A stretch of 64,000 nucleotides of DNA. Origin: Chloroflexota bacterium (lineage in GTDB: Bacteria; Chloroflexota; Anaerolineae; Anaerolineales; Anaerolineaceae). How positions within the stretch are numbered: the stretch's first letter is position 1; the number at the start of each line of letters is the position of its first letter. Positions 1 through 64,000 of the stretch are shown here, one piece after another. The notes beneath the pieces were generated by a model. The model saw only the letters and a program-made list of their open reading frames with translations. It was not told where the DNA came from and did not search any database. The DNA lies in the NCBI GenBank assembly GCA_029548365.1, contig JAKPNN010000021.1, positions 1 through 64,000 of the forward strand. Reading direction: 5' to 3'. The translations under genes were made by a program, and so were the position numbers.

Positions 1-59
1 GCCAGGCTTACAGCCCTTAACGCAGGGATTCAATCTCCCTCACCGGTGATAAACCTCAG

Positions 60-713
60 TTACAATTTGTTGATATCAACCAGGCCAGAGCGCAGCGCCA
101 CAATCACTGCCTGGGTGCGGTCAGACACGTCCAGCTTTGAAAACAGGTCACTCATATAATTACGGACGGTCCCTTCGGACAAAAATAACCGCTGCGCGAT
201 ATCAGAATTCGAAAGACCCATTGACAATAAATGCAAAATTTCCGATTCACGCGGGGATAACGAAATCTTTATTTTCGCCTTTCTCATCTCAGGCGGTTGA
301 TTTACATTCTCCAAAACCTTGCGGGCCACAGATGGGTCAATATAAGCCTCGCCAGCAGCGGTTCCTTTGATCGCGTCGATTAACTCCTTGCGCGGTCGAT
401 CTTTGAGCAGATAGCCCGAAGCGCCGCTGCGGATGGCGTTGAATAACCATTCATCGTCGGTATAAGTCGTCAGGATAAGAATGTGCACTTTGGGATAAAG
501 CTCTCGCAATTTCCTTGTCGCCTGGACGCCATTCATTACCGGCATCTTCAAGTCCATCAGTACCAGATCTGGTTGGGTCTCAGCTGCGACATCCAGGGCT
601 TCCAATCCATTGTGGGCAACACCAACAACTTTGATCTCGGAATCAGCTTCCAGGATGTGCTTCAAACCTTCACAGACGATTTCCTGGTCGTCACAGATCA
701 AAACTTTTATCAT
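60..713 (-). CDS. NarL/FixJ-family response regulator
   Basis: This 217-residue DNA-binding response regulator is probably phosphorylated by the histidine kinase encoded just upstream. The receiver domain (about residues 1-120) has the acidic pair D8-D9, the phospho-acceptor D54 in LMDLKMP, and the conserved Lys in GYLLKD. A LuxR-type helix-turn-helix fills residues 150-215, with the typical SPRESEILHLLSMGLSN start. The gene overlaps the kinase by 23 bases, so the pair is almost certainly co-translated. The divergent ABC exporter is the obvious candidate target, as often seen for LiaR/DesR-type regulators; that link is inferred. Confidence 0.93.
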   Translation of the reverse strand: MIKVLICDDQEIVCEGLKHILEADSEIKVVGVAHNGLEALDVAAETQPDLVLMDLKMPVMNGVQATRKLRELYPKVHILILTTYTDDEWLFNAIRSGASGYLLKDRPRKELIDAIKGTAAGEAYIDPSVARKVLENVNQPPEMRKAKIKISLSPRESEILHLLSMGLSNSDIAQRLFLSEGTVRNYMSDLFSKLDVSDRTQAVIVALRSGLVDINKL

Positions 714-1947
714 CCAACCTCTCCCAGGTGAGCTTGATTGTCGTCCCGGTTCCTATCTGACTCTCCACCGATAATTTTCCACCGATAATTGCTGCCCGCT
801 CCTGCATCCCTTTAATCCCATAGCGGTCTTTCTCTGTAGCCAGTGTCTTTACCTCAAATCCTGTGCCGTCGTCGCTGATCACAAGCTCAATCAGGTCTGC
901 ATTCGCTGCCAACTTAACAGATGCCCGGCTGGCTCGGGCATGCCCAGTGATATTTTCCAATGCTTCCTGGGCAACTCGATAAAAGCTCTGTTCTACATCT
1001 GGCGGCAGAGTCAGGGGAGCCTCTGTAATCTCGATGCCAATATCGATGCCTTCCCGCTCCGCAAATGTCTGCACCATATTTCGCAGCGCCAGCGCCAACC
1101 CCAGGTCTTCAAGCGGTTGGGCGCGCAGGTCCTGCAGGGTTCGGCGGGTTTCATTTAATCCCAGTCGTGTCGCGGTGAGTGAATGATCGAGCATCTCAGA
1201 TATATTGTCCTGTCCCTCTGGCAGAAGGCTCTTAATCGCCTCAAGGTTTACAGCCACGCCGCTCAAGGTATGCGCCAGGGTATCGTGCAACTCGCGCGCC
1301 AGCCGATTACGCTCACGGCTGGTCGCCAGATGCTCCAGCGTGTTTGCCTGTTGACCCAGGCGGATATTCGCAATGATCATTTTCCTTTTTTGGGAACGCT
1401 GGGTTTCCATTAACGAAACAATGCTGTGCCCTACAATCCCGAAAGTAAAAGCTCTGATGAACGGCATTCCCAGTATGGGCAATGTCTCTAAATTGATCAC
1501 CCTGACGACATTGGCCAGGATAAACAATTCGATGAGATTGGTGAAGATGACAAAGGCCATCACCCAGAAAAATGAGTATTGCCAGGCAATCACCACCAGC
1601 AATACCAGCAAGATTGGAATCAACGCCCAACTGCGGGCGATAATGATAGACAAATCGGTGCTGCGATCAAAAAGATAGATCAGGTTGCTGAATACTGTGG
1701 CCATGGTATACACAACGAGCGCATAGGGCAGGTACCATCGTCTCAGATATTTTTCTAACCACGGAATGGACAGATACAAGAATAAGCTGGCGTTAATCAG
1801 CAAGTTTAACAGGGATTGAAACTGCAACGTCTCACCGGGGTGGGGAGCAACAACCCCATAACCCCACAGCACTGCAAAATAGATCATTGCAACTGTAGCA
1901 AAATATCGCAGTGTGCGAATAAGACCAGGTTCGAGTGGTCTGCTCAT
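691..1947 (-). CDS. DesK/NarX-type sensor histidine kinase (HisKA_3)
   Basis: A membrane sensor kinase of 418 residues. The N-terminal half (about 15-175) contains five or six hydrophobic helices and no recognisable extracellular sensor domain, so it probably senses the membrane or something within it. The HisKA_3 dimerisation domain has the phospho-acceptor H221 in the motif RLARELHDTLAHTL. The C-terminal HATPase_c domain shows an N box (EALENITGHARAS) and G boxes (SDDGTGF, YGIKGMQERA). It overlaps the response regulator downstream. It is divergent from the ABC transporter at 2117, with about 170 bases between them for two promoters. Confidence 0.92.
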   Translation of the reverse strand: MSRPLEPGLIRTLRYFATVAMIYFAVLWGYGVVAPHPGETLQFQSLLNLLINASLFLYLSIPWLEKYLRRWYLPYALVVYTMATVFSNLIYLFDRSTDLSIIIARSWALIPILLVLLVVIAWQYSFFWVMAFVIFTNLIELFILANVVRVINLETLPILGMPFIRAFTFGIVGHSIVSLMETQRSQKRKMIIANIRLGQQANTLEHLATSRERNRLARELHDTLAHTLSGVAVNLEAIKSLLPEGQDNISEMLDHSLTATRLGLNETRRTLQDLRAQPLEDLGLALALRNMVQTFAEREGIDIGIEITEAPLTLPPDVEQSFYRVAQEALENITGHARASRASVKLAANADLIELVISDDGTGFEVKTLATEKDRYGIKGMQERAAIIGGKLSVESQIGTGTTIKLTWERLDDKSFDL

Positions 1948-2116
1948 AGATGCATAATAACACGATTCTCAAATAATAGCCTGCCTCCTGGCTGAATTGT
2001 GACACGCAACATGATGATTGGTTACTCGCGTCACGCTGGTTCATTGCTCACAACACCTGCCTTGTATTTCATAATCTCAGTATATTTAGCTCATCAAGTT
2101 TAGTGATTGGAGGTTT

Positions 2117-3067
2117 ATGGAACTGGCGATTAAAGCAGATGAATTAAGCAAGTGCTACCAGTCAAGAAAAAAGATACAGGCGATCAAGGATTTGAATTTT
2201 TCAATCCCCAATGGGATTTTATTTGGCCTGGTAGGTCCGGATGGCGCCGGAAAAACAACCACTCTGCGCATTCTCTCCTCCGTAATGAAACCCAGCAGCG
2301 GCGAGGCCTGGGTAACCGGGTTTAACCTAAAAAAGAACCCTGAGAAAGCTCGGAGAAGGATCGGATACATGCCCCAGAATTTCAGCCTCTATTCTGATCT
2401 AACCGTGCTTGAAAACCTGAATTTCTTTGCGGATATTCAGCAGGTTCCCGGTAGCGAGAAACAAGCGCGCATTACCGAAATGCTGGAATTTATCCGTCTG
2501 AATGAATTTGGGAACCGCCGTGCGGGGAAGCTTTCGGGAGGGATGAAGAAAAAATTGGCTTTGGCTTGCGCCATGGTACACAACCCGCAAGTTTTGATCT
2601 TGGACGAGCCATCCACCGGCGTTGATCCGGTCTCCAGGAGGGAGTTGTGGGTGTTGCTTGCCGAAGTTGTGCAAAAAGGCGTCACCGTTATGGTGAGCAC
2701 GCCTTATATGGACGAAGCCGAGCGTTGCCATCAGGTGGGCATTCTCTATCAAGGCAGCTTATTAAAAACTGGCACACCCGAGGAGATCATCAGCGATTTG
2801 CCCTTCGGTGTCATCGAAGTCAAAGCCAAGCCCCGTAAATTAATGCGGCAGATCATCTCACAATCCCAGGATGTTCTGGGGTGGAACCCGGTAGGCGATC
2901 GTATACGGGTGCTTGTTTCAGAAAATGGCGCCGAAAGCAAGGCGCTCCGCTCATTGGGACGCGAATTCACAACCAATAAAATGGAAGTGTCCATGATGCG
3001 CCCTGTGCGTCGGACAATGGAAGACGCTTTTGTGCACCTGGTGAAAGTGCAACGAGGTCAGGCATGA
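2117..3067 (+). CDS. ABC transporter ATP-binding protein, first NBD (YbhF N-half-like)
   Basis: First of two consecutive ATPase subunits of an ABC-2 exporter (316 residues). Walker A reads GPDGAGKTT (D where N is usual), the signature is LSGGMKKK, and Walker B is VLILDEPSTGVDP. At the switch (H-loop) position the sequence reads STPYMDEAER, so the usual His is replaced by Pro; the second subunit keeps its His. This suggests a heterodimer with one degenerate site, an inference from sequence. RBS GGAGG lies about 5 bases before the ATG. The stop overlaps the next start (ATGA). Confidence 0.92.
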   Translation: MELAIKADELSKCYQSRKKIQAIKDLNFSIPNGILFGLVGPDGAGKTTTLRILSSVMKPSSGEAWVTGFNLKKNPEKARRRIGYMPQNFSLYSDLTVLENLNFFADIQQVPGSEKQARITEMLEFIRLNEFGNRRAGKLSGGMKKKLALACAMVHNPQVLILDEPSTGVDPVSRRELWVLLAEVVQKGVTVMVSTPYMDEAERCHQVGILYQGSLLKTGTPEEIISDLPFGVIEVKAKPRKLMRQIISQSQDVLGWNPVGDRIRVLVSENGAESKALRSLGREFTTNKMEVSMMRPVRRTMEDAFVHLVKVQRGQA

Positions 3068-4020
3068 ACAACGCTGACAATGCCGTTGAGGTCAATCGAC
3101 TGACAAAGCGTTTTGGCCAGTTTACAGCGGTCAATAATATCGATTTTTACATTCCACAGGGAGAGATCTTCGGCTTGCTGGGACCCAATGGGGCTGGTAA
3201 AACCACGACCATCCGCATGTTGTGCGGTTTAATGCTGCCAGATGGCGGTTCTGCACGCGTGCTTGGTTTTGACATCGCCCGCCAGCCTGAAGAAATTAAA
3301 AAACGCATCGGGTACATGTCGCAAAAATTTTCACTCTACAACGACCTGACCGCACTGGAGAATATCAAGTTTTACGCTGCAATCTACAATGTGCCCCAAA
3401 AGAAACGCTCCCAGCGGATTAACCAATTGATCGAGATGTCGGGATTGTCTGGATTTGAGGGCCAGCTCACCCGCACCCTGTCCGGTGCATGGCGCCAGCG
3501 GTTGGCATTGGCCTGTGCCATCGTTCACAACCCGCCAATGTTGTTTTTGGATGAAGCTACCGCCGGCGTTGATCCAATCGCACGACGTGAGTTTTGGGAT
3601 CTGATTTACTCTCTTGCAGGTGAAGGAACCAGTGTTCTGGCGACCACCCATTACATGGACGAAGCAGACTTCTGCAACACGATCGGGATGATGTATGAGG
3701 GAGAATTGGTCGCCCTGGCCAGCCCCGAGTCGATCAAGGACAAACTTCCCGGGGTCTTGCTCCAGGTGGACTGCACCCAGCCCATCGAAGCCGCTGACAT
3801 GCTGCAAGCCTTGCCGGATGTGCTGAATATTTCAGTGCACGGCGCCCAGGTTCATGTGACCGTAAAAGACGGGCACGCTGTAAAAGGGATTGAAAAAGCC
3901 CTCACTCATGCTGGCTTTACTCTGAACGCAATCGAAATCATCCAGCCATCGTTGGATGATGCCTTCATTGCTATGGTAACGCACCACCGCGCACAGTCGC
4001 GCCCAAATTCAATAGATTAG
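3064..4020 (+). CDS. ABC transporter ATP-binding protein, second NBD (YbhF C-half-like)
   Basis: Second ATPase subunit (318 residues), starting inside the stop of the previous gene. Walker A is GPNGAGKTT, Walker B is MLFLDEATAGVDP, and the H-loop is canonical (TTHYMDEAD). The signature motif is LSGAWRQR, in which Ala-Trp replaces the usual Gly-Gln. Each subunit therefore departs from consensus at a different site. In E. coli the two NBDs are fused as YbhF; here they are separate. The permease and adaptor follow in the same operon. Confidence 0.92.
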   Translation: MNNADNAVEVNRLTKRFGQFTAVNNIDFYIPQGEIFGLLGPNGAGKTTTIRMLCGLMLPDGGSARVLGFDIARQPEEIKKRIGYMSQKFSLYNDLTALENIKFYAAIYNVPQKKRSQRINQLIEMSGLSGFEGQLTRTLSGAWRQRLALACAIVHNPPMLFLDEATAGVDPIARREFWDLIYSLAGEGTSVLATTHYMDEADFCNTIGMMYEGELVALASPESIKDKLPGVLLQVDCTQPIEAADMLQALPDVLNISVHGAQVHVTVKDGHAVKGIEKALTHAGFTLNAIEIIQPSLDDAFIAMVTHHRAQSRPNSID

Positions 4021-4029
4021 GAGGCTTAT

Positions 4030-5163
4030 ATGAAGCGTCTTTGGACCATTATGAAAAAAGAGCTGTATCACATCTGGCGCGACCCCCGTACCCTGGCGTT
4101 GATTGTGGCGCTTCCCGGGGTTCTGCTGGTTTTGCTGGGTTATGGAATTTCGGGGGAAACCCTCAATACTTCATTGGCAGTGGTTGACTTTAGCAAAACA
4201 AAGGCCAGCCGCGAATTTGTGGATCGTTTTACCGCCAGTCAGGATTTCGACTTGCGCTATGTTGCAGACAATGAATCTGAGCTCCAGGAGTTAATTGAAC
4301 GGGATCATGTCGACGTAGGCATCATCATCCCGGAAGATTTCGGGCGTAAGCTTAATGCGCAGAAGCCAGCCACCGTCCAGGTGTTGGTGGATGGCTCGAT
4401 GAACCCCACGGATTCGCTGACTGTCCAGTTAAAACTCTCGGCAATCAGCCAAATGGCATCACAGGATATCCTGGTTAATTGGGTCAAGCTCAGCGGATCG
4501 GGTTTCAACCTGTCCCTGCCAATTGTTGACAACGTACGCACGCTTTATAATCCGCAGGGCGATCAGCGCCTGTACATGATCCCCGGGCTGATTCCCATAT
4601 TGCTGCAAGTCCAGGCATTACTGCTTTCAGCACTGGCGATTGTGCGTGAACGGGAGCAGGGCACCATGGAGCAGTTGATCGTTACCCCCATCAAACCCTG
4701 GGAGTTAATGCTGGGCAAGATCATTCCTTACCTCCTGGTCAGTATAGTCAACCTGTTCCTATTGCTCGGGCTGGGAAATCTGCTGTTTGGGGTTACGGTA
4801 GCAGGCAGTTTCTGGGAATTGGTCGGCTTGAGTCTGATCTTCATTATCGGCTCGCTGGGGATGGGGGTTTTGATCTCGAATATCTCACAATCTCAGATGC
4901 AGGCGATCTATATTGCCGTCTTTGTAGTGATCATCCCGGCCATCATTCTTTCAGGATTGATGTTCACCCGAGAGAATATGCCTGCCATCACGTACTGGTA
5001 TAGCGAATTGCTGCCGGTCACGCAATACCTCAATATCACCCGCGGCATTATTGTCCGTGGAGCAAGTGCACAATCGCTGATGTGGTCATCCACATTTCCC
5101 CTCATCATTCTAAGTGTGGTTTATTTTGTTGCCTCTGTGCTTGTGTTTAAAAAGCGCCTTTAA
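4030..5163 (+). CDS. ABC-2 type exporter permease (YbhS/YbhR-like)
   Basis: Membrane subunit of the exporter, 377 residues. It has an N-terminal membrane anchor (about residues 20-40), a roughly 130-residue extracytoplasmic loop, and five C-terminal hydrophobic helices with the ABC-2 hallmark REREQGTMEQL just after the second helix. This is the architecture of ABC2_membrane_3 permeases. Only one permease gene is present where the E. coli ybhGFSR operon has two, so the transporter is probably a permease homodimer. RBS GGAGG precedes the start, 10 bases after the upstream stop. The substrate cannot be read from sequence; drugs, cations or lipids are usual for the family. Confidence 0.9.
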   Translation: MKRLWTIMKKELYHIWRDPRTLALIVALPGVLLVLLGYGISGETLNTSLAVVDFSKTKASREFVDRFTASQDFDLRYVADNESELQELIERDHVDVGIIIPEDFGRKLNAQKPATVQVLVDGSMNPTDSLTVQLKLSAISQMASQDILVNWVKLSGSGFNLSLPIVDNVRTLYNPQGDQRLYMIPGLIPILLQVQALLLSALAIVREREQGTMEQLIVTPIKPWELMLGKIIPYLLVSIVNLFLLLGLGNLLFGVTVAGSFWELVGLSLIFIIGSLGMGVLISNISQSQMQAIYIAVFVVIIPAIILSGLMFTRENMPAITYWYSELLPVTQYLNITRGIIVRGASAQSLMWSSTFPLIILSVVYFVASVLVFKKRL

Positions 5164-5184
5164 TAAAACTGTTAAGGAGTACAC

Positions 5185-6504
5185 ATGAAACGCTCAAATT
5201 CTTTTTTACTTGCTACCATCCTGGTCATCACAGCCCTGCTTACTGCTTGCAGTAATAATGGCGATACGGCCATCATTGCATCGGGAACACTCTCCGTTAT
5301 CGAGGTACCGGTCGCCCCAGAGGTAAGCGGTCGGGTCGTGTCGATCAACCTCAGCGAGGGAGACGCTGTTACCGCCGGGGAAGAACTTTTTCGTCTTGAT
5401 GATGAAATCTTCCAGACCCAATACAACCAGGGCAAGGCGGCTGTGGATGCCGCCTCGGCAACCCTTGCGGTGACCCACGTTCAGCTGGAGTATGCCCAAC
5501 GCCAGTTTGAGTTGGCCTCCCAGGGGGCTCGTGCCCAGGAAGACCCGTTCCGCGTGACCACCTGGACAGCGGCGTCCCCCGATAACTTCCAGCCCTCCTG
5601 GTATTTTCAGGTGAGTGAGAAGCTTGATGCAGCCATCGCTGAAGTTGAGGCAGCCGAACAGACGCTGGTGACTGAACAGCAGAGCCTTGCTGAAGAAATC
5701 CAGAAAGCCAGCAACAAGGATTTCGTCGCCGCCGAGCTTCGGCTTGCACAAGCCCAGGCAGCTTTCAACGTCGCCCAGGAAACCCTGGAACAGGCTGAAA
5801 TTGCGGATAATGAAACCTTAACCGCAGCCGCCCAGGACGTTTTTGACCTGGCTGAAACCGAGCTCAACAGCGCCCGCCTGGAATATGACCACATGCTCAC
5901 CACCAGCGCAGCAAACGCAATTTTGCGCGCCCGTGCTCGAGTGACTGTTGCACAGGCGCGCCTAGACAACGCCCACAACGCGCTTTCCAGTTTACAGACC
6001 GGCGAAAACTCCCTCCAGGTCAGCGTGGCTGAGGCGGGCGTTGAACAGGCTCAGGCAGCAGTTTCGCAAGCTCAGGCGAACCTCGATCAGGCGAACGCAG
6101 CCCTGGCGCTGCTGAAACTTCAGCTCGAGCGAGCTGTCGTCAAAGCACCCGTTGACGGCGTCCTCCTGACCCGTGACCTTGAGGTGGGTCAGCTCGTCGC
6201 TGCTGGCGGCATTGTCATGACCTTCGGACAGTTAGAGAATATGGACCTGACGGTCTACATCCCCATCGACCGTTACGGGCAGGTATCCATCGGTCAGAAG
6301 GTTGAGGTCAGTGTTGATTCCTTCCCGGAAGAGACCTTCGAAGGTCGTGTGGTGAGGATTGCCGATTCGGCAGAATTCACCCCGCGTAATGTTCAATCCG
6401 CGGAAGGACGGGCGTCAACCGTCTACGCGGTCAAGATCGCCGTGCCAAACAGCGACCTGCGCCTCAAGCCCGGCATGCCGGCGGATGTGAGATTTATTCC
6501 GTAA
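5185..6504 (+). CDS. HlyD-family membrane fusion/adaptor lipoprotein
   Basis: Periplasmic adaptor of the exporter (439 residues). The N-terminus is a lipoprotein signal with lipobox LLTAC (Cys22). A biotinyl-lipoyl-like half (VAPEVSGRVVSINLSEGD) is followed by a very long Ala/Gln/Glu-rich coiled-coil hairpin (about 80-315), the second lipoyl half (VKAPVDGVLLTRDLEVGQ) and a beta-barrel domain. RBS AAGGAG lies 5 bases from the ATG. An adaptor implies an outer layer to bridge, or at least an extracytoplasmic space. A strong terminator follows, ending the four-gene operon. Confidence 0.9.
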   Translation: MKRSNSFLLATILVITALLTACSNNGDTAIIASGTLSVIEVPVAPEVSGRVVSINLSEGDAVTAGEELFRLDDEIFQTQYNQGKAAVDAASATLAVTHVQLEYAQRQFELASQGARAQEDPFRVTTWTAASPDNFQPSWYFQVSEKLDAAIAEVEAAEQTLVTEQQSLAEEIQKASNKDFVAAELRLAQAQAAFNVAQETLEQAEIADNETLTAAAQDVFDLAETELNSARLEYDHMLTTSAANAILRARARVTVAQARLDNAHNALSSLQTGENSLQVSVAEAGVEQAQAAVSQAQANLDQANAALALLKLQLERAVVKAPVDGVLLTRDLEVGQLVAAGGIVMTFGQLENMDLTVYIPIDRYGQVSIGQKVEVSVDSFPEETFEGRVVRIADSAEFTPRNVQSAEGRASTVYAVKIAVPNSDLRLKPGMPADVRFIP

Positions 6505-6546
6505 ACCTTCAGTAAGCCTGCTGAATTTAATTCTGGCGGTTTCCAT

Positions 6547-6585
6547 GGAGCTCGGGGTCAACCCCGGGCTCCAGGGCTTTTTTTT
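6547..6585 (+). terminator. Rho-independent terminator of the ABC exporter operon
   Basis: An 11-bp GC-rich stem (GGAGCTCGGGG with CCCCGGGCTCC, one G-T pair) closes a 4-base loop. It is followed by AGGGC and a run of eight T. Confidence 0.88.
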
Positions 6586-6717
6586 ACTTCTCCCGCTGTT
6601 AATTTGATTCAGCACGAACACCAAATGATTAATTTCCAGCCAGGAAATAAAGTCACTTCCTGTAATCATGAATAGCAACAGAATAGCTTGAAAAATCGCC
6701 CGCCAGGGAACATGCAC

Positions 6718-7614
6718 TCAACCATTCCAATGTTCTTTTAAAAATGGGATCAGCGCCTCAAGGTAAGCCTCGTGCTGATCCCGAAACAGCTCCGCATGGT
6801 CGCAGTCTTCAAACAACACCAGCCGGGCTTCCGGAACCGCCTCCTTCAACGCCTGGGCTTGCGAGCAATCCACCATCTTGTCCTGCCTTGAATGCAGGAT
6901 CAATATCGGTCGCGGCAACACTCGCACCAGCTCTTCAACGGGTTTCACCTGTCGCAAATCAAAACCGATCAGCACACGCCACATCCAAAACACCCCGGGC
7001 AGGATGAACATCGGCAGCCCGCTTTCCTCTTTCCAGTTGGGCTCGATCAACGCGTTGATATCGGCAAAGATGCTTTCAAGGACCACAACACCAATCGCAG
7101 GCTCATCGGCAGCCGCACCGATCACCGCCGCGCCCCCCAGGGAGATACCCAACGCGCCAATCAAACCCGGCGCAAACCCTTGCCCGAGTAAAAAATCCAC
7201 TGCCCCCAGCACATCCCGCCGCTCCTGTGCACCAAAGGTATAGCGCTTGCCCTCGCTCTCCCCGTGCCCGCGCAGGTCGATCATCAGCACACCCATCCCG
7301 GCTCTGTGGAGCTTCGCTGCCAGTGCGGAAAAATTGCCCGATATGGCGTTTTGTTTGCTGGCATTGCGTCCGTGCACCAGGATCATCGCCCTGGTTGCGT
7401 CCGGGTTAGGGAGGTACCAGCCTGCAATTTGCAGCGGTTCACCCCGCGCCTTGAATTGCACGCTTTCATAATCAACGCCGAAGCGTCCCGGGTTCTGATC
7501 ATACTGGGGATGATCACCGATCTTCGTCAGCGTCAGCGCGGCAACGGATCCAACCGCCAGGTAGATCATAATGATCAACGTCAGCACAATCAAAACCCAA
7601 ATTAATGTTGTCAT
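6718..7614 (-). CDS. membrane-anchored alpha/beta hydrolase
   Basis: A serine hydrolase of 298 residues with one N-terminal membrane helix (about 4-28), so the catalytic domain is probably held at the outer face of the membrane. The family motifs are visible: oxyanion-region HG at 81-82, nucleophile S158 in the elbow GISLGG, a likely acid in HSRQDKMVD, and a C-terminal His in DCDHAELF. It resembles the BAAT/YqkD-like family of esterases or peptidase-like hydrolases. The substrate is unknown. It lies 29 bases downstream of adenosine deaminase on the same strand and may be co-transcribed with it. Confidence 0.88.
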   Translation of the reverse strand: MTTLIWVLIVLTLIIMIYLAVGSVAALTLTKIGDHPQYDQNPGRFGVDYESVQFKARGEPLQIAGWYLPNPDATRAMILVHGRNASKQNAISGNFSALAAKLHRAGMGVLMIDLRGHGESEGKRYTFGAQERRDVLGAVDFLLGQGFAPGLIGALGISLGGAAVIGAAADEPAIGVVVLESIFADINALIEPNWKEESGLPMFILPGVFWMWRVLIGFDLRQVKPVEELVRVLPRPILILHSRQDKMVDCSQAQALKEAVPEARLVLFEDCDHAELFRDQHEAYLEALIPFLKEHWNG

Positions 7615-7643
7615 TGTTTACCTATCAATCAAATTATTGCCGT

Positions 7644-8651
7644 TCAGGCCGTGCGCGCCTTTTTATCCAACAACGCCTGTTTCTCAGCCGCAGATAGGAA
7701 AGCGACTTCGACTGCATTGATCTGAGCCTTGCGCGTGTCCGCTGAGGTCAAACCGGCTGCCGGAGCCGCGATCTCAAATTCATCTCGCAGCGTAACCGGG
7801 CTGATGCCGGGGTCATCGGTGTTGATGGTCGCCAGCAAACCTGCATCCAGCCAGGTTTTCAACGGGTGCTGTGCGTAACTGGCTACCGTGCTGGTATGCC
7901 AGTTGCTGGTCAGGTTGGCCTCAATACCAATCCGATGCTCGAGCATGTAATCGACCAGCGAGGGGTCATCCATGACGCACACCGCATGCCCGATGCGCAC
8001 CGCCCCCAGATCCCTGATCGAGCGCCAGATGCTCTCTGTCCCGGCGGATTCGCCAGCATGAACGGTGATCCCCCAACCGGCAGCGCGCGCCTTCTTGAAA
8101 TGGGGGATAAACCACTCCGCTGGATAATTGGCTTCATCCCCGGCCAGGTCCAACCCGACGATGCTATCCCGGCAAGCCAGCAATGCGTCCAGCTCCTGGT
8201 AGCCAATCTCCACACCATACGTGCGGCTGATGATGCCGATCAGGTTCACCTGGATATCACCCAGCGCCTCAACCGCAGCTCTGACCCCGTCCACCACCGC
8301 GCCCACCACCCCAACCGGGTCAAGGTCGTGCGGCTCAGCCATGAACCAGGGGCTGAACCGCAGCTCAATATAGTCGATCCCCTCTTCGTGCGCATCCAGC
8401 ACGTTTTCATACGCCACCCGGCGACAGGCATCCTCATCTGCAAAGATCGATATCATCCAGGTGAACCTTTGAAAATACGCCATGATGTCAGTCTCTGGTT
8501 CGCTGACCTGTATGTAAGGGCGTAAATCAGCCAGGTTGTCGGCGGGCAGGGGTAAGTCGTGCTGCTGCGCCAGTTCAAGGATGGTAGCCAGGCGCACATT
8601 GCCATCCAGGTGGCGGTGGAGGTCAATCAGAGGTAAATCAGCGTGGATCAT
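7644..8651 (-). CDS. add: adenosine deaminase
   Basis: Converts adenosine or deoxyadenosine to inosine in purine salvage. The metal-binding start HRHLDG, the HAGES motif, the VRIGHAV motif and the catalytic NTDDPGIS motif near the C-terminus are all present in order. I take the ATG at 8651 rather than the GTG at 8657, because the AAGGG ribosome site is correctly spaced only for the ATG; this gives 335 residues, normal for the family. The product is cytosolic. The divergent upstream gene encodes a cupin, with a 260-base intergenic region between them. Confidence 0.92.
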   Translation of the reverse strand: MIHADLPLIDLHRHLDGNVRLATILELAQQHDLPLPADNLADLRPYIQVSEPETDIMAYFQRFTWMISIFADEDACRRVAYENVLDAHEEGIDYIELRFSPWFMAEPHDLDPVGVVGAVVDGVRAAVEALGDIQVNLIGIISRTYGVEIGYQELDALLACRDSIVGLDLAGDEANYPAEWFIPHFKKARAAGWGITVHAGESAGTESIWRSIRDLGAVRIGHAVCVMDDPSLVDYMLEHRIGIEANLTSNWHTSTVASYAQHPLKTWLDAGLLATINTDDPGISPVTLRDEFEIAAPAAGLTSADTRKAQINAVEVAFLSAAEKQALLDKKARTA

Positions 8652-8870
8652 GGTCACCCTTTTAATCTAAATTAATTTGACTCAATCAGAGAAATTATAT
8701 TACAAATTCAATTTCTTTCTGCACTCAATAAGTGGTTTGAATACATAACAGCCTTATCTACCCTTCGTCAGCGTGGCCCACGCTCATCCGATGATCCCCG
8801 GGAGACAAGGTAAATAAGGTCGTGATATGCTTAATCACCTGCACCATCCCACCCCGTAAAAAAGTGGCAT

Positions 8871-8876
8871 TATAAT
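8871..8876 (+). promoter_or_regulatory. putative -10 box for the cupin operon
   Basis: A perfect TATAAT lies 35 bases before the cupin start. No convincing -35 hexamer stands 16-18 bases upstream. Confidence 0.4.
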
Positions 8877-8911
8877 TCTTACCAGAACACAAACAGCCAA
8901 GGAGAGTGTCT

Positions 8912-9295
8912 ATGTCCACAATTCACCGCTTTTTAGGCGACACCACCACTCAGGACTACACCTGGGAGGGGGTGGAACCGCTTGAAATCCGCACCGAAGA
9001 AGTCAGGCAAGTCCTGAAACACGTCCTGGTCGGCCCGGATGACGGCGCGCCGAATTTCGTCATCCGTTATTTTCACGTCCCGGTCGGTGACAACACCTTC
9101 TTCGACCAGCACCCCCACGAACACGGGATCGTGATCCTGCATGGGAAGGCTAGGGTGCAAATCAACCAGGAGTTTTACGAACTGGGTCCGCTGGATGCCA
9201 TCTTTATTGCAGGTAATGATATCCATCAGCTCGTCAACATCGGCGATTCGCCGCTGGGCTTTCTGTGTGTGATCACCCGCCAGGCAGAATATTGA
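8912..9295 (+). CDS. small cupin-domain protein
   Basis: A single-domain cupin of 127 residues. The metal-binding cluster DQHPHEHGIVILHGKARV corresponds to cupin motif 1, and the second motif contains GNDIHQLVN. Such stand-alone cupins act as small isomerases, dioxygenases or sugar-binding proteins, so the activity cannot be named. I place the start at ATG 8912, 6 bases after AAGGAGA, rather than at the GTG two codons earlier. Its stop overlaps the start of the SMP-30 gene by one base, indicating translational coupling and probably a shared pathway. Confidence 0.87.
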   Translation: MSTIHRFLGDTTTQDYTWEGVEPLEIRTEEVRQVLKHVLVGPDDGAPNFVIRYFHVPVGDNTFFDQHPHEHGIVILHGKARVQINQEFYELGPLDAIFIAGNDIHQLVNIGDSPLGFLCVITRQAEY

Positions 9296-10167
9296 TGAAA
9301 TCCATCACCGCCGAACTGCTATTCGATTCAGGCAACACCCTGGGTGAAGGCCCCTTGTGGCACCCGGTTAAATCCTGCCTGTACTGGGTTGATATCGAAG
9401 CTCAATTTCTTTACTGCAGTGACACAACACTAAACTCCTTCACCCGTACCCGGTTTGATACGCCCATCGGCGCGTTTTGCTTCACAAAAGAAGATGGGTT
9501 TCTACTGGCTACCGGTCAGGGCTTTTTAGCATGGGATGGACTGAAAACTCAGCCGATCTGGAACCCCCTGCCGCCGCGGAGCAATGTGCGCCTCAACGAT
9601 GGCAAAGTCGACCCCGCCGGGCGGTTCTGGGCTGGCAGTATCGACACTGAGCAGTCCCAGGCCGAATTATATCGTCTGGACCCTGACGGCACTCAGCACA
9701 TTCTGCTCAATAATCTCGGCATTTCCAATGGCCTGGATTGGAGCCCTGCCCGGAATACGATGTACTTCACGGATTCCAGCCAGTACACCATCTTCAGTTT
9801 TGATTACAACCAGGAGACCGGCGCTATTCGAAATCAACGCCCCTTCCTACAACTGCCCCGAACCAGCGCTGAGATCGTCCCCGATGGTCTGTGCGTTGAT
9901 GCAGAGGGCTGCCTGTGGAGCGCACACTGGAATGGCTGGCAGGTTGTTCGTTACAGCCCCGCCGGCGTACCCCTGCTCACCATCAGACTGCCTGCCCAAC
10001 GGGTGACTTCCTGCTGTTTTGGTGGTGAGCGCGGCGACCTCCTGTTTATTACCACTGCCCGTACCGGTCTCACGCAATCAACCCTGGATGAGCAGCCCCA
10101 TGCTGGTGGTGTATTTGTGGTGCACACTGAAACTACCGGTCAGAACACACATTTCTTTGGATCATAG
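9295..10167 (+). CDS. SMP-30/gluconolactonase/LRE family protein
   Basis: A six-bladed beta-propeller lactonase-type protein of 290 residues. The family's metal ligands are recognisable: Glu in TLGEGPLWHP, Asn in VRLNDGKVDPAGRFW, Asn in GISNGLDWS and Asp in VPDGLCVDAEG. Relatives hydrolyse sugar-acid lactones such as gluconolactone or xylonolactone. The start is the ATG at 9295 that overlaps the cupin stop (TGATG), not the in-frame upstream start at 9265. With the cupin before it and an isomerase after it, the operon looks like a sugar or sugar-acid catabolic module. Confidence 0.9.
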   Translation: MKSITAELLFDSGNTLGEGPLWHPVKSCLYWVDIEAQFLYCSDTTLNSFTRTRFDTPIGAFCFTKEDGFLLATGQGFLAWDGLKTQPIWNPLPPRSNVRLNDGKVDPAGRFWAGSIDTEQSQAELYRLDPDGTQHILLNNLGISNGLDWSPARNTMYFTDSSQYTIFSFDYNQETGAIRNQRPFLQLPRTSAEIVPDGLCVDAEGCLWSAHWNGWQVVRYSPAGVPLLTIRLPAQRVTSCCFGGERGDLLFITTARTGLTQSTLDEQPHAGGVFVVHTETTGQNTHFFGS

Positions 10168-10190
10168 CAATTAAAAAGGAGGTTTTGAAC

Positions 10191-11153
10191 ATGCACATTG
10201 GTGTATTAACAGCCCTGTACCAGGATTTGCCCTTTGCAGAAGTCCTCGATAAAGTTAAGGCCATGGGTGTAACCGCAGTTGAGATTGGCACCGGCGCTTT
10301 TGCTGCCAGCGCTCATCTTGACCTCGCGCGCTTGATGACTGAAAAACCAGCCCGAGAGGCTTACCTCGACGAAATTCATCAGCGCGGGATGTTCATCAGC
10401 GCCCTTAGCTGCCATGGCAATCCCCTTCACCCTGACCCGGCCATCGCAAACCATGCGGATGATCTCTTCAGAAAAACCGTGCAACTGGCGCAATTGATGA
10501 CCGTGCCGGTAGTGAATACCTTCTCCGGGCTCCCCGCCGGATGTGAGGGCGACCGCATGCCTAACTGGGTCACCTGCCCCTGGCCGCCGGATTTCCTTGA
10601 AATTCTCGATTACCAGTGGAACCAGGTCGCCATCCCCTATTGGAAGGATGCAGCAGCCTTTGCCGCCGACCACGGCGTCAAGATCGGCATTGAAATTCAT
10701 CCGGGTATGTTGATCTACAACGTGGAAACCCTGTTGCGCATGCGGTCAGAAGTCGGGCAAGCCCTGGGCGCCAATCTCGATCCCAGCCACCTGGTCTGGA
10801 ACGGCGTGGAGCTGGTGGCAGCCATTCGCACACTTGGCGATGCCATACATCACGTCCATGGGAAAGATTGTTATATCGATCCCCTCAATGTGGCTGTCAA
10901 CGGCTGCAACGACCACAAACCCTATCATAACATCCCAGATCGCTCCTGGACTTTTCGCACCATCGGCTATGGACACGACTTAAAATTCTGGAAAGACTTC
11001 GCCAGCGCGCTGCGATTGGTCGGGTACGATTACGTGATCTCGATTGAACATGAGGATGCCCTGATGTCCAATGACGAAGGCCTGGTTAAAGCAATCACCT
11101 TGTTGAAAGAGGCTATTATTTTCGATCCCCCCGGTGCAATGTTCTGGGCATAA
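10191..11153 (+). CDS. sugar phosphate isomerase/epimerase (AP endonuclease 2-like TIM barrel)
   Basis: A xylose-isomerase-like TIM-barrel protein of 320 residues. Metal and substrate ligand motifs fit the family: IGIEIHPGML, NLDPSHLVW, HHVHGKDCY and ISIEHEDALM. It is related to hydroxypyruvate isomerase and inosose dehydratase, but the exact substrate is not determined. A strong AAAGGAGG lies 8 bases before the ATG at 10191, which I prefer to the TTG two codons earlier. It closes the cupin/SMP-30 operon. Confidence 0.88.
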   Translation: MHIGVLTALYQDLPFAEVLDKVKAMGVTAVEIGTGAFAASAHLDLARLMTEKPAREAYLDEIHQRGMFISALSCHGNPLHPDPAIANHADDLFRKTVQLAQLMTVPVVNTFSGLPAGCEGDRMPNWVTCPWPPDFLEILDYQWNQVAIPYWKDAAAFAADHGVKIGIEIHPGMLIYNVETLLRMRSEVGQALGANLDPSHLVWNGVELVAAIRTLGDAIHHVHGKDCYIDPLNVAVNGCNDHKPYHNIPDRSWTFRTIGYGHDLKFWKDFASALRLVGYDYVISIEHEDALMSNDEGLVKAITLLKEAIIFDPPGAMFWA

Positions 11154-11187
11154 GCCGGGTTCATCTTTGTACTCAGCTTATGCCCAT
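11146..11187 (+). repeat. 11-bp perfect inverted repeat at the isomerase stop codon
   Basis: TGGGCATAAGC (11146-11156) and GCTTATGCCCA (11177-11187) can form a perfect stem around a 20-base loop. The left arm contains the isomerase stop codon. No T-run follows, so it is not a classical terminator; it may stabilise the mRNA end. Confidence 0.55.
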
Positions 11188-11245
11188 CAGGTGGTTGAAA
11201 ATTAATATGACCAATTGATGGTCAAAAAAATGGGACGAGGGTCAA

Positions 11246-12652
11246 CTACCAATCGGTATGGAATGAACCCTCTTTGTCCAGGCGGCGATAAGTGTGTGCA
11301 CCAAAATAATCGCGCTGTGCCTGGGTTAAATTAGCCGGCAAACGCTCGGTGCGGTAGGCGTCAAAATAAGCCAGCGCCGAGCTGAGCGCATATACCGGGA
11401 TTCCCATTTTGATTCCGTTGATAATCACGTGGCGCAAGTCTACCTGCCGGCTGACGACCACTTCTCTGAAGGCGTCATCCAGCAGCAGGTTGACCAACCC
11501 CGGATCACGGTCGAAAGCCTTCATGATGTCATCCAGCAAATCTGCCCGGATAATACAACCTGCCCGCCAGATTTTTGCAATCATCTGCATGTCGAGATCA
11601 TAATCATATTCTTCCGAAGCCACATGCATCAAACCGAAGCCCTGTGCGTAGGCAAGAATAATGCCCGCATATAAAGCATTTTTAATGGCGTCAATCATTG
11701 CTTCCCGGTCACCTGAAAATTTTACTGCTGGACCATCAATTAATGCCTGAGCCGCTGTGCGCTGGTTTTTCATGCCAGAGATAATCCGACTGGTAACTGC
11801 CGCGTTGATGGTATGCGTCGGGGCGCCCAAATCAAATGCATTTTGGGAGGTCCACTTTCCGGTTCCCTTTTGCTGGGCTTCATCCACGATTAAATCCACC
11901 AGCGGTTTGCCCGTTTCGGGGTCAACTTTTTCAAAGATCTTGTAGGTGATCTCCACCAGGTAAGACGCCAATTCGCCTGCGTCCCATTCTTTAAAAAGCT
12001 CGCTCAATTCCATCGCCGAAAGGCCCAGACCCCGGTTCAGCAGGTCATAAACTTCGGCAATCATCTGCATAATCGCATATTCAATCCCATTATGCACAGT
12101 CTTGACGTAATGACCGGCGCCGCGCGGCCCGATGTAGTTCACACAGGGTTCTCCATCATATGCCTTTGCAGCAGCAGCTGTGAACATTTCCTTCAGGGCT
12201 TCCCACGCATCTGCGCTGCCCCCCGGCATAATGCTGGGACCATGTAAAGCACCCTCTTCTCCGCCCGAGACGCCTGTACCAATAAATAAAAACCCTTCCT
12301 TTTCCAGCTCAACCGTGCGCCGTTCGGTGTCCTCGAAATATGAGTTTCCACCATCAATTAAAATATCCCCGGGTTCGAGGTGGGGTTTAAGCGCCGCGAT
12401 GACTGCATCCACAGCAGGCCCGGCTTTGACCATCAACATGATCCGGCGCGGCTTTTCCAGGCTGGCTGCCAAATCCACATAGCTGTAGGTGCCAATAATT
12501 CCCTGATCGGCAGGCAAGCCGGCGACAAATTGCCGAGTGACTGACTCGGTGCGATTAAACACAGCCACAGGGTAGCCTTTATTGGCAATATTCAGCGCCA
12601 GGTTCTGACCCATGACGCCCAAACCAACAACTGCAAGTTTTGCTTTTTCCAT
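11246..12652 (-). CDS. gnd: 6-phosphogluconate dehydrogenase, NADP-dependent, decarboxylating
   Basis: Oxidative pentose phosphate pathway enzyme turning 6-phosphogluconate into ribulose 5-phosphate, CO2 and NADPH. At 468 residues it matches the long form of the family. The dinucleotide fold GLGVMGQN sits near the N-terminus with NRT after strand 2. The substrate motifs SGGEEGALHGPSIMPGG and the catalytic Lys region HYVKTVHNGIEY are intact, and the C-terminal tail SFHTDW is typical. It is cytosolic and homodimeric in the family. It lies next to other sugar genes and reads as an independent transcription unit. Confidence 0.96.
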   Translation of the reverse strand: MEKAKLAVVGLGVMGQNLALNIANKGYPVAVFNRTESVTRQFVAGLPADQGIIGTYSYVDLAASLEKPRRIMLMVKAGPAVDAVIAALKPHLEPGDILIDGGNSYFEDTERRTVELEKEGFLFIGTGVSGGEEGALHGPSIMPGGSADAWEALKEMFTAAAAKAYDGEPCVNYIGPRGAGHYVKTVHNGIEYAIMQMIAEVYDLLNRGLGLSAMELSELFKEWDAGELASYLVEITYKIFEKVDPETGKPLVDLIVDEAQQKGTGKWTSQNAFDLGAPTHTINAAVTSRIISGMKNQRTAAQALIDGPAVKFSGDREAMIDAIKNALYAGIILAYAQGFGLMHVASEEYDYDLDMQMIAKIWRAGCIIRADLLDDIMKAFDRDPGLVNLLLDDAFREVVVSRQVDLRHVIINGIKMGIPVYALSSALAYFDAYRTERLPANLTQAQRDYFGAHTYRRLDKEGSFHTDW

Positions 12653-12797
12653 TGTTCCTCCAATAATCGTGTTATATTGAAAAAAGTGCCAGCTGATCTG
12701 CCAGGCTCTTTTTTTATTGACTGCAAAGATTTTGTTCCATCCGGGTTAATCGTCATCTTTTCTGGCGCCAGAAGGTATTGCCCTTCAACACATGGCG

Positions 12798-14114
12798 CTA
12801 ATCAGAGCTCACCAACCCATAGAATAATGGAAGTGGAGCCTTGGGCTGATCCGCAATGACGCTTGCAGCAGACAATTGCTCTGTTGCCAGGTTCAGCGTT
12901 GTTTCATCCCGCGCGTGGACCAGGAATAACGGCTGACCGACCTCCACGTAATCGCCAACTTTGACCAGGACAGAAATCCCCACCGCAAGATCGATTTCTT
13001 CACCTTTTTTTGACCGTCCAGCGCCCAGAAGTACCGCTGCCTCTCCAACCAACCTTGCATTTACCTCGTGGAGATATCCGTTTAAGGGCGCCGTAATCAC
13101 CGATTCAATCGGCGCTTGAGGTAGTTTATTCGGGTGATCCACATAGCTGACATCCCCGCCCTGCGCGTCGACCAGCCGTCTGAGATATTCCAACCCCTGG
13201 CCTGTCGCCAATGCATCCTCGGCCATTGCTCTGGCCTTCTCAATGGTCTCAGCTCGTTTTCCCAACACTAGCATTTGACCGGAAATTTCCAGGCAATGCG
13301 CCCGAAAATCCGCCGGTCCTTCACCTCGCAGGGTTAGAATCGCCTCTTTCATTTCCAGCGCATTTCCCACAGCCTGCCCCAGCGGCTGATTCATGTCTGA
13401 AAGCACTGCTGCAACATCTCTGCCACTCAGATCCCCAATCGATACCATTAACTCAGCCAGCTCCCGGGCTTCATCCAGTGTTTTCATGAAGGCGCCATAG
13501 CCCACTTTCACGTCAAGAACGATTGCCTGGGCGCCCGCGGCAATTTTTTTACTCATAATCGAAGAGGCAATCAATGGGATTGACTGCACGGTCCCGGTTA
13601 CATCTCTCAACGCGTAGAATTTTCCATCGGCTGGCGCCAGATCAACACTTTGGCCTGATAATACCATCCCCAGTGTACCCAGTTGATGGTAAAACTCATC
13701 CTTGCTCAAGTTTGTTCGGAACCCGGGTATCGATTCGAGCTTATCCAGTGTGCCTCCGCTGAAACCCAGCCCATGACCGGACATCTTACCCACCGGCAAC
13801 CCACATGCTCTCACCAGCGGAACCACAACGATCGAAGTTTTGTCGCCAACGCCTCCAGATGAATGCTTATCGACGACAATATCAACCACGTGGCTTAAGT
13901 CAAGTTTTTCGCCTGAATTTGCCATGGCGAGAGTCAGGAACGTGGTTTCTTTAGCGGTCATTCCCTTCAACAAAACAGCCATTGCCCAGGCAGCAGCCTG
14001 GTAATCAGGGATCTCGCCATTCGTATATCCCCTGACGAAGTATTCAATCTCTTGACTTGAAAGTTCGATACCATCGCGCTTTTTTTCGATGATATCTACG
14101 GCTCGCATTAGCAC
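12798..14114 (-). CDS. pdp: pyrimidine-nucleoside (thymidine/uridine) phosphorylase
   Basis: Phosphorolysis of thymidine, deoxyuridine or uridine to the base and (deoxy)ribose 1-phosphate. The 438-residue protein has the family order: alpha N-domain, phosphate-binding KHSSGGVGDKTS, signature region around SGHGLGFSGGTLDKLES, and the C-terminal PYNP domain. Compared with the usual SGRGLGHTGGTLDKLES, Arg and His are replaced by His and Phe in the signature, so specificity may be shifted. With adenosine deaminase nearby it suggests active nucleoside salvage. It follows jag on the same strand after about 96 bases. Confidence 0.92.
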   Translation of the reverse strand: MLMRAVDIIEKKRDGIELSSQEIEYFVRGYTNGEIPDYQAAAWAMAVLLKGMTAKETTFLTLAMANSGEKLDLSHVVDIVVDKHSSGGVGDKTSIVVVPLVRACGLPVGKMSGHGLGFSGGTLDKLESIPGFRTNLSKDEFYHQLGTLGMVLSGQSVDLAPADGKFYALRDVTGTVQSIPLIASSIMSKKIAAGAQAIVLDVKVGYGAFMKTLDEARELAELMVSIGDLSGRDVAAVLSDMNQPLGQAVGNALEMKEAILTLRGEGPADFRAHCLEISGQMLVLGKRAETIEKARAMAEDALATGQGLEYLRRLVDAQGGDVSYVDHPNKLPQAPIESVITAPLNGYLHEVNARLVGEAAVLLGAGRSKKGEEIDLAVGISVLVKVGDYVEVGQPLFLVHARDETTLNLATEQLSAASVIADQPKAPLPLFYGLVSSD

Positions 14115-14153
14115 CTCCGGAGTGTTTTTCCAAAATCAATTTAAAGTCGCACA

Positions 14154-14171
14154 GGCAGGCGCTCTCCTGCC
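14154..14171 (-). terminator. possible weak terminator after jag
   Basis: A GGCAGG/CCTGCC hairpin lies between jag and pdp. Its minus-strand downstream sequence is only moderately T-rich, so termination is probably partial at best. Confidence 0.3.
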
Positions 14172-14210
14172 CACACGGCCTTACAGTGTGTTATGTCCGA
14201 AAAATCCAGG

Positions 14211-14945
14211 TCATCTCTTAAGCCTGACCACAACCTTTCGTTTCGGATCTTCACCATCACTTTCTGTTTCAACTTCAGGATGATCCCGCAGTTCAATATG
14301 AACGATTCTGCGTTCATTGGGCGGCATCGGTTCCAGGGCTTGTTGTCGCCCGGTGCTGGCAACCTGATCGGCAATTCTCTGGGCTAATTTCCTCAGTTCA
14401 TCGGCTCGTCGTTGACGATATTTCTGAACATCGATTTGCAATGGAATCCAGCGACCCACCTCGCGGCTCACAATTAAACTGGTAATGAACTGCAGCGCGT
14501 TGATTGTCTCTGCCTTCCGGCCAATTAAAAAGCTGAGATCAGCGCCCTCAATATCAATCAAGACCGGTCGAATCCTGTTCTCATCAGATTCGCCCAGGCG
14601 CACTGAAACATTGGCCGTGACGCGCATCTTTTCCAGGATAATATGGATGGTCTCCCTGGCAATGATCACTTCTTCCGGTTCATCAATGGGTGTGATCCCA
14701 TCATTTTGAGTTGAAAGACCGGGTTTATCCGCAAATGCATCCACTGCTGCTTCAAAAAGCTGAGGTTTGATTTTCAAGACAATCCGCGCCTGTCGGGTGC
14801 CAAGCCCCAACAGACCCTTTTTCCCCTCATCCAGTATCTCAACATCAATATCAGCTCGTGTTAGCCCCAGTATTTGTAAACCTTTTTTAATCGCTTCTTC
14901 AACAGAAGGCGCAATCACTTCCAGCTTCGTTCTTTCTTCTGACAT
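14211..14945 (-). CDS. jag: Jag/KhpB-type KH-R3H RNA-binding protein
   Basis: A 244-residue RNA-binding protein with the three-part Jag architecture. The Jag_N domain opens the protein (VEEAIKKGLQILGL). A type II KH domain in the middle has the motif LIGRKAETINALQ, and an R3H domain at the C-terminus contains NERRIVHIEL. KhpB/Jag proteins bind mRNA and influence cell division and envelope synthesis in other bacteria. The gene sits immediately downstream of yidC, its near-universal neighbour, about 50 bases away on the same strand. Confidence 0.93.
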   Translation of the reverse strand: MSEERTKLEVIAPSVEEAIKKGLQILGLTRADIDVEILDEGKKGLLGLGTRQARIVLKIKPQLFEAAVDAFADKPGLSTQNDGITPIDEPEEVIIARETIHIILEKMRVTANVSVRLGESDENRIRPVLIDIEGADLSFLIGRKAETINALQFITSLIVSREVGRWIPLQIDVQKYRQRRADELRKLAQRIADQVASTGRQQALEPMPPNERRIVHIELRDHPEVETESDGEDPKRKVVVRLKR

Positions 14946-14996
14946 AAAATCTGCTCCCTTTACACACTTTCTCAGGGCTGAGGAAAAATAGACTTC

Positions 14997-15908
14997 CTAC
15001 TTCTTCTTGCGATCGTACCGTTGTTTGTGGGGTTTGGTCATCCGTTTATCCGTCGACGGTGTTGTTTTTGCATGCGATGGTTTTTGAGGGACCTCTTCAG
15101 GAACCACGTCAACGACTTTCACCGGTATATTTCCCTGGGTCTGGTCAGTTTCTTTACCTTTCAAGAAGGGTAAAATATTCTTCCAGTTAGCCCTCCCAAG
15201 GATTGAATACTGGGCGATACCGATCAAATTACCTGCCAGGAAGTATAACGCCAGGCCAGAGGCAAGCGAATAAGCCATAAAGCCCATCAACAAGGGCATA
15301 TAAAGATTCATGGATTTGGTCATCATCTCAGCCTGTCCACCGTTGGATGAAGGGGGTTCAATCAGTTTCGATTGCAAGAAAGTGGTGATCACCACTAAGA
15401 TGGCCAGGACAGGAATTCCATATCCAAACACGGTCAACCGTTCAGGCTGCCCCAAGTCCATCCACAAAAACCGGTTTTGTAATGGTAAAACAACCGCCGG
15501 GTTGATAAATCGAGGATAAATACTTTGGGCAAGACGAAAAAGTTCAACAGGCGAGGCAGCCATCGCCCGTACCACGCTCTGGTACAAACCCAGCATAAGC
15601 GGAAGCTGGATCAGGGTCGGTAAACAAGACCCCATCGGGTTGATGCCCAATTCTTTGTAAAGCTTCATCTGCTCCTGGGACAAGCGCTCTTTGTCGTCCT
15701 TGTATTTCTCCATTATTTTTTTATAGCGAGGATCGCTTTGCAGTTGCTGCATTCCCTGGGTTGCCTTAAATTGTTTAACGGTCAAAGGGTGCGTGATTAA
15801 CCGAACCAGGAGCGTGAACAGGATGATTGAGATGCCAAAATTACCGACCCATGAGTTGATCAACAACAAGACATTCAAAAAGGGTTGAATAACAATTGTT
15901 TCCCACAT
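14997..15908 (-). CDS. yidC: YidC/Oxa1-family membrane protein insertase
   Basis: Inserts and folds inner-membrane proteins, alone or with SecYEG. The 303-residue protein is the short form: one N-terminal membrane segment and then the conserved core, without the large periplasmic domain of proteobacterial YidC. Core landmarks are LTHPLTVKQFKATQGMQQL, the cytoplasmic coiled-coil (YKDDKERLSQEQMKLYKELG) and GSCLPTLIQLPLMLGLYQ. The C-terminal tail is strongly basic (ends KQRYDRKKK), which in relatives contacts the ribosome. It lies between the PQQ-repeat lipoprotein and jag. Confidence 0.95.
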   Translation of the reverse strand: MWETIVIQPFLNVLLLINSWVGNFGISIILFTLLVRLITHPLTVKQFKATQGMQQLQSDPRYKKIMEKYKDDKERLSQEQMKLYKELGINPMGSCLPTLIQLPLMLGLYQSVVRAMAASPVELFRLAQSIYPRFINPAVVLPLQNRFLWMDLGQPERLTVFGYGIPVLAILVVITTFLQSKLIEPPSSNGGQAEMMTKSMNLYMPLLMGFMAYSLASGLALYFLAGNLIGIAQYSILGRANWKNILPFLKGKETDQTQGNIPVKVVDVVPEEVPQKPSHAKTTPSTDKRMTKPHKQRYDRKKK

Positions 15909-15919
15909 AAAATTTTCCT

Positions 15920-16981
15920 CTATTTCTTAGGGGTAACTGACCATTTTTGTGCACCGGACTGGACATCAAAAGCATAAATCATGTTGTCTCCGTCAACTGC
16001 AGCCACCATCAGGTAATCATCGCTGGCAACCGGCCTTTGAAAAACATTTCCCGAGATTCTTGCTTCCCACCGGGTCGCGCCATCAAATTCCAGCACTTTA
16101 AGGTTGCCTTTTTCAGTGACCAGGGCAATCCCGTCGGGCAATGCAAGCAAACCACCAATCACCGGTTCGCCTATTTGCACACGGTTTTTCTCCGCGCCGC
16201 TTAGCGGGTCGAGAATGTATAAGAATCCGCTGGAATCAGCAAAGTACAACTTGTTGTCTGCCAGAATTGCCTGCCCCCAAATGCCCTCCTCTGCGGTGAA
16301 GGACCAGATCTTTTGTCCATCGGATGTTCTGAGCGCGACAAAATCACTGCCCATGGAGCCTACGAAAAGTGTGCCGGCGTCCTCGCTTAGAACCGGGCTG
16401 GCAACAACAGCGCCATCCATCTCCCTCTCCCAAAGCTGCTTCCCATCCGTTGAGATTGCATAAACAAACTTGTCCATAGAGCTGATGTAAACAGCGTCCG
16501 GGCCAATTTGTGGCTGCGACCAGATATAATGCTGGGTTTCAAACACCCACTGTAAGTTGCCCTGTAAATCGAGGGCGTACAGATTGCCGTCATTGTTGGG
16601 AGCAAAAATCATCCCATGTCCTTCGTTCGCCTGGCCTAAATAATAGCCCTTGGCGCCAGTGAAGGTCCATACTAAATTGCCGTTACTGCGATCAATTTTG
16701 TGGAATGTTTTCGCAACATCACCCACATAGACATTCTCGTCGATCACTAGGGGCTGCGCAAAAAACAACACCGTGTTTTTCGATTCTTCAGGATAAGCCC
16801 ATTCCACTGTGCCAGAATTTGCCTTCAGAGCATAGAGGAAATTGCTGTAGGCGACAAAAGCCTGGTCTCCCGAAAGTTCCAGTCCCGGGGTCCCGGATAC
16901 CCTGGGCCCGGGTGCACAGGCGCTCAGGACGAAGGTCAGTCCAACCAGCATCCCAATTAGTAAAATGTGAGGTTTTTTCAT
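15920..16981 (-). CDS. PQQ-repeat (BamB-like) beta-propeller lipoprotein
   Basis: A 353-residue secreted lipoprotein with signal MKKPHILLIGMLV and lipobox LSAC (Cys21). I chose the Met at 16981 because it gives a compact signal peptide; an in-frame start also exists at 16999. The mature part is a run of about seven propeller blades with recurring motifs such as LYALDLQGNLQWVF and YAISTDGKQLWEREM, typical of PQQ-like/BamB folds. PQQ cofactor binding itself is not shown. It is inserted between yidD and yidC, 11 bases from yidC, so a chaperone-like role in membrane-protein biogenesis is conceivable but inferred. Confidence 0.87.
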   Translation of the reverse strand: MKKPHILLIGMLVGLTFVLSACAPGPRVSGTPGLELSGDQAFVAYSNFLYALKANSGTVEWAYPEESKNTVLFFAQPLVIDENVYVGDVAKTFHKIDRSNGNLVWTFTGAKGYYLGQANEGHGMIFAPNNDGNLYALDLQGNLQWVFETQHYIWSQPQIGPDAVYISSMDKFVYAISTDGKQLWEREMDGAVVASPVLSEDAGTLFVGSMGSDFVALRTSDGQKIWSFTAEEGIWGQAILADNKLYFADSSGFLYILDPLSGAEKNRVQIGEPVIGGLLALPDGIALVTEKGNLKVLEFDGATRWEARISGNVFQRPVASDDYLMVAAVDGDNMIYAFDVQSGAQKWSVTPKK

Positions 16982-17004
16982 ATACTTTTCTCTTCTCACT
17001 TTCG

Positions 17005-17298
17005 TTATGGTACCGGGTCAAAACCACCCGGGTTATAAGGATTACAACGGGCAATCCGTTTAAGCGCCATCCAGCCGCCCTTGAATGCCCCATACTTGAA
17101 TATCGCCTGGTAACTGAAATGTGAACATGTGGGATAAAAACGGCAGGTATCAGCTGGGAGTGCCGGGGAGATGAGTATTTGATATCCGCGAATCAAAATC
17201 AATAAAACCCACCTGGGGAATGTGAGAATATTCAAAGGTAAATCCCTCAATTCAGGGCTGTGGATAGAATTCTCGGTTTGACTTTGTCGTTGAGTCAA
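17005..17298 (-). CDS. yidD: membrane protein insertion efficiency factor YidD
   Basis: Small membrane-associated protein (97 residues) that aids YidC-dependent insertion in E. coli. The family signature is intact: an amphipathic hydrophobic helix ([16 protein letters not shown]), then [15 protein letters not shown] with both cysteines, and [13 protein letters not shown] at the C-terminus. It overlaps rnpA by 4 bases, the usual arrangement in the rpmH-rnpA-yidD-yidC cluster. Confidence 0.95.
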
Positions 17299-17642
17299 TT
17301 TAATTCGTCTTTCAACAAACCCGCGTCCTGCGCCAGGTCTCTCAGTCCAGTGACAATCAAAGCGTAATTAACCGTTAGGATGGGTTTTCTAGCAATCAGT
17401 ACCATGTCAAACCCCTGATCAAATTCCGATACAAGGCTTTGAATGGCAGACCTTAACCGCCGCTTAGCAAAATTCCTCTGGACAGCTCCGCCAATAGAGC
17501 GTCCAGCGATGATTGCGATGCGGTTCTGTTTCAATTGATTTGGCAGAAAGCCTAACACTAAGTTCGTGTTTGCCAGGGTCTGTCCATCCTGGCGCACACG
17601 GTTAATCTCATCGTTACGGGTTAATCTTAACCTGTGTTGCAC
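17295..17642 (-). CDS. rnpA: ribonuclease P protein component
   Basis: Protein subunit of RNase P, which removes 5' leaders from pre-tRNAs. It has 115 residues, normal for the family. The N-terminal [13 protein letters not shown] start and the RNA-binding signature [14 protein letters not shown] are clear. The start is GTG, preceded by AGGA at a suitable distance. It lies 56 bases downstream of rpmH and overlaps yidD. Confidence 0.95.
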
Positions 17643-17698
17643 CTATCGTCCTGTTCAACGTGGACCAGTAAGCATGTGTCAAAACCATCTCTGGCGTC

Positions 17699-17869
17699 TT
17701 ACCAGCGGACCTTTTTTACGTGGTTATTGGCTTTTTTCGCCAGTTCTTGCCGTCCCTTTGCTCGACGTCGCTTCAGAACGTTCTGTCCGCCTTTGGTTTT
17801 CATTCGTTTCCGAAACCCATGCACACGCACGCGACGGCGACGTTTCGGTTGATATGTTCGCTTTGGCAT
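17699..17869 (-). CDS. rpmH: 50S ribosomal protein L34
   Basis: Ribosomal protein of 56 residues translated by hand from the minus strand. It begins [19 protein letters not shown] and continues with [22 protein letters not shown], which is unmistakable L34. It ends in KKVRW, a few residues longer than the E. coli protein. Its position just before rnpA is nearly universal in bacteria. A purine-rich AGGACTCCGT lies before the ATG. dnaA is not next to it here: the upstream gene is mtaB on the same strand. Confidence 0.96.
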
Positions 17870-18051
17870 TCTTACGGAGTCCTTTCTTGCTTATTTTCTT
17901 GCCTTTTGTCTCAACACACCGGTATTGAAGACAGCCGGTAATTATACCGCATGGCAGGATGAGGGTCAAACTTGTCCGTAGAAAGTTCTTAACCGGATTT
18001 ATTCTATCAGACGGTGAATTCACGTCAAGGATTCAATCGCTTACGATGCGC

Positions 18052-19338
18052 TTATTCATCCACAATGTGCCCAAGAACCCCACCCCCATTGGGCGCATGC
18101 GAATCCAGGTTGACAGTTGAAATCCTGTTCCACAAATCCGTTTTCGCCTCACTGAACACCCTGATGTAATTATCGGTTAACCCTGATAGTTGCCAGTGCC
18201 CCCCTTCCTGTTGCTGACTGGTTTCCCACAACACTTTCAGGTGCCTGCCGATAAACCCCTCCCGGTAGCGCTGACCGCTGGAGGCAAATAAATCCCGTAA
18301 AATTGCGTTGCGCTCCTTCGCTGATTGTACTGGCACCCGGTCTACCATCTGGTAAGCCGCGGTCCCCAGTCGTGGCGAATAGGTGAAAACATGCCCCCCT
18401 GCATAGGCTGTCTGGCTGATAACGTCTACGGTGTCCTGGAAATCAGCTTCCGTCTCGCCCGGAAAACCGGTGATTATGTCCGTTGTAATGGCGACATCGG
18501 GAATCCTAAGGCGGACCTCCTCCAATAAATCCTGGTATTCCTGCACCGAGATTGGTCTGCCCATCCTTTTCAATATGTGATCGCTACCCGATTGCAAAGG
18601 GATGTGCAGTTGACGGCACAATCGCTTGTCTTTCCACAGGGATAACATACCCAGGTCGAAATCCCAGGGCTCAATCGACGATAAACGCAGGCGCGTGATC
18701 CGTGGCAATTCGAGGATATTACCAATGAGATCCTTTAAACCCAAAGGTTGAACAAAATCCCTGCCCCAACCGCCCAACTGCACGCCTGTTAAAACGACCT
18801 CTACAGCACCGCCCTGCAGTGCTGCCTGGATCTCCTTTCGAATCTCCGATAATTCCATCGAGCGGGAGCTACCTCTGGCTACCCGGGTCAAACAGTAGGT
18901 GCAGTGATTATCACAACCCTCCTGGACTTTAATGAAAGCACGCGTCCTGGCTCGATCTCCGGGCAGAGGCACTCGGCGGTATTTTAAAGAAGCAATTTCC
19001 TCACGGGACTTATTCAACAAAATCGCAACAAGGGCTTCTTTATCGGCGTTTGCAATCACTTGCGTCACGCCTGGAAGGTTGAGCGCTGTTTCAGACTCAA
19101 GCGTTGCCCAACATCCTGTTGCTACCACCCGACCGGCGCCTTCTCGGCTAGCCCTGCGAAGCTTTTTCCGCGAATCAGCGGCTGCTCTGCCCGTCACCGT
19201 ACAGGTGTTGACGATTGCCAGGTCTGCCTCAGACGGGGATGAGACAATCTCATATCCGAGTGCTCTGAATTGGTTGGCAAATCCCTCGACCTCACTCTGG
19301 TTCAAGCGGCAGCCAATCACATCTAAAAAAATTCTCAT
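18052..19338 (-). CDS. mtaB: tRNA ct6A37/t6A37 methylthiotransferase MtaB
   Basis: Radical-SAM methylthiotransferase that adds a 2-methylthio group to t6A at position 37 of tRNAs reading ANN codons. The 428 residues contain the UPF0004 domain with iron-sulphur cysteines (VIGCRLNQSE, VNTCTVTGRA, TGCWA), the radical-SAM triad in CDNHCTYC, and a C-terminal region that may be a reduced TRAM domain. The N-terminal CRLNQSE form is characteristic of MtaB rather than MiaB. It overlaps the upstream lipoprotein gene by 4 bases. Confidence 0.93.
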   Translation of the reverse strand: MRIFLDVIGCRLNQSEVEGFANQFRALGYEIVSSPSEADLAIVNTCTVTGRAAADSRKKLRRASREGAGRVVATGCWATLESETALNLPGVTQVIANADKEALVAILLNKSREEIASLKYRRVPLPGDRARTRAFIKVQEGCDNHCTYCLTRVARGSSRSMELSEIRKEIQAALQGGAVEVVLTGVQLGGWGRDFVQPLGLKDLIGNILELPRITRLRLSSIEPWDFDLGMLSLWKDKRLCRQLHIPLQSGSDHILKRMGRPISVQEYQDLLEEVRLRIPDVAITTDIITGFPGETEADFQDTVDVISQTAYAGGHVFTYSPRLGTAAYQMVDRVPVQSAKERNAILRDLFASSGQRYREGFIGRHLKVLWETSQQQEGGHWQLSGLTDNYIRVFSEAKTDLWNRISTVNLDSHAPNGGGVLGHIVDE

Positions 19339-20000
19339 CTTCGTGAAGACTTCATGACGATTAAATAATCAAACAGGACGTCAGCCCCAGGTTCAGCCCG
19401 GGTTCCAGCAATCATGCCAATATCACCGTAAGAGAAGGTAGCATCTCTGACCTGGAAAAGTTCAACCTCATTAACAAATAATGCCAGTTGATCGTCCTGG
19501 CAGACGACCAGGATCTCATTCGCAGCATCATCCCGGTTGATAATTTCAGAAAAACCCATTTGCTCCATGCCCAGCAGGCTTTGGATACCGGCTTGTTTTT
19601 TAAATATTCCGTAATACCCATCCGAACTGATTAAAAACGCATAATAATTTTCTTCACCCTGGTAACGACACACAAGTCCAAATAAATTATCGCTTTCCCC
19701 GCCAATTTTTTGTACCCGTGAATAAATATTGACATCCCGAAAATTAAGTCCCGGTACGCTCCACACCTGGTAATTCGGCAGGTCAACCCAAAGCCTGAAA
19801 CCCTCCTGTGTATACCCGACGAAGCTCAACCGGTCTTCCTGGGTGTGCCATCCACCGGTTTGCCCTGAAAAGTCGTCCATAAATAGAATCGGCTCGTCGC
19901 CTACCCAGGGCAGTGTGTCAGCAGTCAGGGTTTCACCCAAACACCCCGCCAGGAATGGAAGGCAGCATAAGAAGCACAAAATTATTTTTTTCATCATCAA
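19335..20000 (-). CDS. predicted lipoprotein with a LamG/DUF1080-like domain
   Basis: A 221-residue lipoprotein: signal MMMKKIILCFLCCLPFLAGC with a lipobox cysteine at residue 20. The mature part reads like a concanavalin-type jelly roll (DDFSGQTGGWHTQ at its start, YYAFLISSDGYYGIFK in the middle, GADVLFDYLIV near the end), a pattern seen in LamG and DUF1080-like domains that bind sugars. No catalytic residues can be assigned. The 4-base overlap with mtaB suggests co-transcription, although the functions seem unrelated. Confidence 0.75.
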   Translation of the reverse strand: MMMKKIILCFLCCLPFLAGCLGETLTADTLPWVGDEPILFMDDFSGQTGGWHTQEDRLSFVGYTQEGFRLWVDLPNYQVWSVPGLNFRDVNIYSRVQKIGGESDNLFGLVCRYQGEENYYAFLISSDGYYGIFKKQAGIQSLLGMEQMGFSEIINRDDAANEILVVCQDDQLALFVNEVELFQVRDATFSYGDIGMIAGTRAEPGADVLFDYLIVMKSSRR

Positions 20001-20647
20001 TCTCTCAGCGATGTTAACTATACCTGAGTGGCTTTCAATTTTTTCCGCTCCGGGCTTAATTTGTAAAAATAAAATACCAGCGGAATCAAAGTCTGAAAGG
20101 ACGTCAGGAATTATAACCCAGGCGAAAAATAAAATGAGCCTGTGCCCTGTCCTGTTACAGGTCAGCTATCGGTGATTAGACAAAAAGGGTGAGTTTTGAT
20201 TGATGACACCTGTTGAGTGGCAAGATGCCAACAACATACATCCTTCTGACGATTTCAGAACCAACCAGCAATTCTTGGTTCGACGAATTATCGCTTCGTT
20301 TACCAACATGGTCATAGCGTGTTTATCGGAAGTTGTTTTTGTTGGAGAAAATAATTAAAAAACAACCCCGCCATACCGTGTGCTGCTGAGTTTTGAACCT
20401 GTTGAAACAGGTTCGCCGTACCCGTCAGGTTCGCCTTGACGCGGAGTCTATCGCGTAACTGACCAGAGTTCCGACGCTTATAATTGGTGTTGGCCCAAAA
20501 CGTGTTTGCTGCATCACGAGCACAGCAGGGTAAATAATTTATACCATGTTTTGGAAACATTGGATAGGGGGGAAAAAAATCAATTGTGTAGAAATTCCAT
20601 CCTATGGTAATCTTTTAGCAAGATCAAGTTAAAAAAAGGTCAATCAG
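20001..20647. other. long intergenic region without a supported gene
   Basis: About 650 bases without a recognisable protein gene. It contains small inverted repeats, including GAACCAA...TTGGTTC (around 20260-20282) and GTTGTTTTT...AAAAACAAC (around 20331-20368). One 82-codon minus-strand frame exists, but it resembles nothing and has no good ribosome site. It could be decayed sequence or hold an unrecognised RNA. The last 40 bases hold the thpR leader. Confidence 0.4.
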
Positions 20648-21226
20648 ATGATGCGCATTTTTATTGCCGTTGAGATTCCGCAAAACATCCGTGTTAAGAT
20701 TGCTGAGATTACAGACTATTTACAGAGCAAAACATCGCCAACTGCGGTAAAATGGGTTGATTCCGAAAATCTCCACCTGACCATCAAATTCATTGGCGAG
20801 ACCAAACAAGAAAAAATCGAAGAAATTGCGAAGGTGCTGAGTCAATCTCTCGTTCATCAGGCTCCCTTTTTGCTGGAAATTGGTGGATTGGGCATGTATC
20901 CCAACAACACCAATCCCCGAGTAATCTGGCTGGGTGTTACTGGAGGTGAACCCCTGATTGCAATGCACAACATGCTTGACCAGAACCTGGCCAACCTTGA
21001 CATTCAACGCGAAGGCCGGCCTTTTTCGCCCCACCTGACCATCGCCAGGTTGCGCAGAAACACTGACACTGCCTCTATAAAGACGATCGGTAGAACGCTC
21101 TCCCAGTTCAGGGTTGATTCCCTGGGTTTGTTCAACATTGACCGTGTTCAACTTTTCCAAAGCGTGTTAACGCCTTCTGGTCCCATTTACACAACCCTGT
21201 TTTCAGTTCCGCTGAATCAAGTATAA
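20648..21226 (+). CDS. thpR: RNA 2',3'-cyclic phosphodiesterase
   Basis: A 2H-family phosphoesterase of 192 residues that opens 2',3'-cyclic ends of RNA to 2'-phosphates. Both catalytic tetrapeptides are present: HLTI at residues 43-46 (NLHLTIKFIGE) and HLTI in the second half (FSPHLTIARL). The protein is cytosolic and of typical length. Two adjacent ATGs compete (20648 and 20651). The rsfS gene follows after 37 bases on the same strand. Confidence 0.92.
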   Translation: MMRIFIAVEIPQNIRVKIAEITDYLQSKTSPTAVKWVDSENLHLTIKFIGETKQEKIEEIAKVLSQSLVHQAPFLLEIGGLGMYPNNTNPRVIWLGVTGGEPLIAMHNMLDQNLANLDIQREGRPFSPHLTIARLRRNTDTASIKTIGRTLSQFRVDSLGLFNIDRVQLFQSVLTPSGPIYTTLFSVPLNQV

Positions 21227-21263
21227 TTTAACAAGAAAAATATTTAGCAAAGTGAGGTGACAT

Positions 21264-21608
21264 CTGGAATCAATATCATTAGCAAGAGAAATTGCACATT
21301 TTCTCGAAAGTAAAAAGGGGGAAGACATTCTCGTTTTAGATATCAAAGAAATAGCGTCATTTACAGATTATTTTGTAATCGTCAGCGGATCCAGCAACCG
21401 CATGCTGCAAAGCCTTAGCAGCGGACTGGTGCGGGAAATAAAAACCCATTTCCACAGAACTGCCCAACCGGAAGGAAGGTCAAGTGCAGGCTGGATTGTG
21501 CTCGATTATGGCGATGTGGTCGTACATTTGTTTTCTCCGCTACAACGGAACTATTACCGCCTGGAGGAATTGTGGTCTGAGGGTAATGTAGTCCTGCGTT
21601 TGATGTAA
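21264..21608 (+). CDS. rsfS: ribosome silencing factor RsfS, probable CTG start
   Basis: RsfS binds L14 on the large subunit and blocks subunit joining in stationary phase. The 114-residue reading frame aligns with the whole family: LAREIAHFLESKKGEDILVL, SFTDYFVIVSGSSNR, RSSAGWIVLDYGDVVVHLF and YYRLEELW. An in-frame TGA at 21258 and the absence of ATG, GTG or TTG before the internal ATG at 21402 leave CTG at 21264 as the only good start. It is preceded by GAGGTGA (21254-21260) at proper spacing. Starting at 21402 would remove about 46 conserved residues. Confidence 0.88.
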   Translation: MESISLAREIAHFLESKKGEDILVLDIKEIASFTDYFVIVSGSSNRMLQSLSSGLVREIKTHFHRTAQPEGRSSAGWIVLDYGDVVVHLFSPLQRNYYRLEELWSEGNVVLRLM

Positions 21609-21703
21609 TCGAACTCCCCTGTTTGTCAGCCTTGGCCTGATCTGAACCTCTTGCGCCCCTTAGATTAATTCTGCAATGTTATTCCACGCGCTGGTTAAAT
21701 CAG

Positions 21704-21738
21704 AATGCTGCCTGATATTTTTTCAGACAGCATTTTTT
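21704..21738 (+). terminator. Rho-independent terminator after rsfS
   Basis: AATGCTG-C-CTGA pairs with TCAG-A-CAGCATT around a T-rich loop, followed by six T. It ends the thpR-rsfS unit. Confidence 0.8.
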
Positions 21739-21816
21739 ATTTGGTAACAGCACACAAGGAAAACATCCATGCCGAGCAATTTACCCCTATGGGAAAAACG
21801 TGCTGTTAAAAACCGC

Positions 21817-22278
21817 TCAAGCCCTGACAGCAGCCAAAACTTCCTGGCTATGATCAGCAGGCTTTACCTTCTCGAACACCTTTTTAATCACCCCATCCGG
21901 GTCGATAACAAAGGTTGTCCGATACACGCCCTCGTATTCGCGACCAGCCATTTTCTTTGGTCCCCATACCCCATAGGCTTTACAAACGCTGCGGTCGGTA
22001 TCAGCGAGCAAGGTGAAGGGCAATTCATGTTTTGATTTAAATTTCGCGTGCGATTGCTCACTATCCGGGCTGATGCCGATGACTTCAACACCCGCCTCAC
22101 GAAAGTCTGCATATGCATCTCTGAATGAACACGCTTGCTTGGTGCATCCTGGCGTATTGTCGCGGGGGTAGAAGTAGAGCACAATAGTCTGCCCTCGATA
22201 GTCGGATAATTTGCGTAAGTTGCCTTCATCATCCATTAATTCAAATTCAGGGGCTCGTTCACCTGCTGATCGTATCAT
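21817..22278 (-). CDS. bcp: thioredoxin-dependent peroxiredoxin (Bcp/PrxQ)
   Basis: A thiol peroxidase of 153 residues that reduces hydrogen and organic peroxides using thioredoxin. The peroxidatic C45 and resolving C50 lie in the PrxQ-type motif NTPGCTKQACSF. Upstream, YFYPRD is the standard active-site strand. The rest (ISPDSEQSHAKF, YEGVYRTTFVIDPDG) matches the AhpC/TSA fold. It is cytosolic, probably protecting an anaerobe from oxygen stress; the lifestyle point is inferred. Confidence 0.94.
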   Translation of the reverse strand: MIRSAGERAPEFELMDDEGNLRKLSDYRGQTIVLYFYPRDNTPGCTKQACSFRDAYADFREAGVEVIGISPDSEQSHAKFKSKHELPFTLLADTDRSVCKAYGVWGPKKMAGREYEGVYRTTFVIDPDGVIKKVFEKVKPADHSQEVLAAVRA

Positions 22279-22363
22279 AGTTACACTCCTTTTAATGTTT
22301 TTTCACATCAACAATCACGATTATAACAATAATTGTGCCCTGTTTTTCATTTTTCGCTGCCCC

Positions 22364-23245
22364 CTAACGGATCCAAAAAGCAAACGCGATCAGGTAAACA
22401 GGAACAAAGAAAACACTGCCTGCAGCAAACCGCATGGCACCCCATAGTGGTTTCATCCCGCCGCGGACTCTCTCCATCAACCAGATTTCCAGCAAACCAA
22501 TAGGCAGAGTTAAAAATACGGGCCAGATAATGAACCAGTGCAAGCCCCATACAGCGCTTAAGCCCACCAGGAAATAGGTTAACAATATCAGGACATTGTG
22601 GATAACCATGGCATTCTCCCAGCCAATACGAGTGGTCAGTGTGTCAACCTCGTATTTTTGATCATGGCTGAAGTTCTCCAATGCATGCAGCAGGCGATTT
22701 GCCAGGTAGGCAGGAACGAGGCTGAAGACCACCAACGTTAAATAAGGATGCAATTCATCCGAATTCAGAAAAAAAGCCAGTGCAGGGGGGATAACAACAA
22801 ATAAAAATATCTCTATCAATAGAAGAAAGGGCTTTAAGAACGCAATTACCTGAGTCAGATAATAAATGACGCAGAGTGCGAATAACGTGAGCAATAAAAA
22901 ACCCAACCCCTGCCAGAGAACACCCACTACAATCCAATGGATAAAAATGGATGTCGCCAAAGTTAACAGTGTTGCAATGATTGCCGCAATTCCAGCCCGG
23001 GTCAGCTTGACTTCTCTTAGCTGTATGCCTTCCGACCAATTTTTAGGTTCGACCAGCCTGTGCAGCAGACATAATAATTCAAGACTGAGGGAAATCAATA
23101 TCAGGAAGATTCCACCCTGGATTAATAATGACCAGCCTGGTAATCCCCGGACATACTTAACCAGCCCTGCGCCCAATAAATAGGTCATCACAAGGCTGAG
23201 CAATCGAAAAGGTTTGACCGCGCCAAGGATGGTCTTGATCATCAA
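22364..23245 (-). CDS. multi-pass membrane protein, UbiA prenyltransferase-like
   Basis: A 293-residue protein with eight or nine hydrophobic helices. The stretch HDQKYEVDTLTTRIGWENAM, between helices and followed by helix pairs, resembles the second Asp-rich motif of UbiA-type prenyltransferases. The start (GAVKPFRLLSLVMTYLLG) also looks like that family. The first Asp-rich motif (NDxxDxxxD) is not evident; the equivalent loop reads LHRLVEPKNW. It may be a divergent or inactive UbiA member. It lies 85 bases upstream of bcp on the same strand. Confidence 0.6.
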   Translation of the reverse strand: MMIKTILGAVKPFRLLSLVMTYLLGAGLVKYVRGLPGWSLLIQGGIFLILISLSLELLCLLHRLVEPKNWSEGIQLREVKLTRAGIAAIIATLLTLATSIFIHWIVVGVLWQGLGFLLLTLFALCVIYYLTQVIAFLKPFLLLIEIFLFVVIPPALAFFLNSDELHPYLTLVVFSLVPAYLANRLLHALENFSHDQKYEVDTLTTRIGWENAMVIHNVLILLTYFLVGLSAVWGLHWFIIWPVFLTLPIGLLEIWLMERVRGGMKPLWGAMRFAAGSVFFVPVYLIAFAFWIR

Positions 23246-23400
23246 TACTCCAAACCGTTCAGTTCAAAGACTCGTCAATTATTCATTATCATACTCGATC
23301 ACTCGCTCTTTATCACAACCCTTCAGCTAAACGAACCGCTCAGCCCAGGGGCGGTAAAATCAACCATTGCAAGGCAAACGATATCCTGTTCATCAAATGG

Positions 23401-23406
23401 TATAAT
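23401..23406 (+). promoter_or_regulatory. putative -10 box for the surface protein gene
   Basis: A perfect TATAAT lies 31 bases before the ATG. No clear -35 box is seen. Confidence 0.4.
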
Positions 23407-23437
23407 AAAGCCAGGTATACAAAGAGCGACTTCTACC

Positions 23438-25615
23438 ATGCAAAAATTATTTCGGTTATTTGTACTGCTTCTCCTTTCGTTTACGACCCTGTTTTCTTTC
23501 ACAGCGAGTTCAACCCTCGCGGCCGATTCCCGCCAATCAATGCCTCAGGAAGAACCTGCTGAAGTGATCTATGTGGCAAACACATCCGATGATTGCGGCA
23601 CCTTCACACCCTGCTACTTCAATTCTGATGAAGATGGCGAAGATGGCATCGGCACAGGATTGCGTAAAGCAGTGCTTGCTGCCAATCAAGGCGCTGAAAT
23701 CCGGATCCTTAAGCAATACAAGGTAAAAAGCCATACGGTGTTAATCGACAAAGAAGTGCATATCCGGGGTCATGAGCAGGCATTGATCTCCTATTCGGGC
23801 ACCGACTGTTCTAACCCAATGCTTAAAATCACTAAGGGGGGATACCTTACTAACCTGACAATCAACGATGGGAGCTGCCTTAATCCTTCACGCACCCTGA
23901 TTGAGATCAACAGCTCAAAACCGGTGTCAATCGAGCACAATACCCTCGCCTATGGGAACCATGCCATCGACATTCATAACAACACTGGCGAAGTGATTGT
24001 AGCTTTTAACCACATCATCAATAATGAGAACTATGCGGTCTTCCGCAGCCTCGGTGAAGGCGCTGGCACAGTCAATATTTATGCCAACAATATCATCAAC
24101 AACGGATCTGGTGACCAGGTCAATTGCAACAACAATGGAACAGCCAACCATAACTTCTGGGGGGTAGACCGTTTAGCGACAGCCAACGCTGATCAATGTG
24201 TGGTCTCTGACGGGAAACGCCTGGGCGCAATAATCTCACAATCCTCTGAACAACCTGGGGTTGAAGCCCAGCGCCTGGCGGTGACTTCAACAATGTCCTA
24301 CGCATTTGACGGGGAAATTGGCGCAATGCATACTTCCGGTGATGATTTTAACATCATCATCGTTAACCACGGTCAGGGTGCTTCCGAAAACATTCCCTTT
24401 AACAAAAACGGAAGTTTAGAAATCAAGCCCTGTTCGAATTTTTACGATGTTTTCCTGGTAGAAAATGCGGTTGCCGCCAACCTGACACTGGCATTAAGCT
24501 ACAATCTCAACCCTAACTGCGTCAGTCAAATCGAATCTGACCCGTTTTGTGGCGGAACCGACAGCACGAAATACCCACTTCTCTGGTATGATCCTGCCAC
24601 CATGGCGACTGACGGCTGGAACCCCAGCGGGCAGGCGCCCAAAGGACCAGGCGCTGGCGGCGCTTCCGGACAGGAAACAACCTGCCGCCTTGATCAAAAA
24701 GAAATCCGGGTTGTCATTGACAACAGCGGTCGACCAGCATTATCCAGTGACCTGAGCTTTACTCCCTTTGTCGTCGGCTTGCCCGTCATTGATGGGATTA
24801 CCCTATCCGTATTCAAAGCGGGATTTGACGGTGTTAATAACATAATCAATTGGACCACAAGCAGTGAAATCAATGTTCAGGGTTTTTACATATTGCGGGC
24901 CGATTCAGAAGATGGCCCCTATGCCCGAATCTCTTCTCAGATATCTGCCATTGGCGATATTTACATTGGCGGTATTTACCAGTACACAGACAACAAGATC
25001 TCTTCTTTTGCCAGAACTTACTATTATAAACTTGAGGTGATCGATAATCTCGGTAATTCAATCGAAACCCATGGCCCGGTAAGCGTTTTAACAGCTACCG
25101 CCACCCCAACAGCAACAAAAACGAATACCCCTACATCCACGCCAACGATCACAGCGACCCCCACTCACACGCGTACCCCTTTCTATTATTATACATCAAC
25201 GCCCTATTACCGATACCCAACGCCAACAAGCTATTACCAGCCCAGAACATCAACGCCGATAACCTATCCAACTCCGATACGCAGCCTTAGCCCAACGTCC
25301 GGATCAATCACTTATCCAATCGACGATAGTGATCTTTTCCCTGATATTGCCTACCCGGACATGGAGACGCCGCAACCCACACAATTGGAAAGCTCCCAGG
25401 ATGCTGAAGGGTACCCACTGCCAGGAACAACATCACCCCCAACCCTAACGCCCTCTCCTGAAATTGAAACCCCAGCAACGGGGACGGATATCGACGAGGA
25501 CGATGCGTTGCCAATCCAGAATATCCGCTGGATTTTTATCATCGTTGGCGCTGCAGGTGGTTTGAGTTTACTGGGTGCTGTCAGCGTAATCTTGGTTAAA
25601 TCTCGCTTTTCATAA
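23438..25615 (+). CDS. large secreted surface protein with Thr/Pro-rich stalk and C-terminal membrane anchor
   Basis: A 725-residue exported protein. The N-terminal signal peptide has a long hydrophobic core and cleavage near STLAADS. Residues about 90-260 resemble a right-handed parallel beta-helix (NosD/pectate-lyase type) with repeats such as VIVAFNHIINNENYAV and VNIYANNIINNG. A fibronectin-III-like domain (IINWTTSSEINVQGFYILR) lies around 475-550. It is followed by a low-complexity Thr/Pro/Tyr stalk of over 100 residues and one C-terminal membrane helix (about 697-720). This is the plan of a cell-surface adhesin or carbohydrate-binding protein; no active site is assigned. Confidence 0.82.
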   Translation: MQKLFRLFVLLLLSFTTLFSFTASSTLAADSRQSMPQEEPAEVIYVANTSDDCGTFTPCYFNSDEDGEDGIGTGLRKAVLAANQGAEIRILKQYKVKSHTVLIDKEVHIRGHEQALISYSGTDCSNPMLKITKGGYLTNLTINDGSCLNPSRTLIEINSSKPVSIEHNTLAYGNHAIDIHNNTGEVIVAFNHIINNENYAVFRSLGEGAGTVNIYANNIINNGSGDQVNCNNNGTANHNFWGVDRLATANADQCVVSDGKRLGAIISQSSEQPGVEAQRLAVTSTMSYAFDGEIGAMHTSGDDFNIIIVNHGQGASENIPFNKNGSLEIKPCSNFYDVFLVENAVAANLTLALSYNLNPNCVSQIESDPFCGGTDSTKYPLLWYDPATMATDGWNPSGQAPKGPGAGGASGQETTCRLDQKEIRVVIDNSGRPALSSDLSFTPFVVGLPVIDGITLSVFKAGFDGVNNIINWTTSSEINVQGFYILRADSEDGPYARISSQISAIGDIYIGGIYQYTDNKISSFARTYYYKLEVIDNLGNSIETHGPVSVLTATATPTATKTNTPTSTPTITATPTHTRTPFYYYTSTPYYRYPTPTSYYQPRTSTPITYPTPIRSLSPTSGSITYPIDDSDLFPDIAYPDMETPQPTQLESSQDAEGYPLPGTTSPPTLTPSPEIETPATGTDIDEDDALPIQNIRWIFIIVGAAGGLSLLGAVSVILVKSRFS

Positions 25616-25837
25616 GCAAAAATAAACGCCCTGCACAGGGGAAAATAACACTAAATTTTCCAAAGCCTTGCATTAGGTCATTATCTGCAAAATCATTTGC
25701 AGGATAGTTGATGATTCTTTCAACTCGCTATGCGTGTCTGATGCTTTTCAGTGGCGATACCTGTTAAGATTTTGACTTTTAACCTGCAATGTGCTATTCT
25801 TCCAAAACACTTGATTTTTCAAATTAGGAATGGGTTT

Positions 25838-26686
25838 ATGCTTCGCGAAATCATATCGGAAAACATTTTTTGGTTCCAAAGTGAAACTTATGCACAGGTT
25901 ACTGCCGGGGTGGTTGCTGGACCAAAATGGGCTGTTTTGATTGACACCCTCATGCCTCAAGAAAGCCTGATGCTGCGAGATTACATTGAAGAAAAACTCA
26001 ATCTCTCGGTTCGATATGTGATTAACACGCATCACCACGCAGACCATTGCTGGGGCAATTGTTTCTTCCCGGGAGCAACCATTATTGGGCATGAAAAATG
26101 TCGACAGTTACTCTTAGACCGGGCACCATCCGCTCTTGAAGTCGCCAGGCAGGATAACCCCCTCTACAAACAACTTAGCATCGTCCCACCCCAAATCACC
26201 TTTGAAGACGGCAATTTACGTCTGAAAGTTGGGAAAAAGCATCTGCTGATTTTCTCCACACCTGGCCACTCAGCAGATGGAATCTCTGTTCTGGCTGAAG
26301 AAGACCGCGTCCTGTTTGCTGGCGACGCCTTCATGTCCATCCCTTTCGTTGTCGAAGGAGACCCAGAACAAAGCATCCAAACAATGCAGAGTTTTGCCGG
26401 TTTGGGCTTGGAAAACATTATCCAGGGTCACGGTGAAATTATTCTGCGGGGTGAAGTTGAAGAAAAAATTCGGGAAAATGTCACCTATATAAAGGCCATG
26501 CAAAAAGCGGTAAACACCGCCAGGAGAAGAAAAAATCCACTTGAGGTTTTAGATAGCATTGGGGTTGAAGCCTGCGGAAAAAGCAGGGTCCTCTTAGGTG
26601 GGCTTGCCAGTGAACTTCACCGGCGCAATTTACGCTCGATGTATTTTCAATCCCTGAAAGAGTTCCCGCTTGAACAGGACGATTAA
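25838..26686 (+). CDS. MBL-fold metallohydrolase
   Basis: A metallo-beta-lactamase-fold hydrolase of 282 residues. The zinc motif NTHHHADHCWGN, the FSTPGHSADGISV motif with another His, the Asp in LFAGDAFMS and a late His in IQGHGEIILRG form the usual di-metal set. It resembles glyoxalase II-like and SoxH-like members; the substrate is unknown. I set the start at 25838 (MLREIISENIFWF), preceded by AGGAATGGG. The longer frame from 25751 has no domain support. Confidence 0.85.
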   Translation: MLREIISENIFWFQSETYAQVTAGVVAGPKWAVLIDTLMPQESLMLRDYIEEKLNLSVRYVINTHHHADHCWGNCFFPGATIIGHEKCRQLLLDRAPSALEVARQDNPLYKQLSIVPPQITFEDGNLRLKVGKKHLLIFSTPGHSADGISVLAEEDRVLFAGDAFMSIPFVVEGDPEQSIQTMQSFAGLGLENIIQGHGEIILRGEVEEKIRENVTYIKAMQKAVNTARRRKNPLEVLDSIGVEACGKSRVLLGGLASELHRRNLRSMYFQSLKEFPLEQDD

Positions 26687-27504
26687 GCCCAGACAATACT
26701 CACAAATAGCATCAATAATAACATCGCCACAGGTTCGCCCCAAAATTCCCAGGATCGTCGGGATTCTTTGATTCCCGTAACCATACTGGTGAGAGCATAC
26801 ACCATCCCGACCAGCAGTAAACCTTGCTGAATTGGGTTCAACGGTAAATAATGAAAACCGATCAAAACCTCTGAAACCACAAGGCTGATCGCCAATCCCC
26901 ACAGTGTGTGCCACTCTCCCAATCTTAAAAACAAAGTCCGCGAGGTGACCATCAACGCCCCAATCCCAAGCAGCGGCAAGCGAATATATAAACGGATATT
27001 GGCAGAAAAAATTGCAATCGATAAGAGCAAGAAAAGCACAAAAGAAAGCGCGTTCAATCCGACTATTGCCAACGGATTTACCGTGCTCCCGGCGACGAAC
27101 ACGTTGTACTCACCAATAAAAACTGCAAACAACAACAAGCTTCCCAGGGCGTACACAACCCACCATAGTAAGCTGCCCGCAAAGGCAATCAACGCCACAC
27201 CAATCACAAGAGCTGTCAATACGGGGACGATCCAATGGCGGATAGTTTCCCATCGATTATCGAATAGTTGCGCCTCGGGATGTGATTGAATCAACCAGTC
27301 CATACCTGCTGCCGCTAAAAGGACAGAAAAAGCAATCACCAGGATATTAAAATCCAGCACAAAATCGATTAATATACCAAAAACTGAAAAGGAAATGTTT
27401 TGTGCAGGATAAGAAATTAACTGGGTAAGCGCAAACGCCAGCATTATTGTTGCAGTAACAATCGAAAGTCGTTCAAGATCTGGCAAGGCTGTTTTGGTTT
27501 GCAT
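26683..27504 (-). CDS. hypothetical multi-pass membrane protein
   Basis: A 273-residue integral membrane protein with about eight hydrophobic helices and short charged loops (SHPEAQLFDNRWETIRHW, RLGEWHTLW). I do not recognise the family. It is convergent with the MBL-fold gene, overlapping it by 4 bases at the 3' ends. The N-terminal 20 residues are cytosolic-looking (MQTKTALPDLERLS). Confidence 0.72.
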   Translation of the reverse strand: MQTKTALPDLERLSIVTATIMLAFALTQLISYPAQNISFSVFGILIDFVLDFNILVIAFSVLLAAAGMDWLIQSHPEAQLFDNRWETIRHWIVPVLTALVIGVALIAFAGSLLWWVVYALGSLLLFAVFIGEYNVFVAGSTVNPLAIVGLNALSFVLFLLLSIAIFSANIRLYIRLPLLGIGALMVTSRTLFLRLGEWHTLWGLAISLVVSEVLIGFHYLPLNPIQQGLLLVGMVYALTSMVTGIKESRRSWEFWGEPVAMLLLMLFVSIVWA

Positions 27505-27570
27505 ATCATAATTTTACCACCAGCAAAGTATTGAAAAAGGATTACCTCTAACAATAGCATCTTAATTTAT

Positions 27571-27576
27571 TATAAT
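27571..27576 (+). promoter_or_regulatory. putative -10 box for the 27657 gene
   Basis: A perfect TATAAT lies 81 bases before the ATG I favour. No convincing -35 hexamer is visible. Confidence 0.35.
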
Positions 27577-27656
27577 GAAGCGACCTGTATGCAATGAGGG
27601 GATCTTGCAGAATTTTGTGGTCAGACTCGGTTGTTTGTGGTAAAATTAATGATTGT

Positions 27657-28637
27657 ATGAACACAAGTTCTGATTCGAAATTCCAATCTCCCAGCATCAT
27701 TCAGGCATTGCTCGCAGGCTTTAACACCATCGCCAGTAAACCTGAATTGATTCTCATTCCAATTGCGCTGGACTTGTTTTTATGGTTTGGTCCGGTCTGG
27801 CGCGTTGACCGCCTATTCAGCCCTGTTGTGAAGAGCATGACGCAATTGCCAGGCATCAGATCGGTTGAGATCCTCCTCCTTATCGAGAACTATCAGGCAA
27901 TTATGCATGATATTCTGACCAACTTTAATCTTGCCGTCTCACTGCGCACATTGCCAATCGGTGTTCCCAGCCTGATGGTTTCTAAATCCTCCTATTTGAA
28001 TCCAATCGGCCAGCCAATTACATTCAGCCTTGATTCAAGCACCGAATTTCTCATCACCTGGTTGCTATTTGTCCTGGTGGGATATTTCCTGGGCAATTTA
28101 TATTTTCTAAATATTTCAAAACAGATCCTGGGCTATCACCAGGAAAACATCAAATCATTGCTGAAATCTTTTTACCAAATTGTTCTCATGCCAATTCTTT
28201 TGCTGATGATCATCATCATTTTATCCTTACCACTGATCTTCCTGGTCGCCCTGGTGACGATTATCAGCCCGGTGATCAGTCAATTTTTACTAACCCTGGC
28301 CCTGGTATTCATTCTGTGGGCTATCGTGCCACTGGTTTTTACACCCCATGGAATTTTTCTTTATAAACAGAATTTAATTGCAGCAATGATCACCAGCATT
28401 AAAGTTGTCCGAATCTCCATGAGGAAGACGATCTGGTTCATCTTAGCCTCCTACCTGATGGTAGAAGGCCTGAACTACCTCTGGCGATCTCCCAACGTTG
28501 ATAATTGGTTCTTATTTGTCGGCATTATGGGACATGCCTTTATCGTGTCTGCCATAATCGCCGCGTCTTTTCACTACTTCATCGACGCAACCAAGTTCTC
28601 ACAGTCGGTGATCAATAATAATTTAAAGTTGACTTAA
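27657..28637 (+). CDS. hypothetical membrane protein upstream of gyrB
   Basis: A 326-residue protein with about six hydrophobic segments. The most hydrophobic lie in the central part (FLITWLLFVLVGYFLGNLYF, PILLLMIIIILSLPLIFLVA, SQFLLTLALVFILWAIVPLV). I start at ATG 27657 (MNTSSDSKFQSPS), which gives a short polar N-terminus. A longer frame from 27594 has no support. The family is not recognised. gyrB follows after 43 bases on the same strand, so the two may be co-transcribed. Confidence 0.72.
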   Translation: MNTSSDSKFQSPSIIQALLAGFNTIASKPELILIPIALDLFLWFGPVWRVDRLFSPVVKSMTQLPGIRSVEILLLIENYQAIMHDILTNFNLAVSLRTLPIGVPSLMVSKSSYLNPIGQPITFSLDSSTEFLITWLLFVLVGYFLGNLYFLNISKQILGYHQENIKSLLKSFYQIVLMPILLLMIIIILSLPLIFLVALVTIISPVISQFLLTLALVFILWAIVPLVFTPHGIFLYKQNLIAAMITSIKVVRISMRKTIWFILASYLMVEGLNYLWRSPNVDNWFLFVGIMGHAFIVSAIIAASFHYFIDATKFSQSVINNNLKLT

Positions 28638-28680
28638 GCACTTGATGAAAAACTAATCAATAATCCTGGAGAATTTTAGC

Positions 28681-30597
28681 TTGGCTAAACAACCTATTTC
28701 TTATAACGCAAACGACATTCAAGTTCTGGAAGGTCTCGAAGCTGTACGCCGGCGACCTGGTATGTACGTTGGCGGCACCGATCAAAAAGCATTACATCAC
28801 CTGATTTATGAGGTCGTCGATAATTCCATCGATGAAGCCCTGGCCGGAACCTGCGATTTGATATCAGTCACCATTAACGAGGATGAAAGTGTGACGGTGA
28901 GCGACAATGGCCGTGGTATCCCCGTCGACCAACACCCGGAGCGAAAAGTATCTGCCCTGGAAGTCGTTATGACGACTTTGCATGCAGGGGGTAAATTTTC
29001 CGGTACCAGTTATAAAGTTTCTGGCGGTCTGCATGGCGTCGGCGTCTCGGCAGTCAATGCCCTTTCGGAATGGTGCGAAGTAGAAGTCAAGCGGGATGAA
29101 AAAGTCTATTTTCAGCGTTATGAAAAAGGTTTACCCCAGGGGCCGGTTAAAGTGGTCGCGAAAGCGCCAAAATCTCAAACAGGGACAACCACCACTTTCA
29201 AATATGATCACACCATCTTTAAGGGCGATGAAACTTATAAATTTGAAACCCTGTCCCAACGCTTTCGTGAAATGGCTTTTATCACTCGCGGGGTCACCAT
29301 TCGGCTTGAAGATAAGCGTAATAATATCCAATTCACCTATTATTTCGAGGGTGGTGTATCTTCATTTGTGAAATACCTCGATCGGAACCGTGACACACTC
29401 CACGATGTCTTCTTCGTCGAAAAAGAAATCGATGGCATTGGTATTGAAGCAGCTATCCAGTATACCGAATCTTATTCCGAATTAGTGTACGCGTTTGCCA
29501 ACACCATCAACACCATTGATGGTGGAACACACCTCACCGGCTTGCGCATTGCCCTGACCCGCTCAATCAATGATTACGCCCGAAAAAACAACCTCCTCAA
29601 GGACTCCGACTCGAACTTCTCCGGCGAGGACACTCGCGAAGGCCTGACGGCCATCATCAACATCAAACATCCCGACCCTCAATTTGAAAGTCAAACCAAG
29701 GTCAAGCTGATGAATACCGAGGTGCAAACTTATGTCCAGCAGGTAGTTAGTGACGGGTTCACCAGCTTCCTGGAACAAAATTCTTCAGCAGCCAGGAAAA
29801 TCATCCAGAAATGCCTCACATCCGCACGTGCTAGGGATGCCGCCCGCAAAGCACGTGACCTCGTCATTCGCAAGTCTGCGCTCGAAAGCATGACCCTCCC
29901 GGGCAAGCTGGCAGATTGTTCCGAACGCGACCCGCATCGTGCAGAACTCTATATTGTCGAGGGTGAATCAGCAGGCGGGTCAGCCAAACAGGGCCGTGAC
30001 CGCCACTTTCAAGCCATCCTGCCTTTACGTGGCAAAATCCTCAACACAGAGCGAGCCCGCCTGGATAAAATCCTGGCAAATCGGGAAGTCAAAGCCCTGA
30101 TTTCAGCCCTGGGCACAGGTATCGGCGATGGCTTCTCTTTAGATGGCTTGCGCTATGGTCGTGTCATTATCATGACTGATGCCGATGTCGACGGTTCCCA
30201 CATACGCACGCTTCTGCTGACCTTTTTCTTCCGCTTCATGCAGCCATTGATTGAAAATGGGCATTTGTTTATTGCCCAACCCCCTTTGTATCTGGTCACC
30301 CATGGAAAAGAAAAACATTACCTGTACTCAGAAGCCGAACGAGAAGCATTGATCCACAAGATCACCACCAACGGCAGCCGTTACACGATGCAGCGCTATA
30401 AGGGTCTTGGAGAAATGAACCCCGATCAGTTGTGGGAAACCACCATGAATCCAGAAAAGCGCACCCTACTGGGTGTAAATATCGAGGATGCCGCCGAAGC
30501 AGACCGCACCTTTGACATGTTGATGGGTTCGAAAGTGCCCCCGCGCCGGCGTTTTATTCAAACCCACGCCAAAGAAGTCAGAAACCTGGACGTATAA
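28681..30597 (+). CDS. gyrB: DNA gyrase subunit B (type II topoisomerase ATPase)
   Basis: ATPase/TOPRIM subunit of DNA gyrase, 638 residues, the length of the short form without insertions. The GHKL ATPase motifs are RRPGMY (23-28), [10 protein letters not shown] (44-53), DNGRGIP and [15 protein letters not shown]. The TOPRIM domain has [10 protein letters not shown] and [11 protein letters not shown], and the C-terminus has [10 protein letters not shown]. The start is TTG, preceded by CTGGAG. ParE is the alternative paralogue; motif content alone cannot separate the two firmly, and no gyrA or parC is in the window. Confidence 0.93.
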
Positions 30598-30622
30598 ATC
30601 AGGAAAAAAGTCAATAGCAAAG

Positions 30623-30648
30623 AGGCTGCCCAAATGGCAGCCTTTTTT
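30623..30648 (+). terminator. Rho-independent terminator after gyrB
   Basis: AGGCTGCC and GGCAGCCT form an 8-bp stem around CAAAT, followed by six T. The stem starts with A residues, so it may serve the convergent gene weakly too. Confidence 0.88.
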
Positions 30649-30707
30649 AATTTCACTTCCGCTTTTTCACCTGTCTGTAAATCCCCTTCACCGGTCTCCC
30701 GCCATTT

Positions 30708-31727
30708 TTATTGATACCGTTTCCGAATTGCCGGAATCAGGTATTCTTCGAAGGATCGTTTGCAGTCATAGTCCGGCGACCAGTCCCAATCGTTGCGCGC
30801 TGCTGAGTCATCCACGCTTCCGGGCCATGAATCCACAATTTTTTGCCGTGCCTCGTCCACAGCAAAATGAATTTTTGCCTCTGGAAAGGCTGCTTTAACA
30901 ATATCAAAGAACTGTTGCGCGGTTATGGAAAAACTGGTGATATTATACACAAATTTTGACAGTCGATTCTTTGGCGCTGCAGCCAAACACACCAGTGCTT
31001 TGATCGCATCCGGCATGACCATAAAAGGAATGATTGTCTCGGGCCTGACAAAACAATTGTATTCCTCTCCCCTGGCAGCTGCATGTAGCATTTCAGGTCC
31101 GTAATCACTCGTGCCGCCGGTTGGTACAGTTTCTGCGCTGATCAGCCCCGGGAAACGAATAGCCCTGAAATCAACGGTTTGCTTGCCATCGTGATCTGCT
31201 GCCAACTGGCGGTAGTGGCTGTTGTAATATCGCCCAAGATGCTCACAATATAGCTTATTACAGCCATACATCGTGGTGGGATGATTCCAATCCTCTTCCA
31301 CAACAGCGCCAGCCTCGGCTTTATCCTTCAGTGTCGGGATGCCATAAGCGGCAATCGAGCTGGGATAAATAAATTTCACCGATTCGCCCTGCCATTGGGA
31401 TTGCTCTACAGCCAGGCGCAGCAGGTTCAAGGTCCCTTCGACATTTATCCGGTGGGCGGTCTCCGGGTTGTACTCCGCTTTCGTCGACAGGATCGAAGCC
31501 AGGTGGTAGATAACGGCAATTTCATGTTCAACAACCAGCCTTCCCAATAGCATTTGATCAAGGACATCACCAACAATATAAGTGCTGACCAGGTTTCTCA
31601 GGGCTTTATCCAACGGAACCACGTCCAATGCCACAATATTCGTGTCTGCCTGTTTTGAAAGAACCTGGATCAGGCCATGACCCATTTCTCCATTGGCTCC
31701 GGTGATAAGCACAACCTTTTGTCGCAT
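30708..31727 (-). CDS. NAD-dependent epimerase/dehydratase, SDR-type L-threonine 3-dehydrogenase-like
   Basis: An extended short-chain dehydrogenase of 339 residues. The nucleotide-binding motif is GANGEMGHG (residues 10-18). The active site is SS in YPSSIAAYG with Y154 and K158 of YGCNK. The stretch RFPGLISAETVPTGGTSDY and the C-terminal RNDWDWSPDYD closely resemble the SDR-type threonine dehydrogenases, which oxidise L-threonine to 2-amino-3-ketobutyrate. UDP-sugar epimerase activity is a less likely alternative. It appears to be monocistronic. Confidence 0.85.
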   Translation of the reverse strand: MRQKVVLITGANGEMGHGLIQVLSKQADTNIVALDVVPLDKALRNLVSTYIVGDVLDQMLLGRLVVEHEIAVIYHLASILSTKAEYNPETAHRINVEGTLNLLRLAVEQSQWQGESVKFIYPSSIAAYGIPTLKDKAEAGAVVEEDWNHPTTMYGCNKLYCEHLGRYYNSHYRQLAADHDGKQTVDFRAIRFPGLISAETVPTGGTSDYGPEMLHAAARGEEYNCFVRPETIIPFMVMPDAIKALVCLAAAPKNRLSKFVYNITSFSITAQQFFDIVKAAFPEAKIHFAVDEARQKIVDSWPGSVDDSAARNDWDWSPDYDCKRSFEEYLIPAIRKRYQ

Positions 31728-31824
31728 GTATGCCTCCTAAGAAATTTGATTTATTTTTATCCTAACAGAAAATCCCGCCTGGCAGCCTTTAAATTAGAGC
31801 AATTTCGAGAAATTGTGGTAACAA

Positions 31825-32538
31825 TCAGCTCGATGCCTCCAGAGGAAGTGATATGCTCATCCGGCGAATATTGTCTGAGGGTCGTGATGACGTCTGTAAA
31901 ACGATGATGCTCATCGCATCCAGCGGTTGTCCGTTATCTAAGCGAATCGCACGTTGCAATAAAAACTCAGCAATTTCCTTTTCCGTCGGTTCCTGCTCCT
32001 CCACAAAAGCGCCAATGGTGGTGCAGATATCCATGGTCTGCTGGTTATGAGCTCCAGCAGAATAGACCCCATCTGAAAAAGCAACTACCGTCATCTCAGG
32101 TTTGATTGGCAGCTCAATAATTGTGGGCGAAACATCTAAGCCCTTGCCAATCGGTTCGCTTTCGCTGGACAGGCAATCCACCACATCATCAGAGATCAAG
32201 AAAACCGGCAGGGGATTATTGCGCGAAATAATGATGGTGTCGGTTTGCAGGTCAGCGCTGATCACCCACAGGTTAGCCTGAACCCTACCCTTATGTTCTG
32301 AATAAATTTGGCTGGCAGCGGCACGGATCGAGGCGCCGTCACGCATTCCACTGCTAATATGGTCAATCACCCGGTGGCAAATCATTGTCGACATTGACTT
32401 GTCGTCATGATGATCCATCATTCCATCAGCCATTACAACAGTAATACCCCCGTTGGGGCGTTCGGTAATTTCTACCGTATCACCGCTATTACTGCAACCA
32501 TGTTTGTCGATCTTTGCGATTGCTATTTTGATATCCAT
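31825..32538 (-). CDS. SpoIIE/PP2C-type serine phosphatase
   Basis: A single-domain protein phosphatase of 237 residues. The PP2C/SpoIIE metal motifs are recognisable: SGDTVEITE and VVMADGMMDHHDDKS near the N-terminus, then VVAFSDGVYSAGA and DAMSIIVLQ near the C-terminus. No sensor or regulatory domain is attached, as in RsbX/RsbU catalytic cores. It might regulate a sigma/anti-sigma pathway, but no partner is adjacent. The C-terminal 25 residues are polar and unassigned. Confidence 0.82.
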   Translation of the reverse strand: MDIKIAIAKIDKHGCSNSGDTVEITERPNGGITVVMADGMMDHHDDKSMSTMICHRVIDHISSGMRDGASIRAAASQIYSEHKGRVQANLWVISADLQTDTIIISRNNPLPVFLISDDVVDCLSSESEPIGKGLDVSPTIIELPIKPEMTVVAFSDGVYSAGAHNQQTMDICTTIGAFVEEQEPTEKEIAEFLLQRAIRLDNGQPLDAMSIIVLQTSSRPSDNIRRMSISLPLEASS

Positions 32539-32658
32539 GCCCTTATTTTACTTGAAATTTTCATTGAATTAGGACCAAATTTTTCCTTTTGCATTAATTC
32601 AGCTGGATTACCCGGTGACTACAAACTGAAACTAAATCAATCGAGGTACTATATGATA

Positions 32659-32664
32659 TATAAT
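32659..32664 (+). promoter_or_regulatory. putative -10 box for the nuclease-fold lipoprotein
   Basis: TATAAT within an AT-rich stretch lies 53 bases before the TTG start. The -35 box is unclear. Confidence 0.35.
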
Positions 32665-32716
32665 CAAATTGTAAAATTTCTTGCAAGCATGCCAGCAACC
32701 ATTGAAAGGAACCCAC

Positions 32717-34645
32717 TTGAAAGATCACCCTAATTTTCAACAGCGCATGCTATTGATGATGTTGTCAGCCTTGTTGGCTTTTTCGCTGGTCGTCAGCGGG
32801 TGCACCCGCATACTCAAACCCATGCCGAGCCAGGTGATGCCAACGATCACAAAAGAAGCAGACGATCCCGGTCCGCAAGCCGTCGCAGAGGATACTGGCG
32901 CGTCTGGTACAATCACAATTTCATCCATCCAGGGAGCAGGTCATACCTCACCGTTTGAAAATCAGCAGGTTGAAGGCATACACGGCATTGTCACTGCGAT
33001 CCGGGCAGATGGGTTCTATATGCAATCACTCGTTCCTGACAATGACACCGCCACCTCCGAGGGGATTTACGTTCTGCAGGGGCTGATTCCATCCGTACGT
33101 CCAGGAGACGAAGTGCTGGTGAGCGGGTTGGTCAAAGAGGGGGTACTCAACGGTGATCCGGTCAACGATTTGATGATCACCCATGTTCGCCAGCCTTCGA
33201 TCGAAATCCTTTCCACGGGCAACCCGCTGCCACCACCTGTTATTATCGGTCAGGATGGACGCATACCACCAACAGAGGTGATCGGCAATCATACCCAGGG
33301 TCGGGTCATCGCAGGTGGAAATTTTTATCCCCATTCTGCCGGGTTGGACTTTTTCGAAAGCCTGGAGGGGATGCTCGTTCAGATCAACAACGCAGTGGTG
33401 GTCGGACCTACCAACCAGTACAAAGAAATTGTTGTATTGCCGGATAATGGCGCTTGGGCATCTGCACGTACCCCACGCGGCGGCATTGTTGTCCAGCAAG
33501 GTGATTTCAACCCTGAACGGGTGATCCTGGACGATGCTCTGCGGGAAATGCCCTTCGTCCAGGTCGGAGATTATTCACAGCAGCCGATCGTGGGCGTGAT
33601 GGATTATGCTTACGGCAATTACAAAGTACAGCCTGTTGCAGATGTGAACTTTATCGCCGGCAACCTGCAGCCCAGCGTACCCTTAACACCGACCCTACCA
33701 GGGCAGATCCGGGTGGCTACTTATAACGTTGAAGTTCTTTCCGCCCTTGATTCGGACCGTATCAAAACCCTGGCAGATCATATCGTCAACGGGTTCGCAG
33801 CTCCGGATATCATCGGCCTCCAGGAGATCGCTGACAATGACGGCGTTGTCGGCAAGCAGACAGCCTCCGCAGAATTGACTTACCGGGGAATCATCTCGGC
33901 AATAGCAGCGTTAGGCGGTCCCCCATATGGCTTTGTGGATATTGACCCACTGCCGGATAAAGATGGCGGCATCCCCGGGGCGAATATCCGGGTCGGCTTC
34001 CTTTACCGGCTGGATCGCGGCCTGAACCTGATCGATGCACCCAGCGGTGATGCACAAACGCCGGTTGGTGTGGACACCCTCAATGGTGGGGTAGCTCTCT
34101 CACTCAATCCGGGGCGGATTGACCCGACCAATTCGGTTTTCACCAACAGCCGCAAACCATTGGTCGTCTCTTTTCTCATCGAGGGTCAGCCCCTGTTTGT
34201 GATTAACAACCACTTCATTTCCAAAGGCGGAGATCACGCCTTGTTTGGCGCCGTCCAGTCGCCGATATTGAACTCCGAGGTTCGACGCGATGCCCAGGCC
34301 CAGGTCGTCCATGATTTCGTGGAAACTCTGCTGAAGATTGATCCCAACAGTAGGATAATCGTCCTGGGTGACCTGAATGATTTTCATTTTTCATCTCCGC
34401 TTGAAATACTAAAGGGAGATCACCTTTACAACTTGATTGAAACCCTGCCGATTGAAGAACGTTACACCTATATCTATGATGGCAACAGCCAGGTGCTGGA
34501 TCATATCCTGGTCAGCGAAGCCCTTTATACCCAATTGTTTTCGGTGGACATCCTCCACCTGAACAGCGAGTTTGATTACTGGCGCCGATTTTCGGACCAT
34601 GACCCCATTGTGGCGACCTTCAGGTGGGAGTCAACAACACCGTAG
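32717..34645 (+). CDS. endonuclease/exonuclease/phosphatase-domain lipoprotein
   Basis: A 642-residue secreted lipoprotein. I choose the TTG at 32717, which follows GAAAGGA by 6 bases and gives a short basic N-terminus before the signal; the lipobox is VVSGC. The middle resembles an OB-like domain found in large extracellular nucleases (IHGIVTAIRADGFYMQS). The C-terminal half is the EEP domain: RVATYNVEVLS, DIIGLQEIAD, INNHFISKGGD, VLGDLNDFHFSSP and FSDHDPIVATF carry the catalytic Asn, Glu, His and Asp residues. It probably degrades external DNA for nutrients. Confidence 0.85.
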   Translation: MKDHPNFQQRMLLMMLSALLAFSLVVSGCTRILKPMPSQVMPTITKEADDPGPQAVAEDTGASGTITISSIQGAGHTSPFENQQVEGIHGIVTAIRADGFYMQSLVPDNDTATSEGIYVLQGLIPSVRPGDEVLVSGLVKEGVLNGDPVNDLMITHVRQPSIEILSTGNPLPPPVIIGQDGRIPPTEVIGNHTQGRVIAGGNFYPHSAGLDFFESLEGMLVQINNAVVVGPTNQYKEIVVLPDNGAWASARTPRGGIVVQQGDFNPERVILDDALREMPFVQVGDYSQQPIVGVMDYAYGNYKVQPVADVNFIAGNLQPSVPLTPTLPGQIRVATYNVEVLSALDSDRIKTLADHIVNGFAAPDIIGLQEIADNDGVVGKQTASAELTYRGIISAIAALGGPPYGFVDIDPLPDKDGGIPGANIRVGFLYRLDRGLNLIDAPSGDAQTPVGVDTLNGGVALSLNPGRIDPTNSVFTNSRKPLVVSFLIEGQPLFVINNHFISKGGDHALFGAVQSPILNSEVRRDAQAQVVHDFVETLLKIDPNSRIIVLGDLNDFHFSSPLEILKGDHLYNLIETLPIEERYTYIYDGNSQVLDHILVSEALYTQLFSVDILHLNSEFDYWRRFSDHDPIVATFRWESTTP

Positions 34646-34802
34646 AACCTGCCTCACACTCTACCAGAATAAACACAATTCCAGGATTGTGCCTGCGAAG
34701 AGGGCTTGCATTAACCTTCTGTTGATTTTGACCCGGTGTCACCGCCTGTGAAGTCGGCAATTTCCCTTTCAGTGCGCAGCCTCCCCGAGCGCAGCGAGTG
34801 GG

Positions 34803-34836
34803 ACCATTCACCATTCACCATTCACCATTCACCATT
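34803..34836. repeat. heptamer tandem repeat (ACCATTC)
   Basis: Four full copies of ACCATTC plus a near-complete fifth, in the 220-base gap between the lipoprotein gene and the tmRNA. It is a simple-sequence repeat that could vary by slippage. Confidence 0.85.
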
Positions 34837-34849
34837 AATCAAAATCGAG

Positions 34850-34855
34850 TATAAT
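34850..34855 (+). promoter_or_regulatory. putative -10 box for tmRNA
   Basis: A perfect TATAAT lies 12 bases before the mature tmRNA 5' end. The heptamer repeat occupies the expected -35 area. Confidence 0.5.
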
Positions 34856-34867
34856 ACAATCTGCATT

Positions 34868-35264
34868 GGGGATGATCGGCTTCGACGGGAGAGGCTGGTC
34901 CCGGATTGCGAGTCGAGAGGTACCGAACTCGTAAAATCAGTACAAAACAAAAGTGCCAATCGCACACAATATGCAGCTTTACCCCTCGCAGCGTAAGCTA
35001 TAGGGCGATAAGCTCAGACCTCTGAAGAGGTCACGTCACCCACACTCCGTTTGCCTGACCGGGGATGGAGTTGGCGTCGCAAAGTCAGGATGCCACGCAG
35101 GATGCCGTTAAATGCATGTAAGAGGGGCTTTCGGGTCCCAACGGCTGGCGAGAGGGTCGCCCGGTTGGCTGGCTAACCTCAAGCGAGAACGAATAAGCCG
35201 ACTACACTCGTAGATATTCGTGGTTCGAATCTTTCGGACGCGGGTTCGATTCCCGCCATCTCCA
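34868..35264 (+). ncRNA. ssrA: transfer-messenger RNA (tmRNA)
   Basis: One-piece tmRNA of about 397 nucleotides that rescues stalled ribosomes. The tRNA-like ends are clear: 5' GGGGATGATCGGCTTCGAC pairs with 3' CATCTCC, and GGGTTCGATTCCC is the T arm. No CCA is encoded. The tag reading frame begins at GCC 34955 and ends at TAA 34996, encoding ANRTQYAALPLAA, whose hydrophobic LPLAA end fits a proteolysis tag. GC-rich paired segments that follow are expected to form the pseudoknots. Confidence 0.95.
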
Positions 35265-35267
35265 CAA

Positions 35268-35300
35268 GCCCCAAAACCGTCTTTTTAGACGGTTTTTGGC
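35268..35300 (+). terminator. Rho-independent terminator of tmRNA
   Basis: GCCCCAAAACCGTC pairs with GACGGTTTTTGGC around TTTTTA. The right arm itself contains the T-run. Confidence 0.8.
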
Positions 35301-35447
35301 TTATTAAAAGGCATTGCTCATTACAGGCAAGCGGTGTTGGAAGCGTATTTTCCTTTATATTGACCTCGAATAAATTCTGTAACGTCGTTCATCACTCGTA
35401 TTCCCTTTTATCAAACTATTGCTGGCATGCTCTGTTGCCATATCGGA

Positions 35448-35453
35448 TATAAT
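35448..35453 (+). promoter_or_regulatory. putative -10 box for the Ldh2-type dehydrogenase
   Basis: TATAAT lies 75 bases before the ATG. No clear -35 is seen in the preceding AT-rich stretch. Confidence 0.35.
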
Positions 35454-35528
35454 GAGAAGCCATGGGAAAAATAGTCTCATCGGATGGATGAGGCTTTTCG
35501 AAAGCCCAAAACAAATAAAGGAGCCGTT

Positions 35529-36635
35529 ATGTCAAACCAAGATGCTTACCTGCCTGTTGATTTTTTACTGGAGTTTATCAAGGATTGCTTTGTTGCCTTT
35601 GGAACTCCCCCGGAAGACGCCCAAATCTGTGCTGATGTGATGATCGCTTCCGATCTTCGAGGGATTGAATCACATGGGATCGGTCGATTACGCTATTATT
35701 ATGACCGTCTGATCACCGGTCAGCACGATGTCAACACAAAAATTGACGTTATCCGTGAAAGCCCCACCACCGCTGTATTGGATGGCAACCATGGTATGGG
35801 TATGGTGATTGCAAAATACGCCATGAACCTGGCGATTGAAAAAGCGCACACCTATGGGATGGGCTCGGTGGCGGTGAGAAACTCAACCCATTTCGGTATT
35901 GCTGGTTATTATCCTTCCATGGCGGTGGATGCCGGCATGGTGGGCTTCACTTTCACCAACGCCCGCCCTTCGGTATGCCCCACCTTTGGAACCATGCCCA
36001 TGCTGGGCACCAACCCCATCGCCTTCGGCGCACCAACCGATGAACCCTTCCCCTACCTGTTTGATGCTGCCACACCGATTGTTCAGCGAGGTTTGATAGA
36101 AAGATTCGTGCGTGAAGATCAACCAGCCCAGGAAGGCTGGCTGGTTGACCCTGAAAACAACTACCTGACCGACCCGAAGGAAATCTTAGCCGCGCTGGTT
36201 AAAGGTGAAGCCGCCTTTTTGCCCCTGGGCGGGATCGGTGAAACCTTGGGAGGGCACAAAGGCTATGGTTTGGCGACCATCGTAGAAATCCTGAGCGCCT
36301 CTCTGCAGACCGGCGCCTTCCTGAGTGCGCTTTCAGGGGTTAATCCTGATGGGTCGCCCGCACATTTCAAGGTTGGGCATTTCTTCATGGCGCTGAACAT
36401 TGAAAGCTTTGTCGACCTGGAGGACTTCAAACGCACCACCGGTTCGATCCTCAGGGAACTGCGCGCCTCACGCAAAGCCCCGGGCGAAGCGCGCATTTAC
36501 AGCGCCGGTGAAAAAGAATACGAAATAGAAATCCGGGTGCGCAGAGATGGCGTCAGACTCCCCCCGAACCTGCAGAAGGATTTGATCTTTGTGCGCGACA
36601 AGCTGGGGTTGTCACAATACAAGTTTCCGTTTTAA
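35529..36635 (+). CDS. malate/L-lactate/ureidoglycolate dehydrogenase family (Ldh2/YlbC) oxidoreductase
   Basis: An NAD(P)-dependent 2-hydroxyacid dehydrogenase of 368 residues, unrelated to classical MDH/LDH. The family landmarks are SDLRGIESHGIGRL (catalytic His region), VAVRNSTHFGIAGYY, PMLGTNPIAFGAP and LGGHKGYGLATIVEIL. RBS AAGGAG lies 6 bases before ATG 35529. The start at 35484 is in frame but has no ribosome site. Malate, lactate, sulfolactate and ureidoglycolate are all possible substrates. The gene stands alone between tmRNA and ligA. Confidence 0.9.
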   Translation: MSNQDAYLPVDFLLEFIKDCFVAFGTPPEDAQICADVMIASDLRGIESHGIGRLRYYYDRLITGQHDVNTKIDVIRESPTTAVLDGNHGMGMVIAKYAMNLAIEKAHTYGMGSVAVRNSTHFGIAGYYPSMAVDAGMVGFTFTNARPSVCPTFGTMPMLGTNPIAFGAPTDEPFPYLFDAATPIVQRGLIERFVREDQPAQEGWLVDPENNYLTDPKEILAALVKGEAAFLPLGGIGETLGGHKGYGLATIVEILSASLQTGAFLSALSGVNPDGSPAHFKVGHFFMALNIESFVDLEDFKRTTGSILRELRASRKAPGEARIYSAGEKEYEIEIRVRRDGVRLPPNLQKDLIFVRDKLGLSQYKFPF

Positions 36636-36657
36636 AGATTAACCACAATCCAAAAAC

Positions 36658-36726
36658 ATCCCTCTTTCGAGGAAATACCGGGAGTATATCAATCCTCTCA
36701 GTATGATCCTTGAGGAGGGATTTTTT
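36658..36726 (+). terminator. terminator after the Ldh2-type dehydrogenase
   Basis: A long imperfect stem links ATCCCTCTTTCGAGGA with TCCTTGAGGAGGGAT, followed by a T-run. It lies in the convergent gap before ligA. Confidence 0.65.
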
Positions 36727-36749
36727 GTTTTATTCAATGAACCGAGCGA

Positions 36750-38816
<2,067 letters not shown>

Positions 38817-38843
38817 TTACACGATGCCAGCTTTAAAGGAAAA

Positions 38844-38915
38844 TATTCCCGGTGAGATTCGAACTCACATTTACGGCTCCGGAGGCCGTCGCCTTATCCT
38901 TTAGGCCACGGGAAC
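38844..38915 (-). tRNA. tRNA-Arg (anticodon CCG)
   Basis: A 72-nt cloverleaf on the minus strand: acceptor GTTCCCG/CGGGAAT with a G-U closing pair, D arm GCCT/AGGC, anticodon stem ACGGC/GCCGT with loop CTCCGGA (anticodon CCG, codon CGG), and T arm GTGAG-TTCGAAT-CTCAC. CCA is not encoded. Confidence 0.93.
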
Positions 38916-38939
38916 ATGCATGCGTGGATCGCAAGCAGG

Positions 38940-39057
38940 TAAATTATACCTGAGTTAGGGGATTGGGGAATGGGGAAAGCTGAAAGGTGAAAGGGGAATG
39001 GGGGATTAAAAAATTGGGAATCAGGATTCAGGAATCAGGAATTATGAATCAGGAGTA
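38940..39057. repeat. low-complexity purine-rich intergenic repeat
   Basis: Degenerate short repeats of the type GGGGAATGGGG and GGAATCA occupy most of the gap between tRNA-Arg and the DUF2344 gene. No gene or RNA is recognisable here. Confidence 0.6.
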
Positions 39058-39087
39058 GATTTTATCACTGTAAGCTGTGCAGTGCAG

Positions 39088-39750
39088 CTAATTTAACAAT
39101 AATTGGGTGCGGCGGACGAGATAGGCGGTATTGGGGTAACCCAGGGTTTCCAGAAGGTCATCGGGGCGACCGGTGGCGCCCGCTTCTGCTTTCAGGCGCA
39201 TCCGCAGGATCGCTGCATCATCCGGAGCGGTGGCAGTTTCCAGATCCAGGATCAACGGACGCAGGTTGTAAGTCTTTTTGCGGCGTGTTATTGTGATCGT
39301 TGTTTGGTTCAACAATTGCTCAACCTGGTGATTGAGCTCCAGGATGTCCTGTGGATCATAAAAACTGACCACAAACTCACTGGCTTTCATCTGCACCTGC
39401 AGAGCGTTTTCCCCCATATCGACTTGCTGCACTGAATAAATTTCCAGTCCAGGCGGCGCAACCGCAGTCAACCGCTGCTGGATTTCCGGCAGCGGGAGCC
39501 ACTCATCCATCCAGAAGTCGAGCAGTTCCTCATCGCTGATGAACCCCAACGGGAGGGCTGAAGCGAGGTTCAGCCGGGCACGGGGATGATAACCCTGGGT
39601 GTAGCGCAGCGGCAGCTTGCTGCGCCTGAGTAGGCGTTCCCATAGGCGCTGTAAATCCAGGTGACCCGTAAAGCGCAGAGCGTCGCGTTTAGCGTAGACT
39701 ACACGAATGCGGCTGATCCCCAGCGGATGTGCGTTCACGGGCATTTCCAC
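39088..39750 (-). CDS. DUF2344/TIGR03936 radical-SAM-linked protein
   Basis: A 220-residue protein of the family that is almost always fused or adjacent to the TIGR03960 radical-SAM protein. Family features are RVVYAKRDALRFTGHLDLQR near the N-terminus, LRYTQGYHPRARLNLASALP and the FWMDEW segment. The function is unknown; a role in tRNA or cell-envelope modification has been suggested for the pair. It starts with GTG (39750) inside the last codons of the upstream gene, with an alternative ATG at 39744. The overlap implies coupled translation. Confidence 0.88.
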   Translation of the reverse strand: MEMPVNAHPLGISRIRVVYAKRDALRFTGHLDLQRLWERLLRRSKLPLRYTQGYHPRARLNLASALPLGFISDEELLDFWMDEWLPLPEIQQRLTAVAPPGLEIYSVQQVDMGENALQVQMKASEFVVSFYDPQDILELNHQVEQLLNQTTITITRRKKTYNLRPLILDLETATAPDDAAILRMRLKAEAGATGRPDDLLETLGYPNTAYLVRRTQLLLN

Positions 39751-41600
39751 CCCCCGCCAGGCTGGGCAAGTCGCAGCTCACTGAAGGCGGTCAGGATGCC
39801 GCAAGCGTAACACTGGTCACGGCAATCTGGACGCACCCCTCCAGACAGGCTCAGCCGGTAATCTTCCTGCAGGAAGGATTTGCGAACACCGACATTAATG
39901 TGATCCCAGGGTAAGACTTCATCCAGGTCACGCTCTCTAAAACTGTAGAAATCCGGATCCAAACCACATTCAGCAAAGGCTGATTCCCAATGCTCAAACC
40001 TGAACTGGTCGCCCCAGGCGTCAAAACGCGCACCCTTTCGCCAGGCGCGTTCGATTACAGGTGCTATGCGCCGGTCACCGCGTGACAGCCAGGCTTCCAG
40101 CAGCGATGCTCGCGGGTCATTCCAGGTCATCTTAATTTTGCTTCCCCTCAAAGCATCTTTCAGCAATGCCAGCTTGGCGTCAATCGCGGCCGGGTCATCA
40201 AAAGCAGCCCACTGGAACGGTGTATGCGGTTTTGGAATGAAGGTGCTCACCCCGGCATGCACCCTGACCCGCCCACCGGCTATCTGGCGCCCCTCGTGGA
40301 GTACCCTTTTGCATATATCAGCGATAGCTTCCACATCAGAGAGCGTTTCCTGCGGGTGCCCGATCATGAAATACAGTTTGAGCGATTTCCAGCCATGCTC
40401 GAACACCGAGCGCACGGTGTCCATCAGTTCCGCATCGCGTAGCGGTTTGTTGATGATGTTGCGCATCCGTTCCGTGCCGGCCTCTGGCGCGATCGTAAAC
40501 CCGCCGCCCGGCGAAAGCGATTGAAGTCCATCCATCAGCTCATCAGAAAAGGATTCAATCCTCAGCGAGGGCAGCGAAATATCCACCTGGCGTTGCGTTA
40601 ACAGCTCCCTCAAACTCTCAATCAAGGGAATGATTTCGCTATGATCCGAAGAAGACAGTGACAGCAGGCTGACCTCCTCATAGCCAGTCTGATCCAGGCC
40701 TGCGGTCAGGGCTTCCATGACCTCAATCGCCGCGCGCTCACGGATCGGTCGGTTGACCATCCCCGCGTGGCAAAAGCGGCAGCCACGTGTGCAGCCACGC
40801 ATAATCTCAATGCTGACGCGTTCGTGCACCACCTCGACGTTGGGAACCAAAAAGCGCGATAATGGCGGTGGAAGTTTTGCCAGGATGCGTTTTACCACCG
40901 GTAATTTCACCCTCGAATCAGCAGGCTCAATGGTTTTAATTTTGCCGTCAGGGTGATAATCCACCTTAACCAGTGCGGGAACATAGACGCCCGGAATCTG
41001 CGCCAGCCGCAGCAGCAGATCCTGGCGTGAACCGCCCGACTCAACCCAGGCCTGGTGCGCGTCAACAATGTCCAGGGCAGCCTCCTCGCCCTCACCGATG
41101 ACAAAGGCATCCACGAAGGATGCTACCGGTTCCGGGTTGAAAACCGCCTGCCCGCCTGCGATCACCAGGGGGTGCTGGGCCTCACGATCTTTACTGTACA
41201 GGGGGATTTTCGACAGGTCGAGGATGTTAAGGAAATTCGTGTACAGGGTTTCATAGGGCAAGCTGACCCCGATGATCTCAAAATCAGCCAGGGGACGTTT
41301 ATTCTCCAGGCTGAACAGGGGAATGCCCGCATCGCGCATGGCGGCTTCCATGTCTACCCAGGGAGCAAAGGCGCGCTCTGCAGCAACATCGACCCGCTGG
41401 TTAAGCAGGTCATACAGTATCGCAATCCCCAGGTTGGCCTGACCCAGGTCATAAATATCCGGAAACACCAGCGCCACATGCGTTTGCACACTTTCCCAGG
41501 GCTTGACGACTTGGTTCAGCTCACCCCCGACATAGCGCCCCGGCTTGGTCACAGCCGGCAAGAGATGTTCAACCCGCTCTTGCAGGCTCTTTGCCTTCAC
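39735..41600 (-). CDS. TIGR03960-family B12-binding-domain radical-SAM protein
   Basis: A radical-SAM enzyme of about 621 residues. The N-terminal part (RYVGGELNQVVK, VALVFPDIYDLGQANLGI) is the B12-binding-like domain, and the cluster motif is CTRGCRFC in MRGCTRGCRFCHAGM. The C-terminal CRDQCYACG adds further cysteines. Its substrate is unknown. I place the start at GTG 41600, with GAGGTGG upstream; GTG 41609 is nearly as good. Upstream of that the frame runs into the SDR gene and has no similarity to the family. It partners the DUF2344 gene. Confidence 0.87.
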   Translation of the reverse strand: MKAKSLQERVEHLLPAVTKPGRYVGGELNQVVKPWESVQTHVALVFPDIYDLGQANLGIAILYDLLNQRVDVAAERAFAPWVDMEAAMRDAGIPLFSLENKRPLADFEIIGVSLPYETLYTNFLNILDLSKIPLYSKDREAQHPLVIAGGQAVFNPEPVASFVDAFVIGEGEEAALDIVDAHQAWVESGGSRQDLLLRLAQIPGVYVPALVKVDYHPDGKIKTIEPADSRVKLPVVKRILAKLPPPLSRFLVPNVEVVHERVSIEIMRGCTRGCRFCHAGMVNRPIRERAAIEVMEALTAGLDQTGYEEVSLLSLSSSDHSEIIPLIESLRELLTQRQVDISLPSLRIESFSDELMDGLQSLSPGGGFTIAPEAGTERMRNIINKPLRDAELMDTVRSVFEHGWKSLKLYFMIGHPQETLSDVEAIADICKRVLHEGRQIAGGRVRVHAGVSTFIPKPHTPFQWAAFDDPAAIDAKLALLKDALRGSKIKMTWNDPRASLLEAWLSRGDRRIAPVIERAWRKGARFDAWGDQFRFEHWESAFAECGLDPDFYSFRERDLDEVLPWDHINVGVRKSFLQEDYRLSLSGGVRPDCRDQCYACGILTAFSELRLAQPGGGWKCP

Positions 41601-41610
41601 AACCTCCACC

Positions 41611-42399
41611 TCAAACCAATCCCTTATAGGTGCCGCCGTCCACCGACAACAGCACACCCGTGACGTAAGAAGCCGCCGGAGAAAGCAAAAAGGCAGCCAC
41701 CCGGGCAAATTCCTCAGGCTTAGCCATGCGACCCAGGGGGGCATCTGCGTTTTGCGCCTGCATTTCGGCTTCAATCGTGGTTCTGTTGCGCATGGCCCGA
41801 TCAGCCAATAACTGCTCCACCCGTTCCGTCTGCGTCCATGAGGGTAGGATTGAGTTGAAGCGGATTCCTTCGCCGCCCAGTTCCAGCGCAAGGGTTTTGG
41901 TCAGTCCGGCGGTCGCTGCCCGGATGCTGTTGGAGAGCACCAGGTTGGGAATCGGCTGTTTGACCGATAGCGATGTAACGGTGAGCACCGAAGGCGCTTC
42001 CGAACGCCTGAGCGCTGGCAGCGCAGCCCTGATCAGCCGGACATGGCTTAGAAAAGAGAGTTCAACAGCCTGCTCCCAGGTTGGATCATCAATTTCCTCA
42101 AATGCGGCTGGCGCCGGTCCGCCCGAGTTGGTGAACAGCAGGTCCAGGCCGCCCAATGCCTCTACAGCCTGGTCAATCAGTCTTCCAGGGATTTTTGGGT
42201 CGGTCACATCACCGGGAATCAGGGCCACCTTAACGCCAAATTCAGCCAATTCTTCGTTTGCTTGTGACAGTTTGTTGGGGTCACGGCTGTTAAGTGCAAG
42301 ATTGACGCCCTCCTGGGCAAGCACTCTGGCAGTGGCCAGCCCCAGACCGCGGCTTGCGCCGGTCAACAGGGCGATCTTTCCTTTTAATCCCAGGTCCAT
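41611..42399 (-). CDS. SDR-family oxidoreductase lacking the usual Tyr/Lys
   Basis: A short-chain dehydrogenase of 262 residues with the cofactor motif TGASRGLG (13-20) and NSG at residues 91-93-like positions (FTNSGGP). The catalytic Ser is present in VTSLSVKQPIPN. At the place of the YxxxK pair the sequence is SNSIR, so by my alignment Tyr becomes Ser166 and Lys becomes Arg170. It is annotated in relatives as a 3-oxoacyl-reductase-like SDR, but a normal hydride-transfer mechanism is doubtful. Its stop almost touches the start of the radical-SAM gene. Confidence 0.85.
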   Translation of the reverse strand: MDLGLKGKIALLTGASRGLGLATARVLAQEGVNLALNSRDPNKLSQANEELAEFGVKVALIPGDVTDPKIPGRLIDQAVEALGGLDLLFTNSGGPAPAAFEEIDDPTWEQAVELSFLSHVRLIRAALPALRRSEAPSVLTVTSLSVKQPIPNLVLSNSIRAATAGLTKTLALELGGEGIRFNSILPSWTQTERVEQLLADRAMRNRTTIEAEMQAQNADAPLGRMAKPEEFARVAAFLLSPAASYVTGVLLSVDGGTYKGLV

Positions 42400-42413
42400 G
42401 ACAACTCCTCTTT

Positions 42414-42701
42414 CTATGCGATGATTTCGATTTTCTCGCCAATCAGCGGCAAATCGGGCCAGTGACGTTCGTAAAAGGCGATGATTTTCGATAAAGTATT
42501 CTCAACATGAACGCCCGGGCTGGCCGCACACGCGATCAGCAATTCACTGCTCTGCCACACGTCCTGGTGCCCGTATTCCACCACTGAAACATTAAACTCT
42601 TTGTGCAGCCGGGCTACGATCGGTTTGATCAGTCGGCGCTTTTCCTTCAGGGAATGACAGTCCGGCAGGTGCAGCGTTAACGTTAAAATTCCGATAGTCA
42701 T
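42414..42701 (-). CDS. DUF503 (YlxP-like) protein
   Basis: A 95-residue protein of the DUF503 family, found across Gram-positive and related bacteria, often beside translation or ribosome-maturation genes. Typical sequence: LHLPDCHSLKEKRRLIKPI and FNVSVVEYGHQDVWQ. The fold is ferredoxin-like; the function is unknown. It sits 14 bases upstream of the SDR gene on the same strand. Confidence 0.88.
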   Translation of the reverse strand: MTIGILTLTLHLPDCHSLKEKRRLIKPIVARLHKEFNVSVVEYGHQDVWQSSELLIACAASPGVHVENTLSKIIAFYERHWPDLPLIGEKIEIIA

Positions 42702-42736
42702 GGCCTTAATTTAACCCGCCGAACCTCAAATGTCAA

Positions 42737-43507
42737 TCAGACCCTGTGTTCGCTGGTTACCAGGTTGGTAAGCGTCCCCAGGCCCTCAATTGTGATCGAG
42801 ACGCTGTCGCCGTCAACCAGGTCGCCGACGCCTGACGGAGTGCCGGTCAGGATGATGTCCCCCGGTTCCAGCGTCATCACCGAGGAGATAAACGCGATCA
42901 ACCGTGAAATGGAAAAGACCATATCGCGGGTCGAGCCCATCTGGCGCAGTGACTGGCTGACATGGCAGGTGATCAGCGCATCTGCAGGATCAAATTCTGT
43001 CTCGATCCAGGGACCCAGGGGGCAGAAGGTGTCGAAGCCCTTGGCGCGCGTCCAGGTCGTATCGCTGCCCTGCAAATCCCGCGCGGTGACATCGTTGGCG
43101 ATGGTGTAGCCAAAAACGGTGTCCATCGCCTCCTCCGGTGGGATCCAGCGCCCGCGCGTCCCGATCACCACAGCCAATTCTGCCTCGTGCTGCACCTGTT
43201 GAGATTGGGGCGGCAAAACAATCGCATCGCCAGGCCCGATCAGGCTGCTGCCGGGCTTGAAAAACAAAACGGGGATCTCGCCAACCGGGTTGCCAAGCTC
43301 CTGTGCGTGGGCTGCATAGTTACGCCCCACGCAGATGATCTTACCGGGCAAAACCGGGGACAAAAGCCGCACCGAATCCACCGGCAGGTCGGGGTCGAGC
43401 CGGCGGAAGGCGTCAAAGGGGTCGCCATCGATCTCGCCGACCCGGTCTTCATACAGCCAGCCGTAGCGCGGTCCGCGCAGGGGAGTTTCAAAGCGTAGGA
43501 TTTTCAT
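42737..43507 (-). CDS. fumarylacetoacetate hydrolase family protein
   Basis: A 256-residue FAH-fold enzyme. The family's motifs are all visible: VGRNYAAHAQELGN, PVLFFKPGSSLIGPGDAIVLP-like core (split here), EAELAVVIG with metal-binding Glu, DVTARDLQ and GTPSGVGDL. Members act as acylpyruvases, oxaloacetate decarboxylases or 2-hydroxyhepta-dienedioate isomerases. The short form is closest to acylpyruvase/ureidoglycolate lyase types. It is followed at 35 bases by the DUF503 gene, perhaps in one operon. Confidence 0.88.
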   Translation of the reverse strand: MKILRFETPLRGPRYGWLYEDRVGEIDGDPFDAFRRLDPDLPVDSVRLLSPVLPGKIICVGRNYAAHAQELGNPVGEIPVLFFKPGSSLIGPGDAIVLPPQSQQVQHEAELAVVIGTRGRWIPPEEAMDTVFGYTIANDVTARDLQGSDTTWTRAKGFDTFCPLGPWIETEFDPADALITCHVSQSLRQMGSTRDMVFSISRLIAFISSVMTLEPGDIILTGTPSGVGDLVDGDSVSITIEGLGTLTNLVTSEHRV

Positions 43508-43542
43508 ACCAGGAATGATACCATTTAAAACCGGGCATGCGG

Positions 43543-43548
43543 TATAAT
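43543..43548 (+). promoter_or_regulatory. putative -10 box for tRNA-Val
   Basis: TATAAT lies 10 bases before the tRNA. It is in the same context (GGTATAAT) as several other boxes of this window. Confidence 0.5.
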
Positions 43549-43558
43549 TTTTGTTCCC

Positions 43559-43632
43559 GGGCGGATAGCTCAGTTGGTTAGAGCGCTTCTCTTACACAGA
43601 AGAGGTCGCAGGTTCGAGTCCTGTTCCGCCCA
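43559..43632 (+). tRNA. tRNA-Val (anticodon TAC)
   Basis: A 74-nt cloverleaf: acceptor GGGCGGA/TCCGCCC (with one non-canonical pair at most), D arm GCTC/GAGC, anticodon stem CTTCT/AGAAG with loop CTTACAC (anticodon TAC) and T arm GCAGG-TTCGAGT-CCTGT. No CCA is encoded. The AT-rich accessory region starts right after its 3' end, as expected for a tRNA used as an integration site. Confidence 0.93.
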
Positions 43633-43710
43633 TTTTTGGGTTAAAGAAGGGGGATGGATGGCTATATTGTCAATCTTCACTCGACTTAATTATATAGTGC
43701 CTATAGTGGT

Positions 43711-44232
43711 TTATTGTGATTTATATTTTAATTTTAGATCTTCTATATACTTATTTAATATTATTTGCATTTCGTTTAACAGAAGGCCAATTTTTTCGAG
43801 TGGTAACTCAACAAAGAAATTTTTGTCATTATAGTTATCTTTGAACACAATATTTTTCTCAATATATTCAACTTTTCCATGAGCAAGTGCATTACGAATG
43901 TGTTTAATGTACTGTGTGTTAGGTTTATCATATTGATAAGTTGACTGACTAGCAGTTTTAATGCTATCAATTTTCTTATCTAATAAATCATAATCAGTCT
44001 GGTATTCTAAATAAATTACTTCCTTAGGAACTAACAATAGAGAGTATAAATACATCAGTAGCATTCCTTGATTATCTATTTTTATTTTCTCTATATACAT
44101 TTTAATACTGGCATTATCAAAATGCATTTCCTCAAAATATTTACTCTCCAAAAATTTACTTTTATGTAATTCAGTAATAAATGAAATCGATATTAATAGC
44201 TGTAAAATCATATTTTCATCTTGTGCTAGCAT
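43711..44232 (-). CDS. HEPN-like protein of the accessory island
   Basis: A 173-residue AT-rich protein. It has the motif HIRNALAHGKVEYIEKN, with R113 and H118 spaced R-x4-H as in HEPN RNases and toxins; the surrounding sequence is all helical. I start at ATG 44232, 7 bases after AGGGAGAT, rather than at 44316. A stand-alone HEPN protein may be an RNA-cleaving toxin or abortive-infection factor, but no antitoxin is evident next to it. Its base composition is far from that of the core genome, suggesting transfer. Confidence 0.75.
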   Translation of the reverse strand: MLAQDENMILQLLISISFITELHKSKFLESKYFEEMHFDNASIKMYIEKIKIDNQGMLLMYLYSLLLVPKEVIYLEYQTDYDLLDKKIDSIKTASQSTYQYDKPNTQYIKHIRNALAHGKVEYIEKNIVFKDNYNDKNFFVELPLEKIGLLLNEMQIILNKYIEDLKLKYKSQ

Positions 44233-44545
44233 AATAAATCTCCCTATTTTTCTGATAGACACAATTATATCCCCATCATTTATAATAACGACCAATGAAA
44301 AATAGTAAAAATCCAAAAAATATGTGTACGCTCTTGTGGTAATTAAGCTATATCGAATCGATCTTCAATAAGTCTGGAATTTCCAATACTCTATCTCTTC
44401 GTTTGCATAATCCTGGAAAAAAAACCACCAATACCAGCGTGTAAGCCCACAACACAGCAGAGACGGCTCAGGTCGTCCTTTGTTTTTTAATGACCATTAA
44501 AACAGCCCGTAGTATTAAAGGGGCTTTTATCAAATATTGATGGTG

Positions 44546-44551
44546 TATAAT
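44546..44551 (+). promoter_or_regulatory. putative -10 box for the methyltransferase operon
   Basis: A TATAAT in the context GTGTATAAT lies 46 bases before the methyltransferase start. Confidence 0.4.
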
Positions 44552-44596
44552 CATACCAAACCTTGTGTTACACAAGACGATACGAGAGGGACCTGC

Positions 44597-45757
44597 ATGG
44601 CGAACGTAAATCTTTCCGCTGCTAAACGAGCAAAATACGATGAGTTTTATACGCAGTACCGCGATATTGAAAAAGAAATTTCAGCCTATTTAGATTACGA
44701 TCCGCACGTCTTCCGCGGTAAAACCATCCTGCTGCCCTGTGATGACCCCGAATGGAGTAACTTTACCAGGTATTTTGCCCAGAATTTTGAGCGCTTTGGA
44801 TTGAAAAAGCTGATCAGCACCAGCTACGCCGCCGACAGCAAAACCTACAGCGACGCTTACCAACCGACACTGTTTGAAACCGCAGACCCCAAATTCGACC
44901 GCGGCAAAACCACGCTTAACGGCAAAATCTTCACTCTGACGGGCGACCGCACCGGCGACCGGGAGATTAATATTGATGACCTCGAATGGGATTACCTGGA
45001 CGGCGATGGCGATTTCAGAAGCGCTGAGGTCACCCGGTTGCGCGATGAGTCCGACATGATCATCACCAACCCGCCCTTTTCATTGTTTCGAGAGTTTTTG
45101 GCCTGGATCGTAGAGACTGACAAGCAATTCGTTATTATCGGTAATCTGAATGCCATCACGTATAAAGAAGTTTTTCCATTGATTAAAGATGACATAATTT
45201 GGTTAGGTAATGGTTTCCAAGCTGGCAATGCTTATTTTTTCACGCCTAATACAGATAATTATGCAGAAGGTGTGTTTAATCCTGAAACAGGCTTGGTGAA
45301 ATTTCGGAATGTTTGTTGGTTCACAAACCTCGATCACGGCAGACGCCACCAACCACTCCCCTTGATGACTATGGAAGACAACTTGAAATTTAGCAAGCAC
45401 AAGCAGATCAGGGGCAAAGCATCCTATGATAGGTACGACAATTACGACGCCATCGAAGTGCCCTTCACCGACGCCATCCCCAGCGACTATGACGGCGTGA
45501 TGGGCGTGCCGATCAGTTTCCTGGATAAGTACAACCCGGAGCAATTTGAGATTATGGGGATGTGTGAGAATTTAGATCTCTATAACATGAAGACAAAAGT
45601 TTATACTACTGAACAATGCAAACAAGCCTACTTTGCCAAGTTTGGGAAACCAGGAACATATGATTTAAATGCCAGTGGGGTTATTGAGAAAAATGGGTTA
45701 TTGGAGAAAGTTTATCAGCGAATACTTATTCAACACAGGAGGGGAAGCGCAAAATGA
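44597..45757 (+). CDS. EcoRI-type adenine-specific DNA methyltransferase
   Basis: An N6-adenine DNA methyltransferase of 386 residues in the M.EcoRI family. The N-terminal hallmark [16 protein letters not shown] is followed by [16 protein letters not shown], and the catalytic motif IV is TNPPFS at residues 157-162. The target site cannot be read from sequence. I use ATG 44597, after GAGAGG. It overlaps the DUF262 gene by 4 bases (ATGA). The pair looks like a restriction-modification or related defence unit in which this enzyme protects the host DNA. Confidence 0.9.
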
Positions 45758-46917
45758 AAACAACGCTCAGAACCGATTACACCGTCAAAGACATCTGTGA
45801 GGGCTTTGTCTATAACGAACTGGAAGGCAAGGGCTTGTTTGGCTTGGCGGGCAAACTCACCGTCCAGCCCGAGTACCAGCGCAATTATTTCTACGCCGAT
45901 GGCAAAAAAGATGTGGCGGTGATCGATTCACTGCTCAAGGGCTATCCATTGGGGTTGATCTACTTCAACAAGGTGGACGATGATCATTTTGAGGTTCTGG
46001 ATGGTCAACAGCGGATTACCAGCTTTGGCAGGTATGTGACCAACAAATTTGCCGTCAAAGATGAACACGGCATGGAGCAGTATTTCAGCGGTATCGCTGC
46101 TGATAAACAGGCAAAGATATTGAACGCGCAGCTCCTGATTTATGAATGCGAGGGGACAGAGAGTGTCCTCAAGGAGTGGTTCAAAATCATCAATATCGCT
46201 GGGGTGCCCCTCAATGACCAGGAGCTGCTCAATGCGGTTTATTCCGGTCCTTTTGTGACGCTTGCAAAAGCAGAATTCAGCAACAGCCAGAACGCCAACA
46301 TTCAAAAATGGAGCGCCTATATCAAAGGTAGCGCCAACCGGCAGGATTACCTGGAACGAGCACTGGACTGGGTCAGCCAGGGTAATATCGGCGCTTATAT
46401 GAGCCGCCATCGCTACGATGATCATATCAACGAACTGAAGACCTATTTCAACGCCGTCATCGATTGGGTTTCCAGCGTGTTCATCGATGTAGAGAGTGAA
46501 ATGAGGGGGCTTGAATGGGGGCGGCTGTATGAAACCTATCATCACAAACCCTACAACCCGGGTGAGGTTTCAAGAAAGGTGAGAGAGCTCTACGCGGACC
46601 CGTATGTTTCCAGCAAGAAGGGTATTTTTGAGTATATTTTGGGTGGCTGCGATGACACCCGGCTGCTGACGGTACGGGTTTTTGACGAGGCGACCAGGAA
46701 TGCCGCTTACGCAAAGCAAACGAGTGAAGCCAGGGCGGAAGGTAAATCAAACTGCCCGTTGTGCGCCGTCAGTCCTGAAGCCAATCGCAGCAAAATCTGG
46801 AATTTGAGATAGATGGATGCTGATCATGTCACCGCGTGGAGCAAGGGCGGGTCTTCAAGTATAGAAAACTGCCAGATCTTGTGCAGAACCCACAACCGGG
46901 CAAAAGGAAATCGTTAA
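45754..46917 (+). pseudogene. DUF262-HNH nuclease interrupted by an in-frame amber codon
   Basis: The N-terminal part is a DUF262 (ParB/GmrS-like) domain with [10 protein letters not shown] and the motif DGQQR at residues 83-87. The C-terminus begins an HNH domain with CPLC (C334, C337). Translation stops at TAG 46810-46812. The same frame then continues with ATG at 46813 for 34 codons, MDADHVTAWSKGGSSS and ENCQILCRTHNRAKGNR, giving the missing HNH residues and ending at TAA 46915-46917. The upstream 352-residue product alone lacks the catalytic half of its nuclease. Readthrough, re-initiation (TAGATG), sequencing error and true decay are all possible. Confidence 0.85.
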
Positions 46918-47351
46918 GCGAACCGGGCAGTCCCGATGGGGTTAGCCCTGTATCTGATGCCAGAAACCACCAGGGTGCGTAAATACGCGCCAGGTTGAAA
47001 GAAAAAGGGGAGTTTTTCAGAATTGTGTATCGATGTGCCAAACTAAGCACGGCTTTGAGCCTTTTGTTCCTCCTCTTGAAAAGTTGAAATATTTTTGGTG
47101 AAATGAATATCAACATGTTCGAGAAAAGTGGTGACAACCCAAAAAGCACAAAACGCAATTTGCACAGCTTGATAAGATACTAACATGGTTTGGACAATAT
47201 TTAGAGCAATTTAACTACATGAAAATAAATGCCTTTATAAAAAACGGTTTTTATCAAATTCGAACAAATGAATTTACATTATAATAAGTCAAGATACTTT
47301 AATGTGACCACCAAATCAAGTGCCTACAAGTATCAAATCAACGGAGGAAAT
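46918..47351. other. intergenic region after the DUF262-HNH gene
   Basis: About 430 bases without a supported gene. It contains an imperfect hairpin around 46971-46996 (CCAGGGTGCGT/ACGCGCCAGG) that may end the restriction operon. From about 47160 it becomes strongly AT-rich, marking a change of sequence origin before the zinc-ribbon gene. Confidence 0.4.
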
Positions 47352-48320
47352 ATGGAAGACCTAACCTGCCATCATTGTAAGACAAAAGGACTCTCCACTG
47401 AATACGTTTTTTGCCCTTTTTGCGGCAATAAATTATTTGTTCCAGGAGACTGCAGAAATTGTGCACACATAAATCCTATTGATGCAAAATTCTGTCAAAA
47501 TTGTGGTATATCTTTGCAAGATTCAGAGGATATTGATAAGAACCAATCTAATTTTACAATTTTGGAATCAGAAACACTTCCAAAATCTGGCATCACTATT
47601 GAGTTTGGTTATTCTTCATCCCCAAACTTTGATTTAGCAATCCATGAAGCTGAAATGTTTCCTTCTTACAAAGTTTTTGGTGAAGGCAAAAAATCAATTT
47701 ATCGAATTAATTTTAATCAATTAGATATAGAATTAACTCTTGAATTAGTGAAATTTATAAGAGGGTGGAAAAGCTCAAGAATTTTTGTTGAAGGAAAAAG
47801 ATCTACGTGGGATGCTGTGTATTCTTTTTTGTGGTGTTATGAAAATCGTTGTACTAGTTTTAAACCAGATCTTTATTGTTATGGTTATGAAAATGATTAT
47901 TATTTAAATATCTGGGGGTGCACGCAAGCAAGAATTCCTTTCACAGATCACACACCCTTAGCAGAATGGGGTAAATGGATTGATAATAAAGGTACCTGGC
48001 AATTTGATAAAGAGCGAATTAGACATGAATTGCAAGTAGCCCTTTTTAAATACCGGTTTTGTCCTGCTATACAACTAGACTTAATTGAAGATGTGATTAT
48101 TGCTTTTCCTAACACAGTAAATCCAATTAATAATAAGAATTGGAAATTCATTGAGAGTTGGGCAGATGATGGATTGACTCCGGTATTATTAATAAAAACA
48201 AAACGTTTTGGTTTTGAGGAGACAGTGAGAATGAAAGGAGTTGCACCCAATGGTGTTGGTGCAATTAGAGAAATAATAAAAAAAATGAAGTACAAATTCC
48301 CTCACGAAATCATAAAATGA
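47352..48320 (+). CDS. zinc-ribbon protein with unknown C-terminal domain
   Basis: A 322-residue AT-rich gene. The N-terminal 50 residues are two zinc ribbons (CHHC...CPFC and CRNC...CQNC), which normally bind protein or nucleic acid. The remaining 270 residues are not recognised; they include ITIEFGYSSSPNFDLAIHEA and a Trp-rich middle (WDAVYSFLWCYENRC). RBS GGAGG lies 5 bases before ATG 47352; the frame also opens at 47268 without a ribosome site. The HEPN-like gene follows after 31 bases, so the two may work together. Confidence 0.75.
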   Translation: MEDLTCHHCKTKGLSTEYVFCPFCGNKLFVPGDCRNCAHINPIDAKFCQNCGISLQDSEDIDKNQSNFTILESETLPKSGITIEFGYSSSPNFDLAIHEAEMFPSYKVFGEGKKSIYRINFNQLDIELTLELVKFIRGWKSSRIFVEGKRSTWDAVYSFLWCYENRCTSFKPDLYCYGYENDYYLNIWGCTQARIPFTDHTPLAEWGKWIDNKGTWQFDKERIRHELQVALFKYRFCPAIQLDLIEDVIIAFPNTVNPINNKNWKFIESWADDGLTPVLLIKTKRFGFEETVRMKGVAPNGVGAIREIIKKMKYKFPHEIIK

Positions 48321-48351
48321 AATGTAGTCAAAATCTCGAATGAGATTAATA

Positions 48352-48984
48352 ATGGAAAATAATAATTTAGATAGAATAAATTTTGAAACACAGATGAACT
48401 CATATTCATCATGTCTAAATGAACCAATACGCTGGAAATTCAAAGCATTAAAATTAAAGCATGCAGCAGATAGATTATATAACCGAAGTTTAGATGCTTT
48501 TTACAATTGGGAGGAATTCGTGAATTCGGAACATAATGAATACGATTTACTTGAAGGTGATAAAGTAATAGACCAGGATTTCTACTTTACTTATGATATG
48601 GAATTATTAATGGTTTATTATCTGCTCATAGGATTTGCCTTTGAGAACCTAATCAAAGCCCATATCATAAAAAACAAAGTATATCTAAAAAAATCAAAGG
48701 CCTTAAAATTCCCTAATATATTAAAAGATCATGATCTTGTAAATCTTTGTAAGAAAGCAAAACTAGAGATAAGTCAAAAAGAATCAACATTACTAAATAA
48801 TATTAGCGAATTTGTCATTTGGGAAGGTAGATATCCTATCCCAATCAATCATGTCTATAAAACTCCAAGAAAAAATGAAGATGGAACTTGGACATATTCT
48901 GCGGGACTTATAAGCAACTATAGCATCCAAATAGATGTTAATCGGTTATTCAATAGGTTTTTATCTATATATGAAGAAAAATAA
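48352..48984 (+). CDS. second HEPN-like protein
   Basis: A 210-residue helical protein. It contains the segment LLIGFAFENLIKAHII, typical of HEPN or AbiV-like folds, a HDLVNLCKKA stretch, and WEGRYPIPINH, in which R160 and H167 form an R-x6-H motif. The first in-frame start is 48340; I use 48352, but ribosome sites are weak at both. The AT-rich composition matches the upstream zinc-ribbon gene. It is not similar to the HEPN-like protein at 43711 beyond the motif. RNase activity is inferred only. Confidence 0.68.
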   Translation: MENNNLDRINFETQMNSYSSCLNEPIRWKFKALKLKHAADRLYNRSLDAFYNWEEFVNSEHNEYDLLEGDKVIDQDFYFTYDMELLMVYYLLIGFAFENLIKAHIIKNKVYLKKSKALKFPNILKDHDLVNLCKKAKLEISQKESTLLNNISEFVIWEGRYPIPINHVYKTPRKNEDGTWTYSAGLISNYSIQIDVNRLFNRFLSIYEEK

Positions 48985-49363
48985 ATATGTGTATTCTAAA
49001 CATATCGTAAGAATTCTATTAAGGATCGTGGACAAATTATCAACAAAGTTTTTCATTTCATCTTCGTCTGAATTCGCATTTAAATAATTTCAGCAAATAC
49101 ACCACCACATGAGGGATCAATCCCAATTCCAGTCAGATCCAAAAATTTCGCAAATCATGCTGTGACGTCCGCTCATTATCATTGAGTGTTAAGACGATAA
49201 AGACGGTCCTCCGCCGCCGGTCCTCCGTCTTTCCAGCCGTTGTGGAAGCAGAAAGGTCTTGCCCCGCCTCCCCGGCGCGCATTTGCCGGATGGTTTCGGG
49301 TTGGAGATACGTTCAACCCATTTCTTGTGCGTCATTAATCAGAGGCGCTGGTCCGATCGGTTC
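48985..49363. other. intergenic region with terminator-like hairpin
   Basis: A 379-base gap with no convincing gene. Its first half is AT-rich like the island genes and its second half is GC-rich like the core genome. A hairpin (AAAGACGG/CCGTCTTT, 49199-49232) encloses two copies of GGTCCTCCG. Confidence 0.45.
49199..49232. terminator. bidirectional terminator-like hairpin
   Basis: AAAGACGG pairs with CCGTCTTT around an 18-base GC-rich loop. It lies between the convergent HEPN-like and DUF559 genes. Confidence 0.45.
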
Positions 49364-49762
49364 TCATGACCGTGCCTGGTCATCATTGAGCTTAACTTTC
49401 CATTTTTTACAGTAATGAACAATGTCCTGAGTTACTTCGTCAAGATTCTTAAGCACATCATCATTCCAATAGCGGATAACGTGATAACCCTGGTCTTCCA
49501 ACCAGTCTGTTCTGGCTTGATCATATTCTCGTTGTTCCAGATGTCCCCAACCATCTACTTCAATTACCAACCCGACTTCGCCACAAAAGAAATCAGCGAT
49601 GAAAGGTCCCAAAGGATGCTGCCGCCGAAATTTATAGCCTTCCAGGTTGCGGTTTCTGAGGGCTTGCCACAGCTTTTGTTCGGCTGGGGTGGCTGACTTG
49701 CGCAATTCTTTCGCGCGCCGCCTGGTCTCAGGTGAGGTTCGGTGATATTGATCCGAGCTCAT
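49364..49762 (-). CDS. DUF559 (Vsr-like) endonuclease-domain protein
   Basis: A 132-residue protein of the DUF559 family, a PD-(D/E)XK fold related to very-short-patch repair endonucleases. Characteristic parts are ATPAEQKLWQALRNR, YKFRRQHPLGPFIADFFC and GLVIEVDGWGHLEQ, with catalytic-type Asp and Glu residues, and the late HVIRYWNDDVL. Members commonly accompany mobile elements or restriction loci. The ribosome site, GGAGAGGGGG, is supplied by an adjacent hairpin repeat. Its function has not been established. Confidence 0.85.
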   Translation of the reverse strand: MSSDQYHRTSPETRRRAKELRKSATPAEQKLWQALRNRNLEGYKFRRQHPLGPFIADFFCGEVGLVIEVDGWGHLEQREYDQARTDWLEDQGYHVIRYWNDDVLKNLDEVTQDIVHYCKKWKVKLNDDQARS

Positions 49763-49778
49763 ATTGCCCCCTCTCCTA

Positions 49779-49832
49779 CCCTCTCCCCGCGGGGAGAGGG
49801 ATAAATCCCCTTCTCCCTGGCAGGGAGAAGGG
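49779..49832. repeat. two near-perfect GC-rich palindromes
   Basis: CCCTCTCCCC-GCGGGGAGAGGG (49779-49800) is a perfect 22-base palindrome. CCCTTCTCCCTG and CAGGGAGAAGGG (49808-49832) make a second 12-bp stem with a single-base loop. They lie directly upstream of DUF559 and are related in sequence to the 148-bp repeats that follow. Confidence 0.85.
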
Positions 49833-50054
49833 CTGGGGATGAGGGTGCTTTGTAGTGCCGTTGTTTTCCGGACACTTTTTAATGTGTTTAAATTGGGTGC
49901 CTAGGCTTTCAACCACACGACAAATCCTCCAAAATTAATACTTGCTTTCTCCAAATTTATTCATAAAACTTTCTCTTTGTTAATTATTCCCTGTATCGCT
50001 GTTAGCATGCGTAATTGTTAACCCTTGAGTCAAAAGTCACACGAATGACGCCCC

Positions 50055-50520
50055 CTCTCCTAACCGCTGGGGATTAGGGTCAGCATTATTCTTCTGCATC
50101 CCATCGCAAAATCTTGCCGTAAACAAAGACCCCTGGGGTTTGCGTCCAATCTTCTCAAATCCGCAATCAAAACCCCGGAGGTCTTAATAAGAGACAGTTA
50201 ATCCAGGGAGAAGGGCCGGGGATGAGGGTTAGCATTATTCTTCTGCATCCCATCGGAAGATCTTGCCGCAAACACAGACCCCCGGGGTTTTTGTCCAATC
50301 TTCTCAACCCGGCAATCAAACCCCGGGGGTCTTAACAGGCGGCAGTTAATCCAGGGAGAAGGGCTGGGGATGAGGGTTAGCATTATTCTTCTGTATCCCA
50401 TTGACGGATCTTGTCGCAATCAAAGACCCCTGGGGTTTTTGTCGAATCTTCTCAACCCCACAATCAAACCCCGGGGGTCTTAACAGGCGATAGTTAATCC
50501 AGGGAGAAGGACTGGGGATG
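50055..50520. repeat. tandem array of about 148-bp hairpin repeats
   Basis: Three units of 148-149 bases follow each other (GCATTATTCTTCTG starts at 50083, 50232 and 50380), and a partial fourth runs into the MFS gene. Each unit contains AGACCCC(C/T)GGGGTTT, a roughly 28-base loop and AAACCCCGGGGGTCT, a 15-bp hairpin. Each unit ends with CCAGGGAGAAGG(G/A). Units differ at several positions; the first is most diverged. Short minus-strand frames across the array are by-products. Confidence 0.9.
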
Positions 50521-50533
50521 AGGGTCAGCCCCT

Positions 50534-51763
50534 TCACTCCCGGCTCGCGGACTTCGGAAGCAGAAAGACAAACGGGATCAGCAAGGGCATTGCCGCAGCG
50601 CTGATCAGGAACGTCAGCCGCAAGTCATACCGGTCCGATACCAGCCCGATCAGGATGACGGTCAGGGATTCCATCACAAAACTGATTGCCATATACAAAC
50701 CATTGGCAAAGGCGCGCTGTTCGCTGGCATTTTCCATCACAATTGCCATCAACACCGGCACCACAGCCAGTGAAGAAAACCCCATCAGCAACAACAGGGG
50801 CAGTTTCCAATTCGCATTAGCATACAGGAATAAAACCATGAAAATTGGTGTCGTAATCGCTGAAATGATCAGCATACGCCGGCGTCCAAATCGGTCGCTC
50901 AGACCGCCCGCCAGGAACGCGCCCCCCATGCCTGCCACTTCAAGGATGGTCAGTGAAAATCCCGCCATCCACAATGTTGAGCCTTCATGGGTTAAAAATG
51001 TGGGTAAATAGGTGGTCAGTGAAGTCAACGTCACATATCGCAAGAAGGAGATCGCTGCGACAGGCAGCATCAACTTGCGTAATTGCAGCAATCCCAGCCG
51101 CCAATCAATTTGGGCGCCTGGTTGTATTGTTTGGGTTGAGATCTGATCTAATTTAAAAAACAAGAATACCGAGGTCAAAACGCCCCCCAGCAATAACCAG
51201 GGCACCCGTTCCACCGTCAGGTACGTGACGGCAGTAACAATGATCAACGGACCCAGGGCGCGTCCCAGCTCGCCGCCCACCATCCAAAAGCTCATCCCCC
51301 GACCTAAATATTTTCCCGAGAGCAAACTGCCAAGTACCGGACCGGTTGCATGCAAGGTCGCAGAGCTGATCCCCGCCAGAATCAATAAAAACACCGCAAA
51401 ACCATAGGTCGGGGTGCTGCTGAGAAAGCTCATGGCAGCGCCGGTGATTGCCGGCGCAAGGATCACCATCCAGCGTAAATTCACACGATCGGCTATCCAA
51501 CCAATATAGGGCTGTACCAAAGATGGCATGCGATAAAACACGGTCAGCAGCCCTGCGAGGGTATTGCTGAGGGCAAACTTTTCGATCAGCATTGGCAAAA
51601 TCGGGGGCAGGAAAGCCACATAGGCATCATGCACCGAATGTGCAATTGAGACTGTTGTCACACTCCCAGCTTGAAATTCTTGATTGAGCGTCTTTGCGTC
51701 GTTTTCCATGATGCTTGCAGCAATATCAGTCTCGGTACAGGCAGTGTTTTCATTGACCGTCAC
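50534..51763 (-). CDS. MFS transporter
   Basis: A 12-helix major facilitator superfamily transporter of 409 residues. The loop motif between helices 2 and 3 (VQPYIGWIADRVNLRW) and its counterpart in the second half (FLAGGLSDRFGRRRM) are typical. The first 35 residues are polar and cytosolic. The family (FSR-like/multidrug) does not define the substrate; small-molecule efflux is likely. It borders the repeat array at its 3' end. Confidence 0.9.
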   Translation of the reverse strand: MTVNENTACTETDIAASIMENDAKTLNQEFQAGSVTTVSIAHSVHDAYVAFLPPILPMLIEKFALSNTLAGLLTVFYRMPSLVQPYIGWIADRVNLRWMVILAPAITGAAMSFLSSTPTYGFAVFLLILAGISSATLHATGPVLGSLLSGKYLGRGMSFWMVGGELGRALGPLIIVTAVTYLTVERVPWLLLGGVLTSVFLFFKLDQISTQTIQPGAQIDWRLGLLQLRKLMLPVAAISFLRYVTLTSLTTYLPTFLTHEGSTLWMAGFSLTILEVAGMGGAFLAGGLSDRFGRRRMLIISAITTPIFMVLFLYANANWKLPLLLLMGFSSLAVVPVLMAIVMENASEQRAFANGLYMAISFVMESLTVILIGLVSDRYDLRLTFLISAAAMPLLIPFVFLLPKSASRE

Positions 51764-51767
51764 CGTT

Positions 51768-51812
51768 ACAGTAAAAAAATTAAATCCCGAATAAGTGTAT
51801 CACTTATTCGGG
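51768..51812 (-). terminator. Rho-independent terminator after the coiled-coil protein gene
   Basis: CCCGAATAAGTG and CACTTATTCGGG form a perfect 12-bp stem with a 3-base loop (51786-51812). On the minus strand it is followed by ATTTAATTTTTTTA. Confidence 0.85.
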
Positions 51813-51870
51813 AAAACAAACCCGTTTATATTTTTCTCAGACCTCCCCCCACAACCGAACACAGCCTTGA

Positions 51871-52620
51871 TTATTCCAAAGCCAGATACGGTTCAAGCTC
51901 CAGCAGCGACTTTGTCAACAATTCCAGGTCGATCAGGCTGGTATCTTTATCGCGATCTAACCCGGAAACAACCAGTTCCAGCCGGGCCAGCAAGGAAATC
52001 GTCGAATTGGGTTCCACCACCTCGATGGCAGGCTGCAACTCCTCAATTCGCGATTGAGTGTAAGCGAGTGCTGCCTGTGCACCCTCGCTATCATCAAGGA
52101 ATATCGCAATCCGGGCAGCGTTCACATCCACCAGCACCTGGTAAAACAGCGCATTCGCCCTGACAGCAGAAACCTCATCCTTCAAGTCTGCAATCTCTTC
52201 CTCAGCTTTCTGGTTCAAAGCAATCAACGAATCGTTTTCGACCTCCAGATCACTGACGGCCAGGTTGGCATCTTCCAACTGGGCATGGGTTTCTTTCATC
52301 TCATCTGCAAGCGGTTTGTAGCGCACAAAGTGGTCGGTCAGGAAACCCCCTAAAAATACCAGGACAGCCACCCCCAGCACGATTAACGCCTTGCGCAAAA
52401 ATAATTGGAACCGCGTGGGCGGTTTCTTTTCAATCACTTCCACCGGCGGATCCTCTGGTTTTATTTCCGGTTCTGGCGTCCACCCGGTAGGTTCGGAAAC
52501 AAGCCTGGCTGCATCTTCCGCACTAATTTGTGGCGTAATGGCTTCCTGGTCGCCACTCAGTTCAGGTGTGTCCGGTGCCGTGGGTTCCGGTTGGTTTTTG
52601 ATTGTGTCATCTTCAGTCAT
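51871..52620 (-). CDS. single-pass membrane protein with coiled coil
   Basis: A 249-residue protein of no recognised family. The first 85 residues are acidic and proline-rich (cytosolic). One membrane helix follows (ALIVLGVAVLVFLGGFL), and then a coiled coil of about 60 residues (THAQLEDANLAVSDLEVEND, QKAEEEIADLKDEVSAV). The C-terminal 90 residues are helical and Leu-rich, possibly a repeat bundle (LDDSEGAQAALAYTQSRIEE). It could be a scaffold or sensor of the envelope. It is probably monocistronic. Confidence 0.75.
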   Translation of the reverse strand: MTEDDTIKNQPEPTAPDTPELSGDQEAITPQISAEDAARLVSEPTGWTPEPEIKPEDPPVEVIEKKPPTRFQLFLRKALIVLGVAVLVFLGGFLTDHFVRYKPLADEMKETHAQLEDANLAVSDLEVENDSLIALNQKAEEEIADLKDEVSAVRANALFYQVLVDVNAARIAIFLDDSEGAQAALAYTQSRIEELQPAIEVVEPNSTISLLARLELVVSGLDRDKDTSLIDLELLTKSLLELEPYLALE

Positions 52621-52960
52621 GTTCTTTCTCCTCTTTAAGAACGAGATTTTTTGTGAACCCGGTCATTGACCGCAGTTCCACAAGCTTCAGCATCATTATA
52701 CCGAGCCTCGAGGTTAAAATCATAATTCTTTTTAGATTAGATTTATCGGTCTCATACCCGATCGCAGGGGTAGACCCGTGCTTACCCAGGTTCTGCAGGA
52801 CATAGGGTTGGACGTCACAGGCTAGCCCTGTGTCCAGGCCAACTCGTACCAGGTCATCCGCATTTTTATAAGCAGATTGGACGGGATGTAATCCTTCACT
52901 CAATAACCACGGGGTTCACATGGAAAACCCCATGAACAAGTTCAGAACCATATGAGACAC
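52621..52960. other. intergenic region upstream of the coiled-coil gene
   Basis: No supported gene. A 96-codon minus-strand frame (52613-52903) overlaps the coiled-coil gene start but has no family features, so I leave it out. The stretch GGGGTT...AACCCC near 52910 is a small inverted repeat. Confidence 0.35.
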
Positions 52961-53055
52961 AGGTGTAGATAAAAAAAACACATCGGGGCGATCCTTAAGG
53001 GTGGAAAACCAACAAAGGAGGTGCCCCGATGCGGCAGATATATCTGCAAAGATAA
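52957..53055 (+). mobile_element. possible left-end remnant of an insertion sequence
   Basis: TGAGACACAGGTGTAGATAA resembles a terminal region of IS481/IS3-type elements. It is followed by a hairpin CATCGGGGC (52981-52989)/GCCCCGATG (53023-53031) and a strong AAAGGAGG before ATG 53029, which opens only an 8-codon frame. The hairpin would bury this ATG. The rest of any transposase is absent. Identification is tentative. Confidence 0.35.
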
Positions 53056-53125
53056 TTTTACCAGCTAACCAAAGGTTCGCCAGTCAATGTATTGAACCCA
53101 TACACCCACAGCAATCAATATCGTT

Positions 53126-53131
53126 TATAAT
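53126..53131 (+). promoter_or_regulatory. putative -10 box for degV
   Basis: A TATAAT lies 35 bases before the ATG; another TTATAAT occurs at about 53145, very close to the ribosome site. Confidence 0.4.
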
Positions 53132-53165
53132 CACTGTGAGCAAATTATAATTTCGGGAGGCCTGT

Positions 53166-54011
53166 ATGATCGCGATTATCACCGACAGCACCTGTGACAT
53201 TCCCGCTGACCTGGTGGAAAAGTACGCCATTCAGATTGTGCCCCAGTACGTCATTTGGGGCGATGAACAATTCAAAGATCGGTTTGAGCTTTCACCTCAA
53301 GCTTTCTACCAGCGTTTTCAAACCGACCCGCAAAGGCCGACTTCTTCCCAGTCCACCCAGGATGATTTCCTGTCCGCCATCGATACAGCCATTGAAAACG
53401 GCGCAACTGAAGCACTGATCCTGACCGTATCTTCCGCCATGAGCGGGACTTACCAGACAGCTAAAGCTGCCGCAGAAAAAGCGCCCATCCCGGTCTCAGT
53501 GATCGACTCGAAAGGGCCGACCATGTCTCTGGGCTGGCAGGTGCTGGAAGCTGCCCGTGCCCGGGGTGCCAATGCAGACATGGATGATATCATCGCCAGG
53601 GTCGCCAAATTGCGCCAGAAGCTTGTCCAAGTTGTGGCTATGCAATCATTAGAATATTTGGAGCACGGCGGTCGGATTGGTGACGCGGCGAAATGGGTGG
53701 GAGCCCTGTTAAAAGTGAAGCCCGTGGTCAGGATCAATCACAAGACCGGTCGGGTTGAACCCGCCGGGTTGGCGCGCACCCATCAATCCATGCTGAACAT
53801 GCTGCACAGGAAATTCTTTGACTCCCTCGACCGGGATGGTAAACTTCACATCGCTGTCTTACACGGGGACGTGCCGGAGGAAGCACAGCGCCTGGCAGAA
53901 AGCATCCAAAAAGAATTTAATCCTGTTAAGCTGATTATCAATATCACCGGCCCGGTTCTGGGCATCAACACCGGTCCCGGTGCGCTGGCGCTGTGCGGGT
54001 TTTCAGGATGA
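53166..54011 (+). CDS. DegV-family fatty-acid-binding protein
   Basis: A DegV protein of 281 residues; relatives (FakB) hold a fatty acid for phosphorylation by FakA. The N-terminal IITDSTCDIPADLVEKY, the TSQSTQDDF segment and SAMSGTYQTAK match the lipid-binding pocket, and LEHGGRIGDAAKWVGALL is the conserved later motif. RBS GGGAGG is 6 bases upstream. A bidirectional terminator follows. No FakA kinase is in the window. Confidence 0.92.
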   Translation: MIAIITDSTCDIPADLVEKYAIQIVPQYVIWGDEQFKDRFELSPQAFYQRFQTDPQRPTSSQSTQDDFLSAIDTAIENGATEALILTVSSAMSGTYQTAKAAAEKAPIPVSVIDSKGPTMSLGWQVLEAARARGANADMDDIIARVAKLRQKLVQVVAMQSLEYLEHGGRIGDAAKWVGALLKVKPVVRINHKTGRVEPAGLARTHQSMLNMLHRKFFDSLDRDGKLHIAVLHGDVPEEAQRLAESIQKEFNPVKLIINITGPVLGINTGPGALALCGFSG

Positions 54012-54043
54012 AGTAAAGCCTAAAAAAACCAGCCATCTCCATG

Positions 54044-54079
54044 GGCTGACCCGTGATTCATTGGTCAGCCTGTTTTTTT
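54044..54079. terminator. terminator between degV and recJ
   Basis: GGCTGACC and GGTCAGCC make an 8-bp stem around an 11-base loop. A T-run follows on the plus strand and an A-rich stretch precedes it, so it may serve both genes. Confidence 0.75.
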
Positions 54080-54086
54080 AACCCTT

Positions 54087-56393
54087 TCACCGGTTGATAA
54101 TCGACCGCAATTCCACCTGGCGGAAGTATCTCCGATAAGCTCGGCTCTCTTCTAGTAATTCTTTCAACACGGTTTCCAATAACGCACTTGCTCCAAAATC
54201 GGCTTCAGGTCTGTCAGCACGAATGTGAGCCTCTTCTCCCTTAAAATTCACAGACAGCATCCCCCTGGCTTCCCACAACAGCAACCCGGCGCGCACCGCG
54301 CTTTCATTAGCAGCGCAGATGGCTCCCAACCTCTCGATACGGACTCTCCCACCCAAATTGTTGAACGCGTATTTCGCCGCGCTGCCCAAACGGGACATAA
54401 AAGCATGTAGTTCACCGATGCCAGGTTCCACAGCAAAAACGGTCACCTGTTTCGGCTGCACAAGCTCCAGCACATGCTGTAAAACAGTTTGTGAAGGCGG
54501 CGTCGTCCAGATCACCAGGTGCGGAATTTTTTCAAGCTCGTGCCTGCCCTTGAAGGGCATCGCGTTGGGCAAATCACCTTCTCCCCAAATTAAAGCCCGC
54601 GGGGATTCGAGCACAAGTTGGGCTAATTGAGCCTGTGGGTGAGGGCTTGCTCGATAATCGATAAGCTCCACCTGGCGAGCGGCAATTTCTACCTTTCCTG
54701 CTTCAGAAAGCTGGAAATCAATCCATTCTGCGCTGAGTTGGGGTGTACCCTTGTAATCACTCTCTGTTAATCGGCACACAAGGTCAAATTGCGCCTCGGG
54801 CAGCCGCTCATCAGCGCCATTCCACCAGATCAGGCGCAGTTCGTTGCTCTCTTTGTCGGCGACCGTCACCTGGCGGTGTTCGCGTTCAATCCCCACAGTG
54901 GATTCTGCTACCACTCGCAGGTCGTTCACCCGGAAGTTCAAAGCCGGGTTTCCCTGGCCAAAGGGACCCAGGCGCGAGATTTCTCGCACCAGCGCCAGGT
55001 CCAACTCGTCAAGGCGGAGGGATCCGGCGATTTCAATCGACTCACCAACCGCACCGGAGGGCAATTGGGCTTCAACCGTTGCTAAAAACCGCCGTTTAAA
55101 AGCAGGATAATGCACAGCAGGCAGGGACAGCCCGGCAGCCATCGGGTGCCCGCCAAAGTTATTCAGCAGATCAGCCTGGGCGCCAATCGCCTCTGTGATG
55201 TGTAATCCGGGCACTGAGCGGGCTGAACCGGAAATCGGATCCTCGCCGGTCAACAGGATCACCGGCTTGTGGTAACGTTCCACCAGGCGACTGGCCACAA
55301 TCCCGACCACCCCTCCGGGCCAGCCAGGGTGATGCAGCACAATCGCTGGCGCGTGCCGATCGTCGCTGGAGGCTTGGAGTTGCGCCTCGGCTCCCTGTTC
55401 GACCTGGCGCGTCTCTGAACGCCGTTTGATATTCATCCCCTCAATCAGGGTCGCCAGGCGTCGTGCCTCAGATTTGTCCTGAGTGGTTAAAAACTCCACC
55501 ATCGGGTTGGCATCTCCCAGGCGCCCAACGGCATTCAACCGCGGCGCAATCTGAAAGCCAATATGTCCCTCGTTAATCAACCCGGGGTTCAGTTCAGCGT
55601 TTTCATACAACCGGATCAACCCGACCCTGTTGGTCTTACGCAAGCTTTTCAATCCCCTCTGCAGCAGGTAGCGGGTATCACCCCGCTGCTCTGCCACATC
55701 AGAAACGATGCCCAGGGCAACCAGTTCCTGCAACCGACCGGAATCCAATTCCCGGTCCAGGGAGGTATACAGCCCTTCGATCAGTTGATAAGCGACACCC
55801 ACGCCCGGTAGTGTGCGCAGAGGATGGCCCTCCTCCAGCCGCTGGGGGTTGATCACTGCGTCGGCGGGCGGCATTCTCTCGGCCAACAGGTGATGATCGG
55901 TAACGATAATTGGGATATCCAGGTTACGCACCCATTGCAAGCTTTCGAATTCGGTAATCCCCGTGTCGCAGGTCAGCAGCAGGTCAAACCCCTGTACCAA
56001 CTGGGCTTTGAGAACCTCCTTTCGGATGCCGTGGGATTCTTTTGACCGCACTGGGATATGGTAGCGGACATTTGCCCCCAGGCCGCGCAACCCCTCCACC
56101 AGCAGCGTGGTCGCGGTCTGCCCATCGACGTCAAAATCGCCCCACACCAGGATGCACGCCTGCTCACGGATCGCCCTGGTCAGTAAATCGCAGGCCCGCT
56201 CCATGTCGGGCAAATCAAAAGCGCTGGATGGACGGTAAAGATCAGGGTCTAAAAACGCCAGGACTTCGTCGACTTTCCGGTAGCCCCGTTCATAAAGTGT
56301 ATGTGCCACCAGCGGATGACCGCCAATGGCTTTCTGAAATTCAATCGGCATGGGATGGGTTTCTGCGTGTACCCAGGGCTGTTTGGGCGACAT
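54087..56393 (-). CDS. recJ: single-stranded-DNA-specific exonuclease RecJ
   Basis: 5'-3' exonuclease for recombination and mismatch repair, 768 residues. The DHH phosphoesterase domain has the metal ligands in GDFDVDG (D86, D88, D90), D143 in TCDTGIT and the motif DHH at 166-168. DHHA1 features are HHPGWPGGVVGIVASRL and NNFGGHPMAAGLSLP. Compared with E. coli, DYDVDG is DFDVDG. A C-terminal part of about 200 residues is specific to this lineage. The ATG overlaps the stop of the Fe-S nuclease gene by one base. Confidence 0.93.
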   Translation of the reverse strand: MSPKQPWVHAETHPMPIEFQKAIGGHPLVAHTLYERGYRKVDEVLAFLDPDLYRPSSAFDLPDMERACDLLTRAIREQACILVWGDFDVDGQTATTLLVEGLRGLGANVRYHIPVRSKESHGIRKEVLKAQLVQGFDLLLTCDTGITEFESLQWVRNLDIPIIVTDHHLLAERMPPADAVINPQRLEEGHPLRTLPGVGVAYQLIEGLYTSLDRELDSGRLQELVALGIVSDVAEQRGDTRYLLQRGLKSLRKTNRVGLIRLYENAELNPGLINEGHIGFQIAPRLNAVGRLGDANPMVEFLTTQDKSEARRLATLIEGMNIKRRSETRQVEQGAEAQLQASSDDRHAPAIVLHHPGWPGGVVGIVASRLVERYHKPVILLTGEDPISGSARSVPGLHITEAIGAQADLLNNFGGHPMAAGLSLPAVHYPAFKRRFLATVEAQLPSGAVGESIEIAGSLRLDELDLALVREISRLGPFGQGNPALNFRVNDLRVVAESTVGIEREHRQVTVADKESNELRLIWWNGADERLPEAQFDLVCRLTESDYKGTPQLSAEWIDFQLSEAGKVEIAARQVELIDYRASPHPQAQLAQLVLESPRALIWGEGDLPNAMPFKGRHELEKIPHLVIWTTPPSQTVLQHVLELVQPKQVTVFAVEPGIGELHAFMSRLGSAAKYAFNNLGGRVRIERLGAICAANESAVRAGLLLWEARGMLSVNFKGEEAHIRADRPEADFGASALLETVLKELLEESRAYRRYFRQVELRSIINR

Positions 56394-57232
56394 CAGAATT
56401 CAATCTCGGGCAGGTCATCAAAGTCGATCAATTGATCAGGGTCATCCAGCTCCAGCTCCAACCGGTCAAATTCTTCCAGACTGCCCGCTTCAACGCCGCG
56501 CTCACAATGCGAGCGGTAAACACAAAACCGGCACCTGCCGAGGTCAGCGGTGCGCAAGAAATCCTCAACTTCAGCGTTTGTGACGGTCTCAACCAGATGC
56601 GCCAGGTATTCACGATCACGATCATAATCCACCTGGCTGTAAATCAGCGAAATTGGCGTTTGGGGATGCGTCGCATACCAATAATGCATGCTGATCTGCT
56701 CGGGCGCTGCCTGCTGGTGATTAAGCAGCATTGGGCTGGCTTGCAACAACACCAGGCGATAAAGCCGGGTTTGGATTCGTTCCAAAAGCCGCACTTTGCT
56801 CAGGGGCTTTTCAGATGTTTTCCAATCAAAAAGTGTCAGATTGCCCTGCTCATCCACAAGCAGCAGGTCGTACTTAGCCAGCAGGCGTTGGCCGGCAAGT
56901 GTAGCCGTCAGGGACATCTCTACCCAGCGTTGACCCACCAGCCAGGGCGGTACATGCGCCATAAAACCTGCCCACCATGTGCGCAGTTCTGGCCATGGGT
57001 CTTCCTCTGCCAGCGCTTCAATCCGCTCGGCTGGCACGCCCATTAAATACTGCTGCACCAGTCGGTGAAAGCGCCCCCCTGCCTGGCCGCGTTGCTCGAA
57101 GTCAAGCGCCTGGTCGACCACCAGCGCGGGCCACCTGGTCCGCAATACATAACGCAGGTAAAAACGGTAAGGACAATCCACATAGTTCTGGAGATTAGCC
57201 TGGGTGAAAACAAAATCATTGGGGAGGATCAT
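56393..57232 (-). CDS. Fe-S PD-(D/E)XK nuclease, AddB C-terminal-like
   Basis: A stand-alone nuclease of 279 residues. Its cysteines are C20 (NYVDCPYRF), C234, C237 and C243 (CRFCVYRSHC), matching the iron-sulphur pattern C...CxxCxxxxxC of the AddB nuclease domain. The catalytic core shows GRFHRLVQQYL, AKYDLLLVDE and LFDWKTSEKP. I start at ATG 57232, after GGAGG. It overlaps the helicase upstream by 17 bases and touches recJ. I infer that it is the nuclease subunit of the recombination complex encoded here. Confidence 0.88.
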   Translation of the reverse strand: MILPNDFVFTQANLQNYVDCPYRFYLRYVLRTRWPALVVDQALDFEQRGQAGGRFHRLVQQYLMGVPAERIEALAEEDPWPELRTWWAGFMAHVPPWLVGQRWVEMSLTATLAGQRLLAKYDLLLVDEQGNLTLFDWKTSEKPLSKVRLLERIQTRLYRLVLLQASPMLLNHQQAAPEQISMHYWYATHPQTPISLIYSQVDYDRDREYLAHLVETVTNAEVEDFLRTADLGRCRFCVYRSHCERGVEAGSLEEFDRLELELDDPDQLIDFDDLPEIEF

Positions 57233-59474
57233 TTCTGGCCTCCAGGTCATTTATTAATGCAATCAACGCCTCAGCTGGCACGTTTTTATTGGCAGGTCTG
57301 CCAAAATTCCAACTGACCAATAGAAAGCGACGCGCCCGTGTGATGCCAACGAACAACAGGCGCAGTCGTTCACGGATAAACTCCAGCCGGGAATCCAGCG
57401 ACGCCTGGCCCGGTCGATACCAATCATAGGTATGCCCGTCGATCAGCGCCCGTAATTGGGCAATTGCTTCTGCCTCCAGGTTATGCTTTCCTTTCACAAA
57501 CCACTTTTCAGGCAGGTACTGGTCGTAAGGAGCGCCGGAAGGGAAATTATAATTATTGACTGCGGTTAGGAACACACAATCCCACTCTAAACCCTTGGCT
57601 TTGTGCATGGTTGCCACTACAACCTGACCGGGATAGCGGTCCGGGTCAAAGGCATCATCGTCAGCAGAAAATCCCAGATATCGGCGTTCATTTTTTGTAA
57701 TTGTGGTTAATTCGTCGATAAATTGCGGCAGACGCCAATCCAGATGGTCGTCGCTCATCTGGCGCAAAAGCGTGGAAAGTTTATAGGCCAGAGCCAGTTC
57801 AACCGGATCCAGGAACAGGTCCTGGGCAAGCGTCAACAGGAGTTGATCGATCGGTAAAATCATCGCTGAGTGCCAGCGCCGGACAACGGACTGAAAGGTC
57901 CTCAGCTCATTCAGGGCATCAGGCTCGCCCTCATTTTCTGCGATATCAGCCAGCCAATCCCGGTCAGCAAAAGGCCACAGGTATTCTTCCAGGTTTTTAC
58001 ACCTTTCAATCTGTTTCGCGATCCCCAGGTGAAATTTCCAGGCATCGTCATCTTCTTGCGCTCTTCGCCGCCAAACCTTGTACGCTTCGGCTAATTTTCG
58101 GCTGGATGTTGGATCGGCCAGGCAGCGTAGAATTTTGACCATGGCATCGGTTGAGAGCCGGGTCGAGCTCGATGAATGCAGCAAACTATCCACACAGGGT
58201 ATCTTTAGTTGCTTGAGCAGTTCAACATATTTATAAGCCCGGTCATTACGCAGGCAGAGGATTGCCACCGTCTGATCGGGCTGCTTTTCAAGAAAAGACC
58301 GGGCGGTATTGACCACATGCCGCATTTCTTCATCGGAACTCATGCGTTTGGTGAGCAAGCGGATGCAGTGTGGGCAGGGTTCGGGGTTGGGCTGGGGGTC
58401 ATCGGCGGGCGTTGCCAGTATCAATGGCGGCGACAAAGCACTGCGAGCTGCCGGCAGAGGATGTTCCGTCTGCGTCCATGTGATCAGATGATTGGCAAGA
58501 TCGATGATATCCTGTGAAGACCGCCCGCTCTCCGGCAATGTCCGCTGTTCAACAGTGGGATGATTCAGGTAATCAAGCAAGAATTGAGGGCTGGCTGTTG
58601 TAAAACTCTCGTAAATTGCCTGGTTTGGATCGCCAACCCGCACCCAGTTGCCTCCCTCACCTGCCAACAGCGAAAGGATCTCCTGCTGCAGACGGCTTGA
58701 ATCCTGGGCTTCATCCTCAAGAATAAATGGCCAGCGTTGGCGCAGTTGCTTCACCAGGGATGGATCTGATTTCAGGCAACGTAACGCCAACCGGATCAGG
58801 TCGTCAAAGTCAACGCCTCCCCGGTAGATCAGGGCATTCTGGTACTCGGCATACATGTCCAGCCCCATCCTGACCAGGGGCAGGGGGATTTGCATCCGGG
58901 TCAGTTTAATCTCGATATCAGCAGGCAATAACTCCCGATCCTTTGCCAGGCGGATAAAGGCGTTGGCAATGTTTTCCATCATCCTGGGCAGGCTTTGCTG
59001 AATGGCATTTGCCTGGCTTTTATTATTTTGATCATATTCCAGGTAAGGGTCCAGGAAGTCAGGTTGAGATGCAATCCAATCTTTGGCGATTCTACTCTTG
59101 ATCCTCTCACACTCATAATCATCAATGATCTGAAAATTATTGCTCAATCCCGCCAGGTCTGGGCGTTCGCGGACGATGTCATTCGCCAGCCCGTGCAGCG
59201 TACGCACCCGATACCCATAGCCTGGCAGCAAACCCTCCACCTGGAGCTGCGCACTGATGCGCGACGAGAAGTTGTCCACAGCCGCATTCACCAGCGTCAC
59301 CACCAGAATTTCCTGATCAGTCTCAATCATGCCGCGTTTGATCAGGTTGGCAGCTAAATATGCCAGTGTCCATGTTTTTCCGCTGCCAGGCACAGCGCTG
59401 ATCCCCATGCGACCGCCCTGGTAACGCAAAACCGCTTCCTGTCCGAGTCGTAATCGGATAGCTGGCTCGTTCAT
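57216..59474 (-). CDS. UvrD/AddA-like superfamily 1 helicase
   Basis: A 752-residue ATP-dependent helicase. Motif I is AVPGSGKT (27-34), motif II is ILEDEAQDSS, motif III follows in WVRVGDPNQAIYES, and later motifs are VVATMHKAKGLEWDCVFL and LRLLFVGITRARRFLLVSWN. The ATG at 59474 follows GGAGGG. Unlike AddA (about 1,200 residues), it has no C-terminal nuclease domain. It overlaps the AddB-like gene by 4 bases and the nuclease gene by 17. Confidence 0.9.
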   Translation of the reverse strand: MNEPAIRLRLGQEAVLRYQGGRMGISAVPGSGKTWTLAYLAANLIKRGMIETDQEILVVTLVNAAVDNFSSRISAQLQVEGLLPGYGYRVRTLHGLANDIVRERPDLAGLSNNFQIIDDYECERIKSRIAKDWIASQPDFLDPYLEYDQNNKSQANAIQQSLPRMMENIANAFIRLAKDRELLPADIEIKLTRMQIPLPLVRMGLDMYAEYQNALIYRGGVDFDDLIRLALRCLKSDPSLVKQLRQRWPFILEDEAQDSSRLQQEILSLLAGEGGNWVRVGDPNQAIYESFTTASPQFLLDYLNHPTVEQRTLPESGRSSQDIIDLANHLITWTQTEHPLPAARSALSPPLILATPADDPQPNPEPCPHCIRLLTKRMSSDEEMRHVVNTARSFLEKQPDQTVAILCLRNDRAYKYVELLKQLKIPCVDSLLHSSSSTRLSTDAMVKILRCLADPTSSRKLAEAYKVWRRRAQEDDDAWKFHLGIAKQIERCKNLEEYLWPFADRDWLADIAENEGEPDALNELRTFQSVVRRWHSAMILPIDQLLLTLAQDLFLDPVELALAYKLSTLLRQMSDDHLDWRLPQFIDELTTITKNERRYLGFSADDDAFDPDRYPGQVVVATMHKAKGLEWDCVFLTAVNNYNFPSGAPYDQYLPEKWFVKGKHNLEAEAIAQLRALIDGHTYDWYRPGQASLDSRLEFIRERLRLLFVGITRARRFLLVSWNFGRPANKNVPAEALIALINDLEARNDPPQ

Positions 59475-61597
59475 GCACCCTCCTTCAGTGAACGCCGCCA
59501 CGCCTCATTGATAATTCGGATCAACAAACCCCGATTCTCATAGCCGCGTACATCCAGGGCGCTCATCCCGATATACACCTTCTTTCGACACCGGTTGAGC
59601 AATCCAATGCTGAGCCTTCGCAGGGTTTCGTGGGCAGCAGCCAGCTCATTATCAGCATCCCAAACGTCACCGGTTGTCCAGTGCCGACTGAGCACATAGG
59701 GATGGGTCAGGGGTTGATCCAGACGCTGATACCAGCTTGGGCTGCCAATATCCAACCAGAATTGAACGTCTACCGGCTGGTTGCTGATCAGGAAGGTGTA
59801 GGCTGGCGCCATAAACACGGCATCCGGCGAACGCTCCTCCCAGGTTCTCAGGTATTGGGCAGCTATCACACCATCCTGCACCATTCGCAGGTATTCTTTG
59901 CCCAGGTTAAAATCCTCACCGGGTAACTGCTGTCCAACCGTCCATCGAAATTTTTGCACCGATTCGATCAGGGTTGAAACGGTATTGGCTCTTTCCAGAT
60001 CATCGTGAAACCCAAACCCGGGCTGGCTCAACACCTCACCGAACAGCCGGCTGAGGAAAAAATCAAGGTTCTGACTGCCCTCTGCCCCTGCAGCTTCCAA
60101 CAGCCATTGCCGAAGCCTGTCATAGCGTTCTCCCACCCGGTAAGTGATACGATCCTTAAACGCATTCGGGATTGCTTCAAATGGCTTAAGCAAGATTCCG
60201 TCATTGCCTGGTTCAAAGACCAGGTTGACCAATAATTGGGCTCTGACCAGGTCCAAACCTTCGATCGCCTGCATCAATGCCAATGCAAGGTTGACCGGTT
60301 GTGCTGGCATCGACCAGCCCGGGTAAGCAATCGATGCCAGGCTGAGTAAAGTCTGTGTGGCAGGTTCATCACGCAATGCCCGTGAAGGTCGATGGGATTG
60401 GTGTGGAATACCCAGCGCATCCAGACCATCGCCCAAGGCAAACCGCAGTACATCCGGCATATAAGGCGCCAAAAGGACGATCTCAGCGGGCGGAACCCCG
60501 CTTTCAATCAGCTCAGCCACGTTTTGCGTGACCCATTTGACCATTGATGGAAACAATTTAATATGCTCACCCGGCAAGCCCAGTGCCTCCCGCAAAGCTG
60601 GCGTGGGGCTTTCAATCTCCTCCTCGCTCCGGGATTGGAGCTGGCTGATCACCGATTGGATGCCTGTTTTCAACTGGGCGATAGCAGTCTCGTTAACCAA
60701 ATTCTGTTTAAACCACAAACGCGTCTCGCAGGCTGAGCCCAATGAAAATGCGCTGATCACATCCGCACCAAGGAAAGAACGAAAGCCCGCCTCCTCATCG
60801 GCAATTAACAGCGCCGATTCGAATTCAGACAGCCAATCCCTGAGCACGTCATGGGTTACAGGCGTATCTTCCTCGATATTGTCAGCAATCAGGTGGCGGT
60901 AAGATTGCACCAGGTGCTCACGACACAACCGAAGCGGCCACAGGCGCTGAAGAAATACCTCCACCTGCAATGAAAAATCCAGCAGGTTATGTGCCAGGCA
61001 AAATTGACGAAAATGGTCCGCACAGCGCTGTACATCATCGTAGATGTTGAACTGTTCAATTCCCCCAATCCAGGCGGATTTCAAACGGGGGCCGATCTCT
61101 TCGTAGGGGAAACCCACAATCGCCGCTTTATTCAAATTATCCAATATTTGGGCATAAATTCGGTTGCGGTGAATAGCCAGACTCTCAAAATATCCTTCGT
61201 TTTCGATCAGCGGCCTAACGACATGCGCCATATAATATTGGCCCGATTCGAGCGTCAGGAAATGCGGCGGCTGATTGGGGTGGGCAAAGCCAGCCTCCTC
61301 GCTAATTAGCGGCCAGAATAAGTCCACCATCCGCCTGGCTAAACCGCCCAGGGTCATCGTGGTGATCAAACTGTGGGCAAACGCCCCCTCATCGTGCATG
61401 CAATCCAGGTAGGGCTGTGCCAGGGTCCGTTGCGGGGTGAACACCAGGATTTGATGAGGAGGCACACCAGCCTTCAGCAGTTTTTGAAGCCAGTGCACCC
61501 CGGCAGTCGTTTTCCCTGAACCGGCTTTGCCCTGGACAAAAATTTTCGTATCGATCGGCTGGGTTAACAGCAAGCCTTGTTCGTCAGTAAGCAGCAT
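59471..61597 (-). CDS. AddB-like ATPase/helicase without nuclease domain
   Basis: A 708-residue protein that begins like AddB/RexB helicases: KIFVQGKAGSGKTTAGVHWL (Walker A 23-30) and the later YRHLIADNIEED as Walker B. The remaining helicase motifs are weak. AddB proteins normally extend to about 1,100 residues with a C-terminal nuclease; here that part is missing and is encoded separately at 56393-57232. It is the first gene of a four-gene operon. Its likely role is recognising DNA ends or Chi with the adjacent helicase, by analogy. Confidence 0.8.
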   Translation of the reverse strand: MLLTDEQGLLLTQPIDTKIFVQGKAGSGKTTAGVHWLQKLLKAGVPPHQILVFTPQRTLAQPYLDCMHDEGAFAHSLITTMTLGGLARRMVDLFWPLISEEAGFAHPNQPPHFLTLESGQYYMAHVVRPLIENEGYFESLAIHRNRIYAQILDNLNKAAIVGFPYEEIGPRLKSAWIGGIEQFNIYDDVQRCADHFRQFCLAHNLLDFSLQVEVFLQRLWPLRLCREHLVQSYRHLIADNIEEDTPVTHDVLRDWLSEFESALLIADEEAGFRSFLGADVISAFSLGSACETRLWFKQNLVNETAIAQLKTGIQSVISQLQSRSEEEIESPTPALREALGLPGEHIKLFPSMVKWVTQNVAELIESGVPPAEIVLLAPYMPDVLRFALGDGLDALGIPHQSHRPSRALRDEPATQTLLSLASIAYPGWSMPAQPVNLALALMQAIEGLDLVRAQLLVNLVFEPGNDGILLKPFEAIPNAFKDRITYRVGERYDRLRQWLLEAAGAEGSQNLDFFLSRLFGEVLSQPGFGFHDDLERANTVSTLIESVQKFRWTVGQQLPGEDFNLGKEYLRMVQDGVIAAQYLRTWEERSPDAVFMAPAYTFLISNQPVDVQFWLDIGSPSWYQRLDQPLTHPYVLSRHWTTGDVWDADNELAAAHETLRRLSIGLLNRCRKKVYIGMSALDVRGYENRGLLIRIINEAWRRSLKEGA

Positions 61598-61645
61598 GCT
61601 CTTATTATATGATAAAAACCTTCAGGTCGCCGCTCCCTTCGCGAG

Positions 61646-61651
61646 TATAAT
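61646..61651 (+). promoter_or_regulatory. putative -10 box for the acetate-CoA ligase
   Basis: TATAAT (GAGTATAATAT) lies 45 bases upstream of the ATG, in the divergent space to the AddB-like gene. Confidence 0.4.
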
Positions 61652-61695
61652 ATCGGTGCATCACAACTCAGCAATTTCAGGAAAGGAACCCACCT

Positions 61696-63795
61696 ATGAC
61701 CAGGAGTCTGGCTCCATTTTTCTCACCTTCTGGTGTAGCCATCATCGGCGCCTCGCAGGACCCGCGCAAGCTCAGCCACGGTATCCTCAAAAACATGACG
61801 CTGTATGGTTACCAGGGCGGAATTTATCCCGTCAACCCCAGGGCCGATCAGATCCTGGGGCTACCAGCCTACCCGGATATCAGCGCCGTCCCCGACCCTG
61901 TGGATCTGGCTGTGGCTGTGTTGCCAGCGCCGATGACCCCCGCAGTTTTACACGCCTGCGGCGAACGGGGTGTCAAAGCGGTCATCATCATTTCGGGTGG
62001 TTTTAAGGAAGTGGGCGGCGCCGGTGTTGAACTGGAAAAGGAATGCCTCCAGATTGCTCAGGGTTACCAGATGCGCCTGATTGGACCGAACTGTGTCGGC
62101 ACGATGGATTTATACACCGGTCTTAATTCCACCTTCATCGAGGGCATGCCAGCCCGGGGCTCGATTGGCTTTGTTTCTCAATCCGGTGCAGTTTGCGGCG
62201 GCGTGATCGACCTAATTGGAGAAAAGGGTATCGGTTTTTCCCATTTTGCCAGCCTGGGTAATGAGCTGGATGTGAATGAAACCGATGTCATCGCCTTTTT
62301 TGGAGATCACCCGCAGGTGAAGGTGATCGCCGCTTATGTAGAAGCCATCGAACACGGTCAGCGCTTCATTGAGGTGGTGAGCCAGGTCTCAAAGGAAAAA
62401 CCCATCGTCCTGCTGAAAGCCGGGCGTACGGATGCCGGAGCCAGAGCGGTCTCCTCGCATACCGGCTCGCTGGCAGGGAGCTACGCAGCCTACCAGGCTG
62501 CCTTCAAACAAGCAGGGGTGATCGAGGTTGAGGATCTCAGCTCTTTGTTTGATGTTGCCTGGGCATTGAGCTGCCAGCCTTTGCCCGAGCACAATCGAGT
62601 CGTCATCATGACCAACTCGGGCGGCCCAGCCGCGCTGGCATCAGATCTGCTGGCATCCCATGGTTTCAAGCTGGCAGAAATCAGCACTGAAAAACAGCGC
62701 CAACTGGCAGAAAAACTCAACCCCAGCGCCCAGGTGTCCAACCCGGTTGACATGCTCGGTGGGGCTGAAGGCCACGATTTTGACCATTGCTTTAATGTGC
62801 TCGCAGATCATCCCGATATCGACATCTTCCTGCCAATGCTGGTTCCGCAATCCCTGGTCGATCCAGCGGAAGTTGCCCGCGCCGTTGTCAATCAATCAAA
62901 AACAATCAAAAAAACAATTTTAGCCTGTATGGTCGGAGATAAAAGTGTGGGGGAAGCTCGTGAAGTGTTTCATTCTAACGGGGTTCCGATGAGCGTTTAT
63001 CCCGAGGTGCCGGGAAGGGTTTTAGGAGCCATGCAATCCTATCGCCATTGGCTGGAAAAATCGAACACAACGCCCTTTGAATTCTCTGACCTGGAAAAAG
63101 CACGGGTAAGCGATTATTTACACCACACGGAACGCCTGGTGCTGGGTGAGGCAGATACCCGCCCCATCATGGCGGACTATGGGTTGAACCTAGTACCTGG
63201 CGACCTGGCAGCAGATCGCGATCAAGCCCTGGCTATCGCTGAAAAAGTGGGCTACCCGGTAGTGCTGAAAATCGTCTCCCCTCACATCCTGCACAAATCC
63301 GACCTGGGCGGAATCGCCCTCAACCTTGCTTCCGCTGAAAGTTTAGAGTCAGCCATGCAGCAAATGGTTGAAAGGATCAATGCTGCCGCTCCAGAAGCTG
63401 AAATCACCGGTTATTTGGTACAGAAAATGGCGCCGAAAGGAATGGAGGTCATCATTGGTATGAAGCGCGATCCGACTTTTGGACCCCTGATGATGTTTGG
63501 GCTGGGGGGCGTTTATGTGGAGTTGTTCAAAGACATCGGTTTTGGGGTCGCTCCGATGACTGTTGAGCAAGCTTACGAGATAATTTCTGCTACCAAGACC
63601 GGCCAATTGTTACAGGGCTTTCGCGGCGGGCCGACATATGACCTGCACGCCGTCGTGGACGCCATTGGTCGGTTGAGTCAACTGGCGCTGGATCACCCTG
63701 GAATTGACGAGGTTGAGATCAACCCGCTGCTTGTGCTGCCCGAAGGACAGGGTGCCATCGTGCTGGATGCACGCATGATTTTATCTGAAGCATAA
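61696..63795 (+). CDS. ADP-forming acetate-CoA ligase (fused alpha and beta subunits)
   Basis: Converts acetyl-CoA (or another acyl-CoA) plus ADP and phosphate into acetate, CoA and ATP, a fermentative energy-conserving step. The 699 residues read: CoA-binding domain (GVAIIGASQDPRKLSHG), succinyl-CoA-ligase-like domain (SQSGAVCGG, SSHTGSLAGSYAAYQAAF), hinge and C-terminal ATP-grasp domain (YPVVLKIVSPHILHKSDLGG, EINPLLVLPE). A phospho-His pattern in the middle is expected but I did not map it with certainty. RBS AAAGGAA is 11 bases upstream. A membrane-protein gene follows closely. Confidence 0.9.
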   Translation: MTRSLAPFFSPSGVAIIGASQDPRKLSHGILKNMTLYGYQGGIYPVNPRADQILGLPAYPDISAVPDPVDLAVAVLPAPMTPAVLHACGERGVKAVIIISGGFKEVGGAGVELEKECLQIAQGYQMRLIGPNCVGTMDLYTGLNSTFIEGMPARGSIGFVSQSGAVCGGVIDLIGEKGIGFSHFASLGNELDVNETDVIAFFGDHPQVKVIAAYVEAIEHGQRFIEVVSQVSKEKPIVLLKAGRTDAGARAVSSHTGSLAGSYAAYQAAFKQAGVIEVEDLSSLFDVAWALSCQPLPEHNRVVIMTNSGGPAALASDLLASHGFKLAEISTEKQRQLAEKLNPSAQVSNPVDMLGGAEGHDFDHCFNVLADHPDIDIFLPMLVPQSLVDPAEVARAVVNQSKTIKKTILACMVGDKSVGEAREVFHSNGVPMSVYPEVPGRVLGAMQSYRHWLEKSNTTPFEFSDLEKARVSDYLHHTERLVLGEADTRPIMADYGLNLVPGDLAADRDQALAIAEKVGYPVVLKIVSPHILHKSDLGGIALNLASAESLESAMQQMVERINAAAPEAEITGYLVQKMAPKGMEVIIGMKRDPTFGPLMMFGLGGVYVELFKDIGFGVAPMTVEQAYEIISATKTGQLLQGFRGGPTYDLHAVVDAIGRLSQLALDHPGIDEVEINPLLVLPEGQGAIVLDARMILSEA

Positions 63796-63807
63796 GGATC
63801 GGACGCT

Positions 63808-64000
63808 ATGGTATTGCTCAGTATTAGCATTGTCTTCGCCCTGCTGGTGACCATCGGTCTCCCCGTTGTGGCAGGCTTATGGCTTAACAAACGCCTGAAG
63901 GTTGCCTGGCAGGCAATCGCCTTGGGGGCTTTAGGATATTTCATCGTCCAGGCTCTCCTCACCCTGCTGTACAGCGCTTTCATCACCCTGGTGCAACCTG
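63808..64000 (+). CDS. multi-pass membrane protein, YhfC-like (partial, cut by window end)
   Basis: Only the first 64 codons are visible. They read MVLLSISIVFALLVTIGLPV and contain two hydrophobic segments separated by NKRLKVAWQ. This resembles the N-terminus of YhfC-type putative intramembrane proteases (DUF2324), but the fragment is too short for certainty. RBS AAGGA lies 9 bases before the ATG. It follows the ligase by 12 bases and is likely in its operon. Confidence 0.6.
   Translation, partial: MVLLSISIVFALLVTIGLPVVAGLWLNKRLKVAWQAIALGALGYFIVQALLTLLYSAFITLVQP

Follow-up and report, generated by a model that had tools for sequence, protein, structure and literature searches.

The window, a stretch of 64,000 nucleotides from a Chloroflexota bacterium, carries a cassette of four genes on its minus strand (Table 1). 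According to the ORFs and the DNA read at the joints, the order at 54087-61597 is ADDBN, HEL, NUC and RecJ2. The stop codon of ADDBN and the ATG of HEL have four bases in common (59471-59474), those of HEL and NUC 17 bases (57216-57232), and those of NUC and RecJ2 one base (56393). The four overlapping genes of the initial annotation are therefore visible in the DNA itself, with overlaps of exactly the lengths given there. A GGAGG sequence resembling a ribosome-binding site precedes the start codons of HEL and NUC. The ORF listing contains longer in-frame starts for both, GTG 59501 for HEL and ATG 57250 for NUC. The later ATGs were taken as starts, because they match the starts of aligned relatives better. 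Upstream of the cassette lies a divergent gene which we take to encode an acyl-CoA synthetase, and downstream a convergent gene for a presumably DegV-like protein. The divergent neighbour is of the same kind in all 14 congener loci read.

Table 1. Genes of the cassette, listed in the order of transcription.
Gene	Length	Position	Strand	Description
ADDBN (large subunit)	708 aa	59471..61597	-	SF1A helicase fold without nuclease
HEL	752 aa (from ATG 59474)	57216..59474	-	UvrD/PcrA-type helicase, motifs intact, without nuclease domain
NUC	279 aa (from ATG 57232)	56393..57232	-	Free-standing Fe-S PD-(D/E)XK nuclease
RecJ2	768 aa	54087..56393	-	One of the two RecJ proteins of the genome, catalytic motifs intact

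Domains and motifs of the four proteins

In Pfam, ADDBN has weak helicase matches, all below the cut-off, and no match to the PF12705 nuclease; in accordance with the model, the chain ends with the helicase fold. Its structure was predicted, like that of NUC, as a single chain (mean pLDDT 87.9, pTM 0.85). In whole-length alignments, the model resembles UvrD (4c30_I, Z 28.6, 9.4 Å, 573 aligned residues; 4c2t_D, Z 27.6, 4.8 Å, 499 residues), AdnB (9np6_B, Z 24.4, 4.2 Å, 621 residues) and, with residues 17-704, the helicase half of AddB (4cei_B 2-696, Z 20.8, 5.8 Å, 609 residues). Foldseek lists UvrD first and AddB 21st. ADDBN thus has the inactivated SF1A half with UvrD topology that is typical of AddB, a likeness that is not specific since UvrD yields higher Z values. 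This fold together with the absence of PF12705 bears out the AddB-type protein without nuclease that had been proposed. In motif II, the DEFQD of PcrA is aligned to DNIEED of ADDBN, and VDEFQD of the PcrA-like protein from the same genome corresponds to ADNIEED. The catalytic Glu of motif II is replaced by Asn (Asn240) and the Gln of motif III by Ala or Gly in 56/56 aligned ADDBN sequences; the Walker A Lys is present in 55 of them. Because Walker A is kept and the motif II and III residues are replaced, ADDBN is predicted to bind ATP without hydrolysing it, as a pseudo-helicase or DNA scanner like the Chi-scanning half of AddB.

The affinities of ADDBN were compared profile against profile with hhalign, using alignments of 56 and of 16 sequences (the smaller one, A1). 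The 56-sequence profile matches the AddB motor with 8.8e-10, PcrA with 9.1e-10, the AddA motor with 4.2e-7 over 58 columns and HEL with 6.5e-5; the 16-sequence profile is nearer to PcrA (2.2e-10) than to AddB (3.8e-9). Judged by these profiles, ADDBN appears as much PcrA-like as AddB-like. Among the PDB sequences matched by the ADDBN profiles are PcrA, HelD and further helicases; AddB is not listed, a missing match that is no evidence against the fold. The Pfam family ADDB_N (PF21445) matches 5/56 ADDBN members at E ≤1e-2 (best 1.2e-4), and the protein of the window is not among the listed matches. Near the C-terminal end of ADDBN, residues 612-640 are densely invariant (Q612-W614, W622, R625, Q628, P629, T631, P633, W640) and might be a counterpart of the ionic latch described for AddB (PMC4824097).

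HEL contains the N- and C-terminal UvrD domains PF00580 and PF13361, both above the cut-off, and no Pfam match to PF12705. Its motifs are intact in 13/13 aligned sequences, apart from conservative exchanges, which points to an active SF1A motor. With the NCBIfam model of AddA it scores 77 bits, the cut-off being 708. The HEL profile matches PcrA (5.4e-44) better than the AddA motor (2.9e-36) and the AddB motor (7.5e-14), and among PDB sequences PcrA is best (1.7e-36), with AddA at 1.1e-20. HEL is therefore probably rather PcrA-like. This means that a UvrD-type helicase without nuclease was correctly recognized at the outset, whereas its derivation from AddA was not supported. The best PHROGs match of HEL is the phage DNA helicase family phrog_1967, whose 190 bits exceed the best Pfam and NCBIfam bit scores of the protein.

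NUC matches PDDEXK_1 (PF12705) with 91 bits at a cut-off of 22. Its key residues are C20, H56, E105, D122, D136-W137-K138, Q154xxxY158 and C234xxC237xxxxxC243. D136 is D in 40 and E in one of the 41 aligned sequences, the one from the window included; C20, H56, E105, D122, W137, K138, Q154, Y158, C234, C237 and C243 are invariant in all 41. NUC thus combines the PD-(D/E)XK and QxxxY motifs with four cysteines (C...CxxCx5C), the features of Fe-S nucleases of the RecB/AddB type. The nearest structure to its model (pLDDT 87.7) is the AdnA nuclease (9np6_A, Z 18.3, 2.9 Å, 224 aligned residues), followed by the AddB nuclease (4cej_B, Z 15.4, 3.7 Å, 237 residues) and ACE1 (9iac_B, Z 15.4, 3.3 Å, 222 residues). 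At the profile level, the AddB nuclease (2e-8 over 224 columns) is matched better than the AddA nuclease (1.2e-4 over 40 columns); against PDB sequences, the NUC profiles give weak matches alone, among them ACE1, Cas4, MGME1 and AdnB. NUC is therefore predicted to be AddB-like. The claim of a free Fe-S nuclease with the CxxCxxxxxC pattern of AddB stands, given the PF12705 match, the cysteines conserved throughout and the nearness to AddB.

RecJ2 reaches 459 bits with NCBIfam TIGR00644 (cut-off 396.9), and the aspartates and histidines of its DHH/DHHA1 motifs are kept in 29/29 sequences. The other RecJ of the genome has 600 aa and is 34% identical to RecJ2 over 547 columns. Past the OB domain, RecJ2 carries about 200 C-terminal residues that are absent from the other RecJ, which covers 20 positions of the region 560-768. 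Conservation is lower in this region than in the core, with mean majority fractions of 0.48 and 0.65, respectively.

Gene order and distribution in Anaerolineae

The gene order of the cassette is found again even where the ADDBN of a relative is only about 39% identical, and the arrangement is therefore not due to chance. Gene order was surveyed at 80 named loci, 52 of which have at least 8 kb of sequence downstream of ADDBN. HEL is the next gene on the same strand at 45 of these 52 loci, ADDBN, HEL and NUC follow each other at 35, and all four genes are in order at 26, in 14 cases with gaps of at most 150 bases. The survey of related genomes that had been recommended thus confirms a recurrent order. 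Outside the genus, neighbouring genes may overlap or lie kilobases apart, and dispersal is frequent. Because of this variation, the overlaps alone provide no argument for the stoichiometric co-production deduced from them in the initial annotation. A natural fusion between cassette parts was not found among the compared ORFs of L001-L121. HEL is divided into two ORFs at L042 (652 + 89 aa; L042 and L038 represent the contig of the congener G014) and at L107 (372 + 421 aa), where RecJ is likewise split, by assembly error or a real frameshift.

A search for a further partner yielded nine ORF clusters outside the four genes that recur at eight or more of these loci. The two largest, with 47 and 28 loci, run in the direction opposite to that of the cassette and coincide at least in part with ADDBN and HEL, and were for this reason regarded as antisense ORFs. 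The other seven comprise 8 to 10 loci each. They include what we take to be further antisense ORFs and common neighbouring genes, the latter for a hydrolase, ribosomal proteins, thymidine kinase and a phosphoribosyltransferase.

Among 41 genomes, the relatives and the source genome itself, 29 contain ADDBN at E ≤1e-60, one match at 7.9e-4 not being counted; AddB is present in 10 of the same 41. A sample of 400 genomes from the phylum contains 45 with an ADDBN match below 1e-100, all of them the source genome or members of its genus, family, order or class. The 92 weaker matches in this sample were dropped; the best of them, which is also the best from a genome sharing the phylum only, has 3.8e-9. 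In a scan of contigs, the best 80 of at least 465 ADDBN loci are all Chloroflexota by title and mostly Anaerolineae (e.g. L068, Anaerolinea thermolimosa). These 80 include L073 and L112, titled Candidatus Aquidulcis and Herpetosiphon, names that presumably belong to other classes. In the genomes sampled, the cassette is found almost only in one class, identified as Anaerolineae by these titles.

Within this class, 120 genomes were compared for which 95% completeness was asked; the source genome (G000), 70.7% complete, was included nonetheless. AddB was counted as present at E ≤1e-30, and weaker matches in 23 of the 120 genomes were dropped. For RecJ the matches per genome were counted, regardless of whether the second is the long form. 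ADDBN is found in 81 genomes, HEL in 80, NUC in 73, two RecJ matches in 57 and AddB in 46. ADDBN and HEL are together in 79 genomes (ADDBN alone in 2, HEL alone in 1, neither in 38), ADDBN and NUC in 71 (alone in 10 and 2, neither in 37), and ADDBN and two RecJ matches in 56 (alone in 25 and 1, neither in 38). All three core genes, ADDBN, HEL and NUC, are present in 70 of the 120 genomes. A NUC match is missing in 9/79 genomes with ADDBN and HEL, and a single RecJ match is found in 17/70 genomes with all three core genes. Two RecJ matches occur in 56/81 genomes with ADDBN vs 1/39 without it. Hence, RecJ2 is a second RecJ and the least constant part of the cassette; of the coupling to RecJ initially proposed, the identity of the protein holds, and the link is variable. 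One weak RecJ match each was found in G447, G460 and G490 (family f116) and in G190 (f16), with E about 1e-83 and 1e-52; these genomes may be without an ordinary RecJ.

The three core genes tend to co-occur independently of AddB. ADDBN and AddB are both present in 33 of the 120 genomes, ADDBN only in 48, AddB only in 13 and neither in 26 (Fisher p 0.55, shared ancestry ignored). Owing to this independence, neither replacement nor obligate cooperation fits, and the candidate explanation that the cassette replaces AddAB was abandoned as unsupported. In the search with the AddB profile, some genomes that have no better match contain proteins of 700-800 aa (e.g. G449:C79, G450:C22) which match the first third of the profile, with E values of 1e-18 to 1e-21.

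Measured between match starts, and with G522 (NUC only) left out, the core genes lie within 10 kb in 32/70 genomes and not all within 10 kb in 38/70. In G405, all three are on the same contig, with starts at 2.22 Mb (ADDBN), 0.20 Mb (HEL) and 1.03 Mb (NUC). ADDBN and NUC are on separate contigs in 33/71 genomes, and part of the dispersal may be due to broken assemblies. In several families, every sampled genome has ADDBN and HEL (9/9, 10/10, 10/10). In family f19, all three core genes are present in 6/9 genomes and none of them in the remaining 3/9, a hint that they were lost as a unit; one of the latter, G518, still has two RecJ matches.

A complete AddAB beside the cassette

Contig 48 of the source genome (L004 6850-15350) encodes a full-length AddB of 1016 aa and, behind it, an AddA of 1104 aa from the likely start or 1156 aa as the longest ORF. 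The addB gene is immediately preceded, in the same orientation, by a gene for a 695 aa ATPase, presumably of the RecF/SMC type. In the congener G014, an AddB with 88% identity is adjacent to an AddA with 92% identity. That contig 48 belongs to the source genome is supported only indirectly, by the 88% identity of the G014 AddB and a contamination estimate of 1.37%. The genome also contains a PcrA-like helicase, which scores 759 bits and stays under the family cut-off of 911. Since complete AddB and AddA are encoded in the same genome, the cassette is an additional system and not the AddAB of the cell in pieces. The initial annotation had described an AddAB divided into three polypeptides and had itself named separate full-length AddA and AddB as a refutation; contig 48 carries just these genes, and the description in this form was given up.

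That the AddAB of the lineage was taken apart, with AddB and AddA both deprived of their nuclease and one nuclease released as its own gene, would agree with the profile matches that link ADDBN with the AddB motor and NUC with the AddB nuclease. It would also agree with the position of the large subunit before the motor, as in addB-addA of this genome. Yet AddB and AddA are complete both here and in G014. In addition, HEL matches PcrA better than AddA (5.4e-44 vs 2.9e-36; PDB 1.7e-36 vs 1.1e-20) and ADDBN matches AddB and PcrA about equally well, so that descent by splitting is not demonstrated. Literal splitting is ruled out as the main reading by the full-length AddAB, and we regard it as quite improbable. 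A set for gaps and replication forks would be somewhat easier to accept, although still unlikely: HEL and RecJ2 would resect gaps and stalled forks, NUC would remove flaps and ADDBN would regulate, without any AddAB-like complex. It is generally known that RecJ works together with such helicases, and the coexistence with AddB in 33/120 genomes without exclusion would suit this role. However, RecJ2 is the least constant part, and the most constant pair is ADDBN and HEL (79 together). Moreover, the loss of the catalytic motif residues in ADDBN has its parallel in the AddB and RecC scanners as they have been described (PMC4824097).

A module for defence against phages, similar to Gabija or to the UvrD-Cas4-like modules, is the least probable of these alternatives and appears very unlikely. 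The best PADLOC model for HEL is GajB (154 bits), NUC weakly matches Cas4 and Argonaute-associated Cas4-like models and resembles ACE1 in its fold, and UvrD-Cas4 fusions have been proposed as parts of defence systems (PMC5704561). HEL, however, matches many GajB and UvrD models alike, and no GajA model figures among those matched by any of the four cassette proteins. Furthermore, a defence module hardly agrees with the presence of ADDBN and HEL throughout the sampled genomes of several families or with the same divergent neighbour at 14 congener loci. With no specific match among the defence models, this candidate was rejected.

A candidate machine for DNA end processing

The reading that we favour, with a probability of roughly 0.55, is that the cassette encodes a machine for double-strand ends that works like AddAB/AdnAB and is built of separate chains. 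A divided machine of this type is the most economical account of the predicted folds, motif states, co-occurrence, near class restriction and coexistence with AddAB; its assembly is inferred. HEL would be a 3'-5' motor unwinding the DNA end, its polarity being deduced. ADDBN would bind ATP without hydrolysing it and act as a static partner guiding one strand, as the inactive folds of AddB and RecC do when scanning for Chi. NUC would dock on the ADDBN/HEL pair and cut the strand fed to it, and RecJ2, where present, would trim the 5' strand to leave a 3' tail for RecA. Complex formation, the substrate, any Chi-like signal, the division of labour and the handover to RecJ2 are elements that we infer. 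The genome has AddAB as well as a PcrA-like helicase and a further RecJ, and the cassette may therefore serve something else. Against such a machine also speak the genomes lacking NUC (9/79) or a second RecJ (17/70) and the lack of natural fusions at the loci examined, as do the independence of ADDBN from AddB, its profile matches to PcrA, which equal or surpass those to AddB, and its PDB matches, in which AddB is not listed.

In bacteria, the processing of double-strand ends is commonly ascribed to RecBCD, AddAB or AdnAB, in which the nuclease is fused to the helicase. Like AddAB, the cassette combines an SF1A fold that is inactive but retains Walker A, an active motor of the same SF1A type and an Fe-S nuclease of the RecB family. 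It differs in that neither helicase fold carries a nuclease and only one nuclease is present, that the motor is nearer to PcrA, and that true AddAB exists alongside it. AdnA and AdnB each contain motor and nuclease in one chain, whereas PF12705 is confined to the separate NUC gene here. The likeness to AdnAB lies in NUC, for whose model the AdnA nuclease is the closest structure, and in ADDBN, which aligns with AdnB at 4.2 Å over 621 residues. RecJ2 resembles RecJ (TIGR00644) in its DHH/DHHA1 motifs and its score above the cut-off and differs from it as a second copy with a C-terminal extension.

The inactivated helicase domains of AddB and RecC are reported to recognise Chi (PMC4824097). Predicted operons of unfused UvrD and Cas4-like genes, mostly from Clostridiales, have been suggested to act in processes such as DNA repair (PMC5704561). 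In both cases, UvrD and a PF12705 Cas4-like protein are encoded by separate adjoining genes, so that the pairing of UvrD with an unfused PF12705 nuclease is in itself nothing new. The accessible part of that source names Clostridiales and mentions neither an inactive helicase partner nor a RecJ. A literature search over titles and abstract beginnings, with most subscription papers outside it, yielded nothing on this cassette.

More tentatively, and with less confidence than in the machine as such, the cassette might represent a RecBCD/AddAB-class enzyme of the Anaerolineae composed of a separate, possibly exchangeable nuclease, a non-hydrolysing scanner, a PcrA-like motor and an own RecJ for the 5' strand. 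This would be a further architecture beside AddAB and AdnAB, derived at least in part independently from UvrD-type helicases, and the main machine of this kind where AddAB is absent. If a divided end-processing machine is correct, parts such as a free nuclease and a pseudo-helicase can be separate chains across a whole class, which would offer a natural way to study the control of the nuclease subunit by subunit. The cassette could fill a gap in those class members in which AddB was not detected; among the 70 genomes that possess ADDBN, HEL and NUC, these number 39.
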